This document shows, piece after piece, positions 1 through 64,000 of a stretch of DNA of 64,000 nucleotides (positions are counted from its first letter, which is position 1; every line of letters begins with the position of its first letter). The notes beneath the pieces were generated by a model. The model saw nothing but the letters and a program-made list of their open reading frames with translations, searched no databases and was not told where the DNA came from. The position numbers and the translations under genes are program-made. The stretch spans positions 434,001 through 498,000 of the forward strand of contig NZ_FNCE01000002.1 in the NCBI RefSeq assembly GCF_900100655.1, given 5' to 3'. The DNA is from Limimonas halophila (GTDB lineage Bacteria; Pseudomonadota; Alphaproteobacteria; Kiloniellales; Rhodovibrionaceae).

Positions 1-273
1 GGCATCGACCGGCCGGCGCGTCCCCTCGGGGTCGATGACGGCTTCCGGCAGGAGCGCGTCACCGGAGCGCAGCGCGCCGGACAAGGCGCCCGCAAGGCCG
101 AAGCTGACCAGCAGATCGGGCGATTGCGCCAGCAGCTCGGCGGCCACCTCGCTCGTTCGCTGGGGATCGGCGCCGGCGGGGCGCACCGTCAGCTCGACGC
201 CGCCCCTCTCCGCCGCAGCGCGCAGAACCGCCGCCTCCGACGCCAGCCCGGTGACGGCGGCGATGCGGCTCAC
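1..273 (-). CDS. hpnG: Hopanoid-associated phosphorylase HpnG (5' part only; cut by window edge)
   Basis: The first 91 codons of a reading frame run off the left edge. The protein starts VSRIAAVTGLASEAAVL and continues with a VSFGLAGAL segment, matching the N-terminal nucleoside-phosphorylase fold of HpnG. In the known pathway HpnG removes adenine from adenosylhopane made by HpnH, giving ribosylhopane. The start is a GTG placed 7 nt after the shc stop, with a weak GAGGCA upstream, so it is the last visible gene of the shc operon. Identity rests on this fragment plus position next to shc; the catalytic part is outside the window. Confidence 0.8.
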   Translation of the reverse strand, partial: MSRIAAVTGLASEAAVLRAAAERGGVELTVRPAGADPQRTSEVAAELLAQSPDLLVSFGLAGALSGALRSGDALLPEAVIDPEGTRRPVDA

Positions 274-280
274 GGCTGCC

Positions 281-2275
281 TCACACGCCAGTTCCGAGCG
301 CGCGCGTGTTGCTGCGCATGAGCGTGCGGTAGCGCGCCAGCGCCCACAGCGGGAAGTAGGCGCTGTAGCCGTGGTACTTCAGGTAGAAGACGCGCGGGAA
401 GCCGATGCCGGTCCAAAGCACCTCCTCCCAGTTCGGCCCCTGCATGGGCTGGCGCAGCAGGAAGCGCACGCCCTCGTGGACGGCTTCGCTCTCCACCTCC
501 CCGGCGGCCATGAGGCCGAGCAGGGCCCACGCGGTCTGCGAGGGGGTGCTGTCCTTGGACTCGCCGCGGGCCTCGTCCCAGTAGGTGGCGCAGTCCTCGC
601 CCCAGCCGCCGTCGGCGCGCTGCGAGGCCTTGAGGTAGGCGACGCCGTCGCGGATGGCCGGGTGGGAGGGCTCCAGCCCGGCGGCGGTGAGCGCGCTCAG
701 CGCGGACCAGGTGCCGTAGACGTAGTTGACGCCCCAGCGCCCGTACCAGGAGCCGTCCTTTTCCTGCTCGTTGAGCAGGTACTGAATCGCCGCATCGACG
801 GACGGGTGCCCGCGCTCGTGGCCGAGTTGCACCAGCATCCCCAGGCAGCGCGCGGAGACGTCGGCGGTCGGCGGGTCCAGCAGCGCGCCGTGGTCCGAGA
901 ACGGGATGTGGTTGAGGTAGTGGTAGGTGTTGTCGACGTCGAAGGCGCCCCAGCCGCCGTTGCTGCTCTGCATGCCCTCGATCCAGGTGGTTGCGCGCCG
1001 GATGGGCTCGGCGTAGGCGTCCGGGTCCACGCGGTCGAGCAGCATGCCCACGACGGCCGTGTCGTCCACGTCCGGATAGTAGTCGTTGCGGTACTGGAAC
1101 GCCCAGCCGGAGGGCTCAAGGTCCGGCTTGCGCACGGCCCAGTCGCCCTTCACGTGGGTGATCTCGCGCTCGGCCAGCCAGTCGCAGGCCGCCTTCGCCG
1201 CCTCGTGCGCGCCGGGCTCGTTCGCCTCCATCATGGCGTGGGCGGTGAGCGCGGTGTCCCAGACCGGCGAGAGGCAGGGCTGGCAGTACATCTCCTCGCC
1301 GCGGTCGAGCAGCAGCTTTTCGATGCTCTGGCGCGCGGTGACGCGGTCCGGATGATCCTCCGGATAGCCGAGAGCCGAGAACGCCATGACCGCGTTCGCC
1401 ATGGCCGGGAAGATCGCGCCCAGGCCGTCCTCGCCGTTCAGGCGCGGGCGGATGAAGTCGACGGCGCGCTGCTCGGCCTTGCGCCGGATGGGGCGCGGCA
1501 TGGCGCGGTCGATGACCTTCACCAGCTTGTCGGCGGCGACGAAGATGTCCCCGATCGTGCTGCCCGTGGGGTTGTCGATGTAGTCGGTTTCCTGCTCCGG
1601 CGGCGTGGTGAAGAGCTCGCGGATATGCACGCCGCGCGGGTTCGCCGCCAGCGGCTTGCGCGCCATCAGGATCGCCAGCGGCATGATCACCGTGCGCGAC
1701 CAGTAGGACACCTTGTCGATGTGGAAGGGGAACCAGCGCGGCAGCAGCGCGATCTCCGCCGGCATCGTGGGCACGCCCCGCCACGGCACCTGCCCGAACA
1801 ACGCCAGCGTGATGCGCGTGAAGTTGTTCGCCTTGGCCGCGCCGCCCAGCGCCAGGACGTGCGCGCGCGCCCGGCGCATGTGGGGTGCCTCGGGATCGTC
1901 ACCGATGATCTTGAGGGCGTAATACGCCTTCACCGTCGCCGAGAGGTCGGTGAAGCCCGCCTGGAACAGCGGCCAGCCGCCGTCCGACTTCTGGATGCGG
2001 CGCAGGTAGCGGCCGATCTTGGCCTCGGTCTCGCCGTCGTCCTCCTCGCCCAGGAAGTGGCGCAGCAGGATGTATTCCGAGGGGATCGTGGCGTCGGCCT
2101 CGAACTCCCAGATCCAGTGGCCGTCGGCCTTCTGGCGCTCGCGCAGGGCCTGCGCGGCGCGCTCGATCCGCGAGTCCACCTCGCTCAGCAGGTCCCCCGC
2201 CGCGCCGGCTGCGTGCGCGTGCGCGGACGCCTCGCGGACGGTCGCTGTAGCGTGGTCGGCTCGCTGTGTGTCCAT
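281..2275 (-). CDS. shc: Squalene-hopene cyclase
   Basis: This 664-aa protein cyclises squalene to hopene/diplopterol, the committed step of hopanoid synthesis, as a monotopic membrane enzyme. The catalytic acid motif DVDDTA lies at residues 402-407. Several QW-type repeats are visible (KADGHWIWEFE near residue 55, KSDGGWPLFQ near 100, SSNGGWGAFD near 440, KDGSWYGRWGVNYVYGTW near 525, RADGGWGEDC near 575). Length matches the bacterial family (about 630-680 aa). It sits between hpnB (134 nt upstream) and hpnG (7 nt downstream). The ATG start at 2275 gives an ordinary N-terminus with no signal peptide. No anomalies seen. Confidence 0.97.
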   Translation of the reverse strand: MDTQRADHATATVREASAHAHAAGAAGDLLSEVDSRIERAAQALRERQKADGHWIWEFEADATIPSEYILLRHFLGEEDDGETEAKIGRYLRRIQKSDGGWPLFQAGFTDLSATVKAYYALKIIGDDPEAPHMRRARAHVLALGGAAKANNFTRITLALFGQVPWRGVPTMPAEIALLPRWFPFHIDKVSYWSRTVIMPLAILMARKPLAANPRGVHIRELFTTPPEQETDYIDNPTGSTIGDIFVAADKLVKVIDRAMPRPIRRKAEQRAVDFIRPRLNGEDGLGAIFPAMANAVMAFSALGYPEDHPDRVTARQSIEKLLLDRGEEMYCQPCLSPVWDTALTAHAMMEANEPGAHEAAKAACDWLAEREITHVKGDWAVRKPDLEPSGWAFQYRNDYYPDVDDTAVVGMLLDRVDPDAYAEPIRRATTWIEGMQSSNGGWGAFDVDNTYHYLNHIPFSDHGALLDPPTADVSARCLGMLVQLGHERGHPSVDAAIQYLLNEQEKDGSWYGRWGVNYVYGTWSALSALTAAGLEPSHPAIRDGVAYLKASQRADGGWGEDCATYWDEARGESKDSTPSQTAWALLGLMAAGEVESEAVHEGVRFLLRQPMQGPNWEEVLWTGIGFPRVFYLKYHGYSAYFPLWALARYRTLMRSNTRALGTGV

Positions 2276-2409
2276 GAAGGCTCGTCTCCGTCGTGTGGGG
2301 ACCGGGTCGTCGCGATCCGGGGAATGGCGGCACCACGCCGTGAACGCGCGGCCGCGAGAACGTGGGGAACGTTAAGAAAAGCTTGCAGCACCCACAAGAG
2401 CCGGGATCG

Positions 2410-3624
2410 TCAGGAGTAGTCCGACGGACCGGTCTCGCGGCCTTGTGATGCGCGCGTGTTGGCCGCCTGCGCCCGGCCCTTCCACAGGCCGCCACGTCCA
2501 AGATGGTAGCGGCGGGCGGAATCCAGGGTCATGAGCGTATAGGCCGCCGCCGCCACGGGCAGCAGCGGCGCAAGCGCCGGGGAGCGGCCGTCGTGCCGCA
2601 GCGTCGGCGCAAAGGCCACGGCTGACGCCAGCCAGGCCGCCAATCCCAGTGCACCGGCCGCGGGGTTCGCGTGCCACGGCCACGTCAGCGCAGCGAGCGG
2701 CGGCGCGACGTAGAGCGTCAGCATGCCGGTCACCGTGCCCGCGAGCAGCAACGGATTGTTGCGCAGCTGCGCGTAGGCCGTGCGCGCGACCATGTGCCAC
2801 ACCTCGCCGAGCGCGGTGTAGGGGCGCAGGCTGTGCGATCGGTCCGCCATGCCGAGCCAGATGCGCCCGCTGCCGGCGCGCTTGATGGCCCTCGCAAGGG
2901 CGCAGTCGTCGATCAGGGCGTCGTGGATGGCGTCGAAGCCGCCCGCCGCCGCCAGCACCCGCCGGCGCAGCAACACGCAGCCGCCCGCCGCGGCGGCCGT
3001 GCGCGCCTTGGGATCGTTGGCCCAGGCGAAGGGGTAGAGCTTGCGGAAGAAGAAGATGAACGCCGGGATCGCCAGCTTCGCCCACGGGCCGTCCGCGGAC
3101 AGCCGCACCATGAGCGAGACGAGATCGCGCCGGTCCGCATCGGCCTTCGTCACCAGCCGCGCCAGGGTGTCGTGGACGTGCGTGATGTCGGCGTCGGTGA
3201 GCCAGAGGTAATCGGGCCGCCAGCCGGTCTCGTCGAGCGCGCCCCAGCCCTGCTCCAGCGCCCACAGCTTGCCCGTCCAGCCCGGCGGCGGCGTGGTGCC
3301 GCCGATCACGGCAAGTCGGCCCGCGGCCCCTGCCCGCTCGGCGCCCAGGCGCGCCTGCGCCGCCGTGCCGTCGTCGCTCTGGTCGTCGACGACGATCGCG
3401 TGCAGCTCGCCCGCGTAGGCTTGGCCGAGCACGCTCTCCACGGTCGCCGCGATCGTCGCCCCCTCGTTGCGGGCAGGGATGAGCACGGCCACGCCCGGCC
3501 ACGTCCGCCGTTCCGCCGGCTCGGGCAGCCATTCGCGCAGGCGCCAGAAGCCGCCCCGGTCCAGCAGCAGCACCGCCCACGCCAGCGCGGCCACGGCCAC
3601 GAGGGCCACCCCGAACAGCTGCAT
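2410..3624 (-). CDS. hpnB: Hopanoid-associated glycosyltransferase HpnB (GT2 family)
   Basis: A 404-aa membrane-anchored family 2 glycosyltransferase. An N-terminal hydrophobic segment (residues 1-22) is followed by the GT-A core: VAVLIPARNEG near 46-55, VVDDQSDDGT near 78-87, and the metal-binding LTDADI near 147. C-terminal hydrophobic segments follow near residues 290-370. HpnB is known from hopanoid clusters, where it is thought to add or modify the sugar head group; the exact acceptor is not shown by sequence. It begins 12 nt after the hpnN stop, so the two are one transcription unit that continues to shc. Confidence 0.9.
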   Translation of the reverse strand: MQLFGVALVAVAALAWAVLLLDRGGFWRLREWLPEPAERRTWPGVAVLIPARNEGATIAATVESVLGQAYAGELHAIVVDDQSDDGTAAQARLGAERAGAAGRLAVIGGTTPPPGWTGKLWALEQGWGALDETGWRPDYLWLTDADITHVHDTLARLVTKADADRRDLVSLMVRLSADGPWAKLAIPAFIFFFRKLYPFAWANDPKARTAAAAGGCVLLRRRVLAAAGGFDAIHDALIDDCALARAIKRAGSGRIWLGMADRSHSLRPYTALGEVWHMVARTAYAQLRNNPLLLAGTVTGMLTLYVAPPLAALTWPWHANPAAGALGLAAWLASAVAFAPTLRHDGRSPALAPLLPVAAAAYTLMTLDSARRYHLGRGGLWKGRAQAANTRASQGRETGPSDYS

Positions 3625-3636
3625 GCCGTCCTCCGG

Positions 3637-6252
3637 TCAGTCCTTGCGCGCCGCCCGCACGCCGGTTCCCCGGGCGTGATACGGCGCGACCGCCGCGATC
3701 AGGCACGGCAGCACGACCAGGACGGAGATCAGAATGAAGGTGATCGCCAGGGTCAAAAGCGCGCCCATGCTGCTCATGCCCTTGTGGTCGGAGAGGACGA
3801 GCGTGCCGAAGGACGCCAGCGTGGTGAGCACGCTCAGCAGCACGGCGCGCGGCGTTGAGGTGGCGAACACCTGGTCGATCGCCGCGACCTGCCGCGCGCG
3901 CAGGACGAGGTGGATGCCGCTGCTCACCCCAAGCCCGAGCAGCAGCGGCAGCACGATCACGTTGGCGAAGTTCAGCGCGATGCCGGCCAGCACGGCCGTC
4001 CCCAGCGTCAGCACCGATGCCAGCGCCAGCGGGGCGAGCGCCAGCAGGACGTCCGGCAGGTGGCGCAGTGTCACGGCCAGCAACAGCACGATGGCGATCA
4101 CCGCGTAGGTCGTCGCCTGCCGGAACGCCGCCACCACGGCGTTCGAGGCCTCGTGGATGATGACGGGGGCGCCCGTGGCGCGCGGGTCCACATCGAGGGC
4201 GCGTTGCGCGAACGCGCGCAGCGCCGCGTTGTCTTCGAGCGCGGTGGCGGGTTGCACCTGCACGCGGGCCTGGCCATCCGCACTGACCCAGCGTTCGGCC
4301 AGATCGGCCGGAAGATCATCCCGCTCGACACCCTCCACCGAGAGCGCGCCGCGCACGAAGTCCAGGGTACGCGGCAGATAATCGGTCCAGCGCGCGTTCA
4401 GCGCCGCCAGATCCGGCGGATCGCCGAGCCTGTCCAGTTCCGTGAGGACGCGCTGCGCGGCCTCGGCGTTGGCGTCCTCGCCGGCCGCGAGCGTTGCCAG
4501 GGACTCCCGGATCGTGCGGTAGGCGTCGCGGCGCGCGGCCGGCTCCAGGTTTCGCTCGCCCCGCGCCCCGAAGAGGGGGGCGAGGAAGAAGCTGGCTTCC
4601 TCGATGGCGGCGAGCTTGGCGTCCTGGTTCTCGGGCACGTAGCTGGCGAGCGTGCGCACCCGGCCGAAACCCTCGGCCGTGCGGAAGCGCTCGGCCACCC
4701 GCTGCGCCGCGTCCGGGCTCTCGGCCAGGACGTTGACGACGTAGGGCGTCGTGTCCGGGTCGCCGGCGATCTCGTTGAAAACCTGGATGGAGGACGCGTC
4801 GGGATCGCGCAGGTTCATTGGATTGAAGTCGAAGGTGGTGCGCGACGCCAGCACCAGGCCGACGACGCCGACGATCAGCGCGCCGAGCAGCACCTTGCGG
4901 CCGTGGTTCGCGACCAGCCGCCGTTCCTTCGCCACGACGTGCGGCGGCTCGCCGAAGCCGCGGCGCGGGCGCCATACCGCCAGCAGCGCGGGCAGCACCG
5001 TCAGGCTGGCGCCCACGGCCACGAACATCCCGATCCCGGCGATGAGCCCCAGTTCCGCCAAGCCGCGATACGCCGTCGGCAGAAAGGAGAAGAAGCCGAG
5101 CGCCGCGCACACCGCGCTCAAAAGCAGCGCGCAGCCCACGCCGCGCCCCGTGGCGGCGATCGTGGCGGCCGTCCCGTTGCGCCGCTCCTCCCGGTAGCGC
5201 AGGGCGAAGTGGATGCAGAAGTCGATCCCCAGGCCGAGGAAGAGCACCGCGAAGGCGACGGAGATCAGGTTCAGCTCGCCCACGACCACGGCCGCGATCC
5301 CGGCTGTCCAGATCAGCCCGAGGACGAGCGTGATCAGGCTGCACGTCACCAGCCGGGGCGCGCGCAGGCCGATGAGAAGGATCGCGGCGACCGCGACGAG
5401 CGACAGCAGGGCTGCGCGCACGCCGCTGGACTCCACCGTGATCAGTTCCTGGTGCTCGATCACGGCCTCGCCGGTCAGGCGCACGCGACCGGCGCCGCCC
5501 TCGTTGACGCCGGCCTGGGCGGCCCGCGCCGCGGCGATGGCCTCGCTGGCGGGCTTGAGGCGGTCGTAGTCCAGCTCGGGCTGGACGATCACGAACTGCT
5601 GGGTGCGCGCCAGCTGCTCGCCGTCCGCCGGCGCGAAGAGCGCCTGCCACGACAGCTTGCGCGGGCGGCCCTCGGCCATGGCCTCGGTGCTCACGGCCAT
5701 TTCCGAGAGCAGCGCGCTCAGCGCGTCCGGCGGCAACTCCTCCCGCCGCTCGGCGGCGAGGCGCAGCATGTCCGCCAAGCCGGCCATGTTCGGTTGCTCG
5801 GCGAGTGCGGCCAGCACGGGCTCCGCCGACGCCAGGCGGTCGAGCACGCGTCCAAGCTTGTCCTGCTTGAGAAAGAGGAAAGCGTTTTGGCGCAGGAAGC
5901 TGCCGGCCGGCTGGTAGACCTGCTGCACGCTCTCGGCCCCGCGCATGCGGTCGGCGAAACGTTCGGCGGCGATGTCGGCGGCCTCGGGCGTGGGGCCGTC
6001 CACCACGGCGAGGATGGCGTTGTTGAGCCCCGGGAAGGCGTCGTTGAAGGCCTTGGCGTGCTGGCGGAAGGGCTCCTCGGGCGAGATCATGTCCACGGTG
6101 TCGGTGGAAATGCCGAGGTTGCGCTGCACGCCGACCACAGCGGCCAGCGTCAGCACCACCGCCACGGCCAGCACGCCGTAGCGCCAGCGCTGCACCCACG
6201 CGGCCCAGGCGCCCAGCCACGCCGGGCACGTGCGCATCATCCAGTCGGTCAT
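3637..6252 (-). CDS. hpnN: Hopanoid-associated RND transporter HpnN
   Basis: An 871-aa MMPL/RND-type membrane protein. An N-terminal membrane segment (around residues 24-43) is followed by a large periplasmic domain, a cluster of five or six helices near residues 270-430, a second periplasmic domain and a second helix cluster near residues 730-860: the usual 12-helix duplicated RND layout. HpnN shuttles hopanoids from the inner to the outer membrane. It is the first gene of the hpnN-hpnB-shc-hpnG unit and is divergent from hpnM; the 122-nt gap between them (6253-6374) must carry both promoters, but I see no clear hexamers there. Confidence 0.93.
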   Translation of the reverse strand: MTDWMMRTCPAWLGAWAAWVQRWRYGVLAVAVVLTLAAVVGVQRNLGISTDTVDMISPEEPFRQHAKAFNDAFPGLNNAILAVVDGPTPEAADIAAERFADRMRGAESVQQVYQPAGSFLRQNAFLFLKQDKLGRVLDRLASAEPVLAALAEQPNMAGLADMLRLAAERREELPPDALSALLSEMAVSTEAMAEGRPRKLSWQALFAPADGEQLARTQQFVIVQPELDYDRLKPASEAIAAARAAQAGVNEGGAGRVRLTGEAVIEHQELITVESSGVRAALLSLVAVAAILLIGLRAPRLVTCSLITLVLGLIWTAGIAAVVVGELNLISVAFAVLFLGLGIDFCIHFALRYREERRNGTAATIAATGRGVGCALLLSAVCAALGFFSFLPTAYRGLAELGLIAGIGMFVAVGASLTVLPALLAVWRPRRGFGEPPHVVAKERRLVANHGRKVLLGALIVGVVGLVLASRTTFDFNPMNLRDPDASSIQVFNEIAGDPDTTPYVVNVLAESPDAAQRVAERFRTAEGFGRVRTLASYVPENQDAKLAAIEEASFFLAPLFGARGERNLEPAARRDAYRTIRESLATLAAGEDANAEAAQRVLTELDRLGDPPDLAALNARWTDYLPRTLDFVRGALSVEGVERDDLPADLAERWVSADGQARVQVQPATALEDNAALRAFAQRALDVDPRATGAPVIIHEASNAVVAAFRQATTYAVIAIVLLLAVTLRHLPDVLLALAPLALASVLTLGTAVLAGIALNFANVIVLPLLLGLGVSSGIHLVLRARQVAAIDQVFATSTPRAVLLSVLTTLASFGTLVLSDHKGMSSMGALLTLAITFILISVLVVLPCLIAAVAPYHARGTGVRAARKD

Positions 6253-6374
6253 GTCCTCACCTGTTCACCGCATCTTGTGCGCACGCGCCGCGTCACCGAT
6301 GTTACGACTACCGTGTTCGGCGGGGTCGCGCGCGGCCCCGGCCCATCCTGAGTCGTGTCCAGAGGAGAGCGCCC

Positions 6375-7013
6375 ATGCGCCGCCGCGCTGTGCTCGCGAT
6401 CATTGCCGCCGCGTTCCTTGCCGTGACCGCGCCCACGGCGCCGCGCGCCGCGGCGGATGTGCCGGACGCCGCCACCGCGCCCATCCGGACGTTGACCGAC
6501 ACCCTTCTGGAAACGATGCAGAAAGCCGGGAGCCTCGGGTTCCAGGGCCGCTACGACAAGCTCTCGCCTGTGCTGCAGGAGGCCTTCAACTTCACCTTCA
6601 TGACGCGCCTGGCGGTGGGCTCGCACTGGAAGACGTTCAACGAGCAACAGCGCGACACCCTCGTCGACCATTTCGCGCGCATGAGCGTGGCAACCTTCGC
6701 CGCACGCTTCGACGGCTACAACGGGGAAAGCTTCGAGGTGCTCGATCCCCGCCCCGGCCCGCGCGACAGCATCCTGGTGCCAACGCAGCTGACCAAGGCG
6801 AACGGCGACACGGTGACGATCGAGTATCTCACGCGGCAAGGCGATTCGGGCTGGCAGGCCGTGGACATCTATCTGGACGGGAAGTACTCCGAGATGGCGA
6901 CCAAGCGCTCGGAGTACACCAGCGTGCTGGAGCGCAAGGGCTTCCAGGCGCTGCTGGACCGCATCGAAAGCCGCATCGCCGAGATGCGCAGCGACGGCGA
7001 GGGCTCGGGATAA
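6375..7013 (+). CDS. hpnM: Hopanoid-associated MlaC/Ttg2D-family periplasmic protein HpnM
   Basis: A 212-aa protein with a clear Sec signal peptide (MRRR followed by a hydrophobic stretch and cleavage near PRAAA, residues 1-27). The remainder is an MlaC-like domain (SPVLQEAFNFTFMTRLAVG near 72-90), a fold that carries a lipid between membranes. HpnM is the MlaC relative found in hopanoid clusters and is thought to work with HpnN. GGAGAG lies 7 nt before the ATG. It is divergent from hpnN and converges with dxs (13 nt between stops). Confidence 0.88.
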   Translation: MRRRAVLAIIAAAFLAVTAPTAPRAAADVPDAATAPIRTLTDTLLETMQKAGSLGFQGRYDKLSPVLQEAFNFTFMTRLAVGSHWKTFNEQQRDTLVDHFARMSVATFAARFDGYNGESFEVLDPRPGPRDSILVPTQLTKANGDTVTIEYLTRQGDSGWQAVDIYLDGKYSEMATKRSEYTSVLERKGFQALLDRIESRIAEMRSDGEGSG

Positions 7014-7026
7014 CGGCCCTCAGCGG

Positions 7027-8961
7027 TCACGCGCTGACGGAGCGCAGCAGCGCGGCGTCGGCGTCGCTATAGCCGAGGGCCTGAAGGGCCTGCGCGGCGA
7101 CGTGGTGCGCATTCAGCCCCGCTTCCTCGTACTGCTCGTACGGCTTGCCGTGGTCGATGAACGCGTCCGGCAGCGTCATCGGCCGCACCGCAAGGCCGCG
7201 ATCCAGCATGCCGGCACGCGCCAGGTGCGTGAGGACGTGCGCCGAAAAGCCGCCGACCGCCCCTTCTTCGACCGTGACGAGGACGTCGTGCTGGCGCGCC
7301 AAGCGCTCCACCAGTTCGGTGTCGAGCGGCTTGCAGAAACGTGCGTCCGCCACCGTGGTCGACAGGCCGCGCGCTTCCAGGGAATCGGCTGCCGAGAGCG
7401 CTTCGTACAGCCGTGTCCCGTACGACAGGATCGCGACTGTGCTGCCCTCGCGCAGCACGCGGCCCTTCCCGATCGCCAGCGGCTCGCCGCGTGACGGCAT
7501 CTCTACCCCGAAGCCCTCGCCGCGCGGATACCGCAGCGCGCTGGGCCGGTCGTCGATGCTCGCGGCCGTCGCCACCATGTGCTTCAACTCCGCCTCGTCG
7601 GCGGCGGCCATGAGCACGAAGCCCGGCAGCGTGCCCAGGTAGGTGATGTCGTAGGAGCCCTGGTGAGTCACGCCGTCGGCGCCGACCATGCCGGCGCGGT
7701 CGATGGCGAAGCGCACCGGAAGCTGCTGGATCGCCACGTCGTGGACGATCTGGTCGTACGCACGCTGCAGAAAGGTCGAATAAATCGTTGCAAACGGCCG
7801 ATACCCCGCCGCGGCGAGCCCGCCACAGAAGGTGACGCCGTGCTGCTCGGCGATGCCGACGTCGAAGCCGCGGTCGGGGAAACGCTCGGTGAACTTGTCG
7901 ACGCCCGTGCCGCCGGGCATGGCGGCGGTGACGGCGACGACGCGTTCGTCGTCCTCGGCTTCCTGGATCAGGCTCTCGGCGTAGACCTTGGTGAACTGGG
8001 GCGCCTGGGGCGTGGGCTTGCTCTGCTTGCCCGTGACGACGTCGAACTTGGCGACGCCGTGGTACTTGTCCGCCGAGCCCTCGGCGGGCGCGTAGCCCTT
8101 GCCCTTCTGCGTCACGCAGTGGACCAGGATGGGACCGCCGCCCTCGGCGTCGCGCACGTTGCGCAGCACCGGCAGCAGGTGGTCAAGGTTGTGCCCGTCG
8201 ATGGGGCCGACGTAGTAGAAGCCCATCTCCTCGAACAGCGTGCCGCCCGTCAGCAGCCCGCGGGCGTACTCCTCCGCCCGGCGCGCGGCCGTGGAGAAGG
8301 CGCGCGGGAACTGATCCGCCAGCTCGCGCGCGGCGTTGCGCATCGTGCGGTAGGAGCGCGAGGAGATCGTGCGCGAAAGATAGGCGCTCATCGCACCCAC
8401 CGGCGGGGCGATGGACATGTCGTTGTCGTTGAGGATGACGATCAGGCGCGAGTTCATGGCGCCGGCGTTGTTCATGGCCTCGTAGGCCATGCCGGCGGAC
8501 ATCGCGCCGTCACCGATGACGCAGACGACGTTCTCGTCCCCGCCGCGCAGGTCGCGTGCCACGGCGAACCCGAGGCCGGCGGAGATCGATGTGGAGGAGT
8601 GCGCCGCCCCGAAGGGGTCGTAGTCGCTTTCCTTGCGGCTGGTGAAGCCGGACAACCCGCCGCCCTGGCGCAGCGTGCGGATGCGGTCGCGCCGCTCGGT
8701 CAGCACCTTGTGCGGATAGCACTGGTGACTGACATCCCAGATCAAACGGTCCTTGGGCGTGTTGAAGAGGTAGTGGATCGCAACCGTCAGCTCGACCACG
8801 CCGAGCCCGGCGCCCAGATGCCCCCCGGTGTGCGAGACCGCGTCGATCACCTCCTGGCGGAGTTCGTCGGCCAACTGACGCAGGTCGTCGTCGGCCAGCC
8901 CGCGCAGATCCTCGGGATCGTGGACGCGGTCGAGCAACGGGGTCGTGCTCGTGGATGCCAT
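7027..8961 (-). CDS. dxs: 1-deoxy-D-xylulose-5-phosphate synthase
   Basis: A 644-aa thiamine-diphosphate enzyme that condenses pyruvate and glyceraldehyde-3-phosphate to DXP, the first step of the MEP isoprenoid pathway. The ThDP motif [18 protein letters not shown] starts at residue 150, and [12 protein letters not shown] and the transketolase-type C-terminal half ([10 protein letters not shown]) follow. I chose the ATG at 8961 because GAGAGGGAG lies about 8 nt upstream; an in-frame GTG at 8982 would overlap that ribosome site. It is 84 nt downstream of hpnH on the same strand, so isoprenoid precursor supply is placed inside the hopanoid island. Confidence 0.96.
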
Positions 8962-9045
8962 GCGGCGGCTCCCTCTCGACACAACGGCCGGCGGCTCACA
9001 ACAGGGCGGCGGACGCCCCGCGGACGCCGCCGCCGTGCGGGGCGG

Positions 9046-10209
9046 TTAGCCGGCCTCCTGAGCGGGCTCGCGCTCCTGGGTCCGGCCGGCGTCGCGGCTC
9101 TTGTCGGGGGCAGGCACCCCCTCGCTCTCGATCAGATCGATGAGATGATCCTCCGCCGGCCGAGCCTGATCCAACGGGATCTCGGGCGCCATGGGCCCTT
9201 CGGTCTTTACGCCGCGCAGGCGCACCCACAGCGCCTTCAGCGGGTTGCGCACCGCGTCCTCGACGGCCGTGCCCTCGTAGCCGACGTGGGCCATGCAGTT
9301 GGCGCACTTCTCATAGTTGCCCGTCCCGTACAGGGCCCAGTCCGTTTCCTCCATCAGCTGCTTGAAGGAGTCGGCGTAGCCCTCGTTGAGGAGGTAGCAC
9401 GGCCGCTGCCAGCCGAAAACGTTGCGCGTCGGGTTGCTCCACGGCGTGCAGCGATAGTCCTGGTTGCCGGCCAGAAAGTCCAGGAATAGGCTGGACTGCG
9501 CCAGCTTCCAACCCTTGCCTTTGCCGCGGCGGAAGATGTCCCGGAACAGCGTCTTGGTCCGCGCACGGTTGAGGAAGTTTTCCTGATCCGGCGCCTTCTC
9601 GTAGGCGAAGCCCGGCGAGACGGTCACGCCCTCGATGCCGAGAGTCGAGACGTAGTCCAGGAACTCGGACACGCGCTCGGCCGTCGCGTCGTCGAACAGC
9701 GTCGCGTTGACCGTGCAACGGAAGCCGCGCCGCGTCGCCTCCTGGATGGCCTCGGTGGCCGTCTCGAAGACGCCTTCCTGGTTCACGGCGCGGTCGTGCT
9801 CGTCCTTCAGCCCGTCCAGATGAACCGAGAAGTTCAGATAGGGGCTAGGCTCGAACAGGTGAAGCTTTTTCTTCAAGAGCATGGCGTTGGTGCAGAGGTA
9901 CACGTAGTACTTGCGCTTCACCAGCTCGTTCACGATCGTGTCGATTTCCTTGTGAATCAGCGGCTCGCCGCCCGGGATCGACACCACCGGCGCGCCGCAT
10001 TCCTCAGCCGCCTCGACGCATTCCTTGGCGGACAGGCGCTGCTTGAGAATCTCCTTGGGGTATTGGATCTTGCCGCAGCCCGGGCATTCCAGATTGCACT
10101 GGAACAGCGGCTCCAGCATCAACACCAGCGGGTAGCGCTTCTGGCCCTGCAGCCGCTTCTTCATGATGTACGCGGCCACGCGGGCTTGTTGGCGAAGCGG
10201 GACGGACAC
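9046..10209 (-). CDS. hpnH: Radical SAM adenosylhopane synthase HpnH
   Basis: A 387-aa radical SAM enzyme. The 4Fe-4S cysteines form CNLECPGC (CX3CX2C, residues 38, 42, 45), followed by SIPGGEP (GGE motif, near residue 97). A C-terminal Cys-rich part (CTPWSNPTRN, then CANCMAH) fits the SPASM-like tail of HpnH. It couples a 5'-deoxyadenosyl radical to diploptene, giving adenosylhopane, the C35 precursor; HpnG acts next. It heads the minus-strand hpnH-dxs pair. The last 40 residues are a polar, low-complexity tail. Confidence 0.95.
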   Translation of the reverse strand: MSVPLRQQARVAAYIMKKRLQGQKRYPLVLMLEPLFQCNLECPGCGKIQYPKEILKQRLSAKECVEAAEECGAPVVSIPGGEPLIHKEIDTIVNELVKRKYYVYLCTNAMLLKKKLHLFEPSPYLNFSVHLDGLKDEHDRAVNQEGVFETATEAIQEATRRGFRCTVNATLFDDATAERVSEFLDYVSTLGIEGVTVSPGFAYEKAPDQENFLNRARTKTLFRDIFRRGKGKGWKLAQSSLFLDFLAGNQDYRCTPWSNPTRNVFGWQRPCYLLNEGYADSFKQLMEETDWALYGTGNYEKCANCMAHVGYEGTAVEDAVRNPLKALWVRLRGVKTEGPMAPEIPLDQARPAEDHLIDLIESEGVPAPDKSRDAGRTQEREPAQEAG

Positions 10210-10534
10210 GGCGCCTCCTCAAGTCTTGCTCAGTTGGTCCGCCGGGCGGACGCACCGCGCGGCATCGGCGCGCCCACCGGGCGGACCGCCGTACGCGAAG
10301 CGCGGAGCGGGATACCGCGATTCCCGCGCTCCTTGGAATCATTTGATCACGTAACGCGAGGGCAGTACAGCAATCAACTCCCGCAGGGGAATCATGCCTG
10401 CCTCGCGCGTCGTTCGCGAAGGATGCCGCGGACGGTGGCCTTCTGCCAATGACGACGGTGTGACCGGGCACTGCTTGGCGCACCCCGCCCGGCCTGCCAC
10501 GATCGCGCCGGCCCGACCTCGTCGACCCGGATCC
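10210..10534. other. Divergent intergenic region, hpnH / sulfotransferase
   Basis: A 325-base gap that must hold both divergent promoters. It contains a less GC-rich patch at about 10334-10395 and three GANTC sites (near 10319, 10335 and 10388), the sequence methylated by CcrM in alphaproteobacteria. An 18-codon open frame on the minus strand (10392 to 10336) begins after GAGGCAGGC, but nothing else supports it as a gene. I see no hairpin with a T tail and no tRNA. Confidence 0.4.
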
Positions 10535-11641
10535 ATGACGCGCCCCATCCACCCGCTGACCGGCGCAAACCCAGCCACGCTGGCGCACCTCTTCGCCGCC
10601 AACGGCCCGCCGGCGCCGCGCCACTGGCCGGCCGCGGCGGGCATGATCGGCTCCGGGCTCGGGCGCACGCCGGTTTCGCTGGCCGAACGCGCCTACACCG
10701 CGGCCATGCGGGGCCGCGCGAGCGGCGAGCCGCCCGTGTTCATCCTGGGGCACTGGCGCTCGGGCACCACGCACCTCTTCAACCTGCTCAGCGGTAGCCC
10801 GGCGTTCACCTACGCCACGCCCATTCCGGCGGGGCTGCCGTGGGACTTCCTGCTGCTGGGGCGCGCGCTGCGACCGTTGCTGCGCCGGGCGATCCCGCAG
10901 GAGCGCCACATCGACCCGATGGAGGTGACGGAGACGGCGCCGCAGGAGGACGAAATCGGCCTGGCCGCGATGACGCAGCCGTCCTACTACCACGGCGTCT
11001 ACTTTCCCAGTCGGCTCCGGGATCATATGCGTGCGGGGTTGTTCTTCGACGGCTGCGGCGAGGCCGAGCGCGCGCGCTGGCGTCGGGCCGTACACTGCTA
11101 CACCGACAAGGTCTCCATCGCGGCCGGCGGTCGGCGCGTGCTGGTGAAGAACCCCGCGCACACAGCCCACGTCGGCGAGCTGTTGAAGATCTGGCCCGAC
11201 GCGCGGATCGTGCACATCGTCCGCAACCCGTATCACGTGTACAGTTCCACCCGCCGCATGTTCACCGACCTGCTGGACATGCTGGCGCTGCAGGACACGC
11301 CGCCCGGCACGGTGGACAACGTGACCAACGAAACCTACCCGCGGATGATGGACGCGCTGCTCGCCGACACGACCGGGCTGCCCGCGCATCAATTCGTCCA
11401 GGTCGATTTCGAGTCGCTGGAAGCGCGGCCGCTCGACACCGTGGCACACGTCGCCGACCGCCTCGCCCTGCCCGACCGCGAGGCGATGCTGACGGCGGCG
11501 CAGCGGCACCTCGACCACGTGGCGCGCTACAGCAAGCGCACGCGGGAGGTTTCCGTCGAAACGATCGCGGCGGTGAACACGCACTGGGACCGGCACCGGG
11601 CCCACTGGGGCTACGCGCGCATGGCCGAAACGGAGGCGTGA
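10535..11641 (+). CDS. Sulfotransferase family protein (Sulfotransfer_3-like)
   Basis: A 368-aa PAPS-dependent sulfotransferase homologue. The 5'-phosphosulfate loop is GHWRSGTTH (residues 72-80) and the 3'-phosphate motif is RNPYHVYSST (230-239), with VLVKNPAH just before it. No signal peptide. The acceptor cannot be told from sequence. The ATG at 10535 follows a poor ribosome site; a longer frame to 10394 has N-terminal sequence unlike the family. Its TGA overlaps the ATG of the next gene, so it is translationally coupled to an HpnA-like epimerase, and both diverge from hpnH, which suggests work on a lipid or sugar head group (inference). Confidence 0.85.
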   Translation: MTRPIHPLTGANPATLAHLFAANGPPAPRHWPAAAGMIGSGLGRTPVSLAERAYTAAMRGRASGEPPVFILGHWRSGTTHLFNLLSGSPAFTYATPIPAGLPWDFLLLGRALRPLLRRAIPQERHIDPMEVTETAPQEDEIGLAAMTQPSYYHGVYFPSRLRDHMRAGLFFDGCGEAERARWRRAVHCYTDKVSIAAGGRRVLVKNPAHTAHVGELLKIWPDARIVHIVRNPYHVYSSTRRMFTDLLDMLALQDTPPGTVDNVTNETYPRMMDALLADTTGLPAHQFVQVDFESLEARPLDTVAHVADRLALPDREAMLTAAQRHLDHVARYSKRTREVSVETIAAVNTHWDRHRAHWGYARMAETEA

Positions 11642-12618
11642 TGGACCTCGTCACGGGTGGCGCGGGCTTTCTCGGCCGGCACGTCGTCAACGCCCTGCGC
11701 GCGGCGGGGCGGCCGGTGCGCATCCTGGACCTGCAGGCTCCGCGCGACCTGCCGGCGGACGTGGAACGCTGCGTCGGCTCGGTCACCGATCCGGGCGCGG
11801 TCCGCCAAGCGTTGAACGGCGTCCGGCGGGTCTTCCATCTGGCCGCAATTCCGGAACTCTGGGCACGCGACAAGACGGCCTTCGACCGCGTGAACCGCAG
11901 GGGCACGCAGACCGTGCTGGATGCGGCGCGCTGCACGCCCACGCTCGAGCGTTTCGTCCACACCTCCTCGGAAACCGTGCTGGTGCCACGGGCCGGCCGC
12001 CCCCTGCCGGACCACCTGGACGAAAGCCTGGAGCTGACGCCCGACGACGTCATCGGCCCCTACGCGCGCAGCAAGCGCGAGGCGGAAATGGCCGTGCTCG
12101 CCGCCGCGCGCGATGGTTTCCCGGCCACGGTCTTGATCCCGACCATGCCGCTTGGCCCCAACGACGCCTCGCGCACGCCGCCCACCCGCATGGTCACGGA
12201 CATGCTGGCCGGCCGCACCCCGGCGGCCATCGACGCGATGATGAACGTGGTGGACGTTCGCGACGCGGCCTGGGGACACCTGCTGGCGGCCGACCACGGC
12301 CGCAGCGCCCGCCGCTACCTCCTGGCGGGCGAGAACGTGACGATGCCGCAGTTCATGGAGCGGCTCAGCCGCGCGGCGAACGCCCCCATGCCGAGCCGCG
12401 TGATTCCCGGCTGGATGGCGCGGAGCTTCGCCGCCGCCGACGAAGTCGTCGCCGACCGGGTCACCGGCCGCGCCCCGCGGGCGCCGCTGGACGGCGTGCG
12501 CATCGCCTGCCGCCAGCGCCCCTTCGACGGTGCGCGCGCCAGGCAGGAGTTGGGCTTCGATCCGCGTCCCCTGATGAGCACGCTTCAAGACACCGTGACC
12601 TGGCTGCGGCAGGCCTGA
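11641..12618 (+). CDS. NAD-dependent epimerase/dehydratase, HpnA-like
   Basis: A 325-aa extended short-chain dehydrogenase. The Rossmann motif TGGAGFLG is at residues 5-12, the catalytic YxxxK is YARSK near 141-145, and the Ser is in HTSSE near 114. A segment FHLAAIPELWARD resembles the corresponding part of HpnA, the sugar epimerase encoded in many hopanoid clusters, but also other members of the 3beta-HSD/dihydroflavonol-reductase group, so I do not assign the symbol. GGAGG precedes the ATG, which overlaps the sulfotransferase stop (TGATG). Confidence 0.85.
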   Translation: MDLVTGGAGFLGRHVVNALRAAGRPVRILDLQAPRDLPADVERCVGSVTDPGAVRQALNGVRRVFHLAAIPELWARDKTAFDRVNRRGTQTVLDAARCTPTLERFVHTSSETVLVPRAGRPLPDHLDESLELTPDDVIGPYARSKREAEMAVLAAARDGFPATVLIPTMPLGPNDASRTPPTRMVTDMLAGRTPAAIDAMMNVVDVRDAAWGHLLAADHGRSARRYLLAGENVTMPQFMERLSRAANAPMPSRVIPGWMARSFAAADEVVADRVTGRAPRAPLDGVRIACRQRPFDGARARQELGFDPRPLMSTLQDTVTWLRQA

Positions 12619-12746
12619 CGACGCCGTTTTCCACCGCCCGCAACCCCCGAAATCCCGCACTGGCGGTCCGGAAAATGGTTGACGCGTCTCGCACCTCTCC
12701 AGTTTTTTGGCCTTAAGATTTTGGATCATCCGAAAGGCCAGCCGGC

Positions 12747-14048
12747 ATGGACACGCGCGACACATCAAGCGGCGACGGCTTGTTGAGCAAACTCTTCAAC
12801 ACGGGCAAGAGCGCCCGGGAGCAGGCGCTCCTCGCCGTGATCGAGCAGTATTTCGCCACAATTCAATTTTCGGCCGACGGAACCATCCGGCACGCGAACC
12901 AGAACTTTCTGGACACCGTCGGTTATCGCTTCGACGAGATCGTTGGCAAGAACCACAAGCTGTTCGTCGACGACGCCATGAAGGCATCCGACGAATACCG
13001 TGAGTTCTGGCGCAGCCTCCGCAAGGGTGAGGCCTTTCAGAAGATCTTCCCGCGACGGACGAAGCAGGGCCAGCAGATCTGGCTCCAGGCGGTCTACATG
13101 CCCATCCAGGACCGCCAGGGCCGCGTGACCGCCGTTCAAAAGGTCGCTCAGGACGTGACGGAACAGCAGCAGACGGCCGAACGCGCCCGGCAGGAGCGCG
13201 AGCGTGCCATGCGCGACACGGCGGACCGGCTGCAAAGCCAGGTCGGGGAAATCGTTACCGCGGTGACGGGCGCCACGCAGCAGCTCCAGCAGACGGCCAA
13301 CACGATGTCGCAGGCGGCGTCCGACACGAGCGCGCGGGTGCAGAAGGTCGGCGCCTCGGCCGAACACGCGGCGGGCAACGTCCAGACCGTTTCATCCGCG
13401 GCCCAGCAGCTCACCAGCTCCATCGACGAGGTCGGCTCGCGCATCGAGCACGCCTCCGAAACCGCCCGGGCGGCGCGGGAGCGCACCGACAATGCGCGCA
13501 GCCAGGTTCAGTCCCTGGCCCAGGCGGCCGACCGCATCGGCGAGGCCGTGCAGCAGATCAACGACATCGCGGAGAAGACCAACCTGCTGGCCCTCAACGC
13601 CACGATCGAGGCGGCGCGCGCGGGCGAGGCCGGCAAGGGCTTCGCGGTCGTGGCCGACGAGGTGAAGACGCTCGCCAACCAGACGCAGAAAGCCACGGAA
13701 GACATCACCCAGCGCATCAGCGCCGTGCAGAGCGAGACGCAGCAGGCGGTCGGCGTGATCGAAACCGTGGCGGACAACATGCGCGAGATCGACGACGCCG
13801 CGTCCTCGATCGCCTCGGCTGTGGAGGAGCAGGTCGCCTCGACCCGGGAGATCTCCCGCAACGTCGAGGAGGCCGCCAGCGGCGTGCAGAACGTCTCCAG
13901 CGAGATGCAGGGCGTGAACGAAACAGCCGAGCTGGCCAGCACCGCGGCCCGGGACGTGCTCTCGGCCGCCGACAACCTCTCCAAACACGCGGACACGCTC
14001 TCGACCCAGGTGGACGCGTTCCTGAAGGACGTCGCCAGCGACAGCTAG
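12747..14048 (+). CDS. Soluble PAS-domain methyl-accepting chemotaxis protein
   Basis: A 433-aa chemoreceptor with no transmembrane segment, so it should be cytoplasmic. Residues about 30-140 form a PAS domain ([15 protein letters not shown], then GKNHKLF and DVTEQQQ at its end). Residues about 160-430 are the long coiled-coil signalling domain with the conserved hairpin tip ([19 protein letters not shown] near 273-291). There is no C-terminal CheR-binding pentapeptide. The PAS input could sense redox, oxygen or a small ligand; the sequence does not tell. TTGACG at 12679-12684 may be a -35 element. Monocistronic as seen. Confidence 0.93.
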
Positions 14049-14068
14049 CACCGCGGTCTACACCCATT

Positions 14069-14095
14069 GCGCGAAACAACATACTTTGTTGCGCG
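14069..14095. terminator. Interrupted dyad after the chemoreceptor gene (terminator or operator)
   Basis: GCGCG and ACAAC on the left are mirrored by GTTG and CGCGC on the right around ATACTTT. It lies 21 nt after the chemoreceptor stop and 57 nt before the next start. There is no T tract, so it may be an operator for the DoxX-like gene instead of a terminator. Confidence 0.35.
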
Positions 14096-14151
14096 CACCG
14101 TCCGGTATGCGGCACCATAGCATGCCGGCTCATCGGGTGGAGGGGAACGCG

Positions 14152-14586
14152 ATGCTGGAATCCCGTGCGCCGATCGCGCTGCTGATCCTGCGGCTCAGCG
14201 TGGCGATCTTCCTGGCCGTCTGGGTCGTGGAGAAGTTCGTGGCGCCGAGCAGCATGGTGGGCATCGGGGCCAAGTTCTACGGGCTGGAGTTGACGGTCAC
14301 ACACGTCTACGTCATCGGCGCCATCCAGGCGGTCATGCTCCTGCTGTTCACCATTGGCGCCGTGCCGCTGGTCTCGACCGGCTTTTTCGTGGTGATCCAC
14401 GCGGTGAGCATGCTGGTGAGCTACGAGAACCTGCTGAATCCCTACGTGGGGCCGAACCACCTCTTCCACGCCGGCATTCCCGCCCTGGCCGCGCTCGTGG
14501 CCCTGCTGATGCTGCGCCACTGGGACACCCTGGCGAGCGTTCAGGGCATCGGCCGTGGCGGCGGTCAGTACGGCAAGGTGGCGTAG
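14152..14586 (+). CDS. Small DoxX-like integral membrane protein
   Basis: A 144-aa protein with four predicted membrane helices (about residues 8-27, 50-70, 74-92 and 105-124). The first helix region (LRLSVAIFLAVWVVEKF) and the overall four-helix plan resemble DoxX/DoxD-type proteins, whose roles are mostly unknown. I chose the ATG at 14152 because GGAGGGG lies 6 nt before it; the open frame continues to 14086 but without such a site. It converges with the L,D-transpeptidase gene, 8 nt between stops. Confidence 0.75.
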   Translation: MLESRAPIALLILRLSVAIFLAVWVVEKFVAPSSMVGIGAKFYGLELTVTHVYVIGAIQAVMLLLFTIGAVPLVSTGFFVVIHAVSMLVSYENLLNPYVGPNHLFHAGIPALAALVALLMLRHWDTLASVQGIGRGGGQYGKVA

Positions 14587-14594
14587 AACAGGGC

Positions 14595-15551
14595 TCAGCT
14601 GCGCCGCTCCGGCCGGGCCACGGGCTCGGGGATGCCGCGCCGCTCGTGCATCACGCGGTCCACCGTGGGCCAGTCGATCGTGGCGTCGCGCGCTTGCGCG
14701 TGCGCCACGACACGGCCCGGCAGGTCGCTGACGACGGCCGGGTCGAAGCTGCCCGTTCGGGCGAGCTGGCTGGCCTGCTCCTGGTTGGGGTGCACCTCCA
14801 GCAGCAGCGTGCCACCCACCCAGCCGAGCTTGGCCGGCTGATCCACCACCTGGACGGGCGTGCCCACGGCCACTTGGTCGAAAAAGCGGGCGATGTCCTC
14901 GGGATACAGGCGGACGCAGCCGTGGCTGACGCGGCGGCCGATGCCCCAGGGCATGTTGGTGCCGTGAAAGAGGTACGTCGGCCACCCCAGATCAAGCTTG
15001 TAGTGCCCCAAGGGGTTGTCGTCCCCGGCCGGGACCACCTTCGGCAGGTCCGGGTTCTCTTCACGGATGGATTCCGGTGGGCGCCACACCGGGTTCTTCG
15101 TTTTCGCCACGATCTCCGTGCGCCCCGTGGGCGTGGACCAGCCCTGACGCCCGATGCCGACGGGATGCGAGGCCACCGCGACGCCGTCGCGGAACCGGTA
15201 GACGCGCTGGTCGGCGAGGTTGAGCACCAGGCCCTCGCGATCGGCGTCGGGCAGCAGATGAGCCGTGGGCAGGACCAGCTCCGTCCCCTCGCCCGGCAGC
15301 CATGGGTCCACGCCGCGATTGGCCGCCACCATCTCGGTGTAGCCGAGCCCGAAGCGCCGCGCGACGTCCAGCAGGGTATCCTCATGACGCGCCGTGTAGC
15401 GGCCCAGCGTGCCGATCACCGGTGCGGCCTCGGGCCAGCGCGGCACCATCCCGGAGAGCATCGCCACCGCCGGCGCGGGGACCGCGGCCGCCGCCGTGGC
15501 GGCGAGGCTTCCAGTCAGCAGCCGGCGACGTGTCAGGGGCGAGGTGGTCAT
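14595..15551 (-). CDS. L,D-transpeptidase with LysM domain, Tat-exported
   Basis: A 318-aa YkuD-family protein that would form L,D-crosslinks in peptidoglycan or attach proteins to it. The N-terminus TRRRLLTGSLAATAAAA is a twin-arginine type signal. A LysM-like domain follows (RHEDTLLDVARRFGLGYTEM through LVLP, about residues 52-95), then the catalytic domain with HGTNMPWGIGRRVSHGCVRL carrying the active-site His and Cys. Start chosen at the ATG at 15551, two codons after another possible ATG (15557); the longer frame to 15749 lacks a plausible export signal at its start. Confidence 0.9.
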   Translation of the reverse strand: MTTSPLTRRRLLTGSLAATAAAAVPAPAVAMLSGMVPRWPEAAPVIGTLGRYTARHEDTLLDVARRFGLGYTEMVAANRGVDPWLPGEGTELVLPTAHLLPDADREGLVLNLADQRVYRFRDGVAVASHPVGIGRQGWSTPTGRTEIVAKTKNPVWRPPESIREENPDLPKVVPAGDDNPLGHYKLDLGWPTYLFHGTNMPWGIGRRVSHGCVRLYPEDIARFFDQVAVGTPVQVVDQPAKLGWVGGTLLLEVHPNQEQASQLARTGSFDPAVVSDLPGRVVAHAQARDATIDWPTVDRVMHERRGIPEPVARPERRS

Positions 15552-15751
15552 CCACATCGGTCCGGTCGGTGGCGGGACGGCACGGGCGCGCAGGCCGGGG
15601 CCGTGAACCCGCAAAATGTCCCGTCCCGGACCGCCAAGGCAAGGGGACGCCGGCGTTTTGCGCAGCCCCGGTCGGCGGACACACCCGCGCCAAGCGGACA
15701 ACCACCATCGTGGCCGAGTGTCTTGGCGTATCATTTTGGAGAAGAACAAAG

Positions 15752-15847
<96 letters not shown>

Positions 15848-15911
15848 GCAGCAATCCGTGTCGGCCCTGATCGCCGCGTGCGCCCGATGTAGGCGGGTGC
15901 GCCGCCGCCTG

Positions 15912-17096
15912 TCAATGCCGGTTATCGCCGCGCCCGGAACACAGCCCTTTATGGCCCGAAGCACCCCGATCCAGCGCCTGCTCCAGGTCGGCGATCAGGT
16001 CGTCCGGGTGCTCGATTCCCACCGACAGCCGCACGAGGTCGCCGGGCACGGGGCTGTCCGCCCCCTCGATGCCGGCGCGGTGCTCGATCAGGCTCTCCAC
16101 CCCGCCCAGCGAGGTCGCGGGCAGAATGGTCCGGCAGGCATGGGGCACCCGTTCCGCCGCCGCGCGGCCGTCCGCCAGCCGCAAGGACAGCATGCCGCCG
16201 AAGCCGCGTTCCATCTGCCGCGCCGCCGTGGCGTGGCCGGGATGGGATTGGAGGCCGGGATAGAGCACCGCGTTCACCTTCGGGTGCCGGTCGAAGTGCT
16301 CGGCGATGGCCTGTGCCGTCGCCGCCGCCCGCTCGGCGCGCAGGTAGAGCGTCCGCATGCCGCGCAGCAGCAGCCACGCCTCGAACGGGCCGAGGATGCC
16401 CCCGCCGTGCGCCCGCGTGGCGCGCACGCGGTGCCACAGCGCGTGGTCGGGCTGGTTTGTGACCAGCGCGCCCGCCACGATGTCGCTGTGCCCGTTGAGC
16501 ATCTTGGTGGCGGAGTGGAAAACCACGTCCGCGCCGTGGGCCAGCGGCCGCGTGTGCACCGGCGTGGGCACGGTGTTGTCCACCGCCAGCCACGCCCCCG
16601 CTTCGTGCGCGGCCTCGGCCGCCGCGGCGATGTCGACGACGTCCCAGGTCGGGTTGGCCGGGGTTTCGATCCACACCACCCGCGTGCGCCCCGGCTGCAC
16701 GGCCGCCGCGATGGTGCCCGGCTCCCCCGCGTCGACGAAGTCGAGCCCGATGCCCCACTCCGCGCAGAAGTCCGTCAGCCACCGCCGCAGTCCCCAGTAC
16801 ATCACGCGCTGCGCGACGATGTGGTCGCCCGGCCGCAGCGCTCCGATCATGGCCGTCGCCGCCGCCATGCCGGAAGCGAACAGCAGCGCCTCGCCGCCGC
16901 CCTCCAGCTCGGCGAGGAGGCGTTCCGCCGGCTCCACGCCGGGGCTCTGGTCGCGGGCGTAGCTGCGCCCCTCGTCGGCCCCCTGGACGAAGGTGGAGGC
17001 CGGCTGCAGCGGTGGAACGACGGCGCCGTCGCGCGGATCGGGACCGACGGCGCCGTGGGCCGCGCGGGTTTCGGGATGCGGTTTCTCGCCCGTCAC
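15912..17096 (-). CDS. Cys/Met-metabolism PLP enzyme (cystathionine beta-lyase / gamma-synthase type)
   Basis: A 394-aa PLP-dependent transsulfuration enzyme. The cofactor lysine is in HSATKMLNGHSD (about residue 202), with AVDNTVPTPVHTRPL before it and LLFASGMAAATAMI near residue 75 as in this family. The family includes cystathionine gamma-synthase, beta- and gamma-lyases and O-acylhomoserine sulfhydrylases, and sequence alone does not separate them here. It lies 7 nt after the GST stop region on the same strand, so the two may be co-transcribed. No anomalies seen. Confidence 0.88.
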   Translation of the reverse strand: MTGEKPHPETRAAHGAVGPDPRDGAVVPPLQPASTFVQGADEGRSYARDQSPGVEPAERLLAELEGGGEALLFASGMAAATAMIGALRPGDHIVAQRVMYWGLRRWLTDFCAEWGIGLDFVDAGEPGTIAAAVQPGRTRVVWIETPANPTWDVVDIAAAAEAAHEAGAWLAVDNTVPTPVHTRPLAHGADVVFHSATKMLNGHSDIVAGALVTNQPDHALWHRVRATRAHGGGILGPFEAWLLLRGMRTLYLRAERAAATAQAIAEHFDRHPKVNAVLYPGLQSHPGHATAARQMERGFGGMLSLRLADGRAAAERVPHACRTILPATSLGGVESLIEHRAGIEGADSPVPGDLVRLSVGIEHPDDLIADLEQALDRGASGHKGLCSGRGDNRH

Positions 17097-17103
17097 GCCG
17101 GGG

Positions 17104-17796
17104 TCAGTGCTGCTTGTACTGCGTGCCGCCGAAGAGGACCTCGCGCGCCTTCTGATCGAAGCTCTCCTTGCGATGGTCGGCCAGGACCTTCACGCCGCGC
17201 TGCACGGCCGGGCGCTCGTTGATGGCGTCAAACCAGCGCTTGACGTTCGGGAATTCGTCCATGTCCACGCCCTGCTTGGAGGCGCTACGCGTCCACGGGA
17301 ACGCGGCGATGTCGGCCACGGTGTAGTGCTCCCCGGCCAGGTAGGGCGTCTCAGCCAGCCGGCGTTCCATCACGCGATAGAGCCGCGTCGTCTCGTTCGT
17401 GTAGCGCTCATAGGCGTACTCGATGCGCTCGGGCGCGTACTGGCGGAAGTGGTGCGCCTGCCCCGCCATCGGGCCGAGGCCGCCCATCTGCCACATCAGC
17501 CACTGCATCGTCCGGTAGCGGCCGGGCTGGTCGGCCGGCAGGAAGTAGCCGGTCTTCTCGGCCAAATAGAACAGGATCGCGCCGGACTCGAAGAGCGGCA
17601 GCGGATGCCCGTCCGGACCGTCGCGGTCGACGATCGCCGGGATCTTGTTGTTGGGCGAGATCTGGAGGAAGTGATCCCCGAACTGGTCCCCTTGGCCGAT
17701 GTCGACAGGATGGACCTCGTAGTCCAGCCCCGTCTCCTCCAGCATGATGTGGACCTTATGGCCGTTGGGCGTCGGCCAGGAATAAAGCTCGATCAT
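17104..17796 (-). CDS. yfcG: Glutathione S-transferase, YfcG/nu-class (disulfide-bond reductase type)
   Basis: A 230-aa protein with an N-terminal thioredoxin-like domain beginning MIELYSWPTPNGHKV; the TPNG segment carries the Thr/Asn that bind glutathione in YfcG. ISPNNKIPAIVD and LFESGAILFYLAEKTG complete the GSH site, and the all-helical C-terminal domain follows (VGGLGPM-like segment as QMGGLGPM). YfcG-type enzymes reduce disulfides using glutathione. Start chosen at the ATG at 17796 with CGAGGA upstream; the frame continues to 17901 with non-family sequence. Confidence 0.9.
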   Translation of the reverse strand: MIELYSWPTPNGHKVHIMLEETGLDYEVHPVDIGQGDQFGDHFLQISPNNKIPAIVDRDGPDGHPLPLFESGAILFYLAEKTGYFLPADQPGRYRTMQWLMWQMGGLGPMAGQAHHFRQYAPERIEYAYERYTNETTRLYRVMERRLAETPYLAGEHYTVADIAAFPWTRSASKQGVDMDEFPNVKRWFDAINERPAVQRGVKVLADHRKESFDQKAREVLFGGTQYKQH

Positions 17797-17933
17797 GGCG
17801 ATCCTCGCGGCTCGCGGTGTGTGTGTCGCGGTCGGCAGCCGGCGCGCGGCACAAGCCTGCGGCGTTGTGGCGCATGCCTGCCCCGCGACGCAATGGCGCA
17901 ACGTGCCCGCCTTGGATTAGAAAAATTCCAGAT

Positions 17934-17980
17934 TTTAAAAAGGAAAAGAAGCGCCGGGCCCGGCCGTGCCGGTCGGCGCT
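17934..17980 (-). terminator. Rho-independent terminator after the fur/Cys-rich gene unit
   Basis: On the minus strand AGCGCCG (from 17980) pairs with CGGCGCT (to 17950), with further GC pairing inside, and is followed by TTCTTTTCCTTTTTA. It begins 7 nt after the stop of the 97-aa gene, so it ends the fur transcript. Confidence 0.75.
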
Positions 17981-17987
17981 GGACGGA

Positions 17988-18281
17988 TCAATGGAGCGCG
18001 CGGCGCTCGACAAGTTCGGTGATCAGGCGATTGACCTGGTTCGCCGGCTGCCCCGGATGGTGGTAGCTGTACACCCGCGCTGCGACGAGGTGGGCGTCGG
18101 TGTGCGACGCGCCCTTTTCCATCATCTCGCGGTAGCAGCGCACCACGGCGTCCCGGCACTTGCAGGGGATGTTCGGATCCAGCGACTCACACGCCAGGGG
18201 GCCGCCGCCGTGCTCCGCCTCCGGCTCCTGATCCGAGTGCGGCTCAGGAATCGCCTTCGTTGTCCGGATTCTTGTGACCAT
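17988..18281 (-). CDS. Small conserved Cys-rich protein overlapping fur
   Basis: A 97-aa protein of unknown function. Its first 12 codons overlap the end of fur (38 nt), no separate ribosome site is needed, and a terminator follows, so it looks translationally coupled to fur. Four Cys (31, 40, 42, 49) sit in the segment CESLDPNIPCKCRD and the C after VVR, which could bind metal, a suggestive trait next to a metal regulator. The C-terminal half is helical (RVYSYHHPGQP). I recall similar small proteins next to fur-like genes in related bacteria but cannot name a family. Confidence 0.7.
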   Translation of the reverse strand: MVTRIRTTKAIPEPHSDQEPEAEHGGGPLACESLDPNIPCKCRDAVVRCYREMMEKGASHTDAHLVAARVYSYHHPGQPANQVNRLITELVERRALH

Positions 18282-18663
18282 AAAGTTCTACCCTGCGATC
18301 GACCAAATCGAAACCGAGATCGTTTGCGATCTGGCGCAGACGGGCGTCGAGCTCCTCGTCCTTGAACTCGACCACCTCGCCGGTGTTGACGTCGATGAAG
18401 TGGTAGTGCTGCTCCAGATTGGCCTCGAAGCGCGCGTGGTTCTCATTGAAGTCGTGCTTCTTGACCAGATTCATCTGGCCCAGAAGATTCAGGGTTCGGT
18501 ACACGGTCGCGATCGAGATGCTGGAGTCCATTTCCTTGGAGCGCAGATAGACCGTCTCCACCGAGGGATGGTCGTCCGCGCGCTCCAGCACCTCCAGGAT
18601 CGCGCGCCGCTGGCCCGTCATCTTCAGGCCGGCGTCGATGCATTTCTGTTCCAGCTCGGTCAT
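18244..18663 (-). CDS. fur: Fur-family metalloregulator
   Basis: A 139-aa protein with the Fur layout: winged helix (LKMTGQRRAILEVL, DHPSVETVY, SISIATVYRTLNLL) and C-terminal dimerisation/metal domain (HYHFIDVNTGEVVEF, ELYGHKN). In alphaproteobacteria this group often acts as a manganese (Mur) or iron sensor; which metal cannot be told here. No C-terminal Cys pairs are present. I chose the ATG at 18663, with GTGAGG 8 nt upstream; an in-frame GTG at 18672 overlaps that site. The upstream region is a stretch of lower GC (18773-18800). Confidence 0.92.
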   Translation of the reverse strand: MTELEQKCIDAGLKMTGQRRAILEVLERADDHPSVETVYLRSKEMDSSISIATVYRTLNLLGQMNLVKKHDFNENHARFEANLEQHYHFIDVNTGEVVEFKDEELDARLRQIANDLGFDLVDRRVELYGHKNPDNEGDS

Positions 18664-18940
18664 GCCAAGCACCTCACTGGGCCAGGCCGGTTCCGGGGAA
18701 CCTGACCTTGGCAGTCATCTTTTAGCCCATCGGCCGGGCGCCGATCAAGTGTCGATGTCAAAGCCTTGCACATCGCCCGTTCTTTATAAAGATTCAAAAT
18801 GCAGCGCATGACAGCAGGGCATGTGGACCGCCATGTCCCCCGTGTCGACGGCCGGCCGCCCGGGGCAAAACCGGATGGACGCGGCCGCGCGGCCCGCCCC
18901 AAGCTCCGAATCGGCACCCGGGCGGTTCCTGTGATGGTCT

Positions 18941-18985
18941 GGGGCTTTCCACGAAGGTGTGGCCGCAAACCATGCCGAAAGCCCC
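18941..18985 (-). repeat. Dispersed element, copy A (3' of gatB)
   Basis: The core 18941-18972 on the minus strand matches copy B (36311-36342, plus strand) at 26 of 32 bases. The complement of 18977-18985 (GGGGCTTTC) pairs with GGAAAGCCCC, so copy A can fold as a hairpin. Read in one frame, both copies give the peptide [FL]SAWFA[TA]TPSWK[VA]P. The core begins 75 nt after the gatB stop, in the same orientation as gatB; copy B begins 77 nt after rnr. Confidence 0.6.
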
Positions 18986-19028
18986 TGTCGCCCCGCAAGC
19001 CGAACCAATTCTCCGCCCAAGGCGCGTT

Positions 19029-19045
19029 CAGCTTCGCCGAAGCTG
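19029..19045 (-). terminator. Short hairpin directly after gatB
   Basis: CAGCTTC and GAAGCTG form a perfect 7-bp stem with a 3-base loop, starting 2 nt past the gatB stop. There is no T tract, so termination here would need help. Confidence 0.4.
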
Positions 19046-19047
19046 CC

Positions 19048-20502
19048 CTAGCTGAGCTTCTTCTGCAGGATCTCGTTGACGACCTTGGGGTTCGCCTTGC
19101 CGCCGGTCGCCTTCATGACCTGCCCGGTGAACCAGCCCATCACCTTCTTGTTGCCTTCCTGAACCTGCGCGACCTGCTTGGGGTTTTCCGCGATCAGCCG
19201 GTCGACGATGGCTTCCAGCTCCGAGGTGTCGGTGATCTGCTTGAGGCCCTGCTCCTCGACGATCGTGCCCGGCTTCTTGCCGGTTTCCCACATCTGCTCG
19301 AAGACGTCCTTGGCGATGCGCCCCGAGATCGTCTCGTCCTGCATGAGGTCGATGAGCTCGCCCAACATCGCGGAATCGATCGGCGAGTCGTCCAGCTCCA
19401 GCCCGGCCTTGTTGAGCGCGCCGAAGAGCTCCGTCGTCACCCAGTTGGCGGCGACCTTGGGATCGCGACCCGCGGCGACCCGCTCGTAGAAGTCGGCCGT
19501 TTCGCGCTCGGCGACCAGGATGCCGGCGTCGTACGCGCCCAAACCGTACTCGTCCATGAAGCGCTGTTTTTTCTCGTCCGGCAGCTCCGGCAGGGACTGC
19601 TTGATGCGCTCCACCCAGTCCTGCTCCACGACGAGCGGCAGCAGGTCCGGGTCCGGGAAGTAGCGGTAGTCGTGCGCGTATTCCTTGGAGCGCAGCGAGC
19701 GCGTCTCGCCCTTGAAGGAATCGTACAGCCGCGTCTCCTGTTCGATGGTGCCACCCTGTTCAAGCACCTCGATCTGGCGCATGGCCTCGACTTCGATGGC
19801 CTGCATGATGAAGCGCACGGAGTTGACGTTCTTCACCTCGCAGCGCGTGCCCGGCACCTCGCCCGGCCGGCGCACCGAGAGGTTGATGTCGCAGCGCATC
19901 GAGCCCTCGGCCATGTTGCCGTCGCAGGTGCCCAGATAGCGCAGGATGGACTGTAGCTTGCGGATGTAGGCGCCCGCCTGCTCGGGGCTGCGGATGTCGG
20001 GCCGGGAGACGATCTCCATCAGCGCCACGCCCGAGCGGTTGAGGTCGATGTAGGTCTTGCCCGGCTCCTGGTCGTGCATCGACTTGCCGGCGTCCTGCTC
20101 CATGTGCAGGCGCTCGATGCCCACCGGCACGACCTCGCCGTCCGGCATGTCCAGATAGACCGTGCCCTCGCCCACGACCGGGGTGTTGTACTGCGAGATC
20201 TGGTAGCCCTGCGGCAGGTCCGGGTAGAAGTAGTTCTTGCGCTCGAAGGTGGAGACTCGGTTGATCTCCGCGCGCAGGCCCAGGCCGGTCTTCACCGCCT
20301 GCTCCACGCAGAAGCTGTTGATGACCGGCAGCATGCCGGGCATGCCGGCGTCCACCGGGGAGACCTGCGTGTTGGGCTCCGCGCCGAAGGCCGTGCTGGC
20401 CGGCGAGAACAGCTTGGCGTTGGAGATCACCTGGGCGTGCACCTCCAGCCCGACGACGATCTCCCACTGGCCGGTTTCGCCCGCGATGCGATAATTCGCC
20501 AT
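19048..20502 (-). CDS. gatB: Asp-tRNA(Asn)/Glu-tRNA(Gln) amidotransferase subunit B
   Basis: A 484-aa GatB. The catalytic cradle starts with [11 protein letters not shown] (residues 13-23) and has the metal/kinase core ([13 protein letters not shown], then [15 protein letters not shown]); the C-terminal YqeY-like tail ([22 protein letters not shown]) binds tRNA. It phosphorylates and amidates misacylated Glu/Asp-tRNA with ammonia from GatA. The ATG at 20502 has GGGGAGC upstream, within the end of gatA. Last gene of gatC-gatA-gatB. Confidence 0.97.
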
Positions 20503-20507
20503 GGTGT

Positions 20508-21989
20508 TCAGCTCCCCGCAACGAAGCCGGGCGTGTGCCGGAAGTCGGCGGCCGTTTCCAGCACCTGACCGACCTTGAGCACGGTTTCCTCGTCGAACGC
20601 GCGGCCGATGAGCTGCAGGCCCAGCGGCAGGCCGTCGTCGCTCAGCCCCGCCGGCACGTTCAGGCCCGGCAGCCCGGCCAGGCTCGCCGGCACGGTGAAG
20701 ACGTCGTTGAGGTACATGGCGATGGGATCGTCCACCAGATCGCCCACGGCGAACGCGGGCGACGGCGCCGTGGGCGCCAGGATGACGTCGACCTCGCGGT
20801 AGGCCTCGCGGAAGTCCTGCGCGATCAGCGAGCGCACCCGCCGCGCCTTGTTGTAGTAGGCGTCGTAGTAGCCGGCGGAGAGCACGTAGGTGCCGATGAG
20901 GATGCGGCGCTTGACCTCGTCGCCGAAGCCCTCGGCGCGCGTGCGCTCGTACATCTCCGTCAGCGACTTGGCGTCCTCGGCGCGATGGCCGAAGCGCACG
21001 CCGTCGTAGCGCGCCAGGTTCGCCGAGGCCTCGGCCGGCGCGATGATGTAGTAGGCCGGCAGGGCGTAGCGCGTGCGCGGCAGGGAGATTTCCACCGGCT
21101 CGGCGCCGGCCTGGCGCAGCCAGTCCATGCCCTGCTGCCACAGGCGCTCGATCTCGCCGGGCATGCCGTCGACGCGGTACTCGCGCGGGATGCCGACCTT
21201 GAGGCCGCGAATGTCGCCGGTGAGCGCCGCCTCGAAGTCCGGCACGGGCGAATTGACGCTGGTGCTGTCGTGGGGGTCGTGCCCCGCCATGGCGCCCAGC
21301 ATGAGCGCGGCGTCGCGCACCGAGCGCGTCATCGGCCCGGCCTGGTCCAGCGAGGAGGCGAAGGCGACGATGCCCAGGCGCGAGCACCGGCCGTAGGTGG
21401 GCTTCATCCCCACGGTGCCGGTAAAGGACGCGGGCTGACGGATGGAGCCGCCGGTGTCCGTCCCCGTCGCGGCCAGCGCGGCGCGCGCGGCGATGGCGCT
21501 GGCGGAGCCGCCGGAGGAGCCGCCCGGCACCAGCGGGCGGTTGTCGCCCGCGCGCGCCCAGGGGTTCTTCGCCGGGCCGTAGTAGGTGTTCTCGTTGGAC
21601 GAGCCCATGGCGAACTCGTCCATGTTGGTCTTGCCCAGCAGCACGGCCCCGGCGTCCCACAGGTTGCGGGTGACGGTGGACTCGTACGGCGGGGTGAAGC
21701 CGTCGAGGATGTGCGAGGCCGCCGTGGTCAGCACGTCGCGCGTGGCGAAGAGGTCCTTGATGGCGATGGGCAACCCTTCCAGCGGGCGCGCCTCCCCCTT
21801 GGCGCGGCGCTCGTCGGAAGCCTTCGCCATCTCGCGCGCGAGATCCGGCGTTTCCGTGATGAAGGCGTTGAGCTCGCGGGCGCTTTCGACGGCCGCGACG
21901 TGCGCGTCCGTCAACTCGCGCGCGGACACCTCGCCCTGGTTCAGGAGGTCGCGCGCGTCCGCGAGCGTGAGATCGGTCAGCGCGGCCAT
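20508..21989 (-). CDS. gatA: Asp-tRNA(Asn)/Glu-tRNA(Gln) amidotransferase subunit A
   Basis: A 493-aa amidase-signature enzyme that releases ammonia from glutamine for GatB. The catalytic lysine is in [12 protein letters not shown] (about residue 77), and the signature [16 protein letters not shown] followed by [13 protein letters not shown] (about 148-180) carries the two catalytic serines. Starts 7 nt after gatC; the usual length for GatA. Confidence 0.97.
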
Positions 21990-21996
21990 GTTCGGA

Positions 21997-22284
21997 TCAG
22001 TCCACCACCTTGGGCACGACGAAGTAGCCGTGGCGCGTTTCGGGCGCGTTCTTGAGGATGTCCGCCTGCCGGTCGCCGTCGGCGACGACGTCGTCGCGCA
22101 TCTTCAGCGCCATCTCGGCCACGGAGGTCATGGGCTCCACGCCCTCGGTGTCCAGCTCGTTGAGCTGTTCGACCCAGTGAATGATGTTGCCCATCTCCTC
22201 GGCCAGGGCGCGCTTCTGCTCCGGCTCCAGGCGGATGCGCGCAAGCTGCGCGATCTGCGCGACGGTTTGCTCATCGACCGCCAT
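21997..22284 (-). CDS. gatC: Asp-tRNA(Asn)/Glu-tRNA(Gln) amidotransferase subunit C
   Basis: A 95-aa GatC, the small belt subunit that wraps GatA and Gat[20 protein letters not shown] at the N-terminus and the C-terminal [19 protein letters not shown] are typical. First gene of gatCAB. The presence of this complex implies tRNA-dependent formation of Gln-tRNA and/or Asn-tRNA. Confidence 0.96.
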
Positions 22285-22414
22285 GCGGGCGTCCCTCTCT
22301 CGGGTGTTCGCGGGGCTCGCGGATGTTCACGGGAAAGGCACCCGCCGGGCGGTCGCGCCCGCCGGGTGCGCGGACGGTAGCAGGGGGTCAGGGGCCGGAC
22401 AAGCGGCCCGCTGG

Positions 22415-22894
22415 TCAGACGATGCCGCGGCGGCGGGCGGCCTCGGCCATGCGCGCGTGCGCCGCCGTAAGAGCCGGCACGTAGTGGCCCGCCATGTTCA
22501 GCGCGTCGGCAAGGTCGTCGGGATCGTCGACGTATTCGTGCACCAGCCGGTTGCGCAGGCCGCGCGCCGTCATCCAGGCATCCGGATCGTCGACCCAGCC
22601 GAAGCGATGGGCCCGGTCCAGATTGTCCAGCAGCGGCCCGACGCGCTCGCCCAGCGCCGCCAGCAGCAGCGGCAGAACCTTTGTGCCCAGCCCGTCCTGA
22701 AAGCGGCCGAAACGGGCGGCGAAGGCTTCCACGAGATCCCCGCGCGCCGGGCTGTCCGCGATTCCGCGCAGCCATGCCGGCGTCACGGGCGCGCCCTCGG
22801 GGAACAGCCGGTCGCGCGCATCCACGAGCGCCGTTTCCTCGCGTTCCGCCAGGTCCAACGCGCGAACAAGCCGCTCGGCGGGCGATTCCGTCAT
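22415..22894 (-). CDS. HEPN-domain toxin (HepT-like), MNT/HEPN pair
   Basis: A 159-aa mostly helical protein. It carries the HEPN ribonuclease motif RX4HXY as R114-NRLV-H119-E-Y121. HepT-type toxins cleave RNA and are neutralised by a neighbouring MNT nucleotidyltransferase that AMPylates the tyrosine in the motif. The ATG overlaps the stop of the upstream MNT gene (ATGA, 22891-22894). It is longer than many HepT proteins (about 110-140 aa), so function as a toxin is inferred from motif and neighbour. Confidence 0.82.
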   Translation of the reverse strand: MTESPAERLVRALDLAEREETALVDARDRLFPEGAPVTPAWLRGIADSPARGDLVEAFAARFGRFQDGLGTKVLPLLLAALGERVGPLLDNLDRAHRFGWVDDPDAWMTARGLRNRLVHEYVDDPDDLADALNMAGHYVPALTAAHARMAEAARRRGIV

Positions 22895-23193
22895 GTCAGC
22901 TCGATCCCCTCGTCGCGGGCGGCGCGGTGGATGGGCTTTTCGCGCACCGTGGGGTCGGCCACCACGATGTCGATCTTCCGGTCGCCAAGGGCACGGATCA
23001 GGTCGGCCTCATACCGCGCCGCCGTCTCCACGCGGTTCGGGATGGGGCGGTCCGCCTCGACGAAGAGATCGATGTCGCCGCCGCGCGCACGATCGTCCGT
23101 GCGCGAGCCGAAGACGTAGACGCGCACGTCATCGCCGAAGCGCGTGCGCGCCGCATCCCGAATGGCCCGCTGCTGCTGGTCCGTCAGGCGCAT
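22891..23193 (-). CDS. Minimal nucleotidyltransferase (MntA-like antitoxin)
   Basis: A 100-aa MNT protein with the polymerase-beta superfamily motif G29-S30 ... D40-I-D42 (GSRTDDRARGGDID) and a later carboxylate in KIDIVVAD (near 75). In characterised MNT/HEPN pairs this enzyme adds AMP to the HEPN toxin. AGAGGAC lies 8 nt before the ATG at 23193. It is the first gene of the two-gene unit and diverges from ruvX. Confidence 0.85.
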   Translation of the reverse strand: MRLTDQQQRAIRDAARTRFGDDVRVYVFGSRTDDRARGGDIDLFVEADRPIPNRVETAARYEADLIRALGDRKIDIVVADPTVREKPIHRAARDEGIELT

Positions 23194-23292
23194 GGAACCC
23201 GTCCTCTTCACGCCGTGCCACGATGCGGGCACCCGACGCGAGGGCCAAGCCCGCCGTGGCATCCACCGACCCGTTTCGCTAACCTCCGCGCC

Positions 23293-23793
23293 ATGTCCGT
23301 GATCGCCTTCGAGGAGCTGCTCCAAAACATCCCCGCTCGCGCCCGCGTGCTCGGCCTGGATCTGGGCGAGAAGACAATCGGCGTCGCCGTCTCCGACCGC
23401 GACCGCCGCGTGGCCTCGCCGGTGGAGACCATCAAGCGCACGAAGTTCACCAAGGACGCCGAGCGCCTGTCGGCCATCTGTGCCGAGCGCGAGGTCAAGG
23501 CACTGATCCTCGGCCTGCCCGTGAACATGCAGGGCGAGGAAGGCCGGCGCTGCCAAGCCACGCGCCAGTTCGCCCGCAACCTCGTGGACAAGGCGGGCGT
23601 CACGCTGCCCATCGCGTTCTGGGACGAGCGCCTGTCCACCCAGGCGGTGGAGCGCGTGCTCATCGGCGACGCGGACATGAACCACCGGGACCGCGCCAAG
23701 GTCGTCGACCAAATGGCCGCCGCCTACATCCTCCAGGGGGCGTTGGACCGGCTTCAGCAACCCGTTGGCGGATTGCCGCCTGACGGCGGCTGA
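23293..23793 (+). CDS. ruvX: Holliday-junction resolvase-like YqgF/RuvX (pre-16S rRNA nuclease)
   Basis: A 166-aa RNase H-fold protein: LGLDLGEKTIGVAVSD (residues 22-37, first acid), LILGLPVNMQGEEG (about 77-90) and FWDERLSTQAVE (about 113-124) are the family motifs. YqgF is an essential nuclease for 16S rRNA 5' maturation in Escherichia coli and has been considered a Holliday-junction resolvase. Start at the ATG at 23293 without a strong ribosome site; the N-terminus matches the family. Confidence 0.94.
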   Translation: MSVIAFEELLQNIPARARVLGLDLGEKTIGVAVSDRDRRVASPVETIKRTKFTKDAERLSAICAEREVKALILGLPVNMQGEEGRRCQATRQFARNLVDKAGVTLPIAFWDERLSTQAVERVLIGDADMNHRDRAKVVDQMAAAYILQGALDRLQQPVGGLPPDGG

Positions 23794-23837
23794 TCGGCAC
23801 TACACATCTTACGTCCGTGCGTTAACCTCCGCCCATC

Positions 23838-24752
23838 ATGCTGACGATCTTCGGGGCGATCCTGCCCGTCTTCCTGCTGATCCTCGTGGGCGCGGGGCTG
23901 CGCCGCCTGGACTTTCCGGGCGAGGCGGCGTGGGGGCCGCTGTCGCGGCTGGCCTACTACGTGCTCTTTCCAGCGCTGATCCTGGAAACCCTGGGCGGCG
24001 CCCAGCTCGGCGCGCTGCGCGTGGGGCCCATGGCCGCGGCCATCGTGGCGACGCTCGTGGCCGTCATGGCCGTGCTCCTGGCGCTGCGCCCGAAGCTGGC
24101 GCGCACCGACCCGGCGTTTTCCAGCGTCGTCCAGGGCTCGACGCGCGTGAACGGCTACATCTGCCTCTCGCTGGTGGCGAACATCTGGGGCAGCGCGGGC
24201 CTGACGGTGGCCGCGATCGCCATGGCCGCCATCGTGCCCACGGTAAATGTGCTGGCGGTGTCCACGCTCGCGCGCTTCGGCCACGGCGGCGACCCGCGTG
24301 TGCGGGCGGTCGTGCGAACGCTGGCGCGCAACCCCCTGATCTGGGCGGCGATTGCCGGGATCGCGCTCAACGCGACGGGCATCGGCCTGCCGCCCGTCAT
24401 CGGCCCGATGGCGGAGATGCTGAGCCGCGCCGCCCTGCCCCTCGGCCTGCTGATCGTGGGCGCGGCGCTGGACTTCTCGGCCGTGCGGCACGACGCGGGT
24501 CCCATCGTGCGCAGCGCCGTGCTCAAGCTCGCGGTCGCGCCCGCGTTCGCCGTCCTCTTCCTGTGGCTGTTCGGCGTGGAGGGCATCACGGCGAGCGTGG
24601 CGCTGCTGTTCATGGCGGCGCCGACGGCCACGGCCTCCTACGTCCTGGCGCGCGAGCTGGGCGGCGACGCGCGGCTGATGGCCGGGCTGGTGACGGCGCA
24701 GACGCTGGCGTCGCTGGTGACGCTGCCGGTTATCCTCATGATCGTGCAGTAA
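23838..24752 (+). CDS. AEC-family (auxin efflux carrier) transporter
   Basis: A 304-aa integral membrane protein with about ten helices in two five-helix halves. GSTRVNGYICLSL and the NPLIWAAIAGIALN segment, and FMAAPTATASYVLARELGGD near the C-terminus, are typical of the AEC (Mem_trans) family, which exports or imports carboxylates such as malonate. The substrate is unknown. It starts 44 nt after ruvX on the same strand. Confidence 0.88.
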   Translation: MLTIFGAILPVFLLILVGAGLRRLDFPGEAAWGPLSRLAYYVLFPALILETLGGAQLGALRVGPMAAAIVATLVAVMAVLLALRPKLARTDPAFSSVVQGSTRVNGYICLSLVANIWGSAGLTVAAIAMAAIVPTVNVLAVSTLARFGHGGDPRVRAVVRTLARNPLIWAAIAGIALNATGIGLPPVIGPMAEMLSRAALPLGLLIVGAALDFSAVRHDAGPIVRSAVLKLAVAPAFAVLFLWLFGVEGITASVALLFMAAPTATASYVLARELGGDARLMAGLVTAQTLASLVTLPVILMIVQ

Positions 24753-24805
24753 GCCGCGACGCGGATGCGCTGTGCTAGGCTGGCTTCGACAGCATCACGA
24801 CAGAG

Positions 24806-24872
24806 AACACATGGCCTCATTCTGTCTTTCTCCTATAGGAGAAAGGACCCTAGCCGCGATTCCGCCGCTACA
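24806..24872 (+). repeat. Inverted-repeat element, left copy
   Basis: Matches the complement of 29732-29797; the core 24810-24850 is nearly identical (differences only in the hairpin loop: 2 versus 3 bases). It contains a perfect 20-nt palindrome at 24826-24845 (CTTTCTCC, TATA, GGAGAAAG). The two copies face each other across about 4.9 kb holding the CoA-transferase, pyrB, pyrC, plsY and the DUF559 gene. Confidence 0.8.
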
Positions 24873-24934
24873 CTCAGGGCATGCGGTCGGTTTTGCTCAT
24901 TGAGAGCGCGCACCCCACACCGAACGGAGGCGCC

Positions 24935-26158
24935 ATGACGGGACCGCTGGCCGGCATCCGCGTGCTGGATCTCTCGCGCGTCCTCGCGGGGCCGAGCGCG
25001 ACGCAGCTTCTGGGCGACCTGGGCGCGGAGGTCATCAAGATCGAACACCCCGAGCGCGGCGACGACACGCGCGGCTGGGGCCCGCCCTACGTCGAGACGG
25101 CGGACGACGCGCCCAGCGACCTGAGCGCCTACTTCTGCGCGGCCAACCGCAACAAGCAGTCCGTGGCGCTGGACATCGCCCGGCCCGAGGGTCAGCGCAT
25201 CGCGCGCGAGCTGGCGGCGACGTCCGACGTCGTGGTGGAGAACTTCAAGGTCGGCGGCCTGGCGAAGTTCGGGCTGGCGTACGACGACCTGAAGGACAGC
25301 CTGCCCGCGCTGATCTACTGCTCCATCACCGGCTTCGGGCAGACGGGGCCGTACCGCCACGCGGCGGGCTACGACTACACCGTCCAGGGCATGGGCGGGA
25401 TCATGAGCCTGACCGGGGAGCCCGAGGGCGAGCCCATGAAGGTGGGCGTCGCCATCGCCGACCTGATGTGCGGGATGTACGCCGCCACCGCCATCCTGGC
25501 CGCGCTGCGCCACCGCGACGCCACGGGGGAAGGCCAGCACATCGACCTGGGCCTGCTGGACACCCAGGTGGCGTGGCTCGCCAACCAGGGGCTCAACTAC
25601 CTCACGACCGGCACGCCGCCGCCGCGCCACGGCAACGAGCACCCCAACATCGTGCCCTACAAGACGATGCCGTGCCGCGACGGCCACCTGATCGTGGCGG
25701 CGGGCAACGACGCCCAGTTCCAGCGCCTGTGCGCGGTGCTGGACCGTCCCGATCTGGCCGAAGACGCGCGCTTCGCCACCAACCGGGCGCGCGTGGAAAA
25801 CCGGGCCACGCTCTACCCCATCCTCGACAACCTGATGCGCGAGCGGGACCTGGACACCTGGGTTCGAGCCCTGACCGACCGCGGCATCCCGTGCGGGCCG
25901 GTAAACACCCTGGACCGCGTCTTCGCCGACCCGCAGGTGCAGCACCGGGGCATGCAGCTGACGATGGACGCGCCGGGCACCGAAACCGGGCAGCTCGACC
26001 TGCTCGCCAACCCCATCGGATTCTCCGCCACGCCCGTCAGCTACCGCAGCGTCCCGCCCCGGCTGGGCGAGCACACCGAGGCGGTGCTGCGGGACGCGTT
26101 GGCCCTCGACGACGCGGCCATCGACCGTCTCCACAAGAACGGTGTCATCAGCCGGTAA
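24935..26158 (+). CDS. CaiB/BaiF family CoA-transferase (class III)
   Basis: A 407-aa family III CoA-transferase, which moves CoA between acyl groups. [17 protein letters not shown] at the N-terminus, [17 protein letters not shown] (about 31-47) and the catalytic aspartate in [12 protein letters not shown] (about 200-211) are present. The acyl substrate cannot be told. I chose the ATG at 24935, with GGAGGC 5 nt upstream; a frame open to 24881 lacks such a site. It ends 44 nt before pyrB. Confidence 0.92.
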
Positions 26159-26202
26159 GAGCGCTTGCCACCCCACCCGGCGCTTGGCACTGTCCGGCTT
26201 CG

Positions 26203-27168
26203 ATGAGCGCCACCCCCGCCCCCACCGACCCCCTCGCTTCCATGCGCCACCTCCTCGCCATCGAGGGCATGCCCCGCGAGCAGGCGATCGCGCTGCTGGA
26301 CAAGGCCGACGGTTACGTCGAGCACAGCCGCGCCGCCACCAAGAAGACCGACCGCCTGGCCGGGCGCACGGTGGTGAACCTCTTCTTCGAGAGTTCCACG
26401 CGCACGCGCACCTCGTTCGAGCTGGCCGCGCAGCGCCTGGGCGCGGACGTGATCAACATGGAAGTCGCGTGGTCGTCGATCAAAAAGGGCGAGACCCTGA
26501 TCGACACCGCGATGACGCTGAACGCCATGCACCCGGATGCGCTGGTGGTGCGCGCGCCGGACTCGGGCGCGGTCAAGCTGCTGTCGGAAAAGGTCAACTG
26601 CGCCGTGCTCAACGGCGGCGACGGCGCGCACGAGCACCCCACGCAGGCGCTGCTGGACGCGCTGACCATCCGCCGCCGCAAGGGCGAGCTGCGCGGGCTG
26701 CGCGTCGCCATCTGCGGCGACATCGCGCATTCGCGCGTGGCGCGGTCGAACATCCACCTGCTCAACATCCTGGGCGCCGAGGTCCGCGTGATCGCGCCGC
26801 CCACGCTGCTGCCGCCGGGCATCGAATCCCTGGGCGTCGAGGCCTTCACCGACATGCGCGAGGGCCTCCAGGGCTGCGACATCGTGATGATGCTGCGCCT
26901 GCAAACCGAGCGCATGCAGGGGCACTACATCCCCTCCATCCGCGAATACTTCCGCTTCTACGGCCTGGACCACGCCAAGCTCGCCAGCGCCAAGCCGGAC
27001 GCGCTGATCATGCATCCGGGGCCGATGAACCGCGGCGTGGAGATCGACACCGTCGTCGCCGACGACATCGACCGCTCCGTCATCCGCGAGCAGGTGGAAA
27101 TGGGCGTGGCCGTGCGCATGGCGGTGCTGGAGGTCCTCGCCGGCCGCGCGGCGGAGGAAACGGCATGA
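26203..27168 (+). CDS. pyrB: Aspartate carbamoyltransferase catalytic subunit
   Basis: A 321-aa enzyme forming carbamoyl-aspartate, step 2 of pyrimidine synthesis. The carbamoyl-phosphate loop [13 protein letters not shown] (about residues 66-78), [16 protein letters not shown] (about 143-158) and [11 protein letters not shown] (about 279-289) are intact. Its stop overlaps the pyrC start (ATGA at 27165-27168). In many bacteria this PyrB class is assembled with a dihydroorotase-like partner, which fits the next gene. Confidence 0.97.
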
Positions 27169-28484
27169 GCGTGGACGTGGCTCCCGGCACGGTCGCCTAC
27201 ACCAACGCGCGCGTGCTCGACCCGGCGCGCGGGCTGGACGTGCACGGCGGCGTGCTCACGCGCGGCGGCGAGATCGTGGGGGCGGGCACGGACGTGACCG
27301 CCGACGGCGTGCCGGCCGACGCCGAGGTCGTGGACTGCGGCGGCGCCTGCATAAGTCCGGGGTTCGTGGACATGCAGGCACTGGTCGGTGAGCCGGGCCA
27401 CGAGCACAAGGAAACCATCCACAGCGCCGGCGTGGCGGCGGCCTCGGCGGGGATCACCGCGATCGCCTGCCTGCCCAACACCGACCCCGTGATCGACGAC
27501 GAGGCCGGGCTGGAGTTCGTCGCGCGCCGGGCGCGCGAAACCAAGCTGGTGAAGGTCTACGCCCACGGCGCCGTGACGCGGGCCTGCGCCGGGCGCGAGA
27601 TGACGGAGATCGGCCTGCTGGCGGCGGCCGGCGCGGTGGGCTTCACCGAGGGCCTGACGCCCGTGACCGACCCCGGCCTGATGCGCCGGGCGCTGAGCTA
27701 TGCCAAGACCTTCGGCGCCGTCATCAGCCAGCGCCCGGAAGAGCCGGCGATCGCCACGGGCTCGATGAACAGCGGCGCGCTCGCCACGCGGCTGGGGCTT
27801 AAGGGGCGCTCCCGCCACGCCGAGCTGATGATGATCGAGCGCGACCTGCGGCTCGCGGAAATGACGGGCGGGCGCCTGCACATCGGACCCGTCACGGCGG
27901 CCGAGAGCGTCGACCTCATCCGCCGCGCCAAGGACCGCGGGCTGGCCGTCACGGCTTCGACCGCGCCGCCCTACCTGACGCTCACCGAGGCGGCGGTGGG
28001 CGAGTACCGCACCTTCGCCAAGGTCGCCCCGCCCCTGCGCACCGAGGCCGACCGGCAAGCCATCGCCGCCGCCGTCGCCGAGGGCACGATCGACGCCGTG
28101 GCCTCCGACCACAACCCGCAGGACCAGGACTCCAAGCGCCTGCCCTTCGAGGCCGCCGCCGACGGCATGGCGGGGCTGGAGACGCTGTTCGCGCTCTCCC
28201 TGGCGCCGGTCCACGACGAAGGCGCGCGGCTGGTGGACGTGCTCCACCGCCTCACGGCCGGGCCCGCCGCCATCCTGGGGCTGGACGCGGGCCGGCTGGC
28301 GCCCGGGGCGCCCGCCGATCTGACGGTCTTCGACCCGGATGCGGCGTGGGTGATCGACCCGGACGCCTTCATCGGCAAGTGCAAGAACGCGCCCTTCAAC
28401 GACATGCCGGTGCGCGGGCGCGTGCTGCGCACCGTGGTCGACGGCCGGCCCATCTACACCGCCGCCGAGTCCCGCGCCGCCTGA
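27165..28484 (+). CDS. pyrC: Dihydroorotase-like protein PyrC lacking metal ligands (PyrC'/pseudo-dihydroorotase)
   Basis: A 439-aa amidohydrolase-fold protein of the dihydroorotase family. The canonical HxH plus Arg after the Asp (D-x-H-x-H-x-R-E-P-G) is replaced by D69-M-Q71-A-L73-V-G-E-P-G. The later His positions are also lost ([24 protein letters not shown]), and only SDHNPQ (D315) partly remains. Such members, known beside pyrB, are thought to be non-catalytic and to stabilise PyrB; a true dihydroorotase should be elsewhere. GAGGAAACGGC precedes the ATG; it overlaps pyrB by 4 nt. Confidence 0.9.
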
Positions 28485-28501
28485 CACGCTTCGGAGCCCG
28501 G

Positions 28502-29131
28502 ATGCCCGATCCCATCGCCTGGGGCGCCGCCGGTCCCTACCTCGCCGCCGCGTTCGTGCTGGGCTACCTGCTCGGCTCGGTGCCGTTCGGGCTGGTGCTG
28601 ACCTTCCTTGCCGGCAAGGGGGATCTGCGCAAGGTCGGCTCGGGCAACATCGGCGCGACGAACGTGTTGCGCGCCGCCGGCAAGCCCATCGCCGCGCTGA
28701 CGCTGGTGCTGGACGCGGGCAAGGGGGCCGCAGCGGTCGCCGTCGCGTGGCAGTGGGGGCCGGACACCGCGCTCATGGCCGCCTACGGCTCGGTGCTCGG
28801 CCACCTCTTCCCGGTGTGGCTGAAGTTTTCGGGCGGCAAGGGCGTGGCGACGACGCTGGGCGTCCACCTGGTCATGGCGTGGCCGGTGGGCGCGGCCTGT
28901 TGCGGGGCGTGGCTGCTGGTGGCGGCGGTGACGCGCTATTCCTCGCTGGCCGCGCTGGTGGCCCTGGCGCTCGGCCCGGTCTTCGCGTGGTATCTCACCG
29001 CCGATATTCAGCTCGTGCAGTACGCCGCCATCATCGCCGCGATCGTCTGGCTCCGCCACGCGGGCAACATCAAGCGCCTGCTGACCGGGACGGAGCCGAA
29101 GATCGGCAGCGGCAAGCGCGCATCGCACTGA
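28502..29131 (+). CDS. plsY: Acyl-phosphate:glycerol-3-phosphate acyltransferase
   Basis: A 209-aa integral membrane enzyme that acylates glycerol-3-phosphate at sn-1 using acyl-phosphate, the first step of phospholipid synthesis. The three PlsY loops are seen: GYLLGSVPFG, VGSGNIGATNVLR (about residues 43-55) and FSGGKGVATTLG (about 109-120). Follows pyrC by 17 nt. Last gene before the repeat-rich stretch 29132-30004. Confidence 0.96.
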   Translation: MPDPIAWGAAGPYLAAAFVLGYLLGSVPFGLVLTFLAGKGDLRKVGSGNIGATNVLRAAGKPIAALTLVLDAGKGAAAVAVAWQWGPDTALMAAYGSVLGHLFPVWLKFSGGKGVATTLGVHLVMAWPVGAACCGAWLLVAAVTRYSSLAALVALALGPVFAWYLTADIQLVQYAAIIAAIVWLRHAGNIKRLLTGTEPKIGSGKRASH

Positions 29132-29180
29132 CAGCCTCGCGGGACCGCCAAGTATCCTGATCGACCTGCGGTATGCGCCG

Positions 29181-29210
29181 ACCTCCCCCGCGCCCATGCG
29201 CGGGGGAGGT
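29181..29210. repeat. Perfect palindrome 140 nt before the DUF559 gene
   Basis: ACCTCCCCCGCGC and GCGCGGGGGAGGT form a perfect 13-bp stem with a CCAT loop. It shares the ACCTCCCCC...GGGGGAGGT arms with the palindrome at 29871-29899. It could terminate plsY transcription, but there is no T tract. The rest of the gap 29132-29349 shows no gene. Confidence 0.75.
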
Positions 29211-29349
29211 CGATGGCCGGCAGGCCATCGGGAGGGGGCAAATTGCGAACGGCAATGAGCAACAACGACAGGCTCGAACGGCGAGGAAGCCTGTACGCGA
29301 AAGTCCGGTCCGTCTTGGTTGCACCTGCGCTCCTTGATACGCGGAAATC

Positions 29350-29691
29350 ATGCGTGGGGCTCGCAAGCGCGCCCAACACATCCGCCAACGGCCAACTGAA
29401 GCCGAATGGCGATTGTGGTCACGATTGCGTCGGCGCCGGATCATGGGCGTAAAGTTTCGCCGTCAGCACGCGATCGGCCCCTATGTGGTCGATTTCGTAT
29501 GCATGGCCCATCGGCTGATCGTGGAAGTCGATGGCGGCCAGCACGCGTTGCGACACGAACAGGACACCGCTCGGACAAGGTATCTGGAGGACCGCGGCTT
29601 TACCGTCGTGCGGTTCTGGAACCACGACGTGCTGCGCGATACGGATGCTGTTGTCGCTGCCATCCGCGACCATCTGATGTGTCGCACCTGA
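29350..29691 (+). CDS. DUF559 protein (Vsr-like endonuclease fold)
   Basis: A 113-aa protein of the DUF559 family, related in fold to the very-short-patch repair and type II restriction nucleases. Core residues are seen in VKFRRQHAIGPYVVDFVC and LIVEVDGGQHA (candidate catalytic D, E and D), and the end FTVVRFWNHDVLRD is typical. Role is unknown; family members are frequent solitary genes. The basic N-terminus and flanking palindromes on both sides suggest a small mobile or DNA-processing module (inference). Confidence 0.85.
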   Translation: MRGARKRAQHIRQRPTEAEWRLWSRLRRRRIMGVKFRRQHAIGPYVVDFVCMAHRLIVEVDGGQHALRHEQDTARTRYLEDRGFTVVRFWNHDVLRDTDAVVAAIRDHLMCRT

Positions 29692-29704
29692 TACGGACGC
29701 TCAT

Positions 29705-29805
29705 TGAGCGGAACCTACGACAAGTCGAGGATGTACCAGCGGAGTCTCGCCAGGGTCCTTTCTCCTTTCAGGAGAAAGACAGAATGAGGCCATGAGTTCC
29801 GCTCA
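29705..29805 (-). repeat. Inverted-repeat element, right copy, within a larger stem-loop
   Basis: The complement of 29732-29797 matches 24806-24872 (core 29752-29794). Inside is the hairpin CTTTCTCC/GGAGAAAG (29758-29778). It is framed by a second inverted repeat, TGAGCGGAAC (29705-29714) and GTTCCGCTCA (29796-29805), which the left copy lacks. It starts 13 nt after the DUF559 stop. Confidence 0.8.
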
Positions 29806-29870
29806 TTGCGCATGCGTATGAGCGGCTCGCCCAAGCAGGCAACCCCCTCCCGGGCGCCTCTCGGCGCGCG

Positions 29871-29899
29871 ACCTCCCCCTTCATGATGAAGGGGGAGGT
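29871..29899. repeat. Perfect palindrome 180 nt after the DUF559 gene
   Basis: ACCTCCCCCTTCA and TGAAGGGGGAGGT form a perfect 13-bp stem with a TGA loop. Same outer arms as 29181-29210. Together with 29705-29805 it fills most of the 313-base gap 29692-30004, which has no gene. Confidence 0.75.
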
Positions 29900-30004
29900 T
29901 GGCGAAAGTGGATTCTGTCCATCCATATCAGACGAGTCCGAGAGTCACCCGAAGGGCCGCCCCAGCGGATTGACGGCACGGACGCGCTGCCTACCATCGC
30001 GTGC

Positions 30005-31153
30005 ATGCCGCTTCGCCCGCCCGCCAACCGCGACGAGCTGCGCGCCTGGCTGCGCCTGATCCGCAGCGAGAACGTCGGCCCCGTCACCTTCCGCGACCTC
30101 CTCACCCGCTTCGGCGACGCCCAGGCGGCGCTGGACGCCCTGCCCGAGCTGGCCAAGCGCGGCGGCAGCAAACGCGCCATCAAGGTGGGCTCCAAGGCCG
30201 CCGCCGAGCGCGAACTGGCGGCCCTGCACGAGCTGGGCGCGGACATCCTGCCGCTCGGCAGCGCGGCCTACCCGGCGCGCCTCGCCGCCGTCCCCGACGC
30301 GCCGCCGCTCTTGTTCGCGCGCGGCAACACTCAGCTTTTGGAGCGGCCCGCGGTGGCGATGGTGGGCGCGCGCAACGCCTCCGCCAACGGGCGCAAGCAG
30401 GCGCGCGAGATCGCCGGGGAGCTGGCACGCCAGGGCATGCTCGTGGTTTCGGGGCTGGCGCGCGGGATCGACGCGGCGGCCCACACCGGCAGCCTCGCCG
30501 ACGGCACGGCCGCGGTGCTCGCGGGCGGGCTGGACGTCATCTACCCGCCGGAGCACGACGAGCTTTACGCCGAGATCGGCGAGCGCGGCCTGTTGCTGGC
30601 GGAGAACGCGCCGGGCGTGCAGCCGCAGCACCGCCATTTCCCCCGGCGCAACCGCCTGATCTCCGGCATCGCCGTGGGCACCGTCGTGGTCGAGGCCTCG
30701 CCCAAGTCCGGCTCCCTCATCACCGCGCGCTTCGCCGGGGAACAGGGGCGCGAGGTCATGGCCGTGCCCGGCAGCCCGGCGGACGGCCGCGCCCGCGGCT
30801 GCAACCGCCTGCTCAAGCAGGGCGCCGCGCTGGTGGAAAACGCCCGCGACGTGCTGGACGCGCTGGCCGACGATCTGCGCCGCGAACCCGAGGAGCCGGA
30901 GCCCATGGCCTACGCCACCGGCAGCGCCCTGCCCGACGCCCTCGACGCCGAAGACCTGGAATCCGCGCGCGCCGCCGTGCTGGAACTGCTGGGTGCCACG
31001 CCGGTCGCGGTTGACGACCTGATCCGGGAGTGCCAATTGTCGCCGCCAGTCGTGGCGACTGCGATCCTCGAACTGGAGCTTGCCGGGCGCTGCCAGCGGC
31101 ACCCCGGCAACCGCGTCGCCCTTTACCAGGAGGACGCATCCCGGACGCCCTGA
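30005..31153 (+). CDS. dprA: DNA-processing protein DprA (Smf)
   Basis: A 382-aa protein that loads RecA on incoming single-stranded DNA during transformation. The Rossmann-like core has AMVGARNASANGRKQ (about residues 116-130), VVSGLARGIDAAAH and AAVLAGGLDVIYPP. The C-terminal 60 residues form a winged-helix domain (TPVAVDDLIRECQLSP), common in alphaproteobacterial DprA. It precedes topA by 40 nt, a conserved neighbourhood. Confidence 0.95.
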   Translation: MPLRPPANRDELRAWLRLIRSENVGPVTFRDLLTRFGDAQAALDALPELAKRGGSKRAIKVGSKAAAERELAALHELGADILPLGSAAYPARLAAVPDAPPLLFARGNTQLLERPAVAMVGARNASANGRKQAREIAGELARQGMLVVSGLARGIDAAAHTGSLADGTAAVLAGGLDVIYPPEHDELYAEIGERGLLLAENAPGVQPQHRHFPRRNRLISGIAVGTVVVEASPKSGSLITARFAGEQGREVMAVPGSPADGRARGCNRLLKQGAALVENARDVLDALADDLRREPEEPEPMAYATGSALPDALDAEDLESARAAVLELLGATPVAVDDLIRECQLSPPVVATAILELELAGRCQRHPGNRVALYQEDASRTP

Positions 31154-31193
31154 TCCGCCCCGGGTTGTGCGGGGCGAGAGAGTTGGTTCGCGC

Positions 31194-33857
31194 ATGAACG
31201 TCGTCGTTGTCGAGTCCCCGGCCAAGGCCAAGACGATCAACAAATACCTGGGCGACGCCTACACGGTCCTCGCCTCCTACGGCCACGTCCGCGATCTCCC
31301 GTCCAAGGACGGCTCCGTCCGCCCCGACGAGGACTTCGCCATGGAGTGGGAGGTCGACAGCAAGGCCGACAAGCGCATCAAGGAGATCGCGCAGGCGGTG
31401 AAGCAGGCCGACGCCCTCTACCTGGCGACGGACCCGGACCGCGAGGGCGAAGCGATCTCCTGGCACATCCTGGAGGAGCTGCGGCGCCGGCGCGCCCTCA
31501 AGGGCGTGGACGTCAAGCGCGTCGCCTTCAACGCCATCACCAAGGACGCCATCCAGAGCGCCTTCCGGGAGCCGCGCGACCTCAACCAGGAGCTGATCGA
31601 CGCCTACCTGGCCCGGCGTGCGCTGGACTATCTGGTCGGCTTCACGCTCTCCCCCGTGCTGTGGCGCAAGCTGCCGGGCAGCAAGTCGGCGGGGCGCGTG
31701 CAATCGGTGGCGCTGCGGCTGATCTGCGAGCGCGAAGCCGAGATCGAGGCCTTCAGGCCGCAGGAGTACTGGTCGATCACGGCCAGCCTGCTCAACACGG
31801 CGGAAGAGCCCTTTACCGCGCGGCTCACGCACCTGGACGGCGAAAAGCTCGGCAAGTTCGCGCTGCCCGACGAAACCTCGGCGACGCGCGCCAAGGAGCG
31901 CCTGGAAGCCGCCAGCCGCTTCGCCGTCGAGAGCATCGAGCGCAAGCAGACGCGCCGCAACCCGCAGGCGCCCTTCGCCACCTCGACGCTGCAGCAGGAA
32001 GCCTCGCGCAAGCTCGGCTTCAGCGCCACGCGCACGATGCGCGTCGCGCAGCGGCTCTACGAGGGCGTGGACATCGGCGGCACGACCGTCGGCCTCATCA
32101 CCTACATGCGCACCGACGGCGTGCAGATGGCGCAGGAGGCCCTGGACTCCACGCGCGAGCTGATCGGCGCCCGCTTCGGCGGCGACTACCTGCCGGCCAA
32201 GGCGCGCCAGTACGCCACCAAGGCCAAGAACGCCCAGGAGGCCCACGAGGCCATCCGGCCCACCGACCTCTTCCGCACGCCGGAGGACATCGGCGGCTAC
32301 CTGGACGACGAGGGGCGCAAGCTCTACGAGCTGGTCTGGACGCGCACGGTCGCCAGCCAGATGACCAGCGCGGTCTTCAACCAGGTCACCGCCGAGATCG
32401 CTGTCGACGACCGCATGGCGACGCTGCGCGCCACGGGCCAGACGCTCGCCTTCGCCGGTTTCCTGAAGCTCTACCGCGAGGGCCGCGACGACGACAGCGA
32501 GAGCGACGAGACCAAGCGCCTGCCCGAGCTGAGCGAGGGCGAGCGCGTCGCGCGCGAGGCCATCACGCCCGAGCAGCACTGGACCCAGCCGCCGCCGCGC
32601 TACACCGAGGCGACGCTGGTGCGCAAGCTGGAGGAGCTGGGCATCGGCCGCCCCTCCACCTACGCGCAGATCCTCCAGGTGCTGCAGGACCGCGACTACG
32701 TGCGCCTGGAGAAGAAGCGCTTCGTCCCCGAGGACCGCGGGCGCCTCGTCACGGCCTTTCTCACCAGCTTCTTCGACCGCTACGTGGAGTACGACTTCAC
32801 GGCGAAGCTGGAGGACCAGCTCGACGAGATCTCCGGCGGGCGCGCGGACTGGAAGCAGGTGCTGCGCGACTTCTGGCAGCAGTTCCACGAGGAGGTGGAG
32901 CGCACCAAGGGCCTGCGCATGGCCGACGTGGTCGAGGCCCTGGACGCGGAGTTGGGACCGCACTTCTTCCAGCCGGACCCCGAGAACCCGGACGCCGACC
33001 CGCGCGAGTGCCCGCGCTGCGGCGGCCGGCTGGGGCTGAAGATCGGCAAGATGGGCGGCTTCATCGGGTGCGCCAACTACCCGGACTGCACCTATACGCG
33101 CCCGCTCATCGCCTCACAGGCCGGGGACGCCGCCGCCAGCACGGACAACGGGCCGCGCGAATTGGGCAAGCATCCGGAAAGCGGCGACGCGGTGACGCTG
33201 CGCACCGGCCCCTACGGGATGTACATCCAGGAGGGCGAGGCCCAGAACGGCCAGAAGCCGCGGCGCGTGTCGCTGCCCAAGGGCTACGACCCGGCCTCGC
33301 TGGACCTGCACACGGCCGTCGAGCTGCTGCGCCTGCCGCGCACGATCACGCAGCACCCCGAGGACGGGAACGACGTGGTCGCGGGCATCGGGCGCTATGG
33401 CCCCTACGTGCGTCACAACCGCACCTACGTCTCGCTGACCGCCGACGACGACGTCCTGACGATCGGCGAAAACCGGGCGATGGCGCTCTTGGCCGAGGGC
33501 AACAAGAAGGGCAAGCGCGCCAGCAATCAGACGGTGCTCGGCGAGCATCCAAGCGACGGCAAGCAGATCACGGCGGGCTCCGGGCGCTACGGACCCTATG
33601 TGAAGCACGGCCGCACCTTCGCCTCGCTGCCCGAGGGCGAGAGCCTGGAGACGATCACGCTCGACAAGGCGGTGGAGCTGGTGAACGCCCAGGCGGAGAA
33701 GAAGGGCACCAAGTCGGGCGGTAAAAAGGCCAGCTCGGGCGGCACCGCGAAAAGCGGCGCCAAGCAATCGAAAAGCTCCGGCGGCAATGCCAAAAAATCC
33801 GGCTCGAAGAAGGCCGCCCCCGCCGCCGACGACGGCGGCGCCTCGTCACAAGGCTAA
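31194..33857 (+). CDS. topA: DNA topoisomerase I
   Basis: An 887-aa type IA topoisomerase. The Toprim domain begins VVVESPAKAKTINKYLG with DPDREGEAISWH near residue 80; the active-site tyrosine is in YMRTDG (about 304). One Cys4 zinc motif (CPRCGGRLGLK and CANYPDC) lies near residue 607, followed by C-terminal repeats that keep the G-x-YGPY pattern. The last 60 residues are a low-complexity Lys/Ser/Gly tail, a likely non-specific nucleic-acid binding extension. Start at the ATG at 31194, right before the Toprim strand. Confidence 0.97.
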   Translation: MNVVVVESPAKAKTINKYLGDAYTVLASYGHVRDLPSKDGSVRPDEDFAMEWEVDSKADKRIKEIAQAVKQADALYLATDPDREGEAISWHILEELRRRRALKGVDVKRVAFNAITKDAIQSAFREPRDLNQELIDAYLARRALDYLVGFTLSPVLWRKLPGSKSAGRVQSVALRLICEREAEIEAFRPQEYWSITASLLNTAEEPFTARLTHLDGEKLGKFALPDETSATRAKERLEAASRFAVESIERKQTRRNPQAPFATSTLQQEASRKLGFSATRTMRVAQRLYEGVDIGGTTVGLITYMRTDGVQMAQEALDSTRELIGARFGGDYLPAKARQYATKAKNAQEAHEAIRPTDLFRTPEDIGGYLDDEGRKLYELVWTRTVASQMTSAVFNQVTAEIAVDDRMATLRATGQTLAFAGFLKLYREGRDDDSESDETKRLPELSEGERVAREAITPEQHWTQPPPRYTEATLVRKLEELGIGRPSTYAQILQVLQDRDYVRLEKKRFVPEDRGRLVTAFLTSFFDRYVEYDFTAKLEDQLDEISGGRADWKQVLRDFWQQFHEEVERTKGLRMADVVEALDAELGPHFFQPDPENPDADPRECPRCGGRLGLKIGKMGGFIGCANYPDCTYTRPLIASQAGDAAASTDNGPRELGKHPESGDAVTLRTGPYGMYIQEGEAQNGQKPRRVSLPKGYDPASLDLHTAVELLRLPRTITQHPEDGNDVVAGIGRYGPYVRHNRTYVSLTADDDVLTIGENRAMALLAEGNKKGKRASNQTVLGEHPSDGKQITAGSGRYGPYVKHGRTFASLPEGESLETITLDKAVELVNAQAEKKGTKSGGKKASSGGTAKSGAKQSKSSGGNAKKSGSKKAAPAADDGGASSQG

Positions 33858-33863
33858 GCGACC

Positions 33864-36233
33864 ATGGCCAAGCCCAAGGGCAACCCGGCGGGCGAGGTTC
33901 CCTCGCGCGAGCAGTTGCTGCAGTACATCACCGAGGCCGGCGCGCCCGTCAAAAAGCGCGACATCGCCAACCACTTCGGCCTCAAGGGCGCGCAGCGCGA
34001 GACGCTCAAGGACATGCTGGCGGACCTCGAGGACGCCGGCGAGATCGAGCGCGGCGAGAAGCGCAGCTACCGGCCCGTGGGCGCCCTGCCCGAGGTGATG
34101 GTACTGGAGGTCTCCGGCCGCGACCCGGACGGCGAGCTGCTGGCCGACCCGGTGAACTGGGACACGGACCGCGAGCCGCCGGCGATCTACGTCTCCCCCG
34201 ACCGCCAGGGCGAGCCCACGATCCAGCCCGGCATGCGCGTGCTGGCGCGCATGAAGCGGGAGGAAGCGGGCAGCTACGTCGCCACGCTGATCCGCGTGCT
34301 GGCGGGCGCGCCCAAGAAGGTGCTCGGCATCTACGAAAAGTCGGGCAAGCAGGGCCGCCTGCGCCCCACGGACAAGCGCGTGAAGCAGGAATACATCCTG
34401 CGCGACGCGGATGCGGGCGACGCCGAGCCCGGCGAGTTCCTGCTGTGCGAAGTAAAGCCGCACCACCGCCGCGCGCCGCTGCGCGAAGCCCGCGTCGTGG
34501 AGCGCCTGGGCGACGCCACCTCCCCCAAGGCGATCAGCCTGATCGCCATCCACGAAAACGACATCCCCGCCGACTTTCCGGATCAGGCGATCGCGGAAGC
34601 CGAATCCGCCGCTCCGGTCACGGCCGAGGGGCGCGAGGATCTGCGCGACATCCCGCTGGTGACGATCGACGGCGCGGACGCCAAGGACTTCGACGACGCC
34701 GTGCGCGCCGTGCCGGACGACGATCCGGACAACCCCGGCGGCTACCGCATCATGGTCGCGATCGCGGACGTGGCGCACTACGTCCGCCCCGGCAGCCAGC
34801 TCGACCGCACGGCGTGGCATCGCGGCAACTCGGTCTACTTCCCCGACCGCGTGGTGCCCATGCTGCCGGAGGGGCTGTCCAACGGCTGGTGTTCGCTGCG
34901 CCCGGGCGAGGACCGCGGCTGTCTGGCGACGGAAATCCGCATCGACCGCAACGGCAAGGCCCTGGAGCACCGCTTCACGCGCGGGCTGATGCGCTCGGCC
35001 GCGCGGCTGACCTACGAGCAGGTGCAGGCGGCCCACGACGGGACGCCCGACGAGACGACCGGCCCGCTGCTCGACGACGTCATCGAGCCGCTTTACGGCG
35101 CGCTCGACGCCCTGCTGCGCGCCCGCGCCAACCGCGGCACGCTCGACATCGACGTGGCGGAAAAGCAGGTGGTCGTGAACGAGCGCGGCGAGGTCACGGC
35201 CATCGAACCGCGCGCGCGGCTGGATTCTCACCGCCTGATCGAGGAGTTCATGATCGCCGCCAACGTGGCGGCGGCGGAAACCCTGGAAAAGCGCGAACAG
35301 CCGTGCATGTACCGCGTGCACGAGCCGCCGGACCCGGACAAGATCGAGTCGCTGCGCCAGACGCTCAACACCTTCGACGTCGACATCGCGCCCGATCAGG
35401 CCGGGCACCCCAGCGCCTTCAAGCGCGTCCTGGAACAGGTGCAGGACCGCCCCGAAGCGCCCATGATCAACCAGCTGGTGCTGCGCTGCCAGAGCCAGGC
35501 ATACTACAGCCCGCACAACCTTGGGCACTTCGGGCTGGCGCTGGACCGCTACGCCCACTTCACCTCGCCCATCCGCCGCTACAGCGACCTGCTCGTGCAC
35601 CGCGCGCTCATCGACGGGCTCAAGCTCGGCGGCGGGGGGCTCGCGGGGCACGCCGGCGAGTCCTTCGAGGAGACGGGCGAGCACATCTCCTTCACCGAGC
35701 GCCGCGCCCAGCAGGCCGAGTTCGACGCCATCGACCGCTTCACCGCCGCCTATCTGCGCGACCGCGTGGGCGGGGAGTTCCAGGGGCGGATCACGGGCGT
35801 CACCCACTTCGGGCTGTTCGTGATGCTGCACGAAACGGGCGCCGACGGCTTGGTGCCCATCGCCACGCTGCCCGACGACTTCTACCAGCACGACCCGCAG
35901 CGCCACTGCCTGGTCGGCAAGCGCTGGGGCCGCGTCTACCGCCTGGGCGACGGCGTGCGCGTGCGCCTCAGCGAGGCCGACGCCACCACCGGCGGGCTCG
36001 TGCTGGAGGTGCTGGAGGTCACCGAACCGGCCGGCGAGACGCACGAGCCGCAGGTCGGCGAGCGCGGCGGCCCGCACAAGGGCAAGCAGCGCAAGGCCGC
36101 CCGCGGCACGGCCACGGCACGCCAAGCCGAGCAGACCAAGAAGCGGTCCCAGAAGAAGGTCAAAACCTCCAAGACCGGCGGCTCGGGCAAGAGCAAGGGC
36201 ACCGGCAAGCCGCCCAAGAAGCGCAAGGGCTAG
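33864..36233 (+). CDS. rnr: Ribonuclease R
   Basis: A 789-aa RNB-family 3'-5' exoribonuclease. An N-terminal winged helix (residues 12-70) and cold-shock domains precede the RNB domain, whose metal-binding aspartates lie in LVTIDGADAKDFDDAV (about 268-283). HFTSPIRRYSDLLVHRAL (about 567-584) and a C-terminal S1 domain (FQGRITGVTHFGLFV) follow. A Lys-rich tail ends the protein. Starts 6 nt after topA, so the two are one unit. Confidence 0.97.
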   Translation: MAKPKGNPAGEVPSREQLLQYITEAGAPVKKRDIANHFGLKGAQRETLKDMLADLEDAGEIERGEKRSYRPVGALPEVMVLEVSGRDPDGELLADPVNWDTDREPPAIYVSPDRQGEPTIQPGMRVLARMKREEAGSYVATLIRVLAGAPKKVLGIYEKSGKQGRLRPTDKRVKQEYILRDADAGDAEPGEFLLCEVKPHHRRAPLREARVVERLGDATSPKAISLIAIHENDIPADFPDQAIAEAESAAPVTAEGREDLRDIPLVTIDGADAKDFDDAVRAVPDDDPDNPGGYRIMVAIADVAHYVRPGSQLDRTAWHRGNSVYFPDRVVPMLPEGLSNGWCSLRPGEDRGCLATEIRIDRNGKALEHRFTRGLMRSAARLTYEQVQAAHDGTPDETTGPLLDDVIEPLYGALDALLRARANRGTLDIDVAEKQVVVNERGEVTAIEPRARLDSHRLIEEFMIAANVAAAETLEKREQPCMYRVHEPPDPDKIESLRQTLNTFDVDIAPDQAGHPSAFKRVLEQVQDRPEAPMINQLVLRCQSQAYYSPHNLGHFGLALDRYAHFTSPIRRYSDLLVHRALIDGLKLGGGGLAGHAGESFEETGEHISFTERRAQQAEFDAIDRFTAAYLRDRVGGEFQGRITGVTHFGLFVMLHETGADGLVPIATLPDDFYQHDPQRHCLVGKRWGRVYRLGDGVRVRLSEADATTGGLVLEVLEVTEPAGETHEPQVGERGGPHKGKQRKAARGTATARQAEQTKKRSQKKVKTSKTGGSGKSKGTGKPPKKRKG

Positions 36234-36294
36234 GCGACAGCCGATCACGGCGTCGTGGCCCCGGGTGTTCAATTGGCCCCGCCATCAAGAAGAT

Positions 36295-36345
36295 CGGGTG
36301 TTTTTCCGCCTGGTTTGCGACCACGCCCTCTTGGAAAGTCCCCGC
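36295..36345 (+). repeat. Dispersed element, copy B (3' of rnr)
   Basis: The core 36311-36342 matches copy A (18941-18972, complement) at 26 of 32 bases and starts 77 nt after the rnr stop on the same strand. The stem seen in copy A is weaker here (TTTTTCC against GGAAAG). In the same frame as copy A it encodes FSAWFATTPSWKVP and stops at 36361. The remaining part of the 281-base gap 36234-36514 shows nothing further that I recognise. Confidence 0.6.
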
Positions 36346-36514
36346 GTCGTCCACCGCCTGAGCGCTTATCGCGCGCTGCGATTCGCACATTCCCTACCCG
36401 GGCCGCGGCTGGGAACACCGCCGCGCCGTGATTCCGTGATCGCCCGCCGGTTCAAAACCGCGGTCGCGCCGCCCGGCCGCCACGATCCTCTGGCGACCCC
36501 GCCCCTCGCCCGTT

Positions 36515-38122
36515 ATGCTTACGCTGATGGAACCCAGGCGCGTTCGGACGGCGTACGCAGCGCGAAGGAAACATCGGTCACGGCCCCGCCGGATGGCCGC
36601 GGTGCCCGCGCTCGCGGCAAGCTTGCTGGTGGCCGGCGGATGCGGACACGCGTCAACGGCCGGGGATGAACCGGCATCGTCGCGGGAGCTCTTCGCCGCG
36701 GCCTACGAGGACATCGAAAGCGTCTACATCAGCGACGTGCCCCTTGGCGAGGTCGTTGTCGCCGGGCTGGACGACGCGCTGCGCGACTCCGGCCACATCC
36801 GGGTCGAGCGTGCCGGCGCCGAGATCGAACTGACCCGCGGCGCCGACACCCTCGCCAGCTTCGACGCACCGGAAACCGAATCGCCCGCCGCTTGGGCGGC
36901 CCTCACGGCCGGGGTGCTGACGGCGAGCGAGGCGCACGCCCCGGACGCGCTCTCGGACTCCCGCGCGCGGCGCCATGGCCGCGTGTTCGCCAGCATTCTC
37001 GACCAGCTCGACCGCTACTCGCGTTATTCAGGCGCGCTGGAAGCGCGCGACAACCGGGCGCGGCGCGACGGTTTCGGTGGCATCGGCGTGCGTACCGACT
37101 CCGGTGATGCGGGGTTGGAGGTGGTGTCCGTCGTCGAGGGCAGCCCCGCCGCCAAGGCCGGCATCGACTCCGGCGCCACCATCCTCGCCGTCAACGGTGA
37201 GCGCGCGACCGGGGCAGCGGCCGAGGCCGCTCTGGAACGGCTGCGCGGGCCGGTCGACGACACCGTGACGATCACCGTTGAGCGCGCCGAGTCCGACCGG
37301 CGCGAAACGCTCCAGCTCGCCCGTGCCTTCGTCGTCCCGCGCACTGTCTCGCTGACCATGCGCGAGGGCGTGGCGCATCTCAAAATCTCGGGCTTCAACC
37401 GCGACACGGCCGAAACCCTGCGCGCCAAGATCCGCCGCGCGGCCGCGGAAACCGGCGACCGGCTGAACGGCTACGTGCTGGATCTGCGCGACAACCCGGG
37501 CGGGCTGCTGGACGAGGCGGTGGACGTCGCCGACCTCTTCCTGCGCGAGGGGCGGATCGTGTCCACGCACGGCCGTCACCCCGACAGCCATCAGTACTTC
37601 GACGCCGGCGGCAGCCACGTCGCCACTGATGCCCCTGTGGTTGTGTTGGTGAACGGCGGCTCGGCCTCGGCCGCGGAAATCGTCGCGGCGGCCCTCCAGG
37701 ACGCCAACCGGGCGCTGGTGGTCGGCACCGCCTCCTACGGGAAAGGCACGATCCAGACCGTCCTGCGGCTGCCCAACGCCGGGGAACTGACGCTTACCTG
37801 GGCGCGCTTCCACGCGCCCTCCGGCTACGCACTGTCCGGGCGCGGGGTGATGCCGGACGTGTGCACCAGCCGCGCTGCCGACGGCGGCGCCGGTGTGATC
37901 CGCACATTGCGCCAGGGCAACCAACCCATTCCGCGCACGGTCGTTCAGCGGCAGGTGCCGCACGACGACGACGCGCGCATCGACGCGCTGCGCTCGCACT
38001 GCCCCGCCCGCTCCGCAAGCCGGGATGCGGACCTCGCCATCGCAGTGAAACTGTTGCAGGATCGCACGCTGTACCGACGCGCCGCCGGGGAACGGCACGC
38101 CCTCTTGGCGCGCAAGCGCTGA
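36515..38122 (+). CDS. S41-family C-terminal processing protease with PDZ domain
   Basis: A 535-aa exported serine protease. The basic N-terminus and hydrophobic stretch end at LLVAGGCGH, a possible lipoprotein cleavage site, so it may be membrane-anchored in the periplasm. A PDZ domain follows (FGGIGVRTDSGDAGLEVVSV, about residues 188-207). The protease core has YVLDLRDNPGGLLDEAV, the catalytic Ser in NGGSASAAEIV and the Lys in SYGKGTIQTV. The start is either the ATG at 36515 or that at 36527; neither has a clear ribosome site. It stands alone between rnr and rpmG. Confidence 0.88.
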   Translation: MLTLMEPRRVRTAYAARRKHRSRPRRMAAVPALAASLLVAGGCGHASTAGDEPASSRELFAAAYEDIESVYISDVPLGEVVVAGLDDALRDSGHIRVERAGAEIELTRGADTLASFDAPETESPAAWAALTAGVLTASEAHAPDALSDSRARRHGRVFASILDQLDRYSRYSGALEARDNRARRDGFGGIGVRTDSGDAGLEVVSVVEGSPAAKAGIDSGATILAVNGERATGAAAEAALERLRGPVDDTVTITVERAESDRRETLQLARAFVVPRTVSLTMREGVAHLKISGFNRDTAETLRAKIRRAAAETGDRLNGYVLDLRDNPGGLLDEAVDVADLFLREGRIVSTHGRHPDSHQYFDAGGSHVATDAPVVVLVNGGSASAAEIVAAALQDANRALVVGTASYGKGTIQTVLRLPNAGELTLTWARFHAPSGYALSGRGVMPDVCTSRAADGGAGVIRTLRQGNQPIPRTVVQRQVPHDDDARIDALRSHCPARSASRDADLAIAVKLLQDRTLYRRAAGERHALLARKR

Positions 38123-38184
38123 GCGTCAGGTCGCGGTCCGGTACATTACGGTCGCTGGATAAATTCCCTGTCGCTGGATGCACG

Positions 38185-38222
38185 CACAAAAACGCGGCCG
38201 GCCGGGCATGGGCCCGGCCGGC
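38185..38222 (-). terminator. Rho-independent terminator, minus strand
   Basis: GCCGGCCGGGC and GCCCGGCCGGC form a perfect 11-bp stem (38197-38207 and 38212-38222). On the minus strand it is followed by CGCGTTTTTGTG, an intrinsic terminator. It is about 280 nt after the rpmG stop, which is far for that gene. For the plus-strand protease gene there is no T tract. Confidence 0.65.
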
Positions 38223-38337
38223 GCGGATCGCGCTCCCGCTGCCAGTGGGATGAGCCGGCGCCGGAAGCGAAGGCCACGCCCCGCGAAAACGGCGGCCCGA
38301 TCACGCGCTGCGTCCGCGGGCGCGGGGATTAGAGCAT

Positions 38338-38420
38338 CGTGCGTGAATTCGTGTCTGCGGGCTGATCCGGAAACTTCGGTATATGGTCCTATTTTTCCAG
38401 TGCGAGCAGATTCACGCACG
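38338..38420. repeat. 11-bp inverted repeat around an AT-rich island
   Basis: CGTGCGTGAAT (38338-38348) is complementary to ATTCACGCACG (38410-38420), separated by 61 nt including GGTATATGG and a run of five T. It could be paired operator half-sites or the base of an RNA stem. Confidence 0.5.
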
Positions 38421-38504
38421 AGCAAGCGGGATCACGCCGGAACGGCCACGGTGGTGTGGGCGTGACAACCTGGATAAGCTGATTCCGCTTTACGGCGATC
38501 TGCT

Positions 38505-38672
38505 CTACTTCATCTTCTGCTCTTTGAAGAGCACGTGCTTCTGCGCCTTGGGATCGTACTTGCGGAACTGCAGCTTTTCCGTCTGCGAGCGCGTGTTCTT
38601 CTTGGCCACGTAGAAGTAGCCGGTGCCAGCGGTGCTCACCAGCTTGATCTGCTGCGTCGTCGGCTTCGCCAT
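38505..38672 (-). CDS. rpmG: 50S ribosomal protein L33
   Basis: A 55-aa basic protein beginning [19 protein letters not shown] and ending in FKEQKMK, the L33 pattern. It contains no cysteine, so it is the zinc-independent (C-minus) form. It lies alone on the minus strand, 138 nt after pleD. Confidence 0.97.
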
Positions 38673-38810
38673 GGCGTTAGGCCCCTTCGGTTGGCGGGCA
38701 CCGGGCCACGACCCCTCGCCCCAGCGAGCGCGGAATCACGGCCGGTTCGATCCGGATACGGCGGCGCACTGTACGGTTCGCGGCGCTTCCGTCAAGCGCG
38801 TGGCCGGCCG

Positions 38811-40214
38811 TCAGCCAGCGGCGTCGGTGTCGGCCGTCTCGCTGCTGGTTGCGTCCGCGGAACACACCCGGTTGCGGCCGCTTTCCTTGGCGGCATAGAG
38901 CGCTTCGTCCGCACGACCCAGAACGTCTTCGGCCATTTCGTCGGGATCGGTGGTGGCCGCCACACCGATGGAGATGGTCACGGGAAGCGGCTCGTCCATC
39001 TGCGGCGGATGGAAGGTGTGCTCGGCCACGCAGCGCCGCAGGCGCTCCGCTACCTCCTGCGCCTGATCGCCGCGCGTCTCCGGCATCACGACCACGAACT
39101 CTTCGCCGCCGTAGCGCGCGACAAGGTCGACGCTGCGCAAGTTGTCGCTGACGATGGACGCCAGCGTTTTCAGCACTTCATCGCCGACGTTGTGGCCGTG
39201 CGTGTCGTTGACGTCCTTGAAGTTGTCGACGTCGAAGATCGCCACCGAAACGGGTTTGCCGCTCGTGGCGATGTCCATGAGCTTCCGGTCGAGGTGCGTG
39301 GTCAGGTAACGCCGGTTGTACAGCCCCGTCAGCGAATCCGTGAACGCCATGGAGACGCTGCGCTGGATGCGCGAACGCAGGCGCTCGTGATAGCGGCGCC
39401 GCCGGATTTGCGTGCGCGTTCGCGCCAGCAGCTCGCCGCGGTCGATCGGCTTCACGACGTAGTCGGTCACGCCCAGATCCAGCCCCTTGGCAAGGCGCTG
39501 CATGTCCATGTCGTCCAGCACCAACAGCAGCGGGACGTGGCGCGTCTCTTCCTGCGTGCGGAACTGCGAGCACAGGCGCAGCCCGTCCTCGCCGTCCAGG
39601 TCGATGCCGACGATGATGAGGTCGAAGCCGGTTTCGCGGCCGGCCTTCAGCGCCTTGGCCGGATCGGCGACGTGGGTGACGTTGTGGCCTTCCTCGCGCA
39701 GGTGGCCGCAGGTGCGCTCGGCGGTCATCGTGCTGGTTTCGACAACCAGGATGCTGGCGGGCGAATCGTCTTCCTCGGTGTAGACGTCGCCCGTGCCCAA
39801 CTGACCGTGCGTGGCCTGGCGCACGCGCAACTCGTCCAGCATCATCTTCAGCCGCGCAAGCGAGCGCACGCGCGCGAAGAGCGCGGTGTCGTTGACGGGC
39901 TTGGATAGGAAGTCGTCCGCCCCGGCCTCCAGGCCACGCACGCGATCCTGGGTTTCCGAGAGCGCCGTCACCATGACCACGGGGATGTGCGCAGTCGCGG
40001 GATCGGCCTTCAGGCGCTCGCACACCTCGAAGCCGTCCATCTCCGGCATCATCACGTCCAGCAGGATGATGTCGGGCGCCTGCTCCGCGGCGATCTCCAG
40101 CGCCTTGGGCCCGCTGTCGGCGGTGAGCACGTCGTAGTACTCCGCCGAAAGCTTGGCCTCCAGCAGCTTCACGTTCGCCGGGATGTCGTCGACAACCAGA
40201 ATCCGCGCGGTCAT
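38811..40214 (-). CDS. pleD: Response regulator / diguanylate cyclase PleD
   Basis: A 467-aa protein with two receiver domains and a GGDEF domain, the PleD layout. The first receiver (RILVVDDIPANVKLLEAKL, phospho-Asp in ILLDVMMPEMDG near 53) is intact. The second (about residues 155-270) is degenerate: the phospho-Asp position reads IVGIDLDG. The cyclase has ARYGGEEFVVV with the inhibitory RxxD (RSVD) five residues before GGEEF. It makes c-di-GMP at the pole during the swarmer-to-stalked type transition in relatives. Follows divK by 20 nt. Confidence 0.96.
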   Translation of the reverse strand: MTARILVVDDIPANVKLLEAKLSAEYYDVLTADSGPKALEIAAEQAPDIILLDVMMPEMDGFEVCERLKADPATAHIPVVMVTALSETQDRVRGLEAGADDFLSKPVNDTALFARVRSLARLKMMLDELRVRQATHGQLGTGDVYTEEDDSPASILVVETSTMTAERTCGHLREEGHNVTHVADPAKALKAGRETGFDLIIVGIDLDGEDGLRLCSQFRTQEETRHVPLLLVLDDMDMQRLAKGLDLGVTDYVVKPIDRGELLARTRTQIRRRRYHERLRSRIQRSVSMAFTDSLTGLYNRRYLTTHLDRKLMDIATSGKPVSVAIFDVDNFKDVNDTHGHNVGDEVLKTLASIVSDNLRSVDLVARYGGEEFVVVMPETRGDQAQEVAERLRRCVAEHTFHPPQMDEPLPVTISIGVAATTDPDEMAEDVLGRADEALYAAKESGRNRVCSADATSSETADTDAAG

Positions 40215-40234
40215 GGACCCTTCCGCAAACGCCC

Positions 40235-40612
40235 TCAGGAGAGGAAGCGCTGTACCGTTTCCAGGAAATTGGCAACGGAGATCGGCTTCGCGATGTAGGC
40301 CTCGCAGCCGCCCTCGCGAATCTTTTCCTCGTCACCCTTCATGGCGAACGCGGTCACCGCAACCACCGGAATGTCCTTGAGGCTGTCATCCTCCTTGATC
40401 CACTTCGTCACCTCCAGCCCCGAAACCTCGGGCAACTGGATGTCCATGAGGATGAGATCGGGATGATGGTCGCGCGCCATCTTGAGCGCTTCCATCCCGT
40501 CGCGCGTTTGCAGGATGGAATAGCCGTGCGCCTCCAGCAGGTCGTGGAACAGCTTCATGTTCAGCTCGTTGTCTTCCACGACCAGAACGGTCTGGCCCTT
40601 CTCGTCCGCCAT
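40235..40612 (-). CDS. divK: Single-domain response regulator DivK
   Basis: A 125-aa stand-alone receiver: [19 protein letters not shown], phospho-Asp in [13 protein letters not shown] (about residue 55), the Thr in AVTAFAM and Lys in IAKPIS. DivK controls CtrA activity through DivL/CckA and PleC/DivJ in alphaproteobacteria. It is upstream of pleD in one operon, the order known from relatives. Confidence 0.96.
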
Positions 40613-40891
40613 CTAAGCGTCCCGGGTTCGTTGCCGCGTTCGCACGCCTTTTAGCAAAGCGTGGTACCCCTTGTCACAATCAGCGGGCGCAGGTGCGCGC
40701 ATATGCACCCGGCCGATCGGCCGGCGCGGGGGCGCCGGACGGACCACCGTTCGCAATCTGGACCATGCCACGTTAACGTTACGTAATGATCGGGCGCCGG
40801 GCGCCAAGGCCATGTCGTGCAGTGGTCCGCCCCACATCCGTCCCCGCACGCAGGCACGCCGCAACAAGGCCACGGCACGGACGGGGGCACC
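40613..40891. other. Divergent promoter region, divK / dinB
   Basis: A 279-base gap. Its one AT-rich patch is at 40769-40790 and has the palindrome ACGTTAACGT followed by TACGTAAT, a plausible control site for one or both genes. A TTAA with a second half-site TAAT seven bases on is only a poor match to a CtrA box. A short direct or inverted GC run (CCGGCCGATCGGCCGG, 40709-40724) is also palindromic. Confidence 0.4.
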
Positions 40892-42157
40892 ATGACGCCA
40901 GTCGAGAGCGTGTGCCGGCACTGCCTGACCCGGGCGACCGGGTATGCGGGCGGCGTGTGCGGGCAGTGTGGCAGACGTGCGCTGGTGGCGCACCCCGAAC
41001 TTGGTGATCTCGCCCTGGCGCACCTGGACTGCGACGCCTTCTACGCCAGCGTGGAAAAGCGCGACCGCCCCGAACTGGCCGACAGCCCCCTTATCGTGGG
41101 CGGCGGCCGGCGCGGCGCCGTCATGGCCTGTTGCTATATCACGCGCATGACGGGCGTGCGCTCGGCCATGCCCATGCGGCGCGCCCTCGCCCTTTGCCCG
41201 GACGCCACGGTGATCCGGCCGGACATGGCGAAGTACCGCGAGGCCGGCCGGCACATCCGCCAACTGATGGAATCGGTGACGCCGCTGGTGGAGCCGGTGT
41301 CGATCGACGAAGCCTATCTGGACCTCTCGGGCACCGAGGCGCTGCACGGCGGCCCGCCGGCCCAGACCCTGGCGCGGCTGGTCCAGCGCATCGAGCGCGA
41401 GGTGGGCGTCACCGCCTCCATCGGGCTGAGCTACGCCAAGGTGCTGGCCAAGATCGCCTCGGGCGCGGACAAGCCGCGCGGCTTCGTGGCGGTGGGGCGC
41501 GGCGACGTCGAGGATTTTCTCGCGCCCAAGCCCGTATCGATCATCCCCGGCGTGGGCAGCAGCCTGGAACAGGCGTTGCTCCGCGACGGCATCTGCACCG
41601 TCGGGGACCTGGCCCGCCACGGCGAGTCGCAGTTGGTCGCCCGCTACGGCGCCATGGGCCGACGGCTGGCCCAGGTGGCGCGGGGGTTGGACGACCGGCC
41701 GGTGGCGCCGGGCGGCCCGCCCAAGAGCGTGTCCGCCGAAACCACCTTCGACAGCGACGTGGCGGCCACCGATGCCCTGCTGGCCGCCCTGTGGCCGCTG
41801 GCCGAACGCGTCTCCGCGCGCCTGAAGGAACAGGACCGCGCCGCCGGCTCGGTGCGCATCAAGCTCAAGACGCGATCCTTCCGCGTGCTTTCGCGCTCGC
41901 AACGGCTGGACGACCCCACCAAGCTGGCCGAACGCCTCTACGCCGTGGCCGCGCCGCTGGTCGAGCAGGCCGCGGGATACGGCCCGTTTCGGCTCGTCGG
42001 CATCGCGGCGGCGGAGCTAACCGACGGCGTCCATGCCGACCCGCCCAACCTCCTGGCCCCAGAACGCCAGCGCACGGCGGCCGTCGAATCGGCGATGGAC
42101 GCCGTGCGCGCGAAGCTCGGCCCCGGTGCGATCACGAAGGGGCGCGGGCTCGGATGA
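40892..42157 (+). CDS. dinB: DNA polymerase IV (DinB) with N-terminal Cys4 motif
   Basis: A 421-aa Y-family translesion polymerase. The catalytic core has LAHLDCDAFYASVEK (first Asp, about residue 45), SIDEAYLDLSGTE (second acids, about 140) and ASIGLSYAKVLAKIAS; a little-finger domain follows. Before the core, residues 1-35 have two CXXC pairs (C8, C11, C23, C26), a likely zinc ribbon that I recall from other alphaproteobacterial DinB proteins. No C-terminal clamp-binding QL-type motif is obvious. The ATG at 40892 starts just before the Cys motif. Confidence 0.94.
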   Translation: MTPVESVCRHCLTRATGYAGGVCGQCGRRALVAHPELGDLALAHLDCDAFYASVEKRDRPELADSPLIVGGGRRGAVMACCYITRMTGVRSAMPMRRALALCPDATVIRPDMAKYREAGRHIRQLMESVTPLVEPVSIDEAYLDLSGTEALHGGPPAQTLARLVQRIEREVGVTASIGLSYAKVLAKIASGADKPRGFVAVGRGDVEDFLAPKPVSIIPGVGSSLEQALLRDGICTVGDLARHGESQLVARYGAMGRRLAQVARGLDDRPVAPGGPPKSVSAETTFDSDVAATDALLAALWPLAERVSARLKEQDRAAGSVRIKLKTRSFRVLSRSQRLDDPTKLAERLYAVAAPLVEQAAGYGPFRLVGIAAAELTDGVHADPPNLLAPERQRTAAVESAMDAVRAKLGPGAITKGRGLG

Positions 42158-42163
42158 GTCGGC

Positions 42164-42817
42164 TCAGCGCTTGCCGGCGCGGCCGAGGTAGAGCGCCACG
42201 GCGCCGGCCCGGCTGCGCACGTCCAGCTTGTCGTAGATGTTCTTCAGGTGGAACTTGACGGTGTTCGGGGATACCGACAGGCGCCGCGCGAGCTGGTCGT
42301 TGCTTACGCCCTCCGACAGCCCATCGAGAAGCTGGACCTCGCGCGCCGTCAGCCGCTCCAGCGGATCGCTGTCCAGGCCCGGCGAATCCATGCGCGGGAA
42401 GACGGTCCAGCCGGCCGCCACCTGCCCCACGATCTCCAAGAGGCGCTCGGGGTTCTCGCGCTTGGAACAGAACGCCGCCCCGCCCAGCGCCATGACATGG
42501 CGCGGCACACTGGGCTCCATGGCGCCGGTGTAGACGACGAGCCGCGGTGCGCCGGGCCGGTCGCGCACGGCCTGAAGCAGGTCGCGCCCCTCGTAGCCCG
42601 GCAGATTCCAGCCGATGATGCCCACGTCGAAGCGCGTGTCGCCGACGTGGCGCAGGAAGGTGGCGCCGTCGTGGCAGGTGGCGCGCACCTTGAAGCGCGA
42701 ATCCTGCTCCACCAGCCGCTCGATGCCGGCGACCACCAGCCGGCTCTTGTCCGCGATGGCGAGGTCGACGGGCCGGCTGTCATCCGCCCCGGGGGTGACC
42801 GGTCGCGCGGGCCGCAT
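42164..42817 (-). CDS. LuxR-type regulator with an aspartate-less receiver domain
   Basis: A 217-aa NarL/FixJ-family protein. The receiver-like domain (residues 17-130) has lost key acids: the phospho-Asp position reads IIGWN with Gly69, and the usual acidic pair is D23-K24. The Thr (VVYTGAM) and Lys (FCSKREN) remain. The C-terminal LuxR helix-turn-helix is intact (LTAREVQLL, SNDQLARRLSVSPNTVKFHL). So it is unlikely to be switched by phosphorylation and may respond to a ligand or protein. AGGGAGG precedes the ATG at 42817. It diverges from the serine-cycle genes, 313 nt apart. Confidence 0.9.
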   Translation of the reverse strand: MRPARPVTPGADDSRPVDLAIADKSRLVVAGIERLVEQDSRFKVRATCHDGATFLRHVGDTRFDVGIIGWNLPGYEGRDLLQAVRDRPGAPRLVVYTGAMEPSVPRHVMALGGAAFCSKRENPERLLEIVGQVAAGWTVFPRMDSPGLDSDPLERLTAREVQLLDGLSEGVSNDQLARRLSVSPNTVKFHLKNIYDKLDVRSRAGAVALYLGRAGKR

Positions 42818-42860
42818 GGGCGCCTCCCTGGCGTTCGCGTCGTTGTTGTCCCGCGCAAAA

Positions 42861-42923
42861 CCTACCCGGACTGGCGGGCGGTTGCCTACCCGAATGCGTG
42901 GTGTCTTCCCACCCATAGGGGTG
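42861..42923. promoter_or_regulatory. Candidate operators between the LuxR gene and the serine-cycle genes
   Basis: CCTACCCG occurs twice in direct order (42861-42868 and 42885-42892, 24 nt apart), and CACCC-ATAG-GGGTG forms a dyad at 42910-42923. TACCC-type heptamers resemble sites used by NarL-family proteins. The rest of the 313-base gap 42818-43130 shows no gene. Binding by the adjacent regulator is inference. Confidence 0.35.
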
Positions 42924-43130
42924 TAGCGACCCCGCCACCGCGCCGGCATTTTCGCCAGACCGATCGGGCCGAATCCCCGTTTTCCATCACCGATGGCGCG
43001 GCGCCGCCGGGTGTCGCGCACGGGCCGGTTGCCGCGCGCGACCGGGGCGTTGGGGCGGTGTGTGCCCGATCCTCAGCCAAATGCGACGCGATTGAACACA
43101 GGCCGCAGGCCGCGAGGGGGACGTTTCGCC

Positions 43131-44321
43131 ATGGCCGGCTACCACCAGCTCTTCATCCCCGGTCCCACCAACATGCCCGACCGAATCCGGTCGGCCATCG
43201 ACCGCCCGATGGAAAACCACCGCGCACCCGACTTCGGCGAGCTGACGCTGCCGCTGCTGGAGGACCTGAAGAAGGTCTTCAAGACGGAGCACGGCCGCGT
43301 CTTCGTCTTCCCGGGCACCGGCACGGGCGGCTGGGAAGCCACGATCACCAACACGCTCTCGCCCGGCGACACCGTGCTGGCGGCGCGCCACGGCCAGTTC
43401 TCCGATCAGTGGATCCAGCTCTGCCAGGCGCACGGCCTGAACGTGCGCGTCTGCGACCGCTCCTGGCACGAGGGCGCGCCGGTGCAGCAGTTCGCCGAGA
43501 TCCTGCAGGCGGACACGGACCACGAGATCAAGGCCGTGCTGACCTGCCACAACGAAACCGCGACCGGTGTGACCAGCGACATCGCGGGCGTGCGCCGCGC
43601 GCTGGACGACGCGGGCCACCCGGCGCTGCTGTTCGTGGACGGCGTCAGCTCAATCGCCAGCCTGGACTTCCGCATGGACGAGTGGGGCGTCGACGCCGCG
43701 GTCACGGGTTCGCAAAAGGGCTTCATGATGCCCACGGGCCTCGCCATCGTGGCCGTCAGCCCGAAGGCGCTGGAGGCGGCGAAGACCTCGAAGCTGGGCA
43801 GCTTCTACTTCGACTTCCAGCGCAACGGCATGTCCCACCAGAACGGCTTCTTCCCCTACACGCCGGCGACGACGCTGCTCTACGGCCTGCGCGAATCCGT
43901 GAACATGCTGCTGGAAGAGGGCATGGACAACGTGGCCGCGCGCCACAACCGCCTCGCCGAGGGCGTGCGCAAGGCCGTCGACGCCTGGGGCCTGAGTCTG
44001 TGCGGCAACGACCCGGCGCTGCACTCCGACACCGTCTCCACCGTCATGGTGCCCGAGGGCGTCGACGGCGGCGCGGTCGTGCGCCACGCCTACGAGCGCT
44101 ACGACATGGCGCTCGGCGGCGGGCTCGGCCCTCTGGCCGGCAAGGTCTTCCGCATCGGCCACATGGGCTACGTCAACGAGGTCATGCTGCTCGGCGCGCT
44201 CGCGGGCGTGGAGATGGCGCTCAACGACTGCGGCGCCGCGATTCAGCCGGGCTCGGGCGTCGCGGCGGCGCAGAACCACTTCCGCGCGGCCGGCGCGGCG
44301 ACGGCCATGGCCGCGGAATAA
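43131..44321 (+). CDS. sga: Serine-glyoxylate aminotransferase
   Basis: A 396-aa class V PLP aminotransferase converting serine + glyoxylate to hydroxypyruvate + glycine, a core step of the serine cycle. Starts HQLFIPGPTNMPDRIR; the PLP lysine is K196 in TGSQKGFMMP, and FVDGVSSIASLDF comes before it. The C-terminal FRIGHMGYVNEVMLLGAL is typical. GAGGGGG lies before the ATG at 43131. First gene of sga-mtkA-mtkB, 12 nt before mtkA. Confidence 0.95.
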   Translation: MAGYHQLFIPGPTNMPDRIRSAIDRPMENHRAPDFGELTLPLLEDLKKVFKTEHGRVFVFPGTGTGGWEATITNTLSPGDTVLAARHGQFSDQWIQLCQAHGLNVRVCDRSWHEGAPVQQFAEILQADTDHEIKAVLTCHNETATGVTSDIAGVRRALDDAGHPALLFVDGVSSIASLDFRMDEWGVDAAVTGSQKGFMMPTGLAIVAVSPKALEAAKTSKLGSFYFDFQRNGMSHQNGFFPYTPATTLLYGLRESVNMLLEEGMDNVAARHNRLAEGVRKAVDAWGLSLCGNDPALHSDTVSTVMVPEGVDGGAVVRHAYERYDMALGGGLGPLAGKVFRIGHMGYVNEVMLLGALAGVEMALNDCGAAIQPGSGVAAAQNHFRAAGAATAMAAE

Positions 44322-44333
44322 AGGGGGCCCGCC

Positions 44334-45521
44334 ATGGACGTTCACGAGTATCAGGCGAAAGAGCTGCTGGGCCGCTTCGGCGTTCCCGTTCCCCGCGGCG
44401 GCCTGGCCTACAGCCCCGAACAGGCGGCCTACCGCGCCCGCGAGCTGGGCGGCGACGCCTGGGCAGTGAAGGCGCAGGTCCACGCCGGCGCGCGCGGCAA
44501 GGGCGGCGGCATCAAGGTGTGCCGAAATCGCAACGAGGTCTGGGAGGCGGCGGACAGCCTTCTCGGCCACACGCTCGTCACGCCGCAGACCGGCGACGAC
44601 GGCAAGGGCGTCTACCGCCTCTACGTCGAGGCGGCCCAAAAAATCGCGCGCGAGTACTACCTGGGCCTCGTGCTCGACCGCGAGGCGGAGCGCATCATGA
44701 TCGTCGCCTCCGCCGCCGGCGGCATGGAGATCGAGGAGATCGCCCGCGAGCGCCCGGAGAGCGTGCACCGCATTGTCGTCGACCCCGCGGCCGGCCTGCC
44801 CACCTTCCAGGCGCGCGACATGGCCTTCGCGCTCGGCTTCACGGGTGGCGAGATCGCCCAGGTCATCCGGACCATCCAGGGTTGCTATCGGGCGTTCCGC
44901 GAGCTGGACGCCACGATGGTGGAGATCAACCCGCTCACGGTGACCGAGGACGGCACGGTGCTGGCGCTCGACTGCAAGATGCAGTTCGACGACAACGCCC
45001 TCTTCCGCCGCCCCGAGGTCGCCGACATGCGCGACCGCTCGCAGGAGGACGCGCGCGAGAGCCACGCCACCGACCGCGGGCTGAGCTACGTGGGTCTGGA
45101 CGGCAACATCGGCTGCATCATCAACGGCGCCGGCCTCGCCATGGCGACGCTGGACATGATCAAGCAGGCCGGCGGCGAGCCCGCGAACTTCCTGGACATC
45201 GGCGGCGGCGCCACGCCCGAGCGTGTGGCGGAGGCTTTCAACATCGTCCGCAACGACGACAACGTGCGGGCGATCCTCGTGAACATCTTCGCCGGCATCA
45301 ACCGCTGCGACTGGGTGGCCCAGGGCGTCGTCCAGGCGGTGCAGCAGACCGGCCTGGACCTGCCGCTGGTGGTGCGCCTCGCCGGCACGCACGTCGAGGA
45401 CGGCCAGCGCATTCTGGACGAAAGCGGGCTGGACATCGTCAGCGGCCGCACGCTCAAGGAAGCCGCCGACAAGGCCGTCGGCGTCCTCACCGCCAACCGG
45501 GCAGCGGAGGCCACGGGATGA
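44334..45521 (+). CDS. mtkA: Malate-CoA ligase (malate thiokinase) beta subunit
   Basis: A 395-aa SucC-like ATP-grasp subunit. [44 protein letters not shown] and [17 protein letters not shown] match MtkA closely in my reading, and neighbours (sga, hydroxypyruvate reductase) fit malate thiokinase better than succinyl-CoA synthetase. The complex makes malyl-CoA, which malyl-CoA lyase splits to acetyl-CoA and glyoxylate. Its stop overlaps the mtkB start by 4 nt. Confidence 0.9.
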
Positions 45522-46408
45522 GCATCCTCGTCGACCGCAGCAACAAGGTCATCGTCCAGGGCTTCACGGGGCGCATCGGCAGCTTCCACGCCCAGGAGAT
45601 GATGGAGGCGGGCACCAACGTCGTCGGCGGCGTCACGCCGGGCCGCGGCGGCGGCGAGCACCTGGGCCTGCCGGTGTTCGACACCGTCAGCCAGGCCGTG
45701 CGCGAGACCGGCGCCGACACCTCGATCATCTTCGTGCCGCCGCCCTACGCGGCCGACGCCGCGATGGAGGCCGCCGAGGCGGGCATCGAGCTGGCGGTGA
45801 TGATCACCGACGGCATCCCCGCCCAGGACATGATGCAGGTGAAGCGCTACATCCGCCGCTACGAGCCGGAGAACCGCATCACCATCATCGGCCCCAACTG
45901 CTCGGGCGTGATCTCGCCGGGCGAGGCGCTGGCCGGCATCATGCCGACCAACATCTTTCTGCCGGGGCGCGTGGGCATCGTCTCGCGCTCGGGCACGCTG
46001 GGCTACGAGGCCGCGGACCAGATGAAGGCCCACGGCATCGGCGTGAGCACCAGCGTCGGCATCGGCGGCGACCCCATCAACGGCAGCTCCTTCAAGGACG
46101 TGCTGGCCCGCTTCGAGGCCGACCCCGACACCGACGCCGTGGTGATGATCGGCGAGATCGGCGGGCCGCAGGAAGCCGCGGCGGCGGAGTACATCCGCAC
46201 CGGGATGTCCAAGCCCGTGACCGCCTACATCGCCGGCCTTTCGGCCCCGCCGGGCCGACGCATGGGCCACGCCGGCGCCATCATCCAGGCCGCCGGCGAA
46301 GCGGCCTCGGAAAAGGTGGCGCTGCTCAAGGACGCGGGCGTGGCGATCGCGCCCACGCCGTCGGAGATCGGCGACACCGTGGCTGACAGGCTGGCCGTCG
46401 CCGCCTAA
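45518..46408 (+). CDS. mtkB: Malate-CoA ligase (malate thiokinase) alpha subunit
   Basis: A 296-aa SucD-like subunit with CoA-binding N-terminus ([19 protein letters not shown]), [14 protein letters not shown] and the phospho-histidine H251 in [11 protein letters not shown]. Works with mtkA. Two tandem hairpins follow its stop. Malyl-CoA lyase, the next enzyme, is not in this window. Confidence 0.9.
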
Positions 46409-46410
46409 AA

Positions 46411-46443
46411 ACCGGGGATGGATGCGGCGGCGTCCATCCCCGT
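46411..46443 (+). terminator. Hairpin after mtkB (first of two)
   Basis: CGGGGATGGA and TCCATCCCCG form a perfect 10-bp stem around TGCGGCGGCG, 4 nt after the mtkB stop. The tail is only GTT. Confidence 0.55.
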
Positions 46444-46459
46444 TCCGCATGCGGGTTCA

Positions 46460-46490
46460 GGGGCGGATGCCGCGGCGTCCGCCCCGTTTT
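46460..46490 (+). terminator. Hairpin before hydroxypyruvate reductase (second of two), with T tail
   Basis: GGGGCGGA and TCCGCCCC form a perfect 8-bp stem around TGCCGCGGCG, followed by GTTTT. The loop and flanks match the first hairpin, while the stem bases differ in compensating pairs. Confidence 0.6.
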
Positions 46491-46512
46491 CATGGCCGCC
46501 GGATGGAACGTG

Positions 46513-47478
46513 ATGCCGTCTCGCCCGCGTGTCTTTGCCAGCCGCGACCTCCCCGCCGCCGTGCGCCAGCGCCTCGAGCGCGACTACGACGCCCGCATTA
46601 ACGATTCCGACGTCTTTCTCAGCGAGGACGATCTCGTCGCGGCGTGCCAGGACGCCGAGGCCCTGATCCCGATTCCCGCCGACCCTGTGAGCGCCAACGT
46701 CATCGACCGCCTGCCGCCGACCTTCCGGGCCGTGGGCTGCTTTTCCGTGGGCACGGACCACGTGGACCTCGCCGCCGCCCGGCGGCGCGGCATCGCCGTG
46801 ACGCACACGCCCGGCGTGCTGACGGAATCCACAGCCGAGATGGCGATCCTGCTGATGCTCGGCGCCGCCCGCCGCGCGCACGAGGGCGAAAAGGTGCTGC
46901 GCAGCGGCACCTGGCAGGGGGTCCGGCCCACCGAGCTTCTGGGCATGGAGCTGTCCGGCAAGCGGCTGGGCATCCTGGGCATGGGCCGCATCGGCGAGGC
47001 CACGGCGCGGCGCGCCCGCGCCTTCGGCATGACGATCCACTACCACAACCGCCGCCGCAGCGACGCCGAAACCGAGCTGGGCGCGATCTTCCACGAAACG
47101 CCCGACACCCTGATGGGGGCCAGCGACGTGCTCTCCATCCACGCGCCCGCGACGGCGGAAACGAAGCACATGGTGAACGCCGGGCGGCTGGCGAAGCTGC
47201 CCGAGGGCGCGGTCGTGGTGAACACCGCGCGCGGCGATCTGGTGGACGACGAGGCGCTGATCGACGCGCTCAAAAACGGCCACGTCTTCGCCGCCGGCCT
47301 GGACGTCTACGACGGCGAGCCGAACGTCCACCCCGGCTATTTCGGGCTGGAAAACGCCTTCCTCATGCCGCACCTGGGCAGCGCGACCGTGGAAACGCGC
47401 ACGGCCATGGGCATGCTGTGCCTGGACAACCTGGACGCCGTCTTCGCCGGCACCGAACCGCCGCACCGGGCGGCGTGA
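46513..47478 (+). CDS. D-2-hydroxyacid dehydrogenase, probable hydroxypyruvate/glyoxylate reductase
   Basis: A 321-aa NAD(P)-dependent enzyme with the nucleotide-binding GMGRIGEATARR (about residues 156-167), the catalytic Arg in NTARGDLVDD (about 237), Glu in DGEPNVHPGYF and His in MPHLGSAT (about 290). Beside sga it most likely reduces hydroxypyruvate to glycerate in the serine cycle. I chose the ATG at 46513, with GGATGG upstream; an ATG at 46492 abuts the hairpin above. The hairpins suggest it is expressed at a different level from mtkB. Confidence 0.9.
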   Translation: MPSRPRVFASRDLPAAVRQRLERDYDARINDSDVFLSEDDLVAACQDAEALIPIPADPVSANVIDRLPPTFRAVGCFSVGTDHVDLAAARRRGIAVTHTPGVLTESTAEMAILLMLGAARRAHEGEKVLRSGTWQGVRPTELLGMELSGKRLGILGMGRIGEATARRARAFGMTIHYHNRRRSDAETELGAIFHETPDTLMGASDVLSIHAPATAETKHMVNAGRLAKLPEGAVVVNTARGDLVDDEALIDALKNGHVFAAGLDVYDGEPNVHPGYFGLENAFLMPHLGSATVETRTAMGMLCLDNLDAVFAGTEPPHRAA

Positions 47479-47500
47479 CCGCCATTCCCGGCGCGCCTCG

Positions 47501-48538
47501 TCAGCTTTCCACCACGCCGGTCGGCTGGGGCTGGGTGATGTGGTGGATGCCGCCGCCCGCACGCAGAACGTCCATCACCGGCACCTGCACCGTCTTGTGC
47601 TTCGGGAACGCCTTGGCGATCTTCTCGCGCGCACCGTCGTCGCCCGGGTCGTCGAACATGGGCACGACGACGCCGCCGTTGGCGACGTAGAAGTTGATGT
47701 AGGACAGCGGCAGCCGCTCGCCGTTCGATCCCTTCTTGGGCTTCGGCTGCGGCACCTCGATCACCTCCAGCTGCTCGCCGCGGGCATCGGTGGCGGCGCG
47801 CAGCCGCGCCAGGTTGTCCTGCAGGACCGGATAGTTGACGTCCTCGGGGTCGTTGCTGGTCAGCGCCACCACCACCCCGGGCGCGACGAAGCAGGCGAGG
47901 TTGTTGACGTGCCCGCCGGTCGGGTCGTCGGCCAGCCCCTCGCCCAGCCAGATGACCTTGCGCGCGCCCAGCAGCTCGCACAACTCGTGCTCGGCCTGGG
48001 CGCGCATCAGGCTCTCGTTGCGGCGGGAATCGAAGACGACGGATTCGGTCGTCAGGACCGTGCCCGCACCGTCCGTGTGAACGGCGCCGCCCTCAAGCAC
48101 CAGGGGGGCTTCGTAGCGCGGCACGTCCAGGTGCGCCAGCAGCTTGCGCGCCACGGCAGCATCGGACGCGAAGGGTGTGTAGCGCTCGCCCCAGCCGTTG
48201 AAGATCCAGTCGATGCCCGCGACGTTGCCCGCCCCGTCCGCCAGGAAGGTGGGGCCGCTGTCGCGCATCCAGGAATCGTCGTGCTCCATGGGCACGCAGC
48301 CCACGCCGCTGCCGCAGCGGAGGCTCACGTCCGCCACGGTCGCCGGCTCCGCGATCATGGTCACGGGCTCGAAGCGGGCGATGGTGCGCGCGATCTGCGC
48401 GTAGCAGTCGCGCGCGATGTCCAGGCCGTCGGGCCAAATGGATTCGCGAACGGGCCACGCCATCCAGCAGCGCCAGTGCGGGGCCCATTCGGGCGGCATG
48501 AAAAAGCCATCGGCCCGCGGCGTCCGCGGCGTCGCCAT
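47501..48538 (-). CDS. Agmatine deiminase family protein with catalytic Cys replaced by His
   Basis: A 345-aa PAD_porph/AguA-type protein. MPPEWAPHWRCWMAWP, MEHDDSWMRDSGPTF, LEGGAVHTDGAGT and GGHVNNLACF are conserved. The active-site motif normally GGxxHCITQ reads GGGIHHITQ: residue 333 is His (CAC), not Cys. AguA turns agmatine into N-carbamoylputrescine through a thiouronium on that Cys, so this protein is probably not an ordinary deiminase. GGAGG precedes the ATG. Family certain, function open. Confidence 0.85.
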   Translation of the reverse strand: MATPRTPRADGFFMPPEWAPHWRCWMAWPVRESIWPDGLDIARDCYAQIARTIARFEPVTMIAEPATVADVSLRCGSGVGCVPMEHDDSWMRDSGPTFLADGAGNVAGIDWIFNGWGERYTPFASDAAVARKLLAHLDVPRYEAPLVLEGGAVHTDGAGTVLTTESVVFDSRRNESLMRAQAEHELCELLGARKVIWLGEGLADDPTGGHVNNLACFVAPGVVVALTSNDPEDVNYPVLQDNLARLRAATDARGEQLEVIEVPQPKPKKGSNGERLPLSYINFYVANGGVVVPMFDDPGDDGAREKIAKAFPKHKTVQVPVMDVLRAGGGIHHITQPQPTGVVES

Positions 48539-48606
48539 GAAACCTCCGGGCGGTCCAGCCGGACTCTATACCGGGCGTCGCGACTCGGCCAAGCGCCGGT
48601 TGGCGC

Positions 48607-50457
48607 TCAGCTCGAAGCCGACGCGCCGCCCCCCTGGCTTTCCGCGCCCGGGCCGCCGCCGGCACTGCGCTTGGGCTGCTTGCGGATGCTCAGGCCCAGC
48701 TCCTTGAGGCGGCTGTCCGGCACCTCCGCGGGCGCGCCCATCATCAGGTCCTCCGCCCGCTGGGTCATCGGGAAGGGCACGACCTCGCGGATGTTGGGCT
48801 CGCCGGCCAGCAGCATGACGATGCGCTCCACGCCCGGCGCGCAGCCGCCGTGCGGCGGCGCCCCGTACTTGAGCGCGTTGAGCAGGCCGGAGAAGCGCTC
48901 CTCCACCTGATCCGCCGAATAGCCGACGATGCCGAAGGCCTTGTACATGATCTCCGGCACGTGGTTCCGGATCGCGCCCGACGACAGCTCGACGCCGTTG
49001 CAGACGATGTCGTACTGACTGGCCTTGATGGTGAGCGGGTCCTGGTTCTCCAGGGCTTCCAGCCCGCCCTGCGGCATGGAGAAGGGGTTGTGGGAGAAGT
49101 CGATCTCCCCCGTCTCCTCGTCCAGCTCGTACATCGGGAAGTCCACGATCCAGCAGAACTTGAACTCCCCCTCCGGGATCAGCTCCAGCTCCTCGCCCAG
49201 CTTGGTGCGCACCGTGGCGCCGAAATCGGCCGCCGCGTCGGGCTTGTCGCAGACGAAGAAGACCGCGTCGCCGTCGCCGACCCCGGCCGTGTCCTTGATC
49301 TGCGCCAGGCGCTCCTCGTCCAGGTTCTTGGCGATGGGGCCCTTGGCCGTGCCGTCGGCGGCGAAGTTGATGTAGCCCAGGCCCGGCTTGCCCTCTTTCT
49401 GCGCCCAGCTGTTCATCCCGTCGAAGAAGCTGCGCGGACGCGAGGACGCACCCGGCGCCGGCACCGCGCGCACCACCGCGCCGGTTTCGACGGCCTTGGC
49501 GAAGATGCCGAAGCCCGAGCCGCGGAAGACCTCGGTGACAAAGCTCATCTCGATGGGGTTGCGCAGGTCCGGCTTGTCGGTGCCGTACTTGCGCATGGCC
49601 TCGGCGTAGGGAATCCGCGGATACGGCGGCTGGGTGACGCTGGCCTCCCCGCCGAACTCGTTGAACACGCCCGTCAGCACCGGCTCCAGAACGTTGAAGA
49701 CGTCCTCCTGGGTGCAGAAGCTCATCTCGAAGTCGAGCTGGTAGAACTCACCCGGCGAGCGGTCGGCGCGGCTGGCCTCGTCGCGGAAGCAGGGCGCGAT
49801 CTGGAAGTAGCGGTCGAAGCCCGCGATCATCAGCAGCTGCTTGAACATCTGCGGCGCCTGGGGCAGCGCATAGAACTTCCCGGGGTGCAGGCGGGCCGGC
49901 ACCAGGAAGTCGCGCGCGCCCTCGGGGCTGGACGCCGTCAGGATGGGCGTCTGGTACTCGCGGAAGCCCTGCGCCTCCATGTGCCGGCGCAGCGCCGAGA
50001 TGACGTCGGAACGCAGCTTGATGTTCTCGTGCATGCGCTCGCGCCGCAGGTCCAGGTAGCGGTGGCGCAGGCGCACCTCCTCGCCCGCGTCCTCGTCGGA
50101 GTTGACCTGCAGCGGCACCTGCGCGGCCGCCGAGAGCACCTCGAAGCTCTGGATGCGGACCTCGATCTCGCCCGTCAGCAGGCTCGGGTTGACCGTCTCG
50201 GCCTCGCGCTGGACGACCTGCCCCGTGATGCGCACCACGCTTTCCACGCGCACGCGCTCCACCTCGGGGAAGATGTCGCTGGAGACGTCGGTAACGATCT
50301 GCGTCAGGCCGTAGTCGTCGCGCAGGTCGATGAAGAGCAGCTGGCCGTGATCGCGCTTGCGGTGGACCCAGCCGGAAAGCCGGACCTCCCGGCCCACATG
50401 GTCGCGGCGCAGGTCGCCGCAGGTGTGCGTGCGGTAGGGATGCGTGTGCTGCGTCAT
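48607..50457 (-). CDS. aspS: Aspartyl-tRNA synthetase
   Basis: A 616-aa bacterial-type class II AspRS. N-terminal OB-fold ([20 protein letters not shown]), motif 2 around [15 protein letters not shown](Y)QLD and motif 3 [18 protein letters not shown]. With gatCAB present, it may be a non-discriminating enzyme that also charges tRNA-Asn (inference; presence of AsnRS elsewhere would decide). A Gly/Ser/Ala-rich tail of about 20 residues ends it. The ATG at 50457 starts the known N-terminus; the frame to 50526 is non-family. Confidence 0.96.
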
Positions 50458-50582
50458 CACGGCGCCATCGCGTTGTTGGCAGGGGTTTGCGAAGCGGGGC
50501 GAACAAGACCCACCGCGTCGAGGCATGTCAAGGCGCGCCCGCGTGTTTCGCGCGCGGCCGGACGTCCTTATATATGGCGGCG

Positions 50583-51764
50583 ATGAGCCTGATCACCGAC
50601 ACCGACCAGCTTGCCGCGTTCTGCCGGCGCCAGGCCGACGCGGCCTATGTCACGGTCGACACCGAATTCCTGCGCGACAGCACCTATTGGCCCAAGCTGT
50701 GCCTGATCCAGGTGGCGGGCCCGGCGGCGGACGACGTCGTCGCGGTGGACCCGCTGGCCGAGGGCATGGACCTGAGGCCGCTGCTGGACCTGCTGGCGAA
50801 CCCCGAGGTCGTGAAGGTCTTCCATGCCGCCAAGCAGGACATGGAGATCTTCTACAACCTCATGGACGGCACGCTGCCCACGCCCGTCTTCGACACCCAG
50901 GTCGCGGCGATGGTGTGCGGCTTCGGCGAGCAGGTGGGCTACGACACCCTCGCCAAGCGCATCACCGGCGCGAAGATCGACAAGGCGCCGCGCTTCGCCG
51001 ACTGGTCGCAGCGCCCCCTGCCCGAGAAGCAGCTGTCCTACGCGCTCGCCGATGTCACGCACCTGCGCGAGATCTACACCGAGCTGCTGCGCCGGCTGGA
51101 AAAATCGGGGCGCGCGCGCTGGCTGGACGAGGAGCTGGCGGCGCTGACCGACCCGGCGACCTACGAGATGGACCCGGACGCGGCGTGGCAGCGGCTCAAG
51201 CGGCGCTCGGGCGATTCCCGCTACCTCGCCGTGCTGCGCGAGGTCGCGGCGTGGCGCGAGCGCGAGGCCCAGCGCCGCGACGTGCCGCGCAACCGGATCA
51301 TCAAGGACGAGCAGATCCAGGACATCGCCGCCCAGGCGCCGCGCTCGCCCGAGGCGCTGGCGCGCATGCGCGGGCTCAACGCCGACTTCGCCCGCGGCAA
51401 GCTGGGAAGCGGCGTGCTGGAAGCCGTGGAGCGCGCGGTGAACCTGCCCGCCGACCAGGTTCCCAAACCGGCCGCCAAGACGGAGCTGCCGCCCGGCAAG
51501 GGGCCGCTGCTGGAGCTGCTCAAGGTGCTCCTCAAGGCGCAGTGCGAGGCGCACGGCGTCGCCCAGCGGCTGGTGGCCACCACCGCCGATCTGGAAAAGC
51601 TGGTCAGCGACGACCGCGCCGGCGTGGCGGCGCTGCGCGGCTGGCGCTACGAGATCTTCGGCAAGTGGGCGCTCGCCCTCAAGCGCGGCGAGCTGGCGCT
51701 CAGCGCCGGCGACGGCCAGGTCGAAGTGCTGCACGTGGACACCGGGGAACCGGCCGCGTCCTGA
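50583..51764 (+). CDS. rnd: Ribonuclease D
   Basis: A 393-aa DEDD-family 3'-5' exoribonuclease for tRNA end trimming. The DEDD residues are in [10 protein letters not shown] (about residues 21-30), [13 protein letters not shown] and [12 protein letters not shown]; an HRDC domain ([18 protein letters not shown]) follows. It diverges from aspS. The ATG at 50583 is used here; an in-frame ATG at 50574 overlaps a TATATA at 50569-50574 that may be the -10 element. Confidence 0.94.
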
Positions 51765-51858
51765 ACCGGTCGGGACGGCGGCCGGGGTGTGATCGCGCGC
51801 CCGGTTTCCGCTACCCTCCGGGGAAACTGACCGTCACGCGCACCGGCCGGGGGCGAGC

Positions 51859-52197
51859 ATGAAGCGCTGGATGCCGCGACGCCGCGGCGGGAACCGCTAC
51901 GAGACGCGCGTGAAGCAGAGCGGTCGCACGCCCGACATGCGCCGCAAGGAGCTGGCGGGGGCGTGGCTGCTGGAGGTCAACCTGCCCCGCGTCGCCCCCG
52001 ACCAGCGCAAGCAGTTCGCCGACGCCATCGCCCAGATGATCGCGCGCCAGACCCACAAGGAAATCGACACGCGCCAGTACGAGATCGAGCTGTTCCAGGA
52101 GTATTTCGGCCTGGAGTGGGTCAAGCGCTGGCAGCGCATCATCGAGCAGGCGAACAAGCCGGCGCGGCCGGCCAACGGCGGCCAAAGGCAGACGTAG
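51859..52197 (+). CDS. Hypothetical protein, small and basic
   Basis: A 112-aa protein I do not recognise. It is basic at the N-terminus (MKRWMPRRRGGNRY), has a central strand-like segment AWLLEVNLPRV and a long amphipathic helix (QFADAIAQMIARQ through YFGLEWVKRWQRIIEQ). No signal peptide or membrane segment. It lies 94 nt after rnd and converges with pgi (9 nt), with a GGGGGCGAGC ribosome site. Codon use looks like its neighbours, so it is probably real. Confidence 0.65.
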   Translation: MKRWMPRRRGGNRYETRVKQSGRTPDMRRKELAGAWLLEVNLPRVAPDQRKQFADAIAQMIARQTHKEIDTRQYEIELFQEYFGLEWVKRWQRIIEQANKPARPANGGQRQT

Positions 52198-52206
52198 GCC
52201 GGACCG

Positions 52207-53859
52207 TCAGGCCCCCTCGCCATCGGCCAGGCGCGCCCGCCAGCCCAACAGCCCGTCGGTCGAGGGGTCGGCGTCCGGGGCACCCTCGCGCGCCGCGACG
52301 CGGCCGTGCAGGCTGGTCGCCAATTCCTTGCCCAGTTCGACGCCCCACTGGTCGAAGGGGTTCACGCCCCAGATCGTGCCCTCGATCACCACGCGGTGCT
52401 CGTAGAGCGCGATGATGCGGCCCAGCGTGAACGGGTCCAGGCGGCGGTAGAGCAGCATCGTCGACGGCCGGTCGCCCGCGAAGCTGCGGTGCGGGGCCAG
52501 GCGCGCCGCCGTGTGCGCGTCCATCCCCTGCTGGCGCAGCAGCGTCTCGGTTTCCGCGCGGCACCGCCCGCGCATGAGCGCCCGCGCCTGCGCGAAGCAG
52601 TTGGCCACCAGCAGGTCGTGGTGGTCGCGCGCGTCCGGTTCGTGCCCATCGGCGGCGACCAGGAACTCGCAGGGGACGATGCGCGTGCCCTGGTGCAGCA
52701 GCTGGAAGAAGGCGTGCTGGGCGTTCGTGCCCACCTCCCCCCAGACGATGGGTCCGCTGTGCCCGGTCAGCGCCGCGCCGTCCGCGCTCACCGCCTTGCC
52801 GTTGGATTCCATGTCGAGCTGCTGGAGATACCCCGGCAGGCGGTTCAGCCGGTGGTCGTAGGGCAGCACCGCGCGCGTCGGGTAGCCGCACACGTTGGCG
52901 TGCCACACCCCGACCAGCGCGAGCAGCACCGGCATGTTCCGGGTCAGCGGCGCCTCGCGCACGTGCGCGTCCATGGCCGCCGCGCCGGCGCGGAAGGCGT
53001 CGAAGGCGTCCGTGCCCAGCGCGATCATCGCGGGCAGCCCCACCGCGCCCCAGACGGAATAGCGGCCGCCGACCCAGTCCCACATCCGGAAGACACGCTC
53101 GGCGGGGATGCCGAAGGCGGCCGCCTTGTCTGTAGCCGCGGTCACGGCCGCGAAATGTCCAGCGACCCCCTCTTCCCCGAGCGCCCGCGCGCTCCACGCC
53201 CAGGCGGTCCGGGCGTTCGCCAGGGTTTCGGTGGTGGTGAAGGACTTGGACGAAACGATGATGAGCGTTCGGCGGGGATCCCGACCGCGCAGCGTGTCCG
53301 AGACATCGGCGCCGTCCGCGTTGGCGACGAAATGCACGCGCGGCCCGTCGCGATACGGGCGCAACGACCGCACGGCCAGCGCGGGGCCGAGGTGGGAGCC
53401 CCCGATGCCGATGTTGATCACGTCCGTGATGGGCTCGCCGTCGCGACCGGCGATCGTGCCGTCGCGCACGCCCTCGGCGAAGGCGCGCACGCGCGCGTCC
53501 TCCGCCGCCACCGCGGCCTTCACGTCGCGGCCGTCCACGTGGCGGGGCGCCTGGTCCGGGGCACGCAGAACGGGGTGCAGCGCGGCGCGGTTTTCCGTGG
53601 CGTTCACCGTCTCGCCCGCGAACATCGCCTCCAGCCGCTGCGGCACGCCCGCCGCCCGGGCCAGATCGGCGAGGAGGTCGAGCGCGCGACCATCCAGCTT
53701 GGTCTTGGAGATGTCCAGCAGCATGTCGTCCAGCGCCACGGACCAGCCCTGGAACCGCCGGGGATCGGCTGTGAACATCTCGTCGATGCGCGTGGCCTGG
53801 AGGTCCTGCCAGTGATCCGCAAGGGCGGCCCACGCCCGTTGCCGTGCACCCGTCGTCAT
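52207..53859 (-). CDS. pgi: Glucose-6-phosphate isomerase
   Basis: A 550-aa PGI that interconverts glucose-6-P and fructose-6-P. Signatures: INIGIGGSHLGP (about 148-159), VSSKSFTTTETL, MWDWVGGRYSVWGAVGLP (about 258-275), MESNGK with the nearby catalytic Glu in GEVGTNAQHAFFQ, and the C-terminal Lys in DQWGVELGKELA. It overlaps the sugar kinase gene by 4 nt (53856-53859). Confidence 0.97.
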   Translation of the reverse strand: MTTGARQRAWAALADHWQDLQATRIDEMFTADPRRFQGWSVALDDMLLDISKTKLDGRALDLLADLARAAGVPQRLEAMFAGETVNATENRAALHPVLRAPDQAPRHVDGRDVKAAVAAEDARVRAFAEGVRDGTIAGRDGEPITDVINIGIGGSHLGPALAVRSLRPYRDGPRVHFVANADGADVSDTLRGRDPRRTLIIVSSKSFTTTETLANARTAWAWSARALGEEGVAGHFAAVTAATDKAAAFGIPAERVFRMWDWVGGRYSVWGAVGLPAMIALGTDAFDAFRAGAAAMDAHVREAPLTRNMPVLLALVGVWHANVCGYPTRAVLPYDHRLNRLPGYLQQLDMESNGKAVSADGAALTGHSGPIVWGEVGTNAQHAFFQLLHQGTRIVPCEFLVAADGHEPDARDHHDLLVANCFAQARALMRGRCRAETETLLRQQGMDAHTAARLAPHRSFAGDRPSTMLLYRRLDPFTLGRIIALYEHRVVIEGTIWGVNPFDQWGVELGKELATSLHGRVAAREGAPDADPSTDGLLGWRARLADGEGA

Positions 53860-54800
53860 GCCCCGCGCTCCATCGCTGGAAGCTCATGGCGCTGCGGCAT
53901 CGCGGCCCCGCGCCGGGCGACGCTGTGGGCCGCGGCCGCGCCGGCGAACGCCAGCAGCGCCGACACCTCGCCCGCCGTCAGCCGCCGCAGGCCGTCGCGG
54001 TCGAGGCGTCCGGTTTCCGCCAGCCCCGCCAGGAGCGCTGCCTGAAAGGCGTCGCCCGCACCCACGGTGTCGGCCACGGTCGTGGCAGCCGGCGCCGCAT
54101 CGACGCGGCCGTCCGGGCCCCAGGCCGTCGCGCCCCGCTCGCCGTGCGTCACGACCACCAGGGCCGCGCCGCTGGCGCGCCATGCCGCCGCAATCTCATC
54201 CGCCGGCGTGTCGGGGTAAAGGTGGGCGAGATCGGCCTCGGACGCCTTGATGATGTCCGCGCGCCCGGCCACCGCGTCCGCCCGCTGACGCCAGCGCGCC
54301 GTCTCGGGTTCCACGGCGAGCCGGACGTTGGGATCGAAGGACACCACCGTCTCCTCCGGGACGCGCGCCAGCAGCGCCGCCTGGGCGCTCGCGACCGGCT
54401 CCACGACGGCGGCGAAGGAGCCCGTGTGCACCGCCTCGACGCCGCGCAGGTCCTCGGGCACGTCCGCCGGCGAGAGCGCGCGGTCCGCCGCGCCCTCGCC
54501 GTAGATGGCAAAGGCGGGATCGCCGGCGTCGTCTAGGCTGATGTAGCTCATCGTCTGGGGGCGCGGCAGGCGATGCAGCCACGTCGTGTCCACGCCGGCC
54601 GCGGCGAGGGTCCCCACAAGGTGCTCGCCCAGCCAGTCGCGCGAAACGCCGCTCCACAGGCCGGCCGGCTGTCCCAGGCGCGCCAGCCCCACCGCGACGT
54701 TCAGGGGCGAGCCGCCGGGCCGGGCGTCCAGGGTCAGACCGTCCCGGCGCGTCGCCGCGCGAAAGACGTCGAACAGGGCCTCACCACAGACCAGAATCAT
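53856..54800 (-). CDS. PfkB-family sugar kinase (probable fructokinase)
   Basis: A 314-aa PfkB kinase. LVCGEALFDV and RPGGSPLNVAVGLARLG at the N-terminus and the catalytic DTVGAGDAFQAALLAGL (Asp, about residue 250) near the end are intact. Being translationally coupled to pgi, it is best read as fructokinase, making fructose-6-P for Pgi; substrate is inferred. Confidence 0.88.
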   Translation of the reverse strand: MILVCGEALFDVFRAATRRDGLTLDARPGGSPLNVAVGLARLGQPAGLWSGVSRDWLGEHLVGTLAAAGVDTTWLHRLPRPQTMSYISLDDAGDPAFAIYGEGAADRALSPADVPEDLRGVEAVHTGSFAAVVEPVASAQAALLARVPEETVVSFDPNVRLAVEPETARWRQRADAVAGRADIIKASEADLAHLYPDTPADEIAAAWRASGAALVVVTHGERGATAWGPDGRVDAAPAATTVADTVGAGDAFQAALLAGLAETGRLDRDGLRRLTAGEVSALLAFAGAAAAHSVARRGAAMPQRHELPAMERGA

Positions 54801-54947
54801 CGCGCCTCAATCGTGCTGCCGGCTGCCCCGCGCTCCCGACAATCGGACCGCAGGCGGCCGGGCCCCGCAAGTCCACCTTGCGAGCGGTTGACCGGGTGCA
54901 TTCGGCCGATGGGGCAACCGTTTTCGCGCATGCCCGAGCGAACGGGG

Positions 54948-56447
54948 CTACGCAACCTCGCCGGGCTTGCGCCCGGTGGCCTTCGCCAGCCGCTTGAGCC
55001 GGCGATGGAGGGCGTCGCCGGGCACGACGGAGCCGTCTTCCGGCAGGGCGACAGCGATCGTCGCGTCGTGCACGCGCAGGGCCGCCTTCTCCAGGATGGA
55101 CCCCACCCCGCCGGACACCGTGATGCCCAGCCGCAATGCCAGCCCCAGCACCTCGGCGCGGGCGATCTGGCGTTCGGTCATGAGCTGGCGCGCCGTCTGC
55201 GGTTCCGGCCGGCCGCGCTTGCCGCCGTAGCGGATATAGACGGTGTAGGCCAGGAAGGCGCGCTCCTGGTGATCCATGGCGAGCGGCGGCAACCGCAGGA
55301 TGCGGTCGAGCGCCTGGCGCTGGCGGTAGTCCGGGTGCTCGCGCCAGGCGATGTCGGCCAGATGGCAGGCGGCCTGGCGCAGCCGCGCTTCCTCCGCCGT
55401 TTCGTCGGGCACCAGGGGCCGCGTCCAGGCTTCCAGCGCCGGGCCGAGGTCGCCGAAGCGCCCCTCCTCCGCCGCCAGCCGCGAGGCGGCCGCCAGCAGC
55501 GGGTCGCGGGCCTGCTCGGCGGCGGGCAGCAGGTCGAAGATGTGGCCCTCGCGCAGGCCGAAGGCAGAAAAGCGCACCTGCGCCGGCCGCATGCGCTTGA
55601 GCACGCGGTAGAGCACCAGCGCCGCGTAGGGCATCGTCTCGCGGCGCTTCTTGGGCACGGCCTTGAGCTTGGACACCGACGCCGAACTCATCTGCGAAAT
55701 CACGCGCGCCGTCTCGGCCGCCGTGGCGCGCGGCAGGGTGTAGCCGTGGATGACGTGGAGCGGGAAGTCGCTCTGCTCCATGTGCACGCGCGCCAACGCC
55801 CGCCACGCCCCGCCGACCGGATAGAAGGTTTCGCCGGCGTGGGCGCCGAGCCAGTCGACCGTATCCAGATGGCGGTCGATCTCCGCCATCGCCGCCTTGC
55901 GCGAGGAGCCGGCCAGCTCCATCAGCCGGATCGGGCCCAGCGGCAGCGTGGTGATTTCCTGGATGGCGCCGTCGGCGATGCGCACGAGTTCCAGGCTGCC
56001 GCCGCCCAGATCCCCCGTGATGCCGGCCGCCCCCGGCGTCCCGGCCATGACCCCCAGGCCCGACAGCCGCGCCTCCGCCGTGCCCGAAAGCACGGTGACG
56101 CGGGCCTGGCAGCAGCGCTCGACCTCGGCGACGAAGGCCGCGCCGTTCTCGGCGTCGCGCACGGCCGCCGTCGCCAGCAGGTCGAAGCGCGCCACGCCCA
56201 TGGCGGTCGCCAGCCGGGCGAAGCGCGTCAGGTTCTGGAGCGCGGCGGCGATGCCGTCCTCGTTCAGCCGGCCCGTCCGGTCCAGCCCGCGCCCCAGGCC
56301 GCACTGCACGGCCTCGTTGAACACCGGGATGGGCGCGCAGGCCAGCCGGTCGAAGACGACCAGCCGGATGGAGTTGGAGCCGATGTCGACGACGGCGACG
56401 CGCCCGCCGCGCGGCGCCGTCCCCGGTGCGTCCGTGTCGGCGCTCAT
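54948..56447 (-). CDS. ppx: Exopolyphosphatase (Ppx/GppA family)
   Basis: A 499-aa ASKHA-fold phosphatase: VAVVDIGSNSIRLVVF (about residues 17-32), LATAAVRDAENG, GDLGGGSLELVRI (about 144-156) and a C-terminal HD-like domain. It degrades inorganic polyphosphate (or pppGpp). It begins 9 nt after ppk1 on the same strand, a well-known pairing. Confidence 0.94.
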   Translation of the reverse strand: MSADTDAPGTAPRGGRVAVVDIGSNSIRLVVFDRLACAPIPVFNEAVQCGLGRGLDRTGRLNEDGIAAALQNLTRFARLATAMGVARFDLLATAAVRDAENGAAFVAEVERCCQARVTVLSGTAEARLSGLGVMAGTPGAAGITGDLGGGSLELVRIADGAIQEITTLPLGPIRLMELAGSSRKAAMAEIDRHLDTVDWLGAHAGETFYPVGGAWRALARVHMEQSDFPLHVIHGYTLPRATAAETARVISQMSSASVSKLKAVPKKRRETMPYAALVLYRVLKRMRPAQVRFSAFGLREGHIFDLLPAAEQARDPLLAAASRLAAEEGRFGDLGPALEAWTRPLVPDETAEEARLRQAACHLADIAWREHPDYRQRQALDRILRLPPLAMDHQERAFLAYTVYIRYGGKRGRPEPQTARQLMTERQIARAEVLGLALRLGITVSGGVGSILEKAALRVHDATIAVALPEDGSVVPGDALHRRLKRLAKATGRKPGEVA

Positions 56448-56456
56448 GCGGTCCGG

Positions 56457-58709
56457 TCAGCCCTTGTGCAGGACCAGGCGCGGCGCCGCCCGCGTCCGCC
56501 GCAGCGCGCTCCCCCGCCCGGAGAGGCTGGGGTTGGTCATGAAGTAGGTGTGCGCGCTGAAGGCGTCGGGGCCGGCGGCGACGCGCTCCCAGGTGCCGTC
56601 GGGCTGCAGGATCCAGGACTGCGCCTCGTCCTTCAGGTTGGCGATCATGATCTGATCCAGGATCTGCTGGTGGACGGTGGGGTTCTCGATGGGGACCAGC
56701 GTCTCCACCCGCCGGTCGAGGTTGCGCGGCATCCAGTCGGCGGCCGTGATGAAGACCTTGGCGTCCCGCGACGGCAGGCCGGCCCCGTTGCCGAAGCAGG
56801 CGATGCGGCTGTGCTCCAGGAAGCGGCCGACGATGCTCTTCACCTGGATGGTCTCGGACAGCCCCGGCACGCCCGGGCGCAGGCAGCAGATGCCGCGCAC
56901 GATCAACTCCACCTGCACCCCCGCCTGGGAGGCGCGGTAGAGGGTGTCGATCAGCTCGGTATCGACCAGAGCGTTCATCTTCGCCCACACGGCCGCCGGC
57001 CGGCCGGCCTTGGCGTGCTCGATCTCGGCCTCGATCATCTCGATCAGGTTCTTGCGCAGATCGATGGGCGCGACCGAGATCCTGTCCAGCGGCACGGGCT
57101 TGGCGTAGCCGGTCATGTAGTTGAACAGCCGCGCGGCATCCAGGCACAGCGCCGGCTCGGTCGTGAAGTACGACAGGTCGGTGTAGATCTTGGCCGTGAT
57201 CGGGTGGTAGTTGCCCGTGCCGAAGTGGCAGTAGCTGCGCAGCGAGCCGCTCTCCCGGCGCACCACCAGCGACACCTTGGCGTGCGTCTTCAGCGAGATG
57301 AAGCCGTAGACCACCTGCACGCCCGCGCGCTCCAGGCTGCGCGCCCAGCGGATGTTGCGCTCCTCGTCGAAGCGCGCCTTCAGCTCCACCAGCGCGGTGA
57401 CGGCCTTGCCCGCCTCGGCGGCCTCGATCAGCGCGTTCACCACCGGGGAATCGTCGCTGGTGCGGTAGAGCGTCTGCTTGATCGCCAGAACGTTGGGATC
57501 GGCCGCCGCCTGGCGGATGAACTGCACCACCACGTCGAAGGATTCGTAGGGGTGGTGGACCACAATGTCCTTTTGGCGGATGGCGGCGAAGCAGTCCCCG
57601 CCGAAGTCGCGGATGCGCTCGGGAAAGCGCGGGGTGTGCGGGCGGAAGCACAGGTCCGGCCGGTCGTCGACGATGAGCTGCTTGGTGTCCTCCAGCCCGA
57701 TCAGGCCGTCCAGCTCGAAGATGTCTTCGCGGTTCACGTTCAGCTCGCGCACGACGAACGCGCGCAGCTCCTCCGGCATCTCGGCGTTGATGTCGAGCCG
57801 GATCACGGACCCGCGCCGGCGCCGGCGCAGCGCGCTCTCGAAGACGCGAACCAGATCTTCGGCCTCTTCCTCGACCTCGATGTCGCTGTCGCGCAGCACG
57901 CGGAAGTAGCCGCGTGCCATGACCTCCAGCCCAGGGAAGAGCGCGTCCAGGAAGCACTCGATGATGTCTTCCATGCGCACGAAGCGCACGCCGTCGTGCT
58001 TGCCGACCTGTGGCAGGCGAATGAAGCGCTCCAGCTGCGGCGGCATGAGCAGCAGCGCATCCAGGTGCTCGCCGTCCTCGATCCGGCGCAGGTGCATCAC
58101 CATGGCGAAGCCGGCGTTGGGAATGAACGGGAACGGATGCGCCGGATCCACCGCGATGGGCGTGAGCACCGGAAAGATCTGCTCCTTGAAGTGGTGCTCA
58201 AGCCAGTCGTGCTCGGCCGTGCACAGATCGCCGGTCCCCACCACCTCGACGCCGGCGTGGGCCAGCAGGTCCTGCAGCGTCTTCCAGCACGCCTGCTGGC
58301 GCGCCACCAGATCGCCCGCGCGGTCGTTGATGGCGTGAAGCTGCTGCGCCGGACTCAGGCCGTCCGGGCTGGGCGTGGTGACGCCCGCCTGCACCTGCCC
58401 TTTCAGGCCCGCGACGCGGACCATGTAGAACTCGTCCAGGTTCGATCCGGAGATGGAAAGGAAGCGCACGCGTTCCAGCAGCGGGTGGTATTCGTTGTAG
58501 GCTTCCTCGAGCACGCGCTCGTTGAAGTCCAGCCAGGACAGCTCGCGGTTGATGAAACGCTTGGGCGATGTCCCGTCCACCTCGCGCGGCGCGGGGCGGC
58601 TGATCACCGTCGTCGGGGTGGTGTCCGCGTTCTCCGTGACCGCCTCGTCCGTGTCGAGCCCGTGCTCTTCCATGGCCATGACTGGTGTCCCGTTGTCGGC
58701 GTTCCGCAT
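56457..58709 (-). CDS. ppk1: Polyphosphate kinase 1
   Basis: A 750-aa PPK1 that makes polyphosphate from [23 protein letters not shown] opens the N domain; the C domains hold [32 protein letters not shown] and the active His in [15 protein letters not shown]. The start is uncertain: ATGs at 58748, 58724, 58709 and 58679 are in frame, and the AT-rich segment 58722-58752 looks like promoter sequence, so I use 58709. Confidence 0.93.
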
Positions 58710-58745
58710 GCGGCCCGCATGCATGATAGACTGATATGGCTTAAG

Positions 58746-58751
58746 CATAAT
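58746..58751 (+). promoter_or_regulatory. Candidate -10 element for the SixA-like gene
   Basis: CATAAT differs from TATAAT at one base, in the AT-rich ppk1/sixA divergent gap, 66 nt before the GTG start. No good -35 is seen. Confidence 0.3.
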
Positions 58752-58817
58752 GACACGTCCGCGCCGCGTTCGAGCGCGCGTTCACCACGAGATCACATGC
58801 GCCGTGGAGGGCAAAGC

Positions 58818-59360
58818 GTGAAGACCCTCTATCTCCTTCGCCATGCCAAATCCGCCTGGGACGACCCCGCCCTGACGGATCACGAACGCCCGCTCGCGCC
58901 GCGCGGCGAGGACGCAGCCCCGCGCGTGGGCCGGACCCTGCGCGACATGGGGGCCGCCCCGGACCGCGTGCTGTGCTCCAGCGCCCGGCGCGCGCGCCAG
59001 ACCTGGGCGCTGATCGCGCCGGAGCTGGACCACGACGCGCCCGTGGAGGTGCGCGACGACCTCTACGACGCCGACGCCACCGACCTGCTGGATGCGATTC
59101 ACGCCGTTCCGGCAGCGGTCGAGCAGCTGATCGTCGTGGGACACAATCCCTCGATGGAGCGGCTTGCGGAGGCCCTGGCCGGCGACGGCAACGCCGCCGC
59201 CCTGCAGGAGCTGCACGCCAAGTACCCCACCGGCGCCGTCGCCGAGCTGCGTTTCGATCTGGAGTCCTGGGACGGGATCGAATCCGGGCGCGGCCACCTG
59301 ACCCGCTTTCACAAGCCCAAGAAGCTGCCCGACCCCGAGCCGGACGACGGCCCCGGGTGA
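58818..59360 (+). CDS. SixA-like phosphohistidine phosphatase (histidine phosphatase family)
   Basis: A 180-aa histidine-phosphatase protein. The catalytic motif is LLRHAKSAW at residues 6-14, with CSSARRARQTW (about 54-64) and VVGHNPSMERLAE (about 103-115, second catalytic His). SixA removes phosphate from His of phosphorelay or PTS-type proteins. Starts at GTG with GGAGGG 7 nt before it. It diverges from ppk1 and converges with the CYTH-CHAD gene. Confidence 0.9.
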   Translation: MKTLYLLRHAKSAWDDPALTDHERPLAPRGEDAAPRVGRTLRDMGAAPDRVLCSSARRARQTWALIAPELDHDAPVEVRDDLYDADATDLLDAIHAVPAAVEQLIVVGHNPSMERLAEALAGDGNAAALQELHAKYPTGAVAELRFDLESWDGIESGRGHLTRFHKPKKLPDPEPDDGPG

Positions 59361-59369
59361 TCCGGTTCT

Positions 59370-60941
59370 TCAGGCCTTCGCCGGCTTCTTGCGCCAGAAC
59401 TTCGGGGCATCCGCCACGGCCGCCCAGGCCGCGCCGAGTTGGCGCGTGTCGCGGTCCACCTGGGCCGCAAGCCAGCCGCGCACCGCCGCCGTCGCCGCGT
59501 CCGCCGTGCGGAGCCCGTCCTCGCTCGCCGCCGCGAGGCGGGGATGGGCCTCGGCCAGCAGGCGTTCGGCGGTGGCGGCGTCGTTGAGCGAGCCCAGCGT
59601 TTCCTGCAGCGCCTCCACGCGGTTCAGGCAGGGCTCGGTGTGTTTGGCGCGGAACAGCGAGGCGAAGGCTTCGCCGGTATAGCGCAGCTTCTTGCCGCGG
59701 ATGCGCAAGCGGTGCAGCTTGGCCGCGTCCAGCCGATCGTGCTTCCGGCCCAGCTTGCGCAGCTTCTTCCAGCGCGTGTCGAGGGTTTCGCGCGCGTAGG
59801 CCGTCACGTCCGCCGCCCCGACGTCGTTGCCGCGTGCGGCCGGCCGCCACGCGCCGGTGCCCAACCACGCTTCCAGCGCCAGCAGCGTGCCCGTCGCCCG
59901 TCCCGTGGCGACCGCGGCCCGCGCCCGTGCATAGGCTTCGCCGCGCAGCGTTTCCGCCGTGGCCGCGAACTCGTCGAGCGCGCCGTTCGCCGAAACGTGC
60001 GCGCGCAGCGGCGCCAGGGTTTCCGCGATGAAGACGTCCCATTCGCGCGCGGGGCCGAGTTCCTGCTGGAACCAGCGCAGTTCGGACCGCAGCCAGGCGT
60101 AACGCCCCGGATCGATGGCGGGCTCGAAGGCGTCCAGCATGGCGCGCAGCCGGCGCAGGCCGACGCGCAGCTTGTGCACGCCCTCGGGGTCGTCCCCGGC
60201 GACCACCGCCTCGATGTTGGCGCGGATCTGGTGCAGGCAGGCGGCGGCATGGCGCTCGAACGCCTCGGCGACCGTCATGCCGGGCGTGAGCGCGGGCTTG
60301 GGCGCCTTCACCGGCGCCGGAACGTCTCCCGTGAAGAGGTCGTAGCCGCGCGCGGCCTTGCTGCGGGTCTGCAAGCGCGCGTCCACATGCCCGGTCAGCA
60401 TGCGCGCGGCCTGGTGCAGCGCGTCCGGCGCCCCGGCCTTGAGCTCGAACTCGACCTCGCTGAGCGGCACCGTGGCCCCGTTCGCGGCCACCTCGCCCTG
60501 GTCGAGCGCCAGCTCGATCGTGCCGCCGCGCACCGCGAGCGGGATTTCGGTGCGCTCGATCGTCGTGGTGAAGACCGGCCGCAGGGCCGCGCCGACGCCA
60601 TCCGCCGCGAAAAAGCCGCGCAGATCGGCGTCGAGGTGCGAAAGATCCGGAACCGGCTCGCTCAGCCGCGTTTCCGCCTCGCGCATGTGCTGCAGGCCGC
60701 CGTGCTTCCCTTTCGCCGCCGCCGGCGCCTTCAGCGTCTGCACGTAGCCGTCGCCGTCGTGGCGGATGCGCAGCGCCATGCCGCTGCGGCGCAGCGCCAG
60801 ATCGGGCGTGTCGTAGTAGGTGCTGATCAGGTGGCGGGATCGCGCCTCGCCGCAGCGCAGCCCGCGGATCAGCCCGAGATGCGGCACGCGCGCGGCGTCC
60901 GCCGGCGTCAGGGCCAGTTTGAGTTCGAGTTCGTCCGTCAT
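59370..60941 (-). CDS. CYTH-CHAD domain protein
   Basis: A 523-aa protein. The N-terminal CYTH triphosphate-tunnel domain begins MTDELELKLAL (ExExK signature) and runs to about residue 210. The C-terminal CHAD domain (about 225-510) is all-helical with conserved His in DPEGVHKLRVGLRRLRAML and HRLRIRGKKLRYTGEAF, the kind that binds polyphosphate granules. CYTH proteins hydrolyse triphosphate compounds. Being next to ppk1 and ppx supports a polyphosphate role. ATG at 60941 starts the CYTH motif. Confidence 0.92.
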   Translation of the reverse strand: MTDELELKLALTPADAARVPHLGLIRGLRCGEARSRHLISTYYDTPDLALRRSGMALRIRHDGDGYVQTLKAPAAAKGKHGGLQHMREAETRLSEPVPDLSHLDADLRGFFAADGVGAALRPVFTTTIERTEIPLAVRGGTIELALDQGEVAANGATVPLSEVEFELKAGAPDALHQAARMLTGHVDARLQTRSKAARGYDLFTGDVPAPVKAPKPALTPGMTVAEAFERHAAACLHQIRANIEAVVAGDDPEGVHKLRVGLRRLRAMLDAFEPAIDPGRYAWLRSELRWFQQELGPAREWDVFIAETLAPLRAHVSANGALDEFAATAETLRGEAYARARAAVATGRATGTLLALEAWLGTGAWRPAARGNDVGAADVTAYARETLDTRWKKLRKLGRKHDRLDAAKLHRLRIRGKKLRYTGEAFASLFRAKHTEPCLNRVEALQETLGSLNDAATAERLLAEAHPRLAAASEDGLRTADAATAAVRGWLAAQVDRDTRQLGAAWAAVADAPKFWRKKPAKA

Positions 60942-61002
60942 ACCGATGAAACAGCGCGAGCCGGGTGCGTCTGTCAATCGCGGAATCGTGCCGCCTCCGC
61001 GG

Positions 61003-61746
61003 TCAGCCGGACGTGGGCTCACCCGGCTCGACGTGCCCCGTGGCATCCCCTTCACGGGCCAGGACGTCGCGCGCCAGCGGCACGGTGATCTCGCGCTTGG
61101 CCGCCAGGGAGGCATGGTCGAGCGCGGCGACGATGCGCCGGGCCGCGGCGAAGGAGCGTTCCATGCGCGGCAGCAGAAAGCGCACCACCTCCGGCGGCAC
61201 CTTGAGCTGGCGGTCCGCGAACAGCTTCACCAGCACGGCGGCGATCAACTGGTCGTCCGGCGGGCCCAGGTCGGCGACGGCCGCCGCGGCCAGGCGCGAG
61301 GCCAGGTCCGGCAGCGCCACGGGCCAGCGGCTCGGGTGCTCGCGGGCTGTGATCAGCAGATGGCCGCCCGCCTCACGCATGTGGTTGACCAGGTGCAGGA
61401 GTTGGCGCTCCAGGCGCTCGCCGTGGTCGCCGGCCGTGAAGAGCGCGTCAGCGTCGTCGAGCACGGCCGCGGTCGCGTCGCCCAGCAGCTCGGCCGGGGC
61501 GGTGCCTTCCGCGAGCGCCGCGCCGTCCAGCGCCACGGCGCCGGACATGCGCTGCCAAACGGCCGCGAGGTGCGTCTTGCCGCTGCCCGCCGGGCCGGTG
61601 AGCACCAACACCGAGCCGGGCCACTCCGGCCAGCGGTCGAGCCACGCCACCGCCACCTCGTTCGCCGGCGCGACCAGGAAATCCGCGCGCCCAAGCGCCG
61701 GCCGGTGCGGCAGGTCCAGCGGCAGTTGACGGCCGTTTTCGCTCAC
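61003..61746 (-). CDS. hdaA: DnaA-related regulator of replication initiation, HdaA
   Basis: A 247-aa AAA+ protein. The N-terminus carries QLPLDLPHR (residues 6-14), a beta-clamp binding motif as in Hda; Walker A is GPAGSGKTHLAAVW (about 49-62) and Walker B VLDDADAL (about 95-102). It lacks the DnaA DNA-binding domain. Hda/HdaA with the sliding clamp stimulates ATP hydrolysis by DnaA to prevent over-initiation. The GTG start overlaps the permease stop by 4 nt. Confidence 0.92.
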   Translation of the reverse strand: MSENGRQLPLDLPHRPALGRADFLVAPANEVAVAWLDRWPEWPGSVLVLTGPAGSGKTHLAAVWQRMSGAVALDGAALAEGTAPAELLGDATAAVLDDADALFTAGDHGERLERQLLHLVNHMREAGGHLLITAREHPSRWPVALPDLASRLAAAAVADLGPPDDQLIAAVLVKLFADRQLKVPPEVVRFLLPRMERSFAAARRIVAALDHASLAAKREITVPLARDVLAREGDATGHVEPGEPTSG

Positions 61747-62831
61747 GTCTCGGAGTCCACCGCTTGCTGGGTCTGGCGGGCCTCGGGCTCCAGCACCTTG
61801 GTGCGGTACTGCTGGACGGCGAAGCGCACGCCCACACCGATCACGGCCGCGCCCGGCACGGCAATCAACACGCCCACGAGGCCGAACAAAACGCCCCCCG
61901 CCATGACCGCGAAGATGACCCACACCGGGTGCAGGCCCACGCGCTCACCAACCAGCAGCGGGTGCAGCACGTTGCCTTCCAGGAACTGCCCCGCGAAGTA
62001 GATGACCGCGATCACCGCCACCATCAGGTAGCTGTCGAACTGCGCCAGCGCCATGCCCACCGAGGCCAGCAACCCCACGAACGCGCCCAGGAAGGGCACG
62101 AAGGAGATGAGCCCCGAAACCAGCCCGATCACGAGCCCGAACTTCAGCCCGGCGGCCGTCAGCCCGATGGCATAGAAGGCGCCCAGCACCAGGCACACGG
62201 TTCCGACCCCGCGCACGAAGCCGGCCAGCTTGCGGTCGACTTCGCGCAGCTGTTCCCGGATCGTGTCGGCATAGGCCGGCGGCAGCAGGGAATCCGCCTC
62301 CCCCATCAGCACATCCCAGTCGCGCAGCAGGTAGAAGGCGACAATGGGTGTGATGAGCAGCAGCGAGAGCACGTGGAACAGCGCGAAGCCGCCGGTGACG
62401 ACATTGCGAACGATCCCCGTGACCCATTTCGTCAGGCGCTCCTGAGAACCGGTGAGGAACTGCTGGATCTGGTCGAGCACGAAGGGATCGAGCTGCGCCT
62501 CCATGAGCTGCGACAGCTCCACGACGCGCGCGCGCAGTTGCTCGAAGTAGGACGGCAGCTGACGGAAGAGCTGCGTCACCTCCCCGGCCACGAGCGGCAC
62601 GATCAGCCCAAGGACCAGCCCCACCAGGACGATGAAGAGCAGCGTCACCACGGAGGTCGCCAGCGTGCGCGACAGCCCGACGGCCTGCAGCCGGTCGCAC
62701 ACCGGGTCCAGGAAGTAGGCCACCGCCATGCCGATGACGAAGGGCGGCAGGATGCTTTGAAACGCCCAGATCAGGGCGAAGAAGAAAAGCAGCGCGGCGC
62801 CGACCCAGATGAGCTGGCGCGGCGGGGTCAT
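61743..62831 (-). CDS. AI-2E family (PerM-like) transporter
   Basis: A 362-aa membrane protein with about seven helices: two near the N-terminus (residues 10-35), one near 60-85, then a soluble helical stretch (90-145) and the C-terminal helices with LISFVPFLGAFVGLL and PLLVGERVGLHPVWVIFAVM, the family signature. Substrates range from signals to ions. It overlaps the genes on both sides by 4 nt, in an operon with hdaA. Confidence 0.9.
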   Translation of the reverse strand: MTPPRQLIWVGAALLFFFALIWAFQSILPPFVIGMAVAYFLDPVCDRLQAVGLSRTLATSVVTLLFIVLVGLVLGLIVPLVAGEVTQLFRQLPSYFEQLRARVVELSQLMEAQLDPFVLDQIQQFLTGSQERLTKWVTGIVRNVVTGGFALFHVLSLLLITPIVAFYLLRDWDVLMGEADSLLPPAYADTIREQLREVDRKLAGFVRGVGTVCLVLGAFYAIGLTAAGLKFGLVIGLVSGLISFVPFLGAFVGLLASVGMALAQFDSYLMVAVIAVIYFAGQFLEGNVLHPLLVGERVGLHPVWVIFAVMAGGVLFGLVGVLIAVPGAAVIGVGVRFAVQQYRTKVLEPEARQTQQAVDSET

Positions 62832-63391
62832 CCGGCCTCCTCGTGCTCATGCGCCAGGACCCGGCGGCTCCACCCCCACACGTACGCGGCCCCGGAGGCG
62901 ACGGTGGTGGCCGCGACCACGTAGAGCATCGTTTCGGTGACGACCGGCACGCCGATGCCGGGGCCGAGCTGCGCCAGCACCAGCCCCGCGAACACGATCT
63001 GCGCGCCCGTGTTGAGCTTGCTGATCGGCAGCGGTTCCATGGTCAGGCTGTGCGTCAGCGCGTGGTACACGGCGGCCCCCAGCACGATCAGGACGTCCCG
63101 GAACACCACGAGGATCACCAGCCACAGCGGGATCGCCCCGGTGTGGCCGAGCGTGACGTAGACCGCGACCATCAGGCCCTTGTCCGCGATCGGGTCGAGG
63201 AAGGCCCCCAGCCGCGAGGCCGCGTTCAGCCGTTTGGCCAGGATGCCGTCCAGCGCGTCCGACAGCCCGGCGGCCACGAAGACCCAGAACGCATGGGCGT
63301 ACATCCCCACAAGGAGAACGTACACCATCACAGGAACAGCGAGCACACGCGCGAACGTCAACACCATGGGCAGGGCGGCGCGCCGCGGCAT
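62828..63391 (-). CDS. CDP-alcohol phosphatidyltransferase family protein
   Basis: A 187-aa membrane enzyme. The CDP-alcohol motif is seen as SDALDGILAKRLNAASRLGA-FLDPIADK (about residues 44-71), the DG-x2-A[RK]-x8-G-x3-D-x3-D pattern. About five helices. It transfers a phosphatidyl group from CDP-diacylglycerol, PgsA-like; the alcohol acceptor (glycerol-3-P or other) is not told by sequence. Coupled to the AI-2E gene by an ATGA overlap. Confidence 0.9.
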   Translation of the reverse strand: MPRRAALPMVLTFARVLAVPVMVYVLLVGMYAHAFWVFVAAGLSDALDGILAKRLNAASRLGAFLDPIADKGLMVAVYVTLGHTGAIPLWLVILVVFRDVLIVLGAAVYHALTHSLTMEPLPISKLNTGAQIVFAGLVLAQLGPGIGVPVVTETMLYVVAATTVASGAAYVWGWSRRVLAHEHEEAG

Positions 63392-63396
63392 GCGCC

Positions 63397-64000
63397 TCAG
63401 CCCCCGGCGGCGGGCGTGCCGTCCCCGATCGCGGGCTCGGCGACCGCGCCCGCCGGCCGCAGCACGGACAGCCCGTCTGTTTCGGCGGCCGGCGTCAGTT
63501 GCAGGCCGTTCTGGCTCAACGCCACGCCGAGTTGGTCCCGGTCGCCGAAGTACACCAAGCGTACGTCTGCCCCGGTTCGGGCCATCCTTTCCACCTGAAC
63601 CCGCGCGACCACGGGCACGTCCGCGAGCCGGCGGCGCACCCGCACCCAGTCGTCGAGGCCGCTCAACGGCACATGGACAGAGGTGGTGCGGCGCTGGTCG
63701 AATTGGAGGAGGTTGGCGCGCTTCCAGCGGTCCTGAACGCGTCGCGCCACACGGTCGGCGGCGCGGTCGAACAGGGCCTCGCGCGATTCGCCCTCGCGCT
63801 GGTTTACGGTGAAGGCGAAGCTCTCGGGCCGCCCGTCGCCCGGAATCAGGGTGTTGGCGGTGCGCACCGCCGCCGTGCCGGCCTCGGGCTCGCCCGCGAT
63901 CACGGCGCGCGTGACCAGCGTCTTGGCGGCGTCGTAACGCTCGGCGATCGCGCGCACGGGCTCACCCGCGTGGGTCAACGCCTCCTCGGCGGAAATGGCC
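63397..64000 (-). CDS. DUF2066 family protein (5' end beyond window)
   Basis: The last 201 codons of a gene whose 5' end is past the right edge; the frame is open to 64000. The visible part has AEEALTHAGEPVRAIAERYD, TLVTRAVIAGEP and a repeated beta-alpha-like segment ending ...DQLGVALSQNGLQL, which I associate with DUF2066 proteins encoded upstream of hdaA/permease operons in alphaproteobacteria. These are usually exported; the signal peptide would lie outside. 5 nt before the phosphatidyltransferase gene. Confidence 0.7.
   Translation of the reverse strand, partial: AISAEEALTHAGEPVRAIAERYDAAKTLVTRAVIAGEPEAGTAAVRTANTLIPGDGRPESFAFTVNQREGESREALFDRAADRVARRVQDRWKRANLLQFDQRRTTSVHVPLSGLDDWVRVRRRLADVPVVARVQVERMARTGADVRLVYFGDRDQLGVALSQNGLQLTPAAETDGLSVLRPAGAVAEPAIGDGTPAAGG

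Follow-up and report, generated by a model that had tools for sequence, protein, structure and literature searches.

Why would two short stretches of DNA, lying behind unrelated genes, resemble each other in the manner of coding sequence? In the 64,000 nucleotides of Limimonas halophila DNA analysed here (the window), one such stretch lies downstream of gatB and another downstream of rnr, each in the orientation of its upstream gene. A preliminary description had reported the pair, and our analysis recovers both at the positions and in the orientation given there; a consensus pattern has no other match in the window, and shuffles predict 0 matches. The distances past the stop codons are 62 nt (gatB) and 61 nt (rnr), and not 75 and 77 nt as first given. 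The gatB and rnr stretches are identical at 33 of 42 bases. As reported, they differ over 14 codons at nine bases, six of them third positions, six of the nine changed codons are synonymous, and no in-frame ATG lies nearby. Three readings had been offered, a tiny peptide, a mobile-gene remnant or an RNA element. We find that a hairpin element fits, one that is probably also mobile, and that the peptide is unsupported.

Results

The two stretches are the right half of a scattered repeat of ~115 nt with two hairpins (Table 1). In family A, to which both belong, the unit consists of CTAG, hairpin 1, a short linker (near ATCAAGAAGAT) and hairpin 2. Hairpin 1 measures 47 nt and has a GGGTAAATT stem of 9+11 bp, the inner stem being the one of 11 bp, with a 3-nt bulge (TAA or TGA) on the 3' side. 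Hairpin 2 is built on a GGGGCTTTC stem with an inner GGTTTG-loop-CAAACC. BLAST and alignment show the gatB element to be homologous to other loci, and its homology with the rnr copy runs upstream through a degenerate hairpin 1 to the CTAG that contains the stop codon. In the gatB copy hairpin 1 is alignable, its symmetry lost, and hairpin 2 retains 11 of the 13 consensus pairs, with a 9-bp outer stem (GGGGCTTTC/GAAAGCCCC) and an inner GGTTTG-loop-CACACC. Because both window copies combine a good hairpin 2 with an eroded hairpin 1, hairpin 2 alone had been seen in the preliminary description. The gene calls are backed by Pfam (GatB_N and GatB_Yqey for gatB; RNB, CSD2 and S1 for rnr), and the translations end in ...NEILQKKLS (GatB) and ...PPKKRKG (rnr), each followed by its stop. 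As to an intrinsic terminator, inspection by eye showed no T-run after either hairpin. An Rfam search of the window returned one tRNA only, and at six element loci, searched to an E-value of 1, nothing fell on the elements, chance matches aside.

Table 1. Elements of families A and B and their parts. R3 is the full-length covariance model and R2 the hairpin 2 (HP2) model; these short-calibrated models give rough E-values, and a copy in the training set is bound to match.
Feature	Location	Strand	Details
Full two-hairpin element, family A, after gatB	18937..19051	-	R3 84.8 bits, E 2.8e-16 (in R3 training set: fit, not discovery)
CTAG, left end of gatB element	19048..19051	-	TAG 19048-19050 is the gatB stop
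Hairpin 1 of gatB element, degenerate	19002..19048	-	R1 15.8 bits, E 0.16; aligned in A5
Hairpin 2 of gatB element (initial stretch)	18941..18985	-	RNAfold -23.5 kcal/mol, z -3.2
Full two-hairpin element, family A, after rnr	36230..36347	+	R3 88.9 bits, E 3.5e-17 (training-set member)
CTAG, left end of rnr element	36230..36233	+	TAG 36231-36233 is the rnr stop
Hairpin 1 of rnr element, strongly decayed remnant	36232..36279	+	Aligned in A5; symmetric hairpin not predicted
Hairpin 2 of rnr element (initial stretch)	36295..36345	+	12/13 consensus pairs; R2 55.8 bits (R2 training-set member)
Full copy, family A	soxD-soxA		
Full copy, family A	thrB-rnhA		
Full copy, family A	rlpA		
Full copy, family A	C8:96861		Upstream of PBP-like gene
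Full copy, family A	C4:62043		After gene with signal-peptide-like start
Hairpin-1-only, tandem	C4:1469/1571		102 bp apart; after enoyl-CoA-hydratase-like gene
Hairpin-1-only, tandem	C3:96975/97038		63 bp apart; before nadA-like gene
Hairpin-1-only	L079:149-213	-	Overlaps stop of pyruvate-carboxylase-like gene
Hairpin-1-only	C4:149474		
Hairpin-1-only, weaker	C5:20847		
Family B	L183:10009-10165		CTAG on both sides
Family B	L184:12002-12123		CTAG present
Family B	L198 near 1990		
Family B	L200:2241-2359		CTAG at right end
Family B, partial	L078 near 3600		
Family B, partial	L197 near 15963		

The constraint common to the copies is base pairing, maintained through compensatory changes. In hairpin 1, 97% of the cells are paired, against 26-52% when the partner is slid, and its covariation score was reached by 0 of 500 shuffles. 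Covariation that explains the pattern as an RNA stem, which the preliminary description had itself set against a coding reading, is largely what hairpin 2 displays (86.6% of cells paired, against 32-62% with the partner slid). The whole seven-copy alignment, which includes two copies with a decayed hairpin 1, is 81% paired; its covariation is modest, the score being reached by 8 of 500 shuffles. Folding z-scores of the well-preserved copies lie between -4 and -7.7.

Could the stretches still encode a tiny conserved peptide, or descend from a mobile gene? The six synonymous codons among the nine changed speak for it, and the signal persists when the rlpA copy is added (column-shuffle P 0.0026 for the trio). 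However, a codon-substitution test over the copies finds this signal in gatB, rnr and rlpA and none in the remaining four (P 0.67), leaving a weak excess over the full set of seven (P 0.07). The remaining copies do not conserve the peptide (LSARVANEPASKDP, LSAGFVRKPELEAI, LSAGSASESSSQET) and keep the stem pairing instead, and there is neither a common start nor a shared extent of the frame, which runs from 3 to 859 codons upstream and from 14 to 1050 downstream. A pairing-preserving simulation of the gatB/rnr pair gave P 0.003 for six synonymous codons and P 0.085 for at least six of the nine differences at any one codon position. Pairing thus leaves the bias partly unexplained, and we ascribe the remainder to chance and to the picking of the best-looking pair. 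The peptide-like pattern would then be a by-product of stem constraint and chance, and we regard a coding origin as very improbable. The case carries a caution, as synonymous-looking differences between two hairpin copies can imitate a coding signature.

How far does the repeat extend beyond the window? BLAST of the gatB copy against its own genome yielded a third and, less strongly, a fourth copy. The upstream flanks of these revealed the second, better conserved hairpin; whole-copy searches then recovered the family. Genome-wide, family A comprises seven full copies and about seven copies of hairpin 1 only, about 14 in total. The finds independent of model training are the hairpin-1-only copies outside the training set, the family B copies and a copy from a sister genus. 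Pfam-tested hosts other than gatB and rnr include SoxD, a protein with RlpA-type domains (DPBB_1, SPOR), a phosphotransferase called thrB and a CysH-type PAPS reductase; all other host names were read from the sequence by eye. A half-site search for a longer element with the same ends returned the known copies and one degenerate site only. The tandem before the nadA-like gene (L071:2976-3091, that is G000:C3:96975-97090) is flanked by two palindromic operator-like sites of the ATGCTCA..TGAGCAT type. At L079:149-213 (minus strand), the TAA stop lies inside the GGGTAAATT stem and an intrinsic-terminator-like hairpin comes next.

A second family (B), of different sequence (GGGCATGATGAGGTC ... GAGCGCGATGAG), follows the same plan with CTAG ends. 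It surfaced in the full-length model search, and its several copies come from sampled stretches of the genome. The copy after cysH has CTAG at both ends and extra inserted hairpins, another follows an aldehyde-dehydrogenase-like gene, and in the copy beside a gshA-like gene the right-hand CTAG is the stop of that gene. The right-hand CTAG of L183 ends no recognisable gene, and one unplaced copy is devoid of CTAG.

Five of the seven full family A copies start at a CTAG whose TAG is the in-frame stop of the upstream gene, and a sixth starts shortly after a TGA stop; six of the seven lie at or within about 6 nt of a stop, and most copies stand in sense orientation behind a gene. CTAG occurs 7 times in the window, where base composition predicts 175 (~25-fold rarer), and among the genes called in 444 kb (the window and sampled stretches) 7 of 316 end in CTAG. 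The CTAG stops of these 444 kb that bear a family A or B element belong to gatB, rnr and the cysH-like and aldehyde-dehydrogenase-like genes. At 2.2%, finding five CTAGs among six stop-adjacent copies has a probability near 3e-8 (calculated by hand). The copies have a common descent and were detected through their similarity, so this figure does not make the events independent; it means that CTAG either moves along with the element or serves as its target. CTAG sites at large have no excess of adjacent hairpins (30%, against 28-36% at other tetranucleotides), so the tie is specific to these families. CTAG pairs 60-200 bp apart are in mild excess in this genome (5, against 1.2 expected).

The hairpin 1 model, run over 143 genomes, gave nothing convincing beyond the own genome, and the full-length model, run over 61 genomes of the order, gave one clear outside copy, in the sister genus (G002). 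This copy reads CTAG, hairpin, linker, inverted hairpin, CTAG; its stems differ in sequence and keep the plan of 9 bp and a 3-nt bulge, its halves match as inverted repeats (symmetry z 7.3), and both of its CTAGs are stops of convergent genes. The least eroded form of the element is an inverted hairpin pair with CTAG at both outer ends, which is the layout of a REP dimer (BIME/REPIN). In the copies of the own genome the left/right symmetry is weak (z 0.8-2.3), the terminal inverted repeats match poorly and each end pairs within itself. Five related genomes lack a homologous element behind gatB, and their intergenic DNA is too diverged to reveal an empty site there. In the sister genus (L140, G002) a different, perfect hairpin, GGGGGCGCC-GATG-GGCGCCCCC, stands directly after the TAG stop of gatB.

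Among 84,980 species genomes, two pattern scans found 0 and 14 matches, and a scan of viral contigs found 2; on refolding, none had the hairpin 1 architecture apart from one weak Chloroflexi match (19.5 bits), which we took as chance. Plasmids and phages gave no match. The HP2 matches in G028, G003 and G010 are weak and stand without an upstream hairpin 1, and were likewise taken as chance; a generic bulged-hairpin scan was too permissive to be used (355 matches in the real G000 genome against 254 after shuffling). Finally, a search of the own genome for the Y1 transposase (RAYT, PF01797) gave no match, and five control genomes did match.

Discussion

Tandem copies, copies upstream of genes, absence in relatives, unrelated hosts and the tie to CTAG together point to a spreading sequence. 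We consider, with a probability of roughly 0.7, that the family consists of lineage-specific, non-autonomous REP-dimer-like (BIME/REPIN-like) repeats which insert at CTAG or carry it. Could selection instead have placed an immobile cis-regulatory or protein-binding RNA at the stops? That most copies follow a gene in sense orientation, and that six of the seven full copies lie at a stop or close to it, would suit such a dispersed RNA, as would the compensatory changes and a mean column identity (62%) too low for recent copies. However, the two tandem duplications (C4:1469/1571 and C3:96975/97038) are hard to reconcile with it, and so are the copies upstream of the nadA-like and PBP-like genes, the unrelated hosts, the absence at gatB in relatives and a tie to CTAG rather than to stops in general; we find an immobile RNA quite improbable.

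The repeat might also be a MITE moved by a DDE transposase, with CTAG as a 4-bp target-site duplication and not a tag of the REP type. Such an element would still be a mobile repeat; only the enzyme and the nature of CTAG would change. Like ERIC, RUP and NEMIS/Correia, the elements are non-coding, about 100-150 bp long, located near genes and probably mobilised in trans. CTAG stands on both sides of two copies (L183 and G002), as a duplication would, and on the right of L183 no recognisable gene could account for it; in the other copies it is found on one side or neither. MITEs, however, have one pair of terminal inverted repeats, whereas the present elements form a separate hairpin at each end, and their terminal repeats, significant in G002 only, are poorly matched in the own genome. 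Moreover, the half-site search yielded no longer element with such ends. We know of no parent IS for a CTAG-tagged paired-hairpin element. On balance a DDE-type MITE seems to us rather unlikely.

The REP-dimer-like reading draws on a likeness to the GTAG REPs and their RAYT-associated dimers (PMC3733652, PMC2817692, PMC3116915). The elements share with them short hairpins, bulged and carrying a tetranucleotide at their base, stems that vary with compensation, a position downstream of genes, a tag that often gives the TAG stop and, in the clearest copy, pairing with the tags outside. REPs sit mostly downstream of genes, and the ends of GTAG REPs often supply a TAG stop (PMC3733652). There are also differences. 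Here the tag is CTAG (five of the seven full family A copies, L183, L184, the right end of L200, and G002) and never GTAG; family A has about 14 copies, where GTAG REPs often exceed 100; two unequal hairpins and a linker form one unit of ~115 nt; and this genome has no Y1_Tnp match. A GTAG REP is an imperfect or bulged palindrome of 20-40 bp, and hairpin 1, bulged as it is, lies at 47 nt beyond the usual range. The inverted arrangement of a REP dimer is clear in the G002 copy and weak in those of the own genome. The CGTC REPs, typical of Alphaproteobacteria, are likewise palindromic intergenic repeats; they form head-head dimers, and no dedicated transposase is known for them (PMC3733652). Their CGTC adjoins a stem of 8-9 bp whose first pairs are AT, with a loop of 4-5 nt (PMC3733652), whereas here the tag is CTAG and the GGGTAAATT stem starts with GGG; CCCGTC does follow hairpin 1 in many copies, but on the 3' side. 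The elements thus fail the GTAG class on tag, copy number and RAYT, and the CGTC class on tag and stem; they are REP-dimer-like, yet belong to neither class.

How would such a repeat spread? It may have moved as a non-autonomous DNA element using CTAG as target or tag; we infer insertion at CTAG from the boundaries of the copies, as no empty allele was seen. In a CTAG-poor genome, insertion at the CTAG of a stop codon would spare the gene, since the TAG comes with the element or is duplicated by it. Once transcribed in a 3' UTR, the hairpins could act like E. coli REPs: they would bar the way to 3'-5' exonucleases or delay ribosomes at the stop codon, and thereby tune the upstream gene. REPs at most 15 nt from the stop stall ribosomes in E. 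coli, according to a statement in PMC12306157 that cites earlier work. As structures at mRNA 3' ends the elements are probably tolerated or of use; for the specific role in exonuclease blocking or ribosome slowing we lean slightly to the negative.

It is tempting, and for now speculative, to see here a third palindromic super-family, CTAG hairpin dimers that target or carry CTAG, land at the surviving CTAG stops and are moved by a non-RAYT enzyme. If confirmed, a third tag would stand beside those of the GTAG and CGTC REP classes, and the repeat would make of CTAG avoidance a landing rule, by which a CTAG-tied element enters the 3' ends of essential genes such as gatB harmlessly, the stop codon being kept. 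One would then also have to ask by what agent such repeats move in genomes devoid of RAYT.

Some minor observations concern other palindromes. At 24775-24853 of the window, about 22 nt past a TAA stop, lies a CTAG-N71-CTAG unit with a GTCCTTTCTCC/GGAGAAAGGAC hairpin, unrelated in sequence to families A and B. Adjacent to CTAG, at L190 near 11150 (minus strand) and at L200:85-309, is what may be a third type of palindromic repeat, GAGCAGANCGC..AATCA / TGATTC..TGCTC. Lastly, a CIRCE-like element, TAGCACTC-N9-GAGTGCTA, was recognised by eye at L190:10887.

Follow-up and report, generated by a model that had tools for sequence, protein, structure and literature searches.

An agmatine-deiminase-like protein with histidine in place of the catalytic cysteine: a probable pseudoenzyme among apparently repeated cysteine losses in Alphaproteobacteria

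Introduction

What is left of an agmatine deiminase when its nucleophilic cysteine has given way to histidine is the question raised by one gene in the 64,000-nucleotide stretch of Limimonas halophila DNA analysed here, the whole of which is referred to as the window. A first-pass annotation had proposed that the remainder of the active site is kept and that the product is either an inactive binding protein or an enzyme with new, perhaps metal-assisted, chemistry. We addressed the question through the predicted fold, the active-site codons, the relatives and their loci, the constraint on the gene, its pathway context, and published mutants and structures of related enzymes.

Results

The open reading frame, which begins with ATG and carries GGAGG 5–9 bases ahead of it, encodes a protein that matches Pfam PF04371 over the whole domain (379.4 bits, cut-off 25; profile positions 2–321 of 321), and it is the single PF04371 gene found in its genome, whose assembly consists of 26 contigs and is 100% complete and 0.16% contaminated. 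Against the AguA equivalog model of NCBIfam (TIGR03380) the protein reaches 332.7 bits, under the cut-off of 381.8; its Cys-bearing sisters L032 and L003 also score under this cut-off (361.2 and 358.9 bits), which makes the ancestral substrate of the branch uniting them with the window protein uncertain. The AlphaFold2 model, built with 44 window and locus sequences (pLDDT 96.6, pTM 0.94), is a five-bladed alpha/beta propeller with 2jer_C as its best solved match (Z 53.1, rmsd 1.3 over 340 residues). In this model the scaffold is that of agmatine deiminase and the pentein fold is intact.

Counting along the alignment with the Arabidopsis structure 1vkp, in which query residue 340 falls on residue 373, places residues 333 and 212 on 366 and 226, which we take to be the catalytic Cys366 and Asp226 of Arabidopsis agmatine deiminase. 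Residues C357 and D220 of EfAgDI, as named in passages of PMC4487231, agree with this assignment. The window protein thus has His at the place of the AguA nucleophile, and only the His of the HxD motif, residue 212 being Asn and the motif reading GGHVNN in place of the usual GHVDN; a third change in the catalytic loop turns Gln337 into Pro. Kept are D93, W90, E149, H210, N282 and H332, the first two and N282 corresponding by motif and alignment to D96, W93 and N306 of EfAgDI (passages of PMC4487231). The 164 aligned PF04371 sequences carry C 148, S 6, R 4, A 3, G 2 and H 1 in column 333, so the cysteine is, by this alignment, conserved far beyond chance; Asp212 is kept in 146 of the 148 Cys-bearing sequences. 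The first-pass annotation was therefore right about the substitution itself but wrong in taking the remaining active site to be conserved, since the GGHVNN motif that it cited is itself altered and Gln337 is lost. Over the 49 columns whose conservation in the Cys-bearing set reaches 90% or more, the window protein departs at four (D212N, C333H, Q337P and R314H), the first three in or adjoining catalytic motifs, compared with a mean of 1.9 departures in Cys-bearing rows. At the DNA level, codon 333 is TGC in L032 (Rhodovibrio sodomensis), L003 and L037, the closest relatives, and CAC differs from it by two bases, while Asn212 and Pro337 correspond to GAC>AAC and CAG>CCC relative to L032. Six cysteines remain in the protein, at positions 24, 45, 75, 81, 187 and 216.

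Table 1. Positions in the window of the gene, its conserved neighbours and its active-site codons
Feature	Position	Strand	Basis
Agmatine-deiminase-like protein (PF04371), 345 aa, Cys333 to His	47501..48538	minus	ORF, Pfam match, fold
Shine-Dalgarno-like GGAGG ahead of ATG	48543..48547	minus	
aspS (aspartate-tRNA ligase), conserved neighbour, 68 bases upstream of the aguA-type gene	48607..50526	minus	
D-2-hydroxyacid dehydrogenase (2HADH; glyoxylate reductase-like), conserved neighbour	46492..47478	plus	
Codon 333, CAC (His) for the nucleophilic Cys	47540..47542	minus	alignment
Codon 212, AAC (Asn) for the guanidinium-binding Asp of HxD	47903..47905	minus	alignment; role from passages of PMC4487231
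Codon 337, CCC (Pro) for Gln	47528..47530	minus	alignment
Codon 210, His of HxD, kept	47909..47911	minus	alignment
Codon 93, first guanidinium-binding Asp, kept; present in 16/16 Cys-less sequences	48260..48262	minus	

Relatives were collected from the order, where the window protein is matched in 48 of 61 genomes (the distant fragment L062, the short fragment L063 and the duplicates L030 and L052 were set aside), and from the class, where PF04371 occurs in 117 of 385 genomes. The class search gave 138 rows as counted by eye, one being the window's own; 110 of the other 137 were read, leaving out three full-length rows at 274–280 bits, two partial ones and 22 that were weaker or fragmentary, and the combined set of 164 excludes L107, L127 and L132, class rows that repeat order genomes. 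The nearest kin, L032, L003 and L037 (65–67% identity; clade with the window protein 100/100 in the careful tree), all keep Cys and HVDN, which makes His333 a derived state that, among the relatives seen, occurs in the window's lineage alone; the possibility that the His form marks a clade, raised with the first-pass annotation, was put to the alignment and ruled out. The His-His pattern occurred in the window's own genome alone among 385 of the class, and in this and one further genome among 398 of the phylum; the additional match, in G797 (L234), was rejected as chance, the family profile finding nothing there in six frames.

Loss of the cysteine itself is seen elsewhere: it is absent from three other order proteins, L005 (Ser), L011 (Gly) and L049 (Gly), and from 12 of the 110 class rows read, giving 16 Cys-less sequences in the combined set. 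Position 212 is changed in 11 of these 16 against two of the 148 Cys-bearing sequences, His210 in seven of 16 against one of 148, and residue 337 is Pro in ten of 16 (the window protein counted) against one of 148, the plain Fisher values for these associations ignoring kinship; Asp93, Glu149, Arg92 and Arg173 are kept in all 16. Among independent pairs, loss of Cys coincides on average with Pro337 in 3.2 of six and runs against it in 0.0; for a change at 212 the averages are 3.2 and 0.5, and p 0.05 is unreachable with this number of pairs. Reconstruction on the tree requires at least eight changes of Cys state, six of them forced by supported branches, on a quick tree with long branches in which membership of the Arg and Ala clades is unsure. 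Cys-less orthologues thus appear to have arisen repeatedly in Alphaproteobacteria, with apparently separate origins, and His333 would be a private end state of this recurrent loss of the nucleophile. No description of Cys-less bacterial PF04371 proteins was found in the open-access literature searched.

Several of these relatives merit separate mention. Four proteins (L188, L190, L209 and L213) have Arg for the nucleophilic Cys and Gln or Arg for His210 while retaining Asp93, and the arginine at the Cys position could fill the protein's own guanidinium pocket. A Ser/Ala form marked by HVEN and by the tail CLPQP is common to four species of one genus (L156, L158, L162 and L163; dN/dS 0.08–0.15) and represents a genus-wide Cys-less aguA adjoining aspS. 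L049, from genome G010, combines Cys to Gly with His210 to Asn and Asn282 to Ser; its 88% identical sister L041 keeps Cys, and G010 holds a second, Cys-bearing PF04371 gene. Short fragments of the PF04371 type at G004:C1:2445226-2445369 and G054:C277:20720-20830 are possibly remnants of extra copies.

Gene order was compared across these loci. The order rnd-aspS-aguA is shared by the window, Rhodovibrio (L032), L038 (genome G059), L039 (genome G017) and the loci of four Ser/Ala orthologues (L216–L219), and at L032 and L003 the gene adjoins aspS, rnd, 2HADH and dinB as in the window. The loci of the Arg forms (L220–L221) differ on one side, with RidA-like, FemAB-like, HIT and ClpA-like genes, and on the other resemble the window, with dinB, 2HADH and, in the divK position, a short gene that from its place and size is presumably divK. 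The window gene is the vertically inherited, positional aguA-type gene of this alphaproteobacterium, still at its ancestral site next to aspS, and the Cys-less genes at conserved loci look like positional orthologues that lost Cys in place. Between dinB and 2HADH, at 42993–46408, the window also contains a BhcA-like aspartate-glyoxylate aminotransferase gene (624 bits, cut-off 650) and a malate-CoA ligase beta gene (665 bits), the latter followed by what we take to be the gene for its alpha subunit; the dinB-2HADH gap at L038 is about 1.7 kb, so that this glyoxylate block is absent from that place.

The constraint on the gene was approached by rate tests that are indirect, one genome of the window's genus being compared. 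The outgroup-based branch ratio of window to Rhodovibrio is 1.20 for aguA, against 1.21 for aspS, 1.41 for 2HADH, 1.51 for dinB and 1.62 for rnd, which argues against long free drift of the aguA-type gene, as drift would have raised its ratio. GC3 is 0.933, compared with 0.897–0.948 in eight neighbours. The protein departs at nine of the 97 near-invariant columns of the order, the most when set against the other 42 sequences, which fits relaxed or shifted constraint. Together, rate, GC3 and column departures read as shifted constraint and not plain decay, a recent release being possible. In other lineages, NG86 estimates of dN/dS were 0.039–0.15 for nine pairs of Cys-less orthologues, 0.033–0.209 for 17 Cys pairs and 0.093–0.177 for three mixed pairs of one Cys-less and one Cys gene assigned to neither group, NG86 being quoted since YN00 gave no value in 11 of the 29 pairs, with dS saturated in some (3.0 in L209/L213). 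By these ratios the Cys-less genes of other lineages are clearly retained, apparently under purifying selection.

As to the agmatine pathway, the window's genome showed no AguB (N-carbamoylputrescine amidase) over the cut-off, its best match reaching 103.8 bits of the 410.25 required, whereas both other genomes of its family compared have one. AguB occurs in four of 16 genomes with a Cys-less gene against 25 of 38 order genomes with a main-clade Cys gene (Fisher p 0.008, kinship ignored); for the order alone the figures are one of four and 25 of 38 (p 0.15), and all three single-copy Cys-less order genomes (the window's own, G017 and G032) fall below the cut-off. The number of Cys-bearing order genomes scored as lacking AguB, 13 of 38, is probably 11, as G018 and G019 have contig-end fragments. 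Loss of AguB as the cause of Cys loss was considered and set aside as an association only, given the Cys-bearing genomes without it and the four Cys-less ones with it, and we regard the pathway argument as weak. SpeA (arginine decarboxylase) was under the cut-off in 17 of 17 genomes tried and so does not discriminate; arginase-family genes, found in 13 of 13 genomes tried, are not informative.

Discussion

Mutants of a related enzyme suggest what the substitutions mean. According to passages of PMC4487231, C351A and C351S each wholly abolished the activity of the P. gingivalis deiminase PPAD, the cysteine mutants described there being Ala and Ser, not His; D238A and D238N likewise abolished it wholly, and Asp238, equivalent to D220 of EfAgDI, forms a double salt bridge to the guanidinium. 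Because two changed positions of the window protein are thus each essential in PPAD, a working deiminase is very unlikely, and catalytic inactivity is well supported as judged from family chemistry and the mutants of this relative. In the absence of Cys333 the guanidinium carbon would lack an attacking thiol, and with Asn212 the pair of carboxylates that hold the guanidinium would be reduced to one, presumably weakening the binding of guanidinium or substrate. A Cys-less site can still bind substrate, as indicated by PPAD-C351A, which was crystallised with a bound dipeptide (passages of PMC4487231), and by PDB entry 6b2w, listed as the C315S variant of C. jejuni agmatine deiminase 'with substrate bound'. 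The predicted fold and His210, Asp93, Glu149 and Asn282 are kept, and the protein seems to have stayed under constraint. We therefore favour, at a probability of roughly two in three, the reading that the window protein is a pseudoenzyme that has been retained and belongs to a recurrent series, a guanidine-pocket protein that would bind, without turnover, a partner protein or small ligand. For the inactive binding protein of the first-pass annotation this means that inactivity gains from the second altered essential residue, while a binding role would be plausible.

Next in order, and in our estimate unlikely, comes a decaying relic, in which the agmatine-to-putrescine route was lost and a useless enzyme drifts with no stop or frameshift as yet. 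It would account for a genome with neither AguB over the cut-off nor another PF04371 gene, for the rarity of AguB alongside Cys-less genes and for the highest count of departures at near-invariant columns; on the other hand, the branch is not lengthened relative to four neighbouring genes, GC3 is normal, the Shine-Dalgarno site and reading frame are intact, and the three active-site codons, altered by one, two and two bases, point to elapsed time, in which the other most-conserved columns have stayed nearly untouched. New chemistry, with His333 and His210 joining Asp93 and Glu149 in a metal site or a His-based water-activating centre that acts on a guanidine or another substrate, ranks below this and strikes us as improbable. 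By homology these two histidines and two carboxylates line one pocket of an intact predicted fold; part of PMC11659421 places the cysteine of a relative about 5 A from a His-Glu base, so that a two-His site may be sterically possible, and entry 7usz is listed as human DDAH-1, distantly related in fold, with Zn bound. The parallel losses point elsewhere, however: no relative seen has His, and those that lost Cys have Arg, Ala, Gly or Ser, often with His210 changed as well, a trend of loss and not of building a metal site, in addition to which Asn212 would weaken guanidinium binding. We thus found no positive support for the metal-assisted chemistry first suggested.

A normal deiminase that uses another cysteine as nucleophile is hardly to be expected: of the six that remain, the Cys-bearing sister L032 shares four, and the exceptions, C24 (common in the family) and C45, are distant in sequence from the catalytic loop. 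None of the six substitutes within the loop. Least credible of all is a sequencing or assembly error, which would make the histidine an artefact; a single read error cannot explain it, because two bases differ at codon 333 and two further active-site codons differ as well, by one base at 212 and two at 337, in an assembly of high completeness and low contamination.

Within the favoured reading of a retained pseudoenzyme, a broader proposal can be made tentatively, as a possibility to which we give less than even odds: the aspS/dinB-linked aguA-type gene of Alphaproteobacteria may repeatedly have become a non-catalytic guanidine-pocket protein with a selected job, in which each replacement of Cys would face Asp93 and Glu149, the guanidinium of Arg could act as a built-in ligand, and the His of the window protein would be one end state, with Pro337 as a companion mark. 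If the Cys-less forms are indeed selected, they constitute a natural pseudoenzyme set on a fold that is already well understood; since this set apparently arose several times independently and can be compared with close sisters that keep Cys, the role of a deiminase fold without its nucleophile becomes testable on such sister genes. There is also a consequence for annotation, as the label 'agmatine deiminase family protein', as in plasmid matches, would lead pathway reconstructions to credit such genomes with a polyamine step that is probably impossible in them.

Compared with known systems, the window protein resembles AguA (Arabidopsis 1vkp/3h7k, Enterococcus 2jer) in fold (Z 53), in 35–40% identity and in D93, E149, H210, N282 and W90, and differs from it in the change of Cys to His, of the HxD Asp to Asn and of Gln337 to Pro, in its score under the NCBIfam cut-off and in the AguB partner, of which none was found. 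The proteins of Rhodovibrio and relatives (L032, L003 and L037) are closest in sequence, the first two also in gene neighbourhood, and unlike the window protein keep Cys and HVDN. With the Cys-less alphaproteobacterial proteins (Ser/Ala in L156, L158, L162 and L163; Arg in L188, L190, L209 and L213; Ala in L203 and L207) it shares the missing Cys, the kept D93 and E149 and mostly the change at 212 (not in L203) and Pro337 (Ala in L203), whereas these apparently have separate origins on the tree and none has His. Human PAD6, described in a passage of PMC4487231, is likewise a protein of the guanidino-group-modifying fold without the catalytic motif, but belongs to the calcium-dependent PAD family of vertebrates and is not an orthologue.
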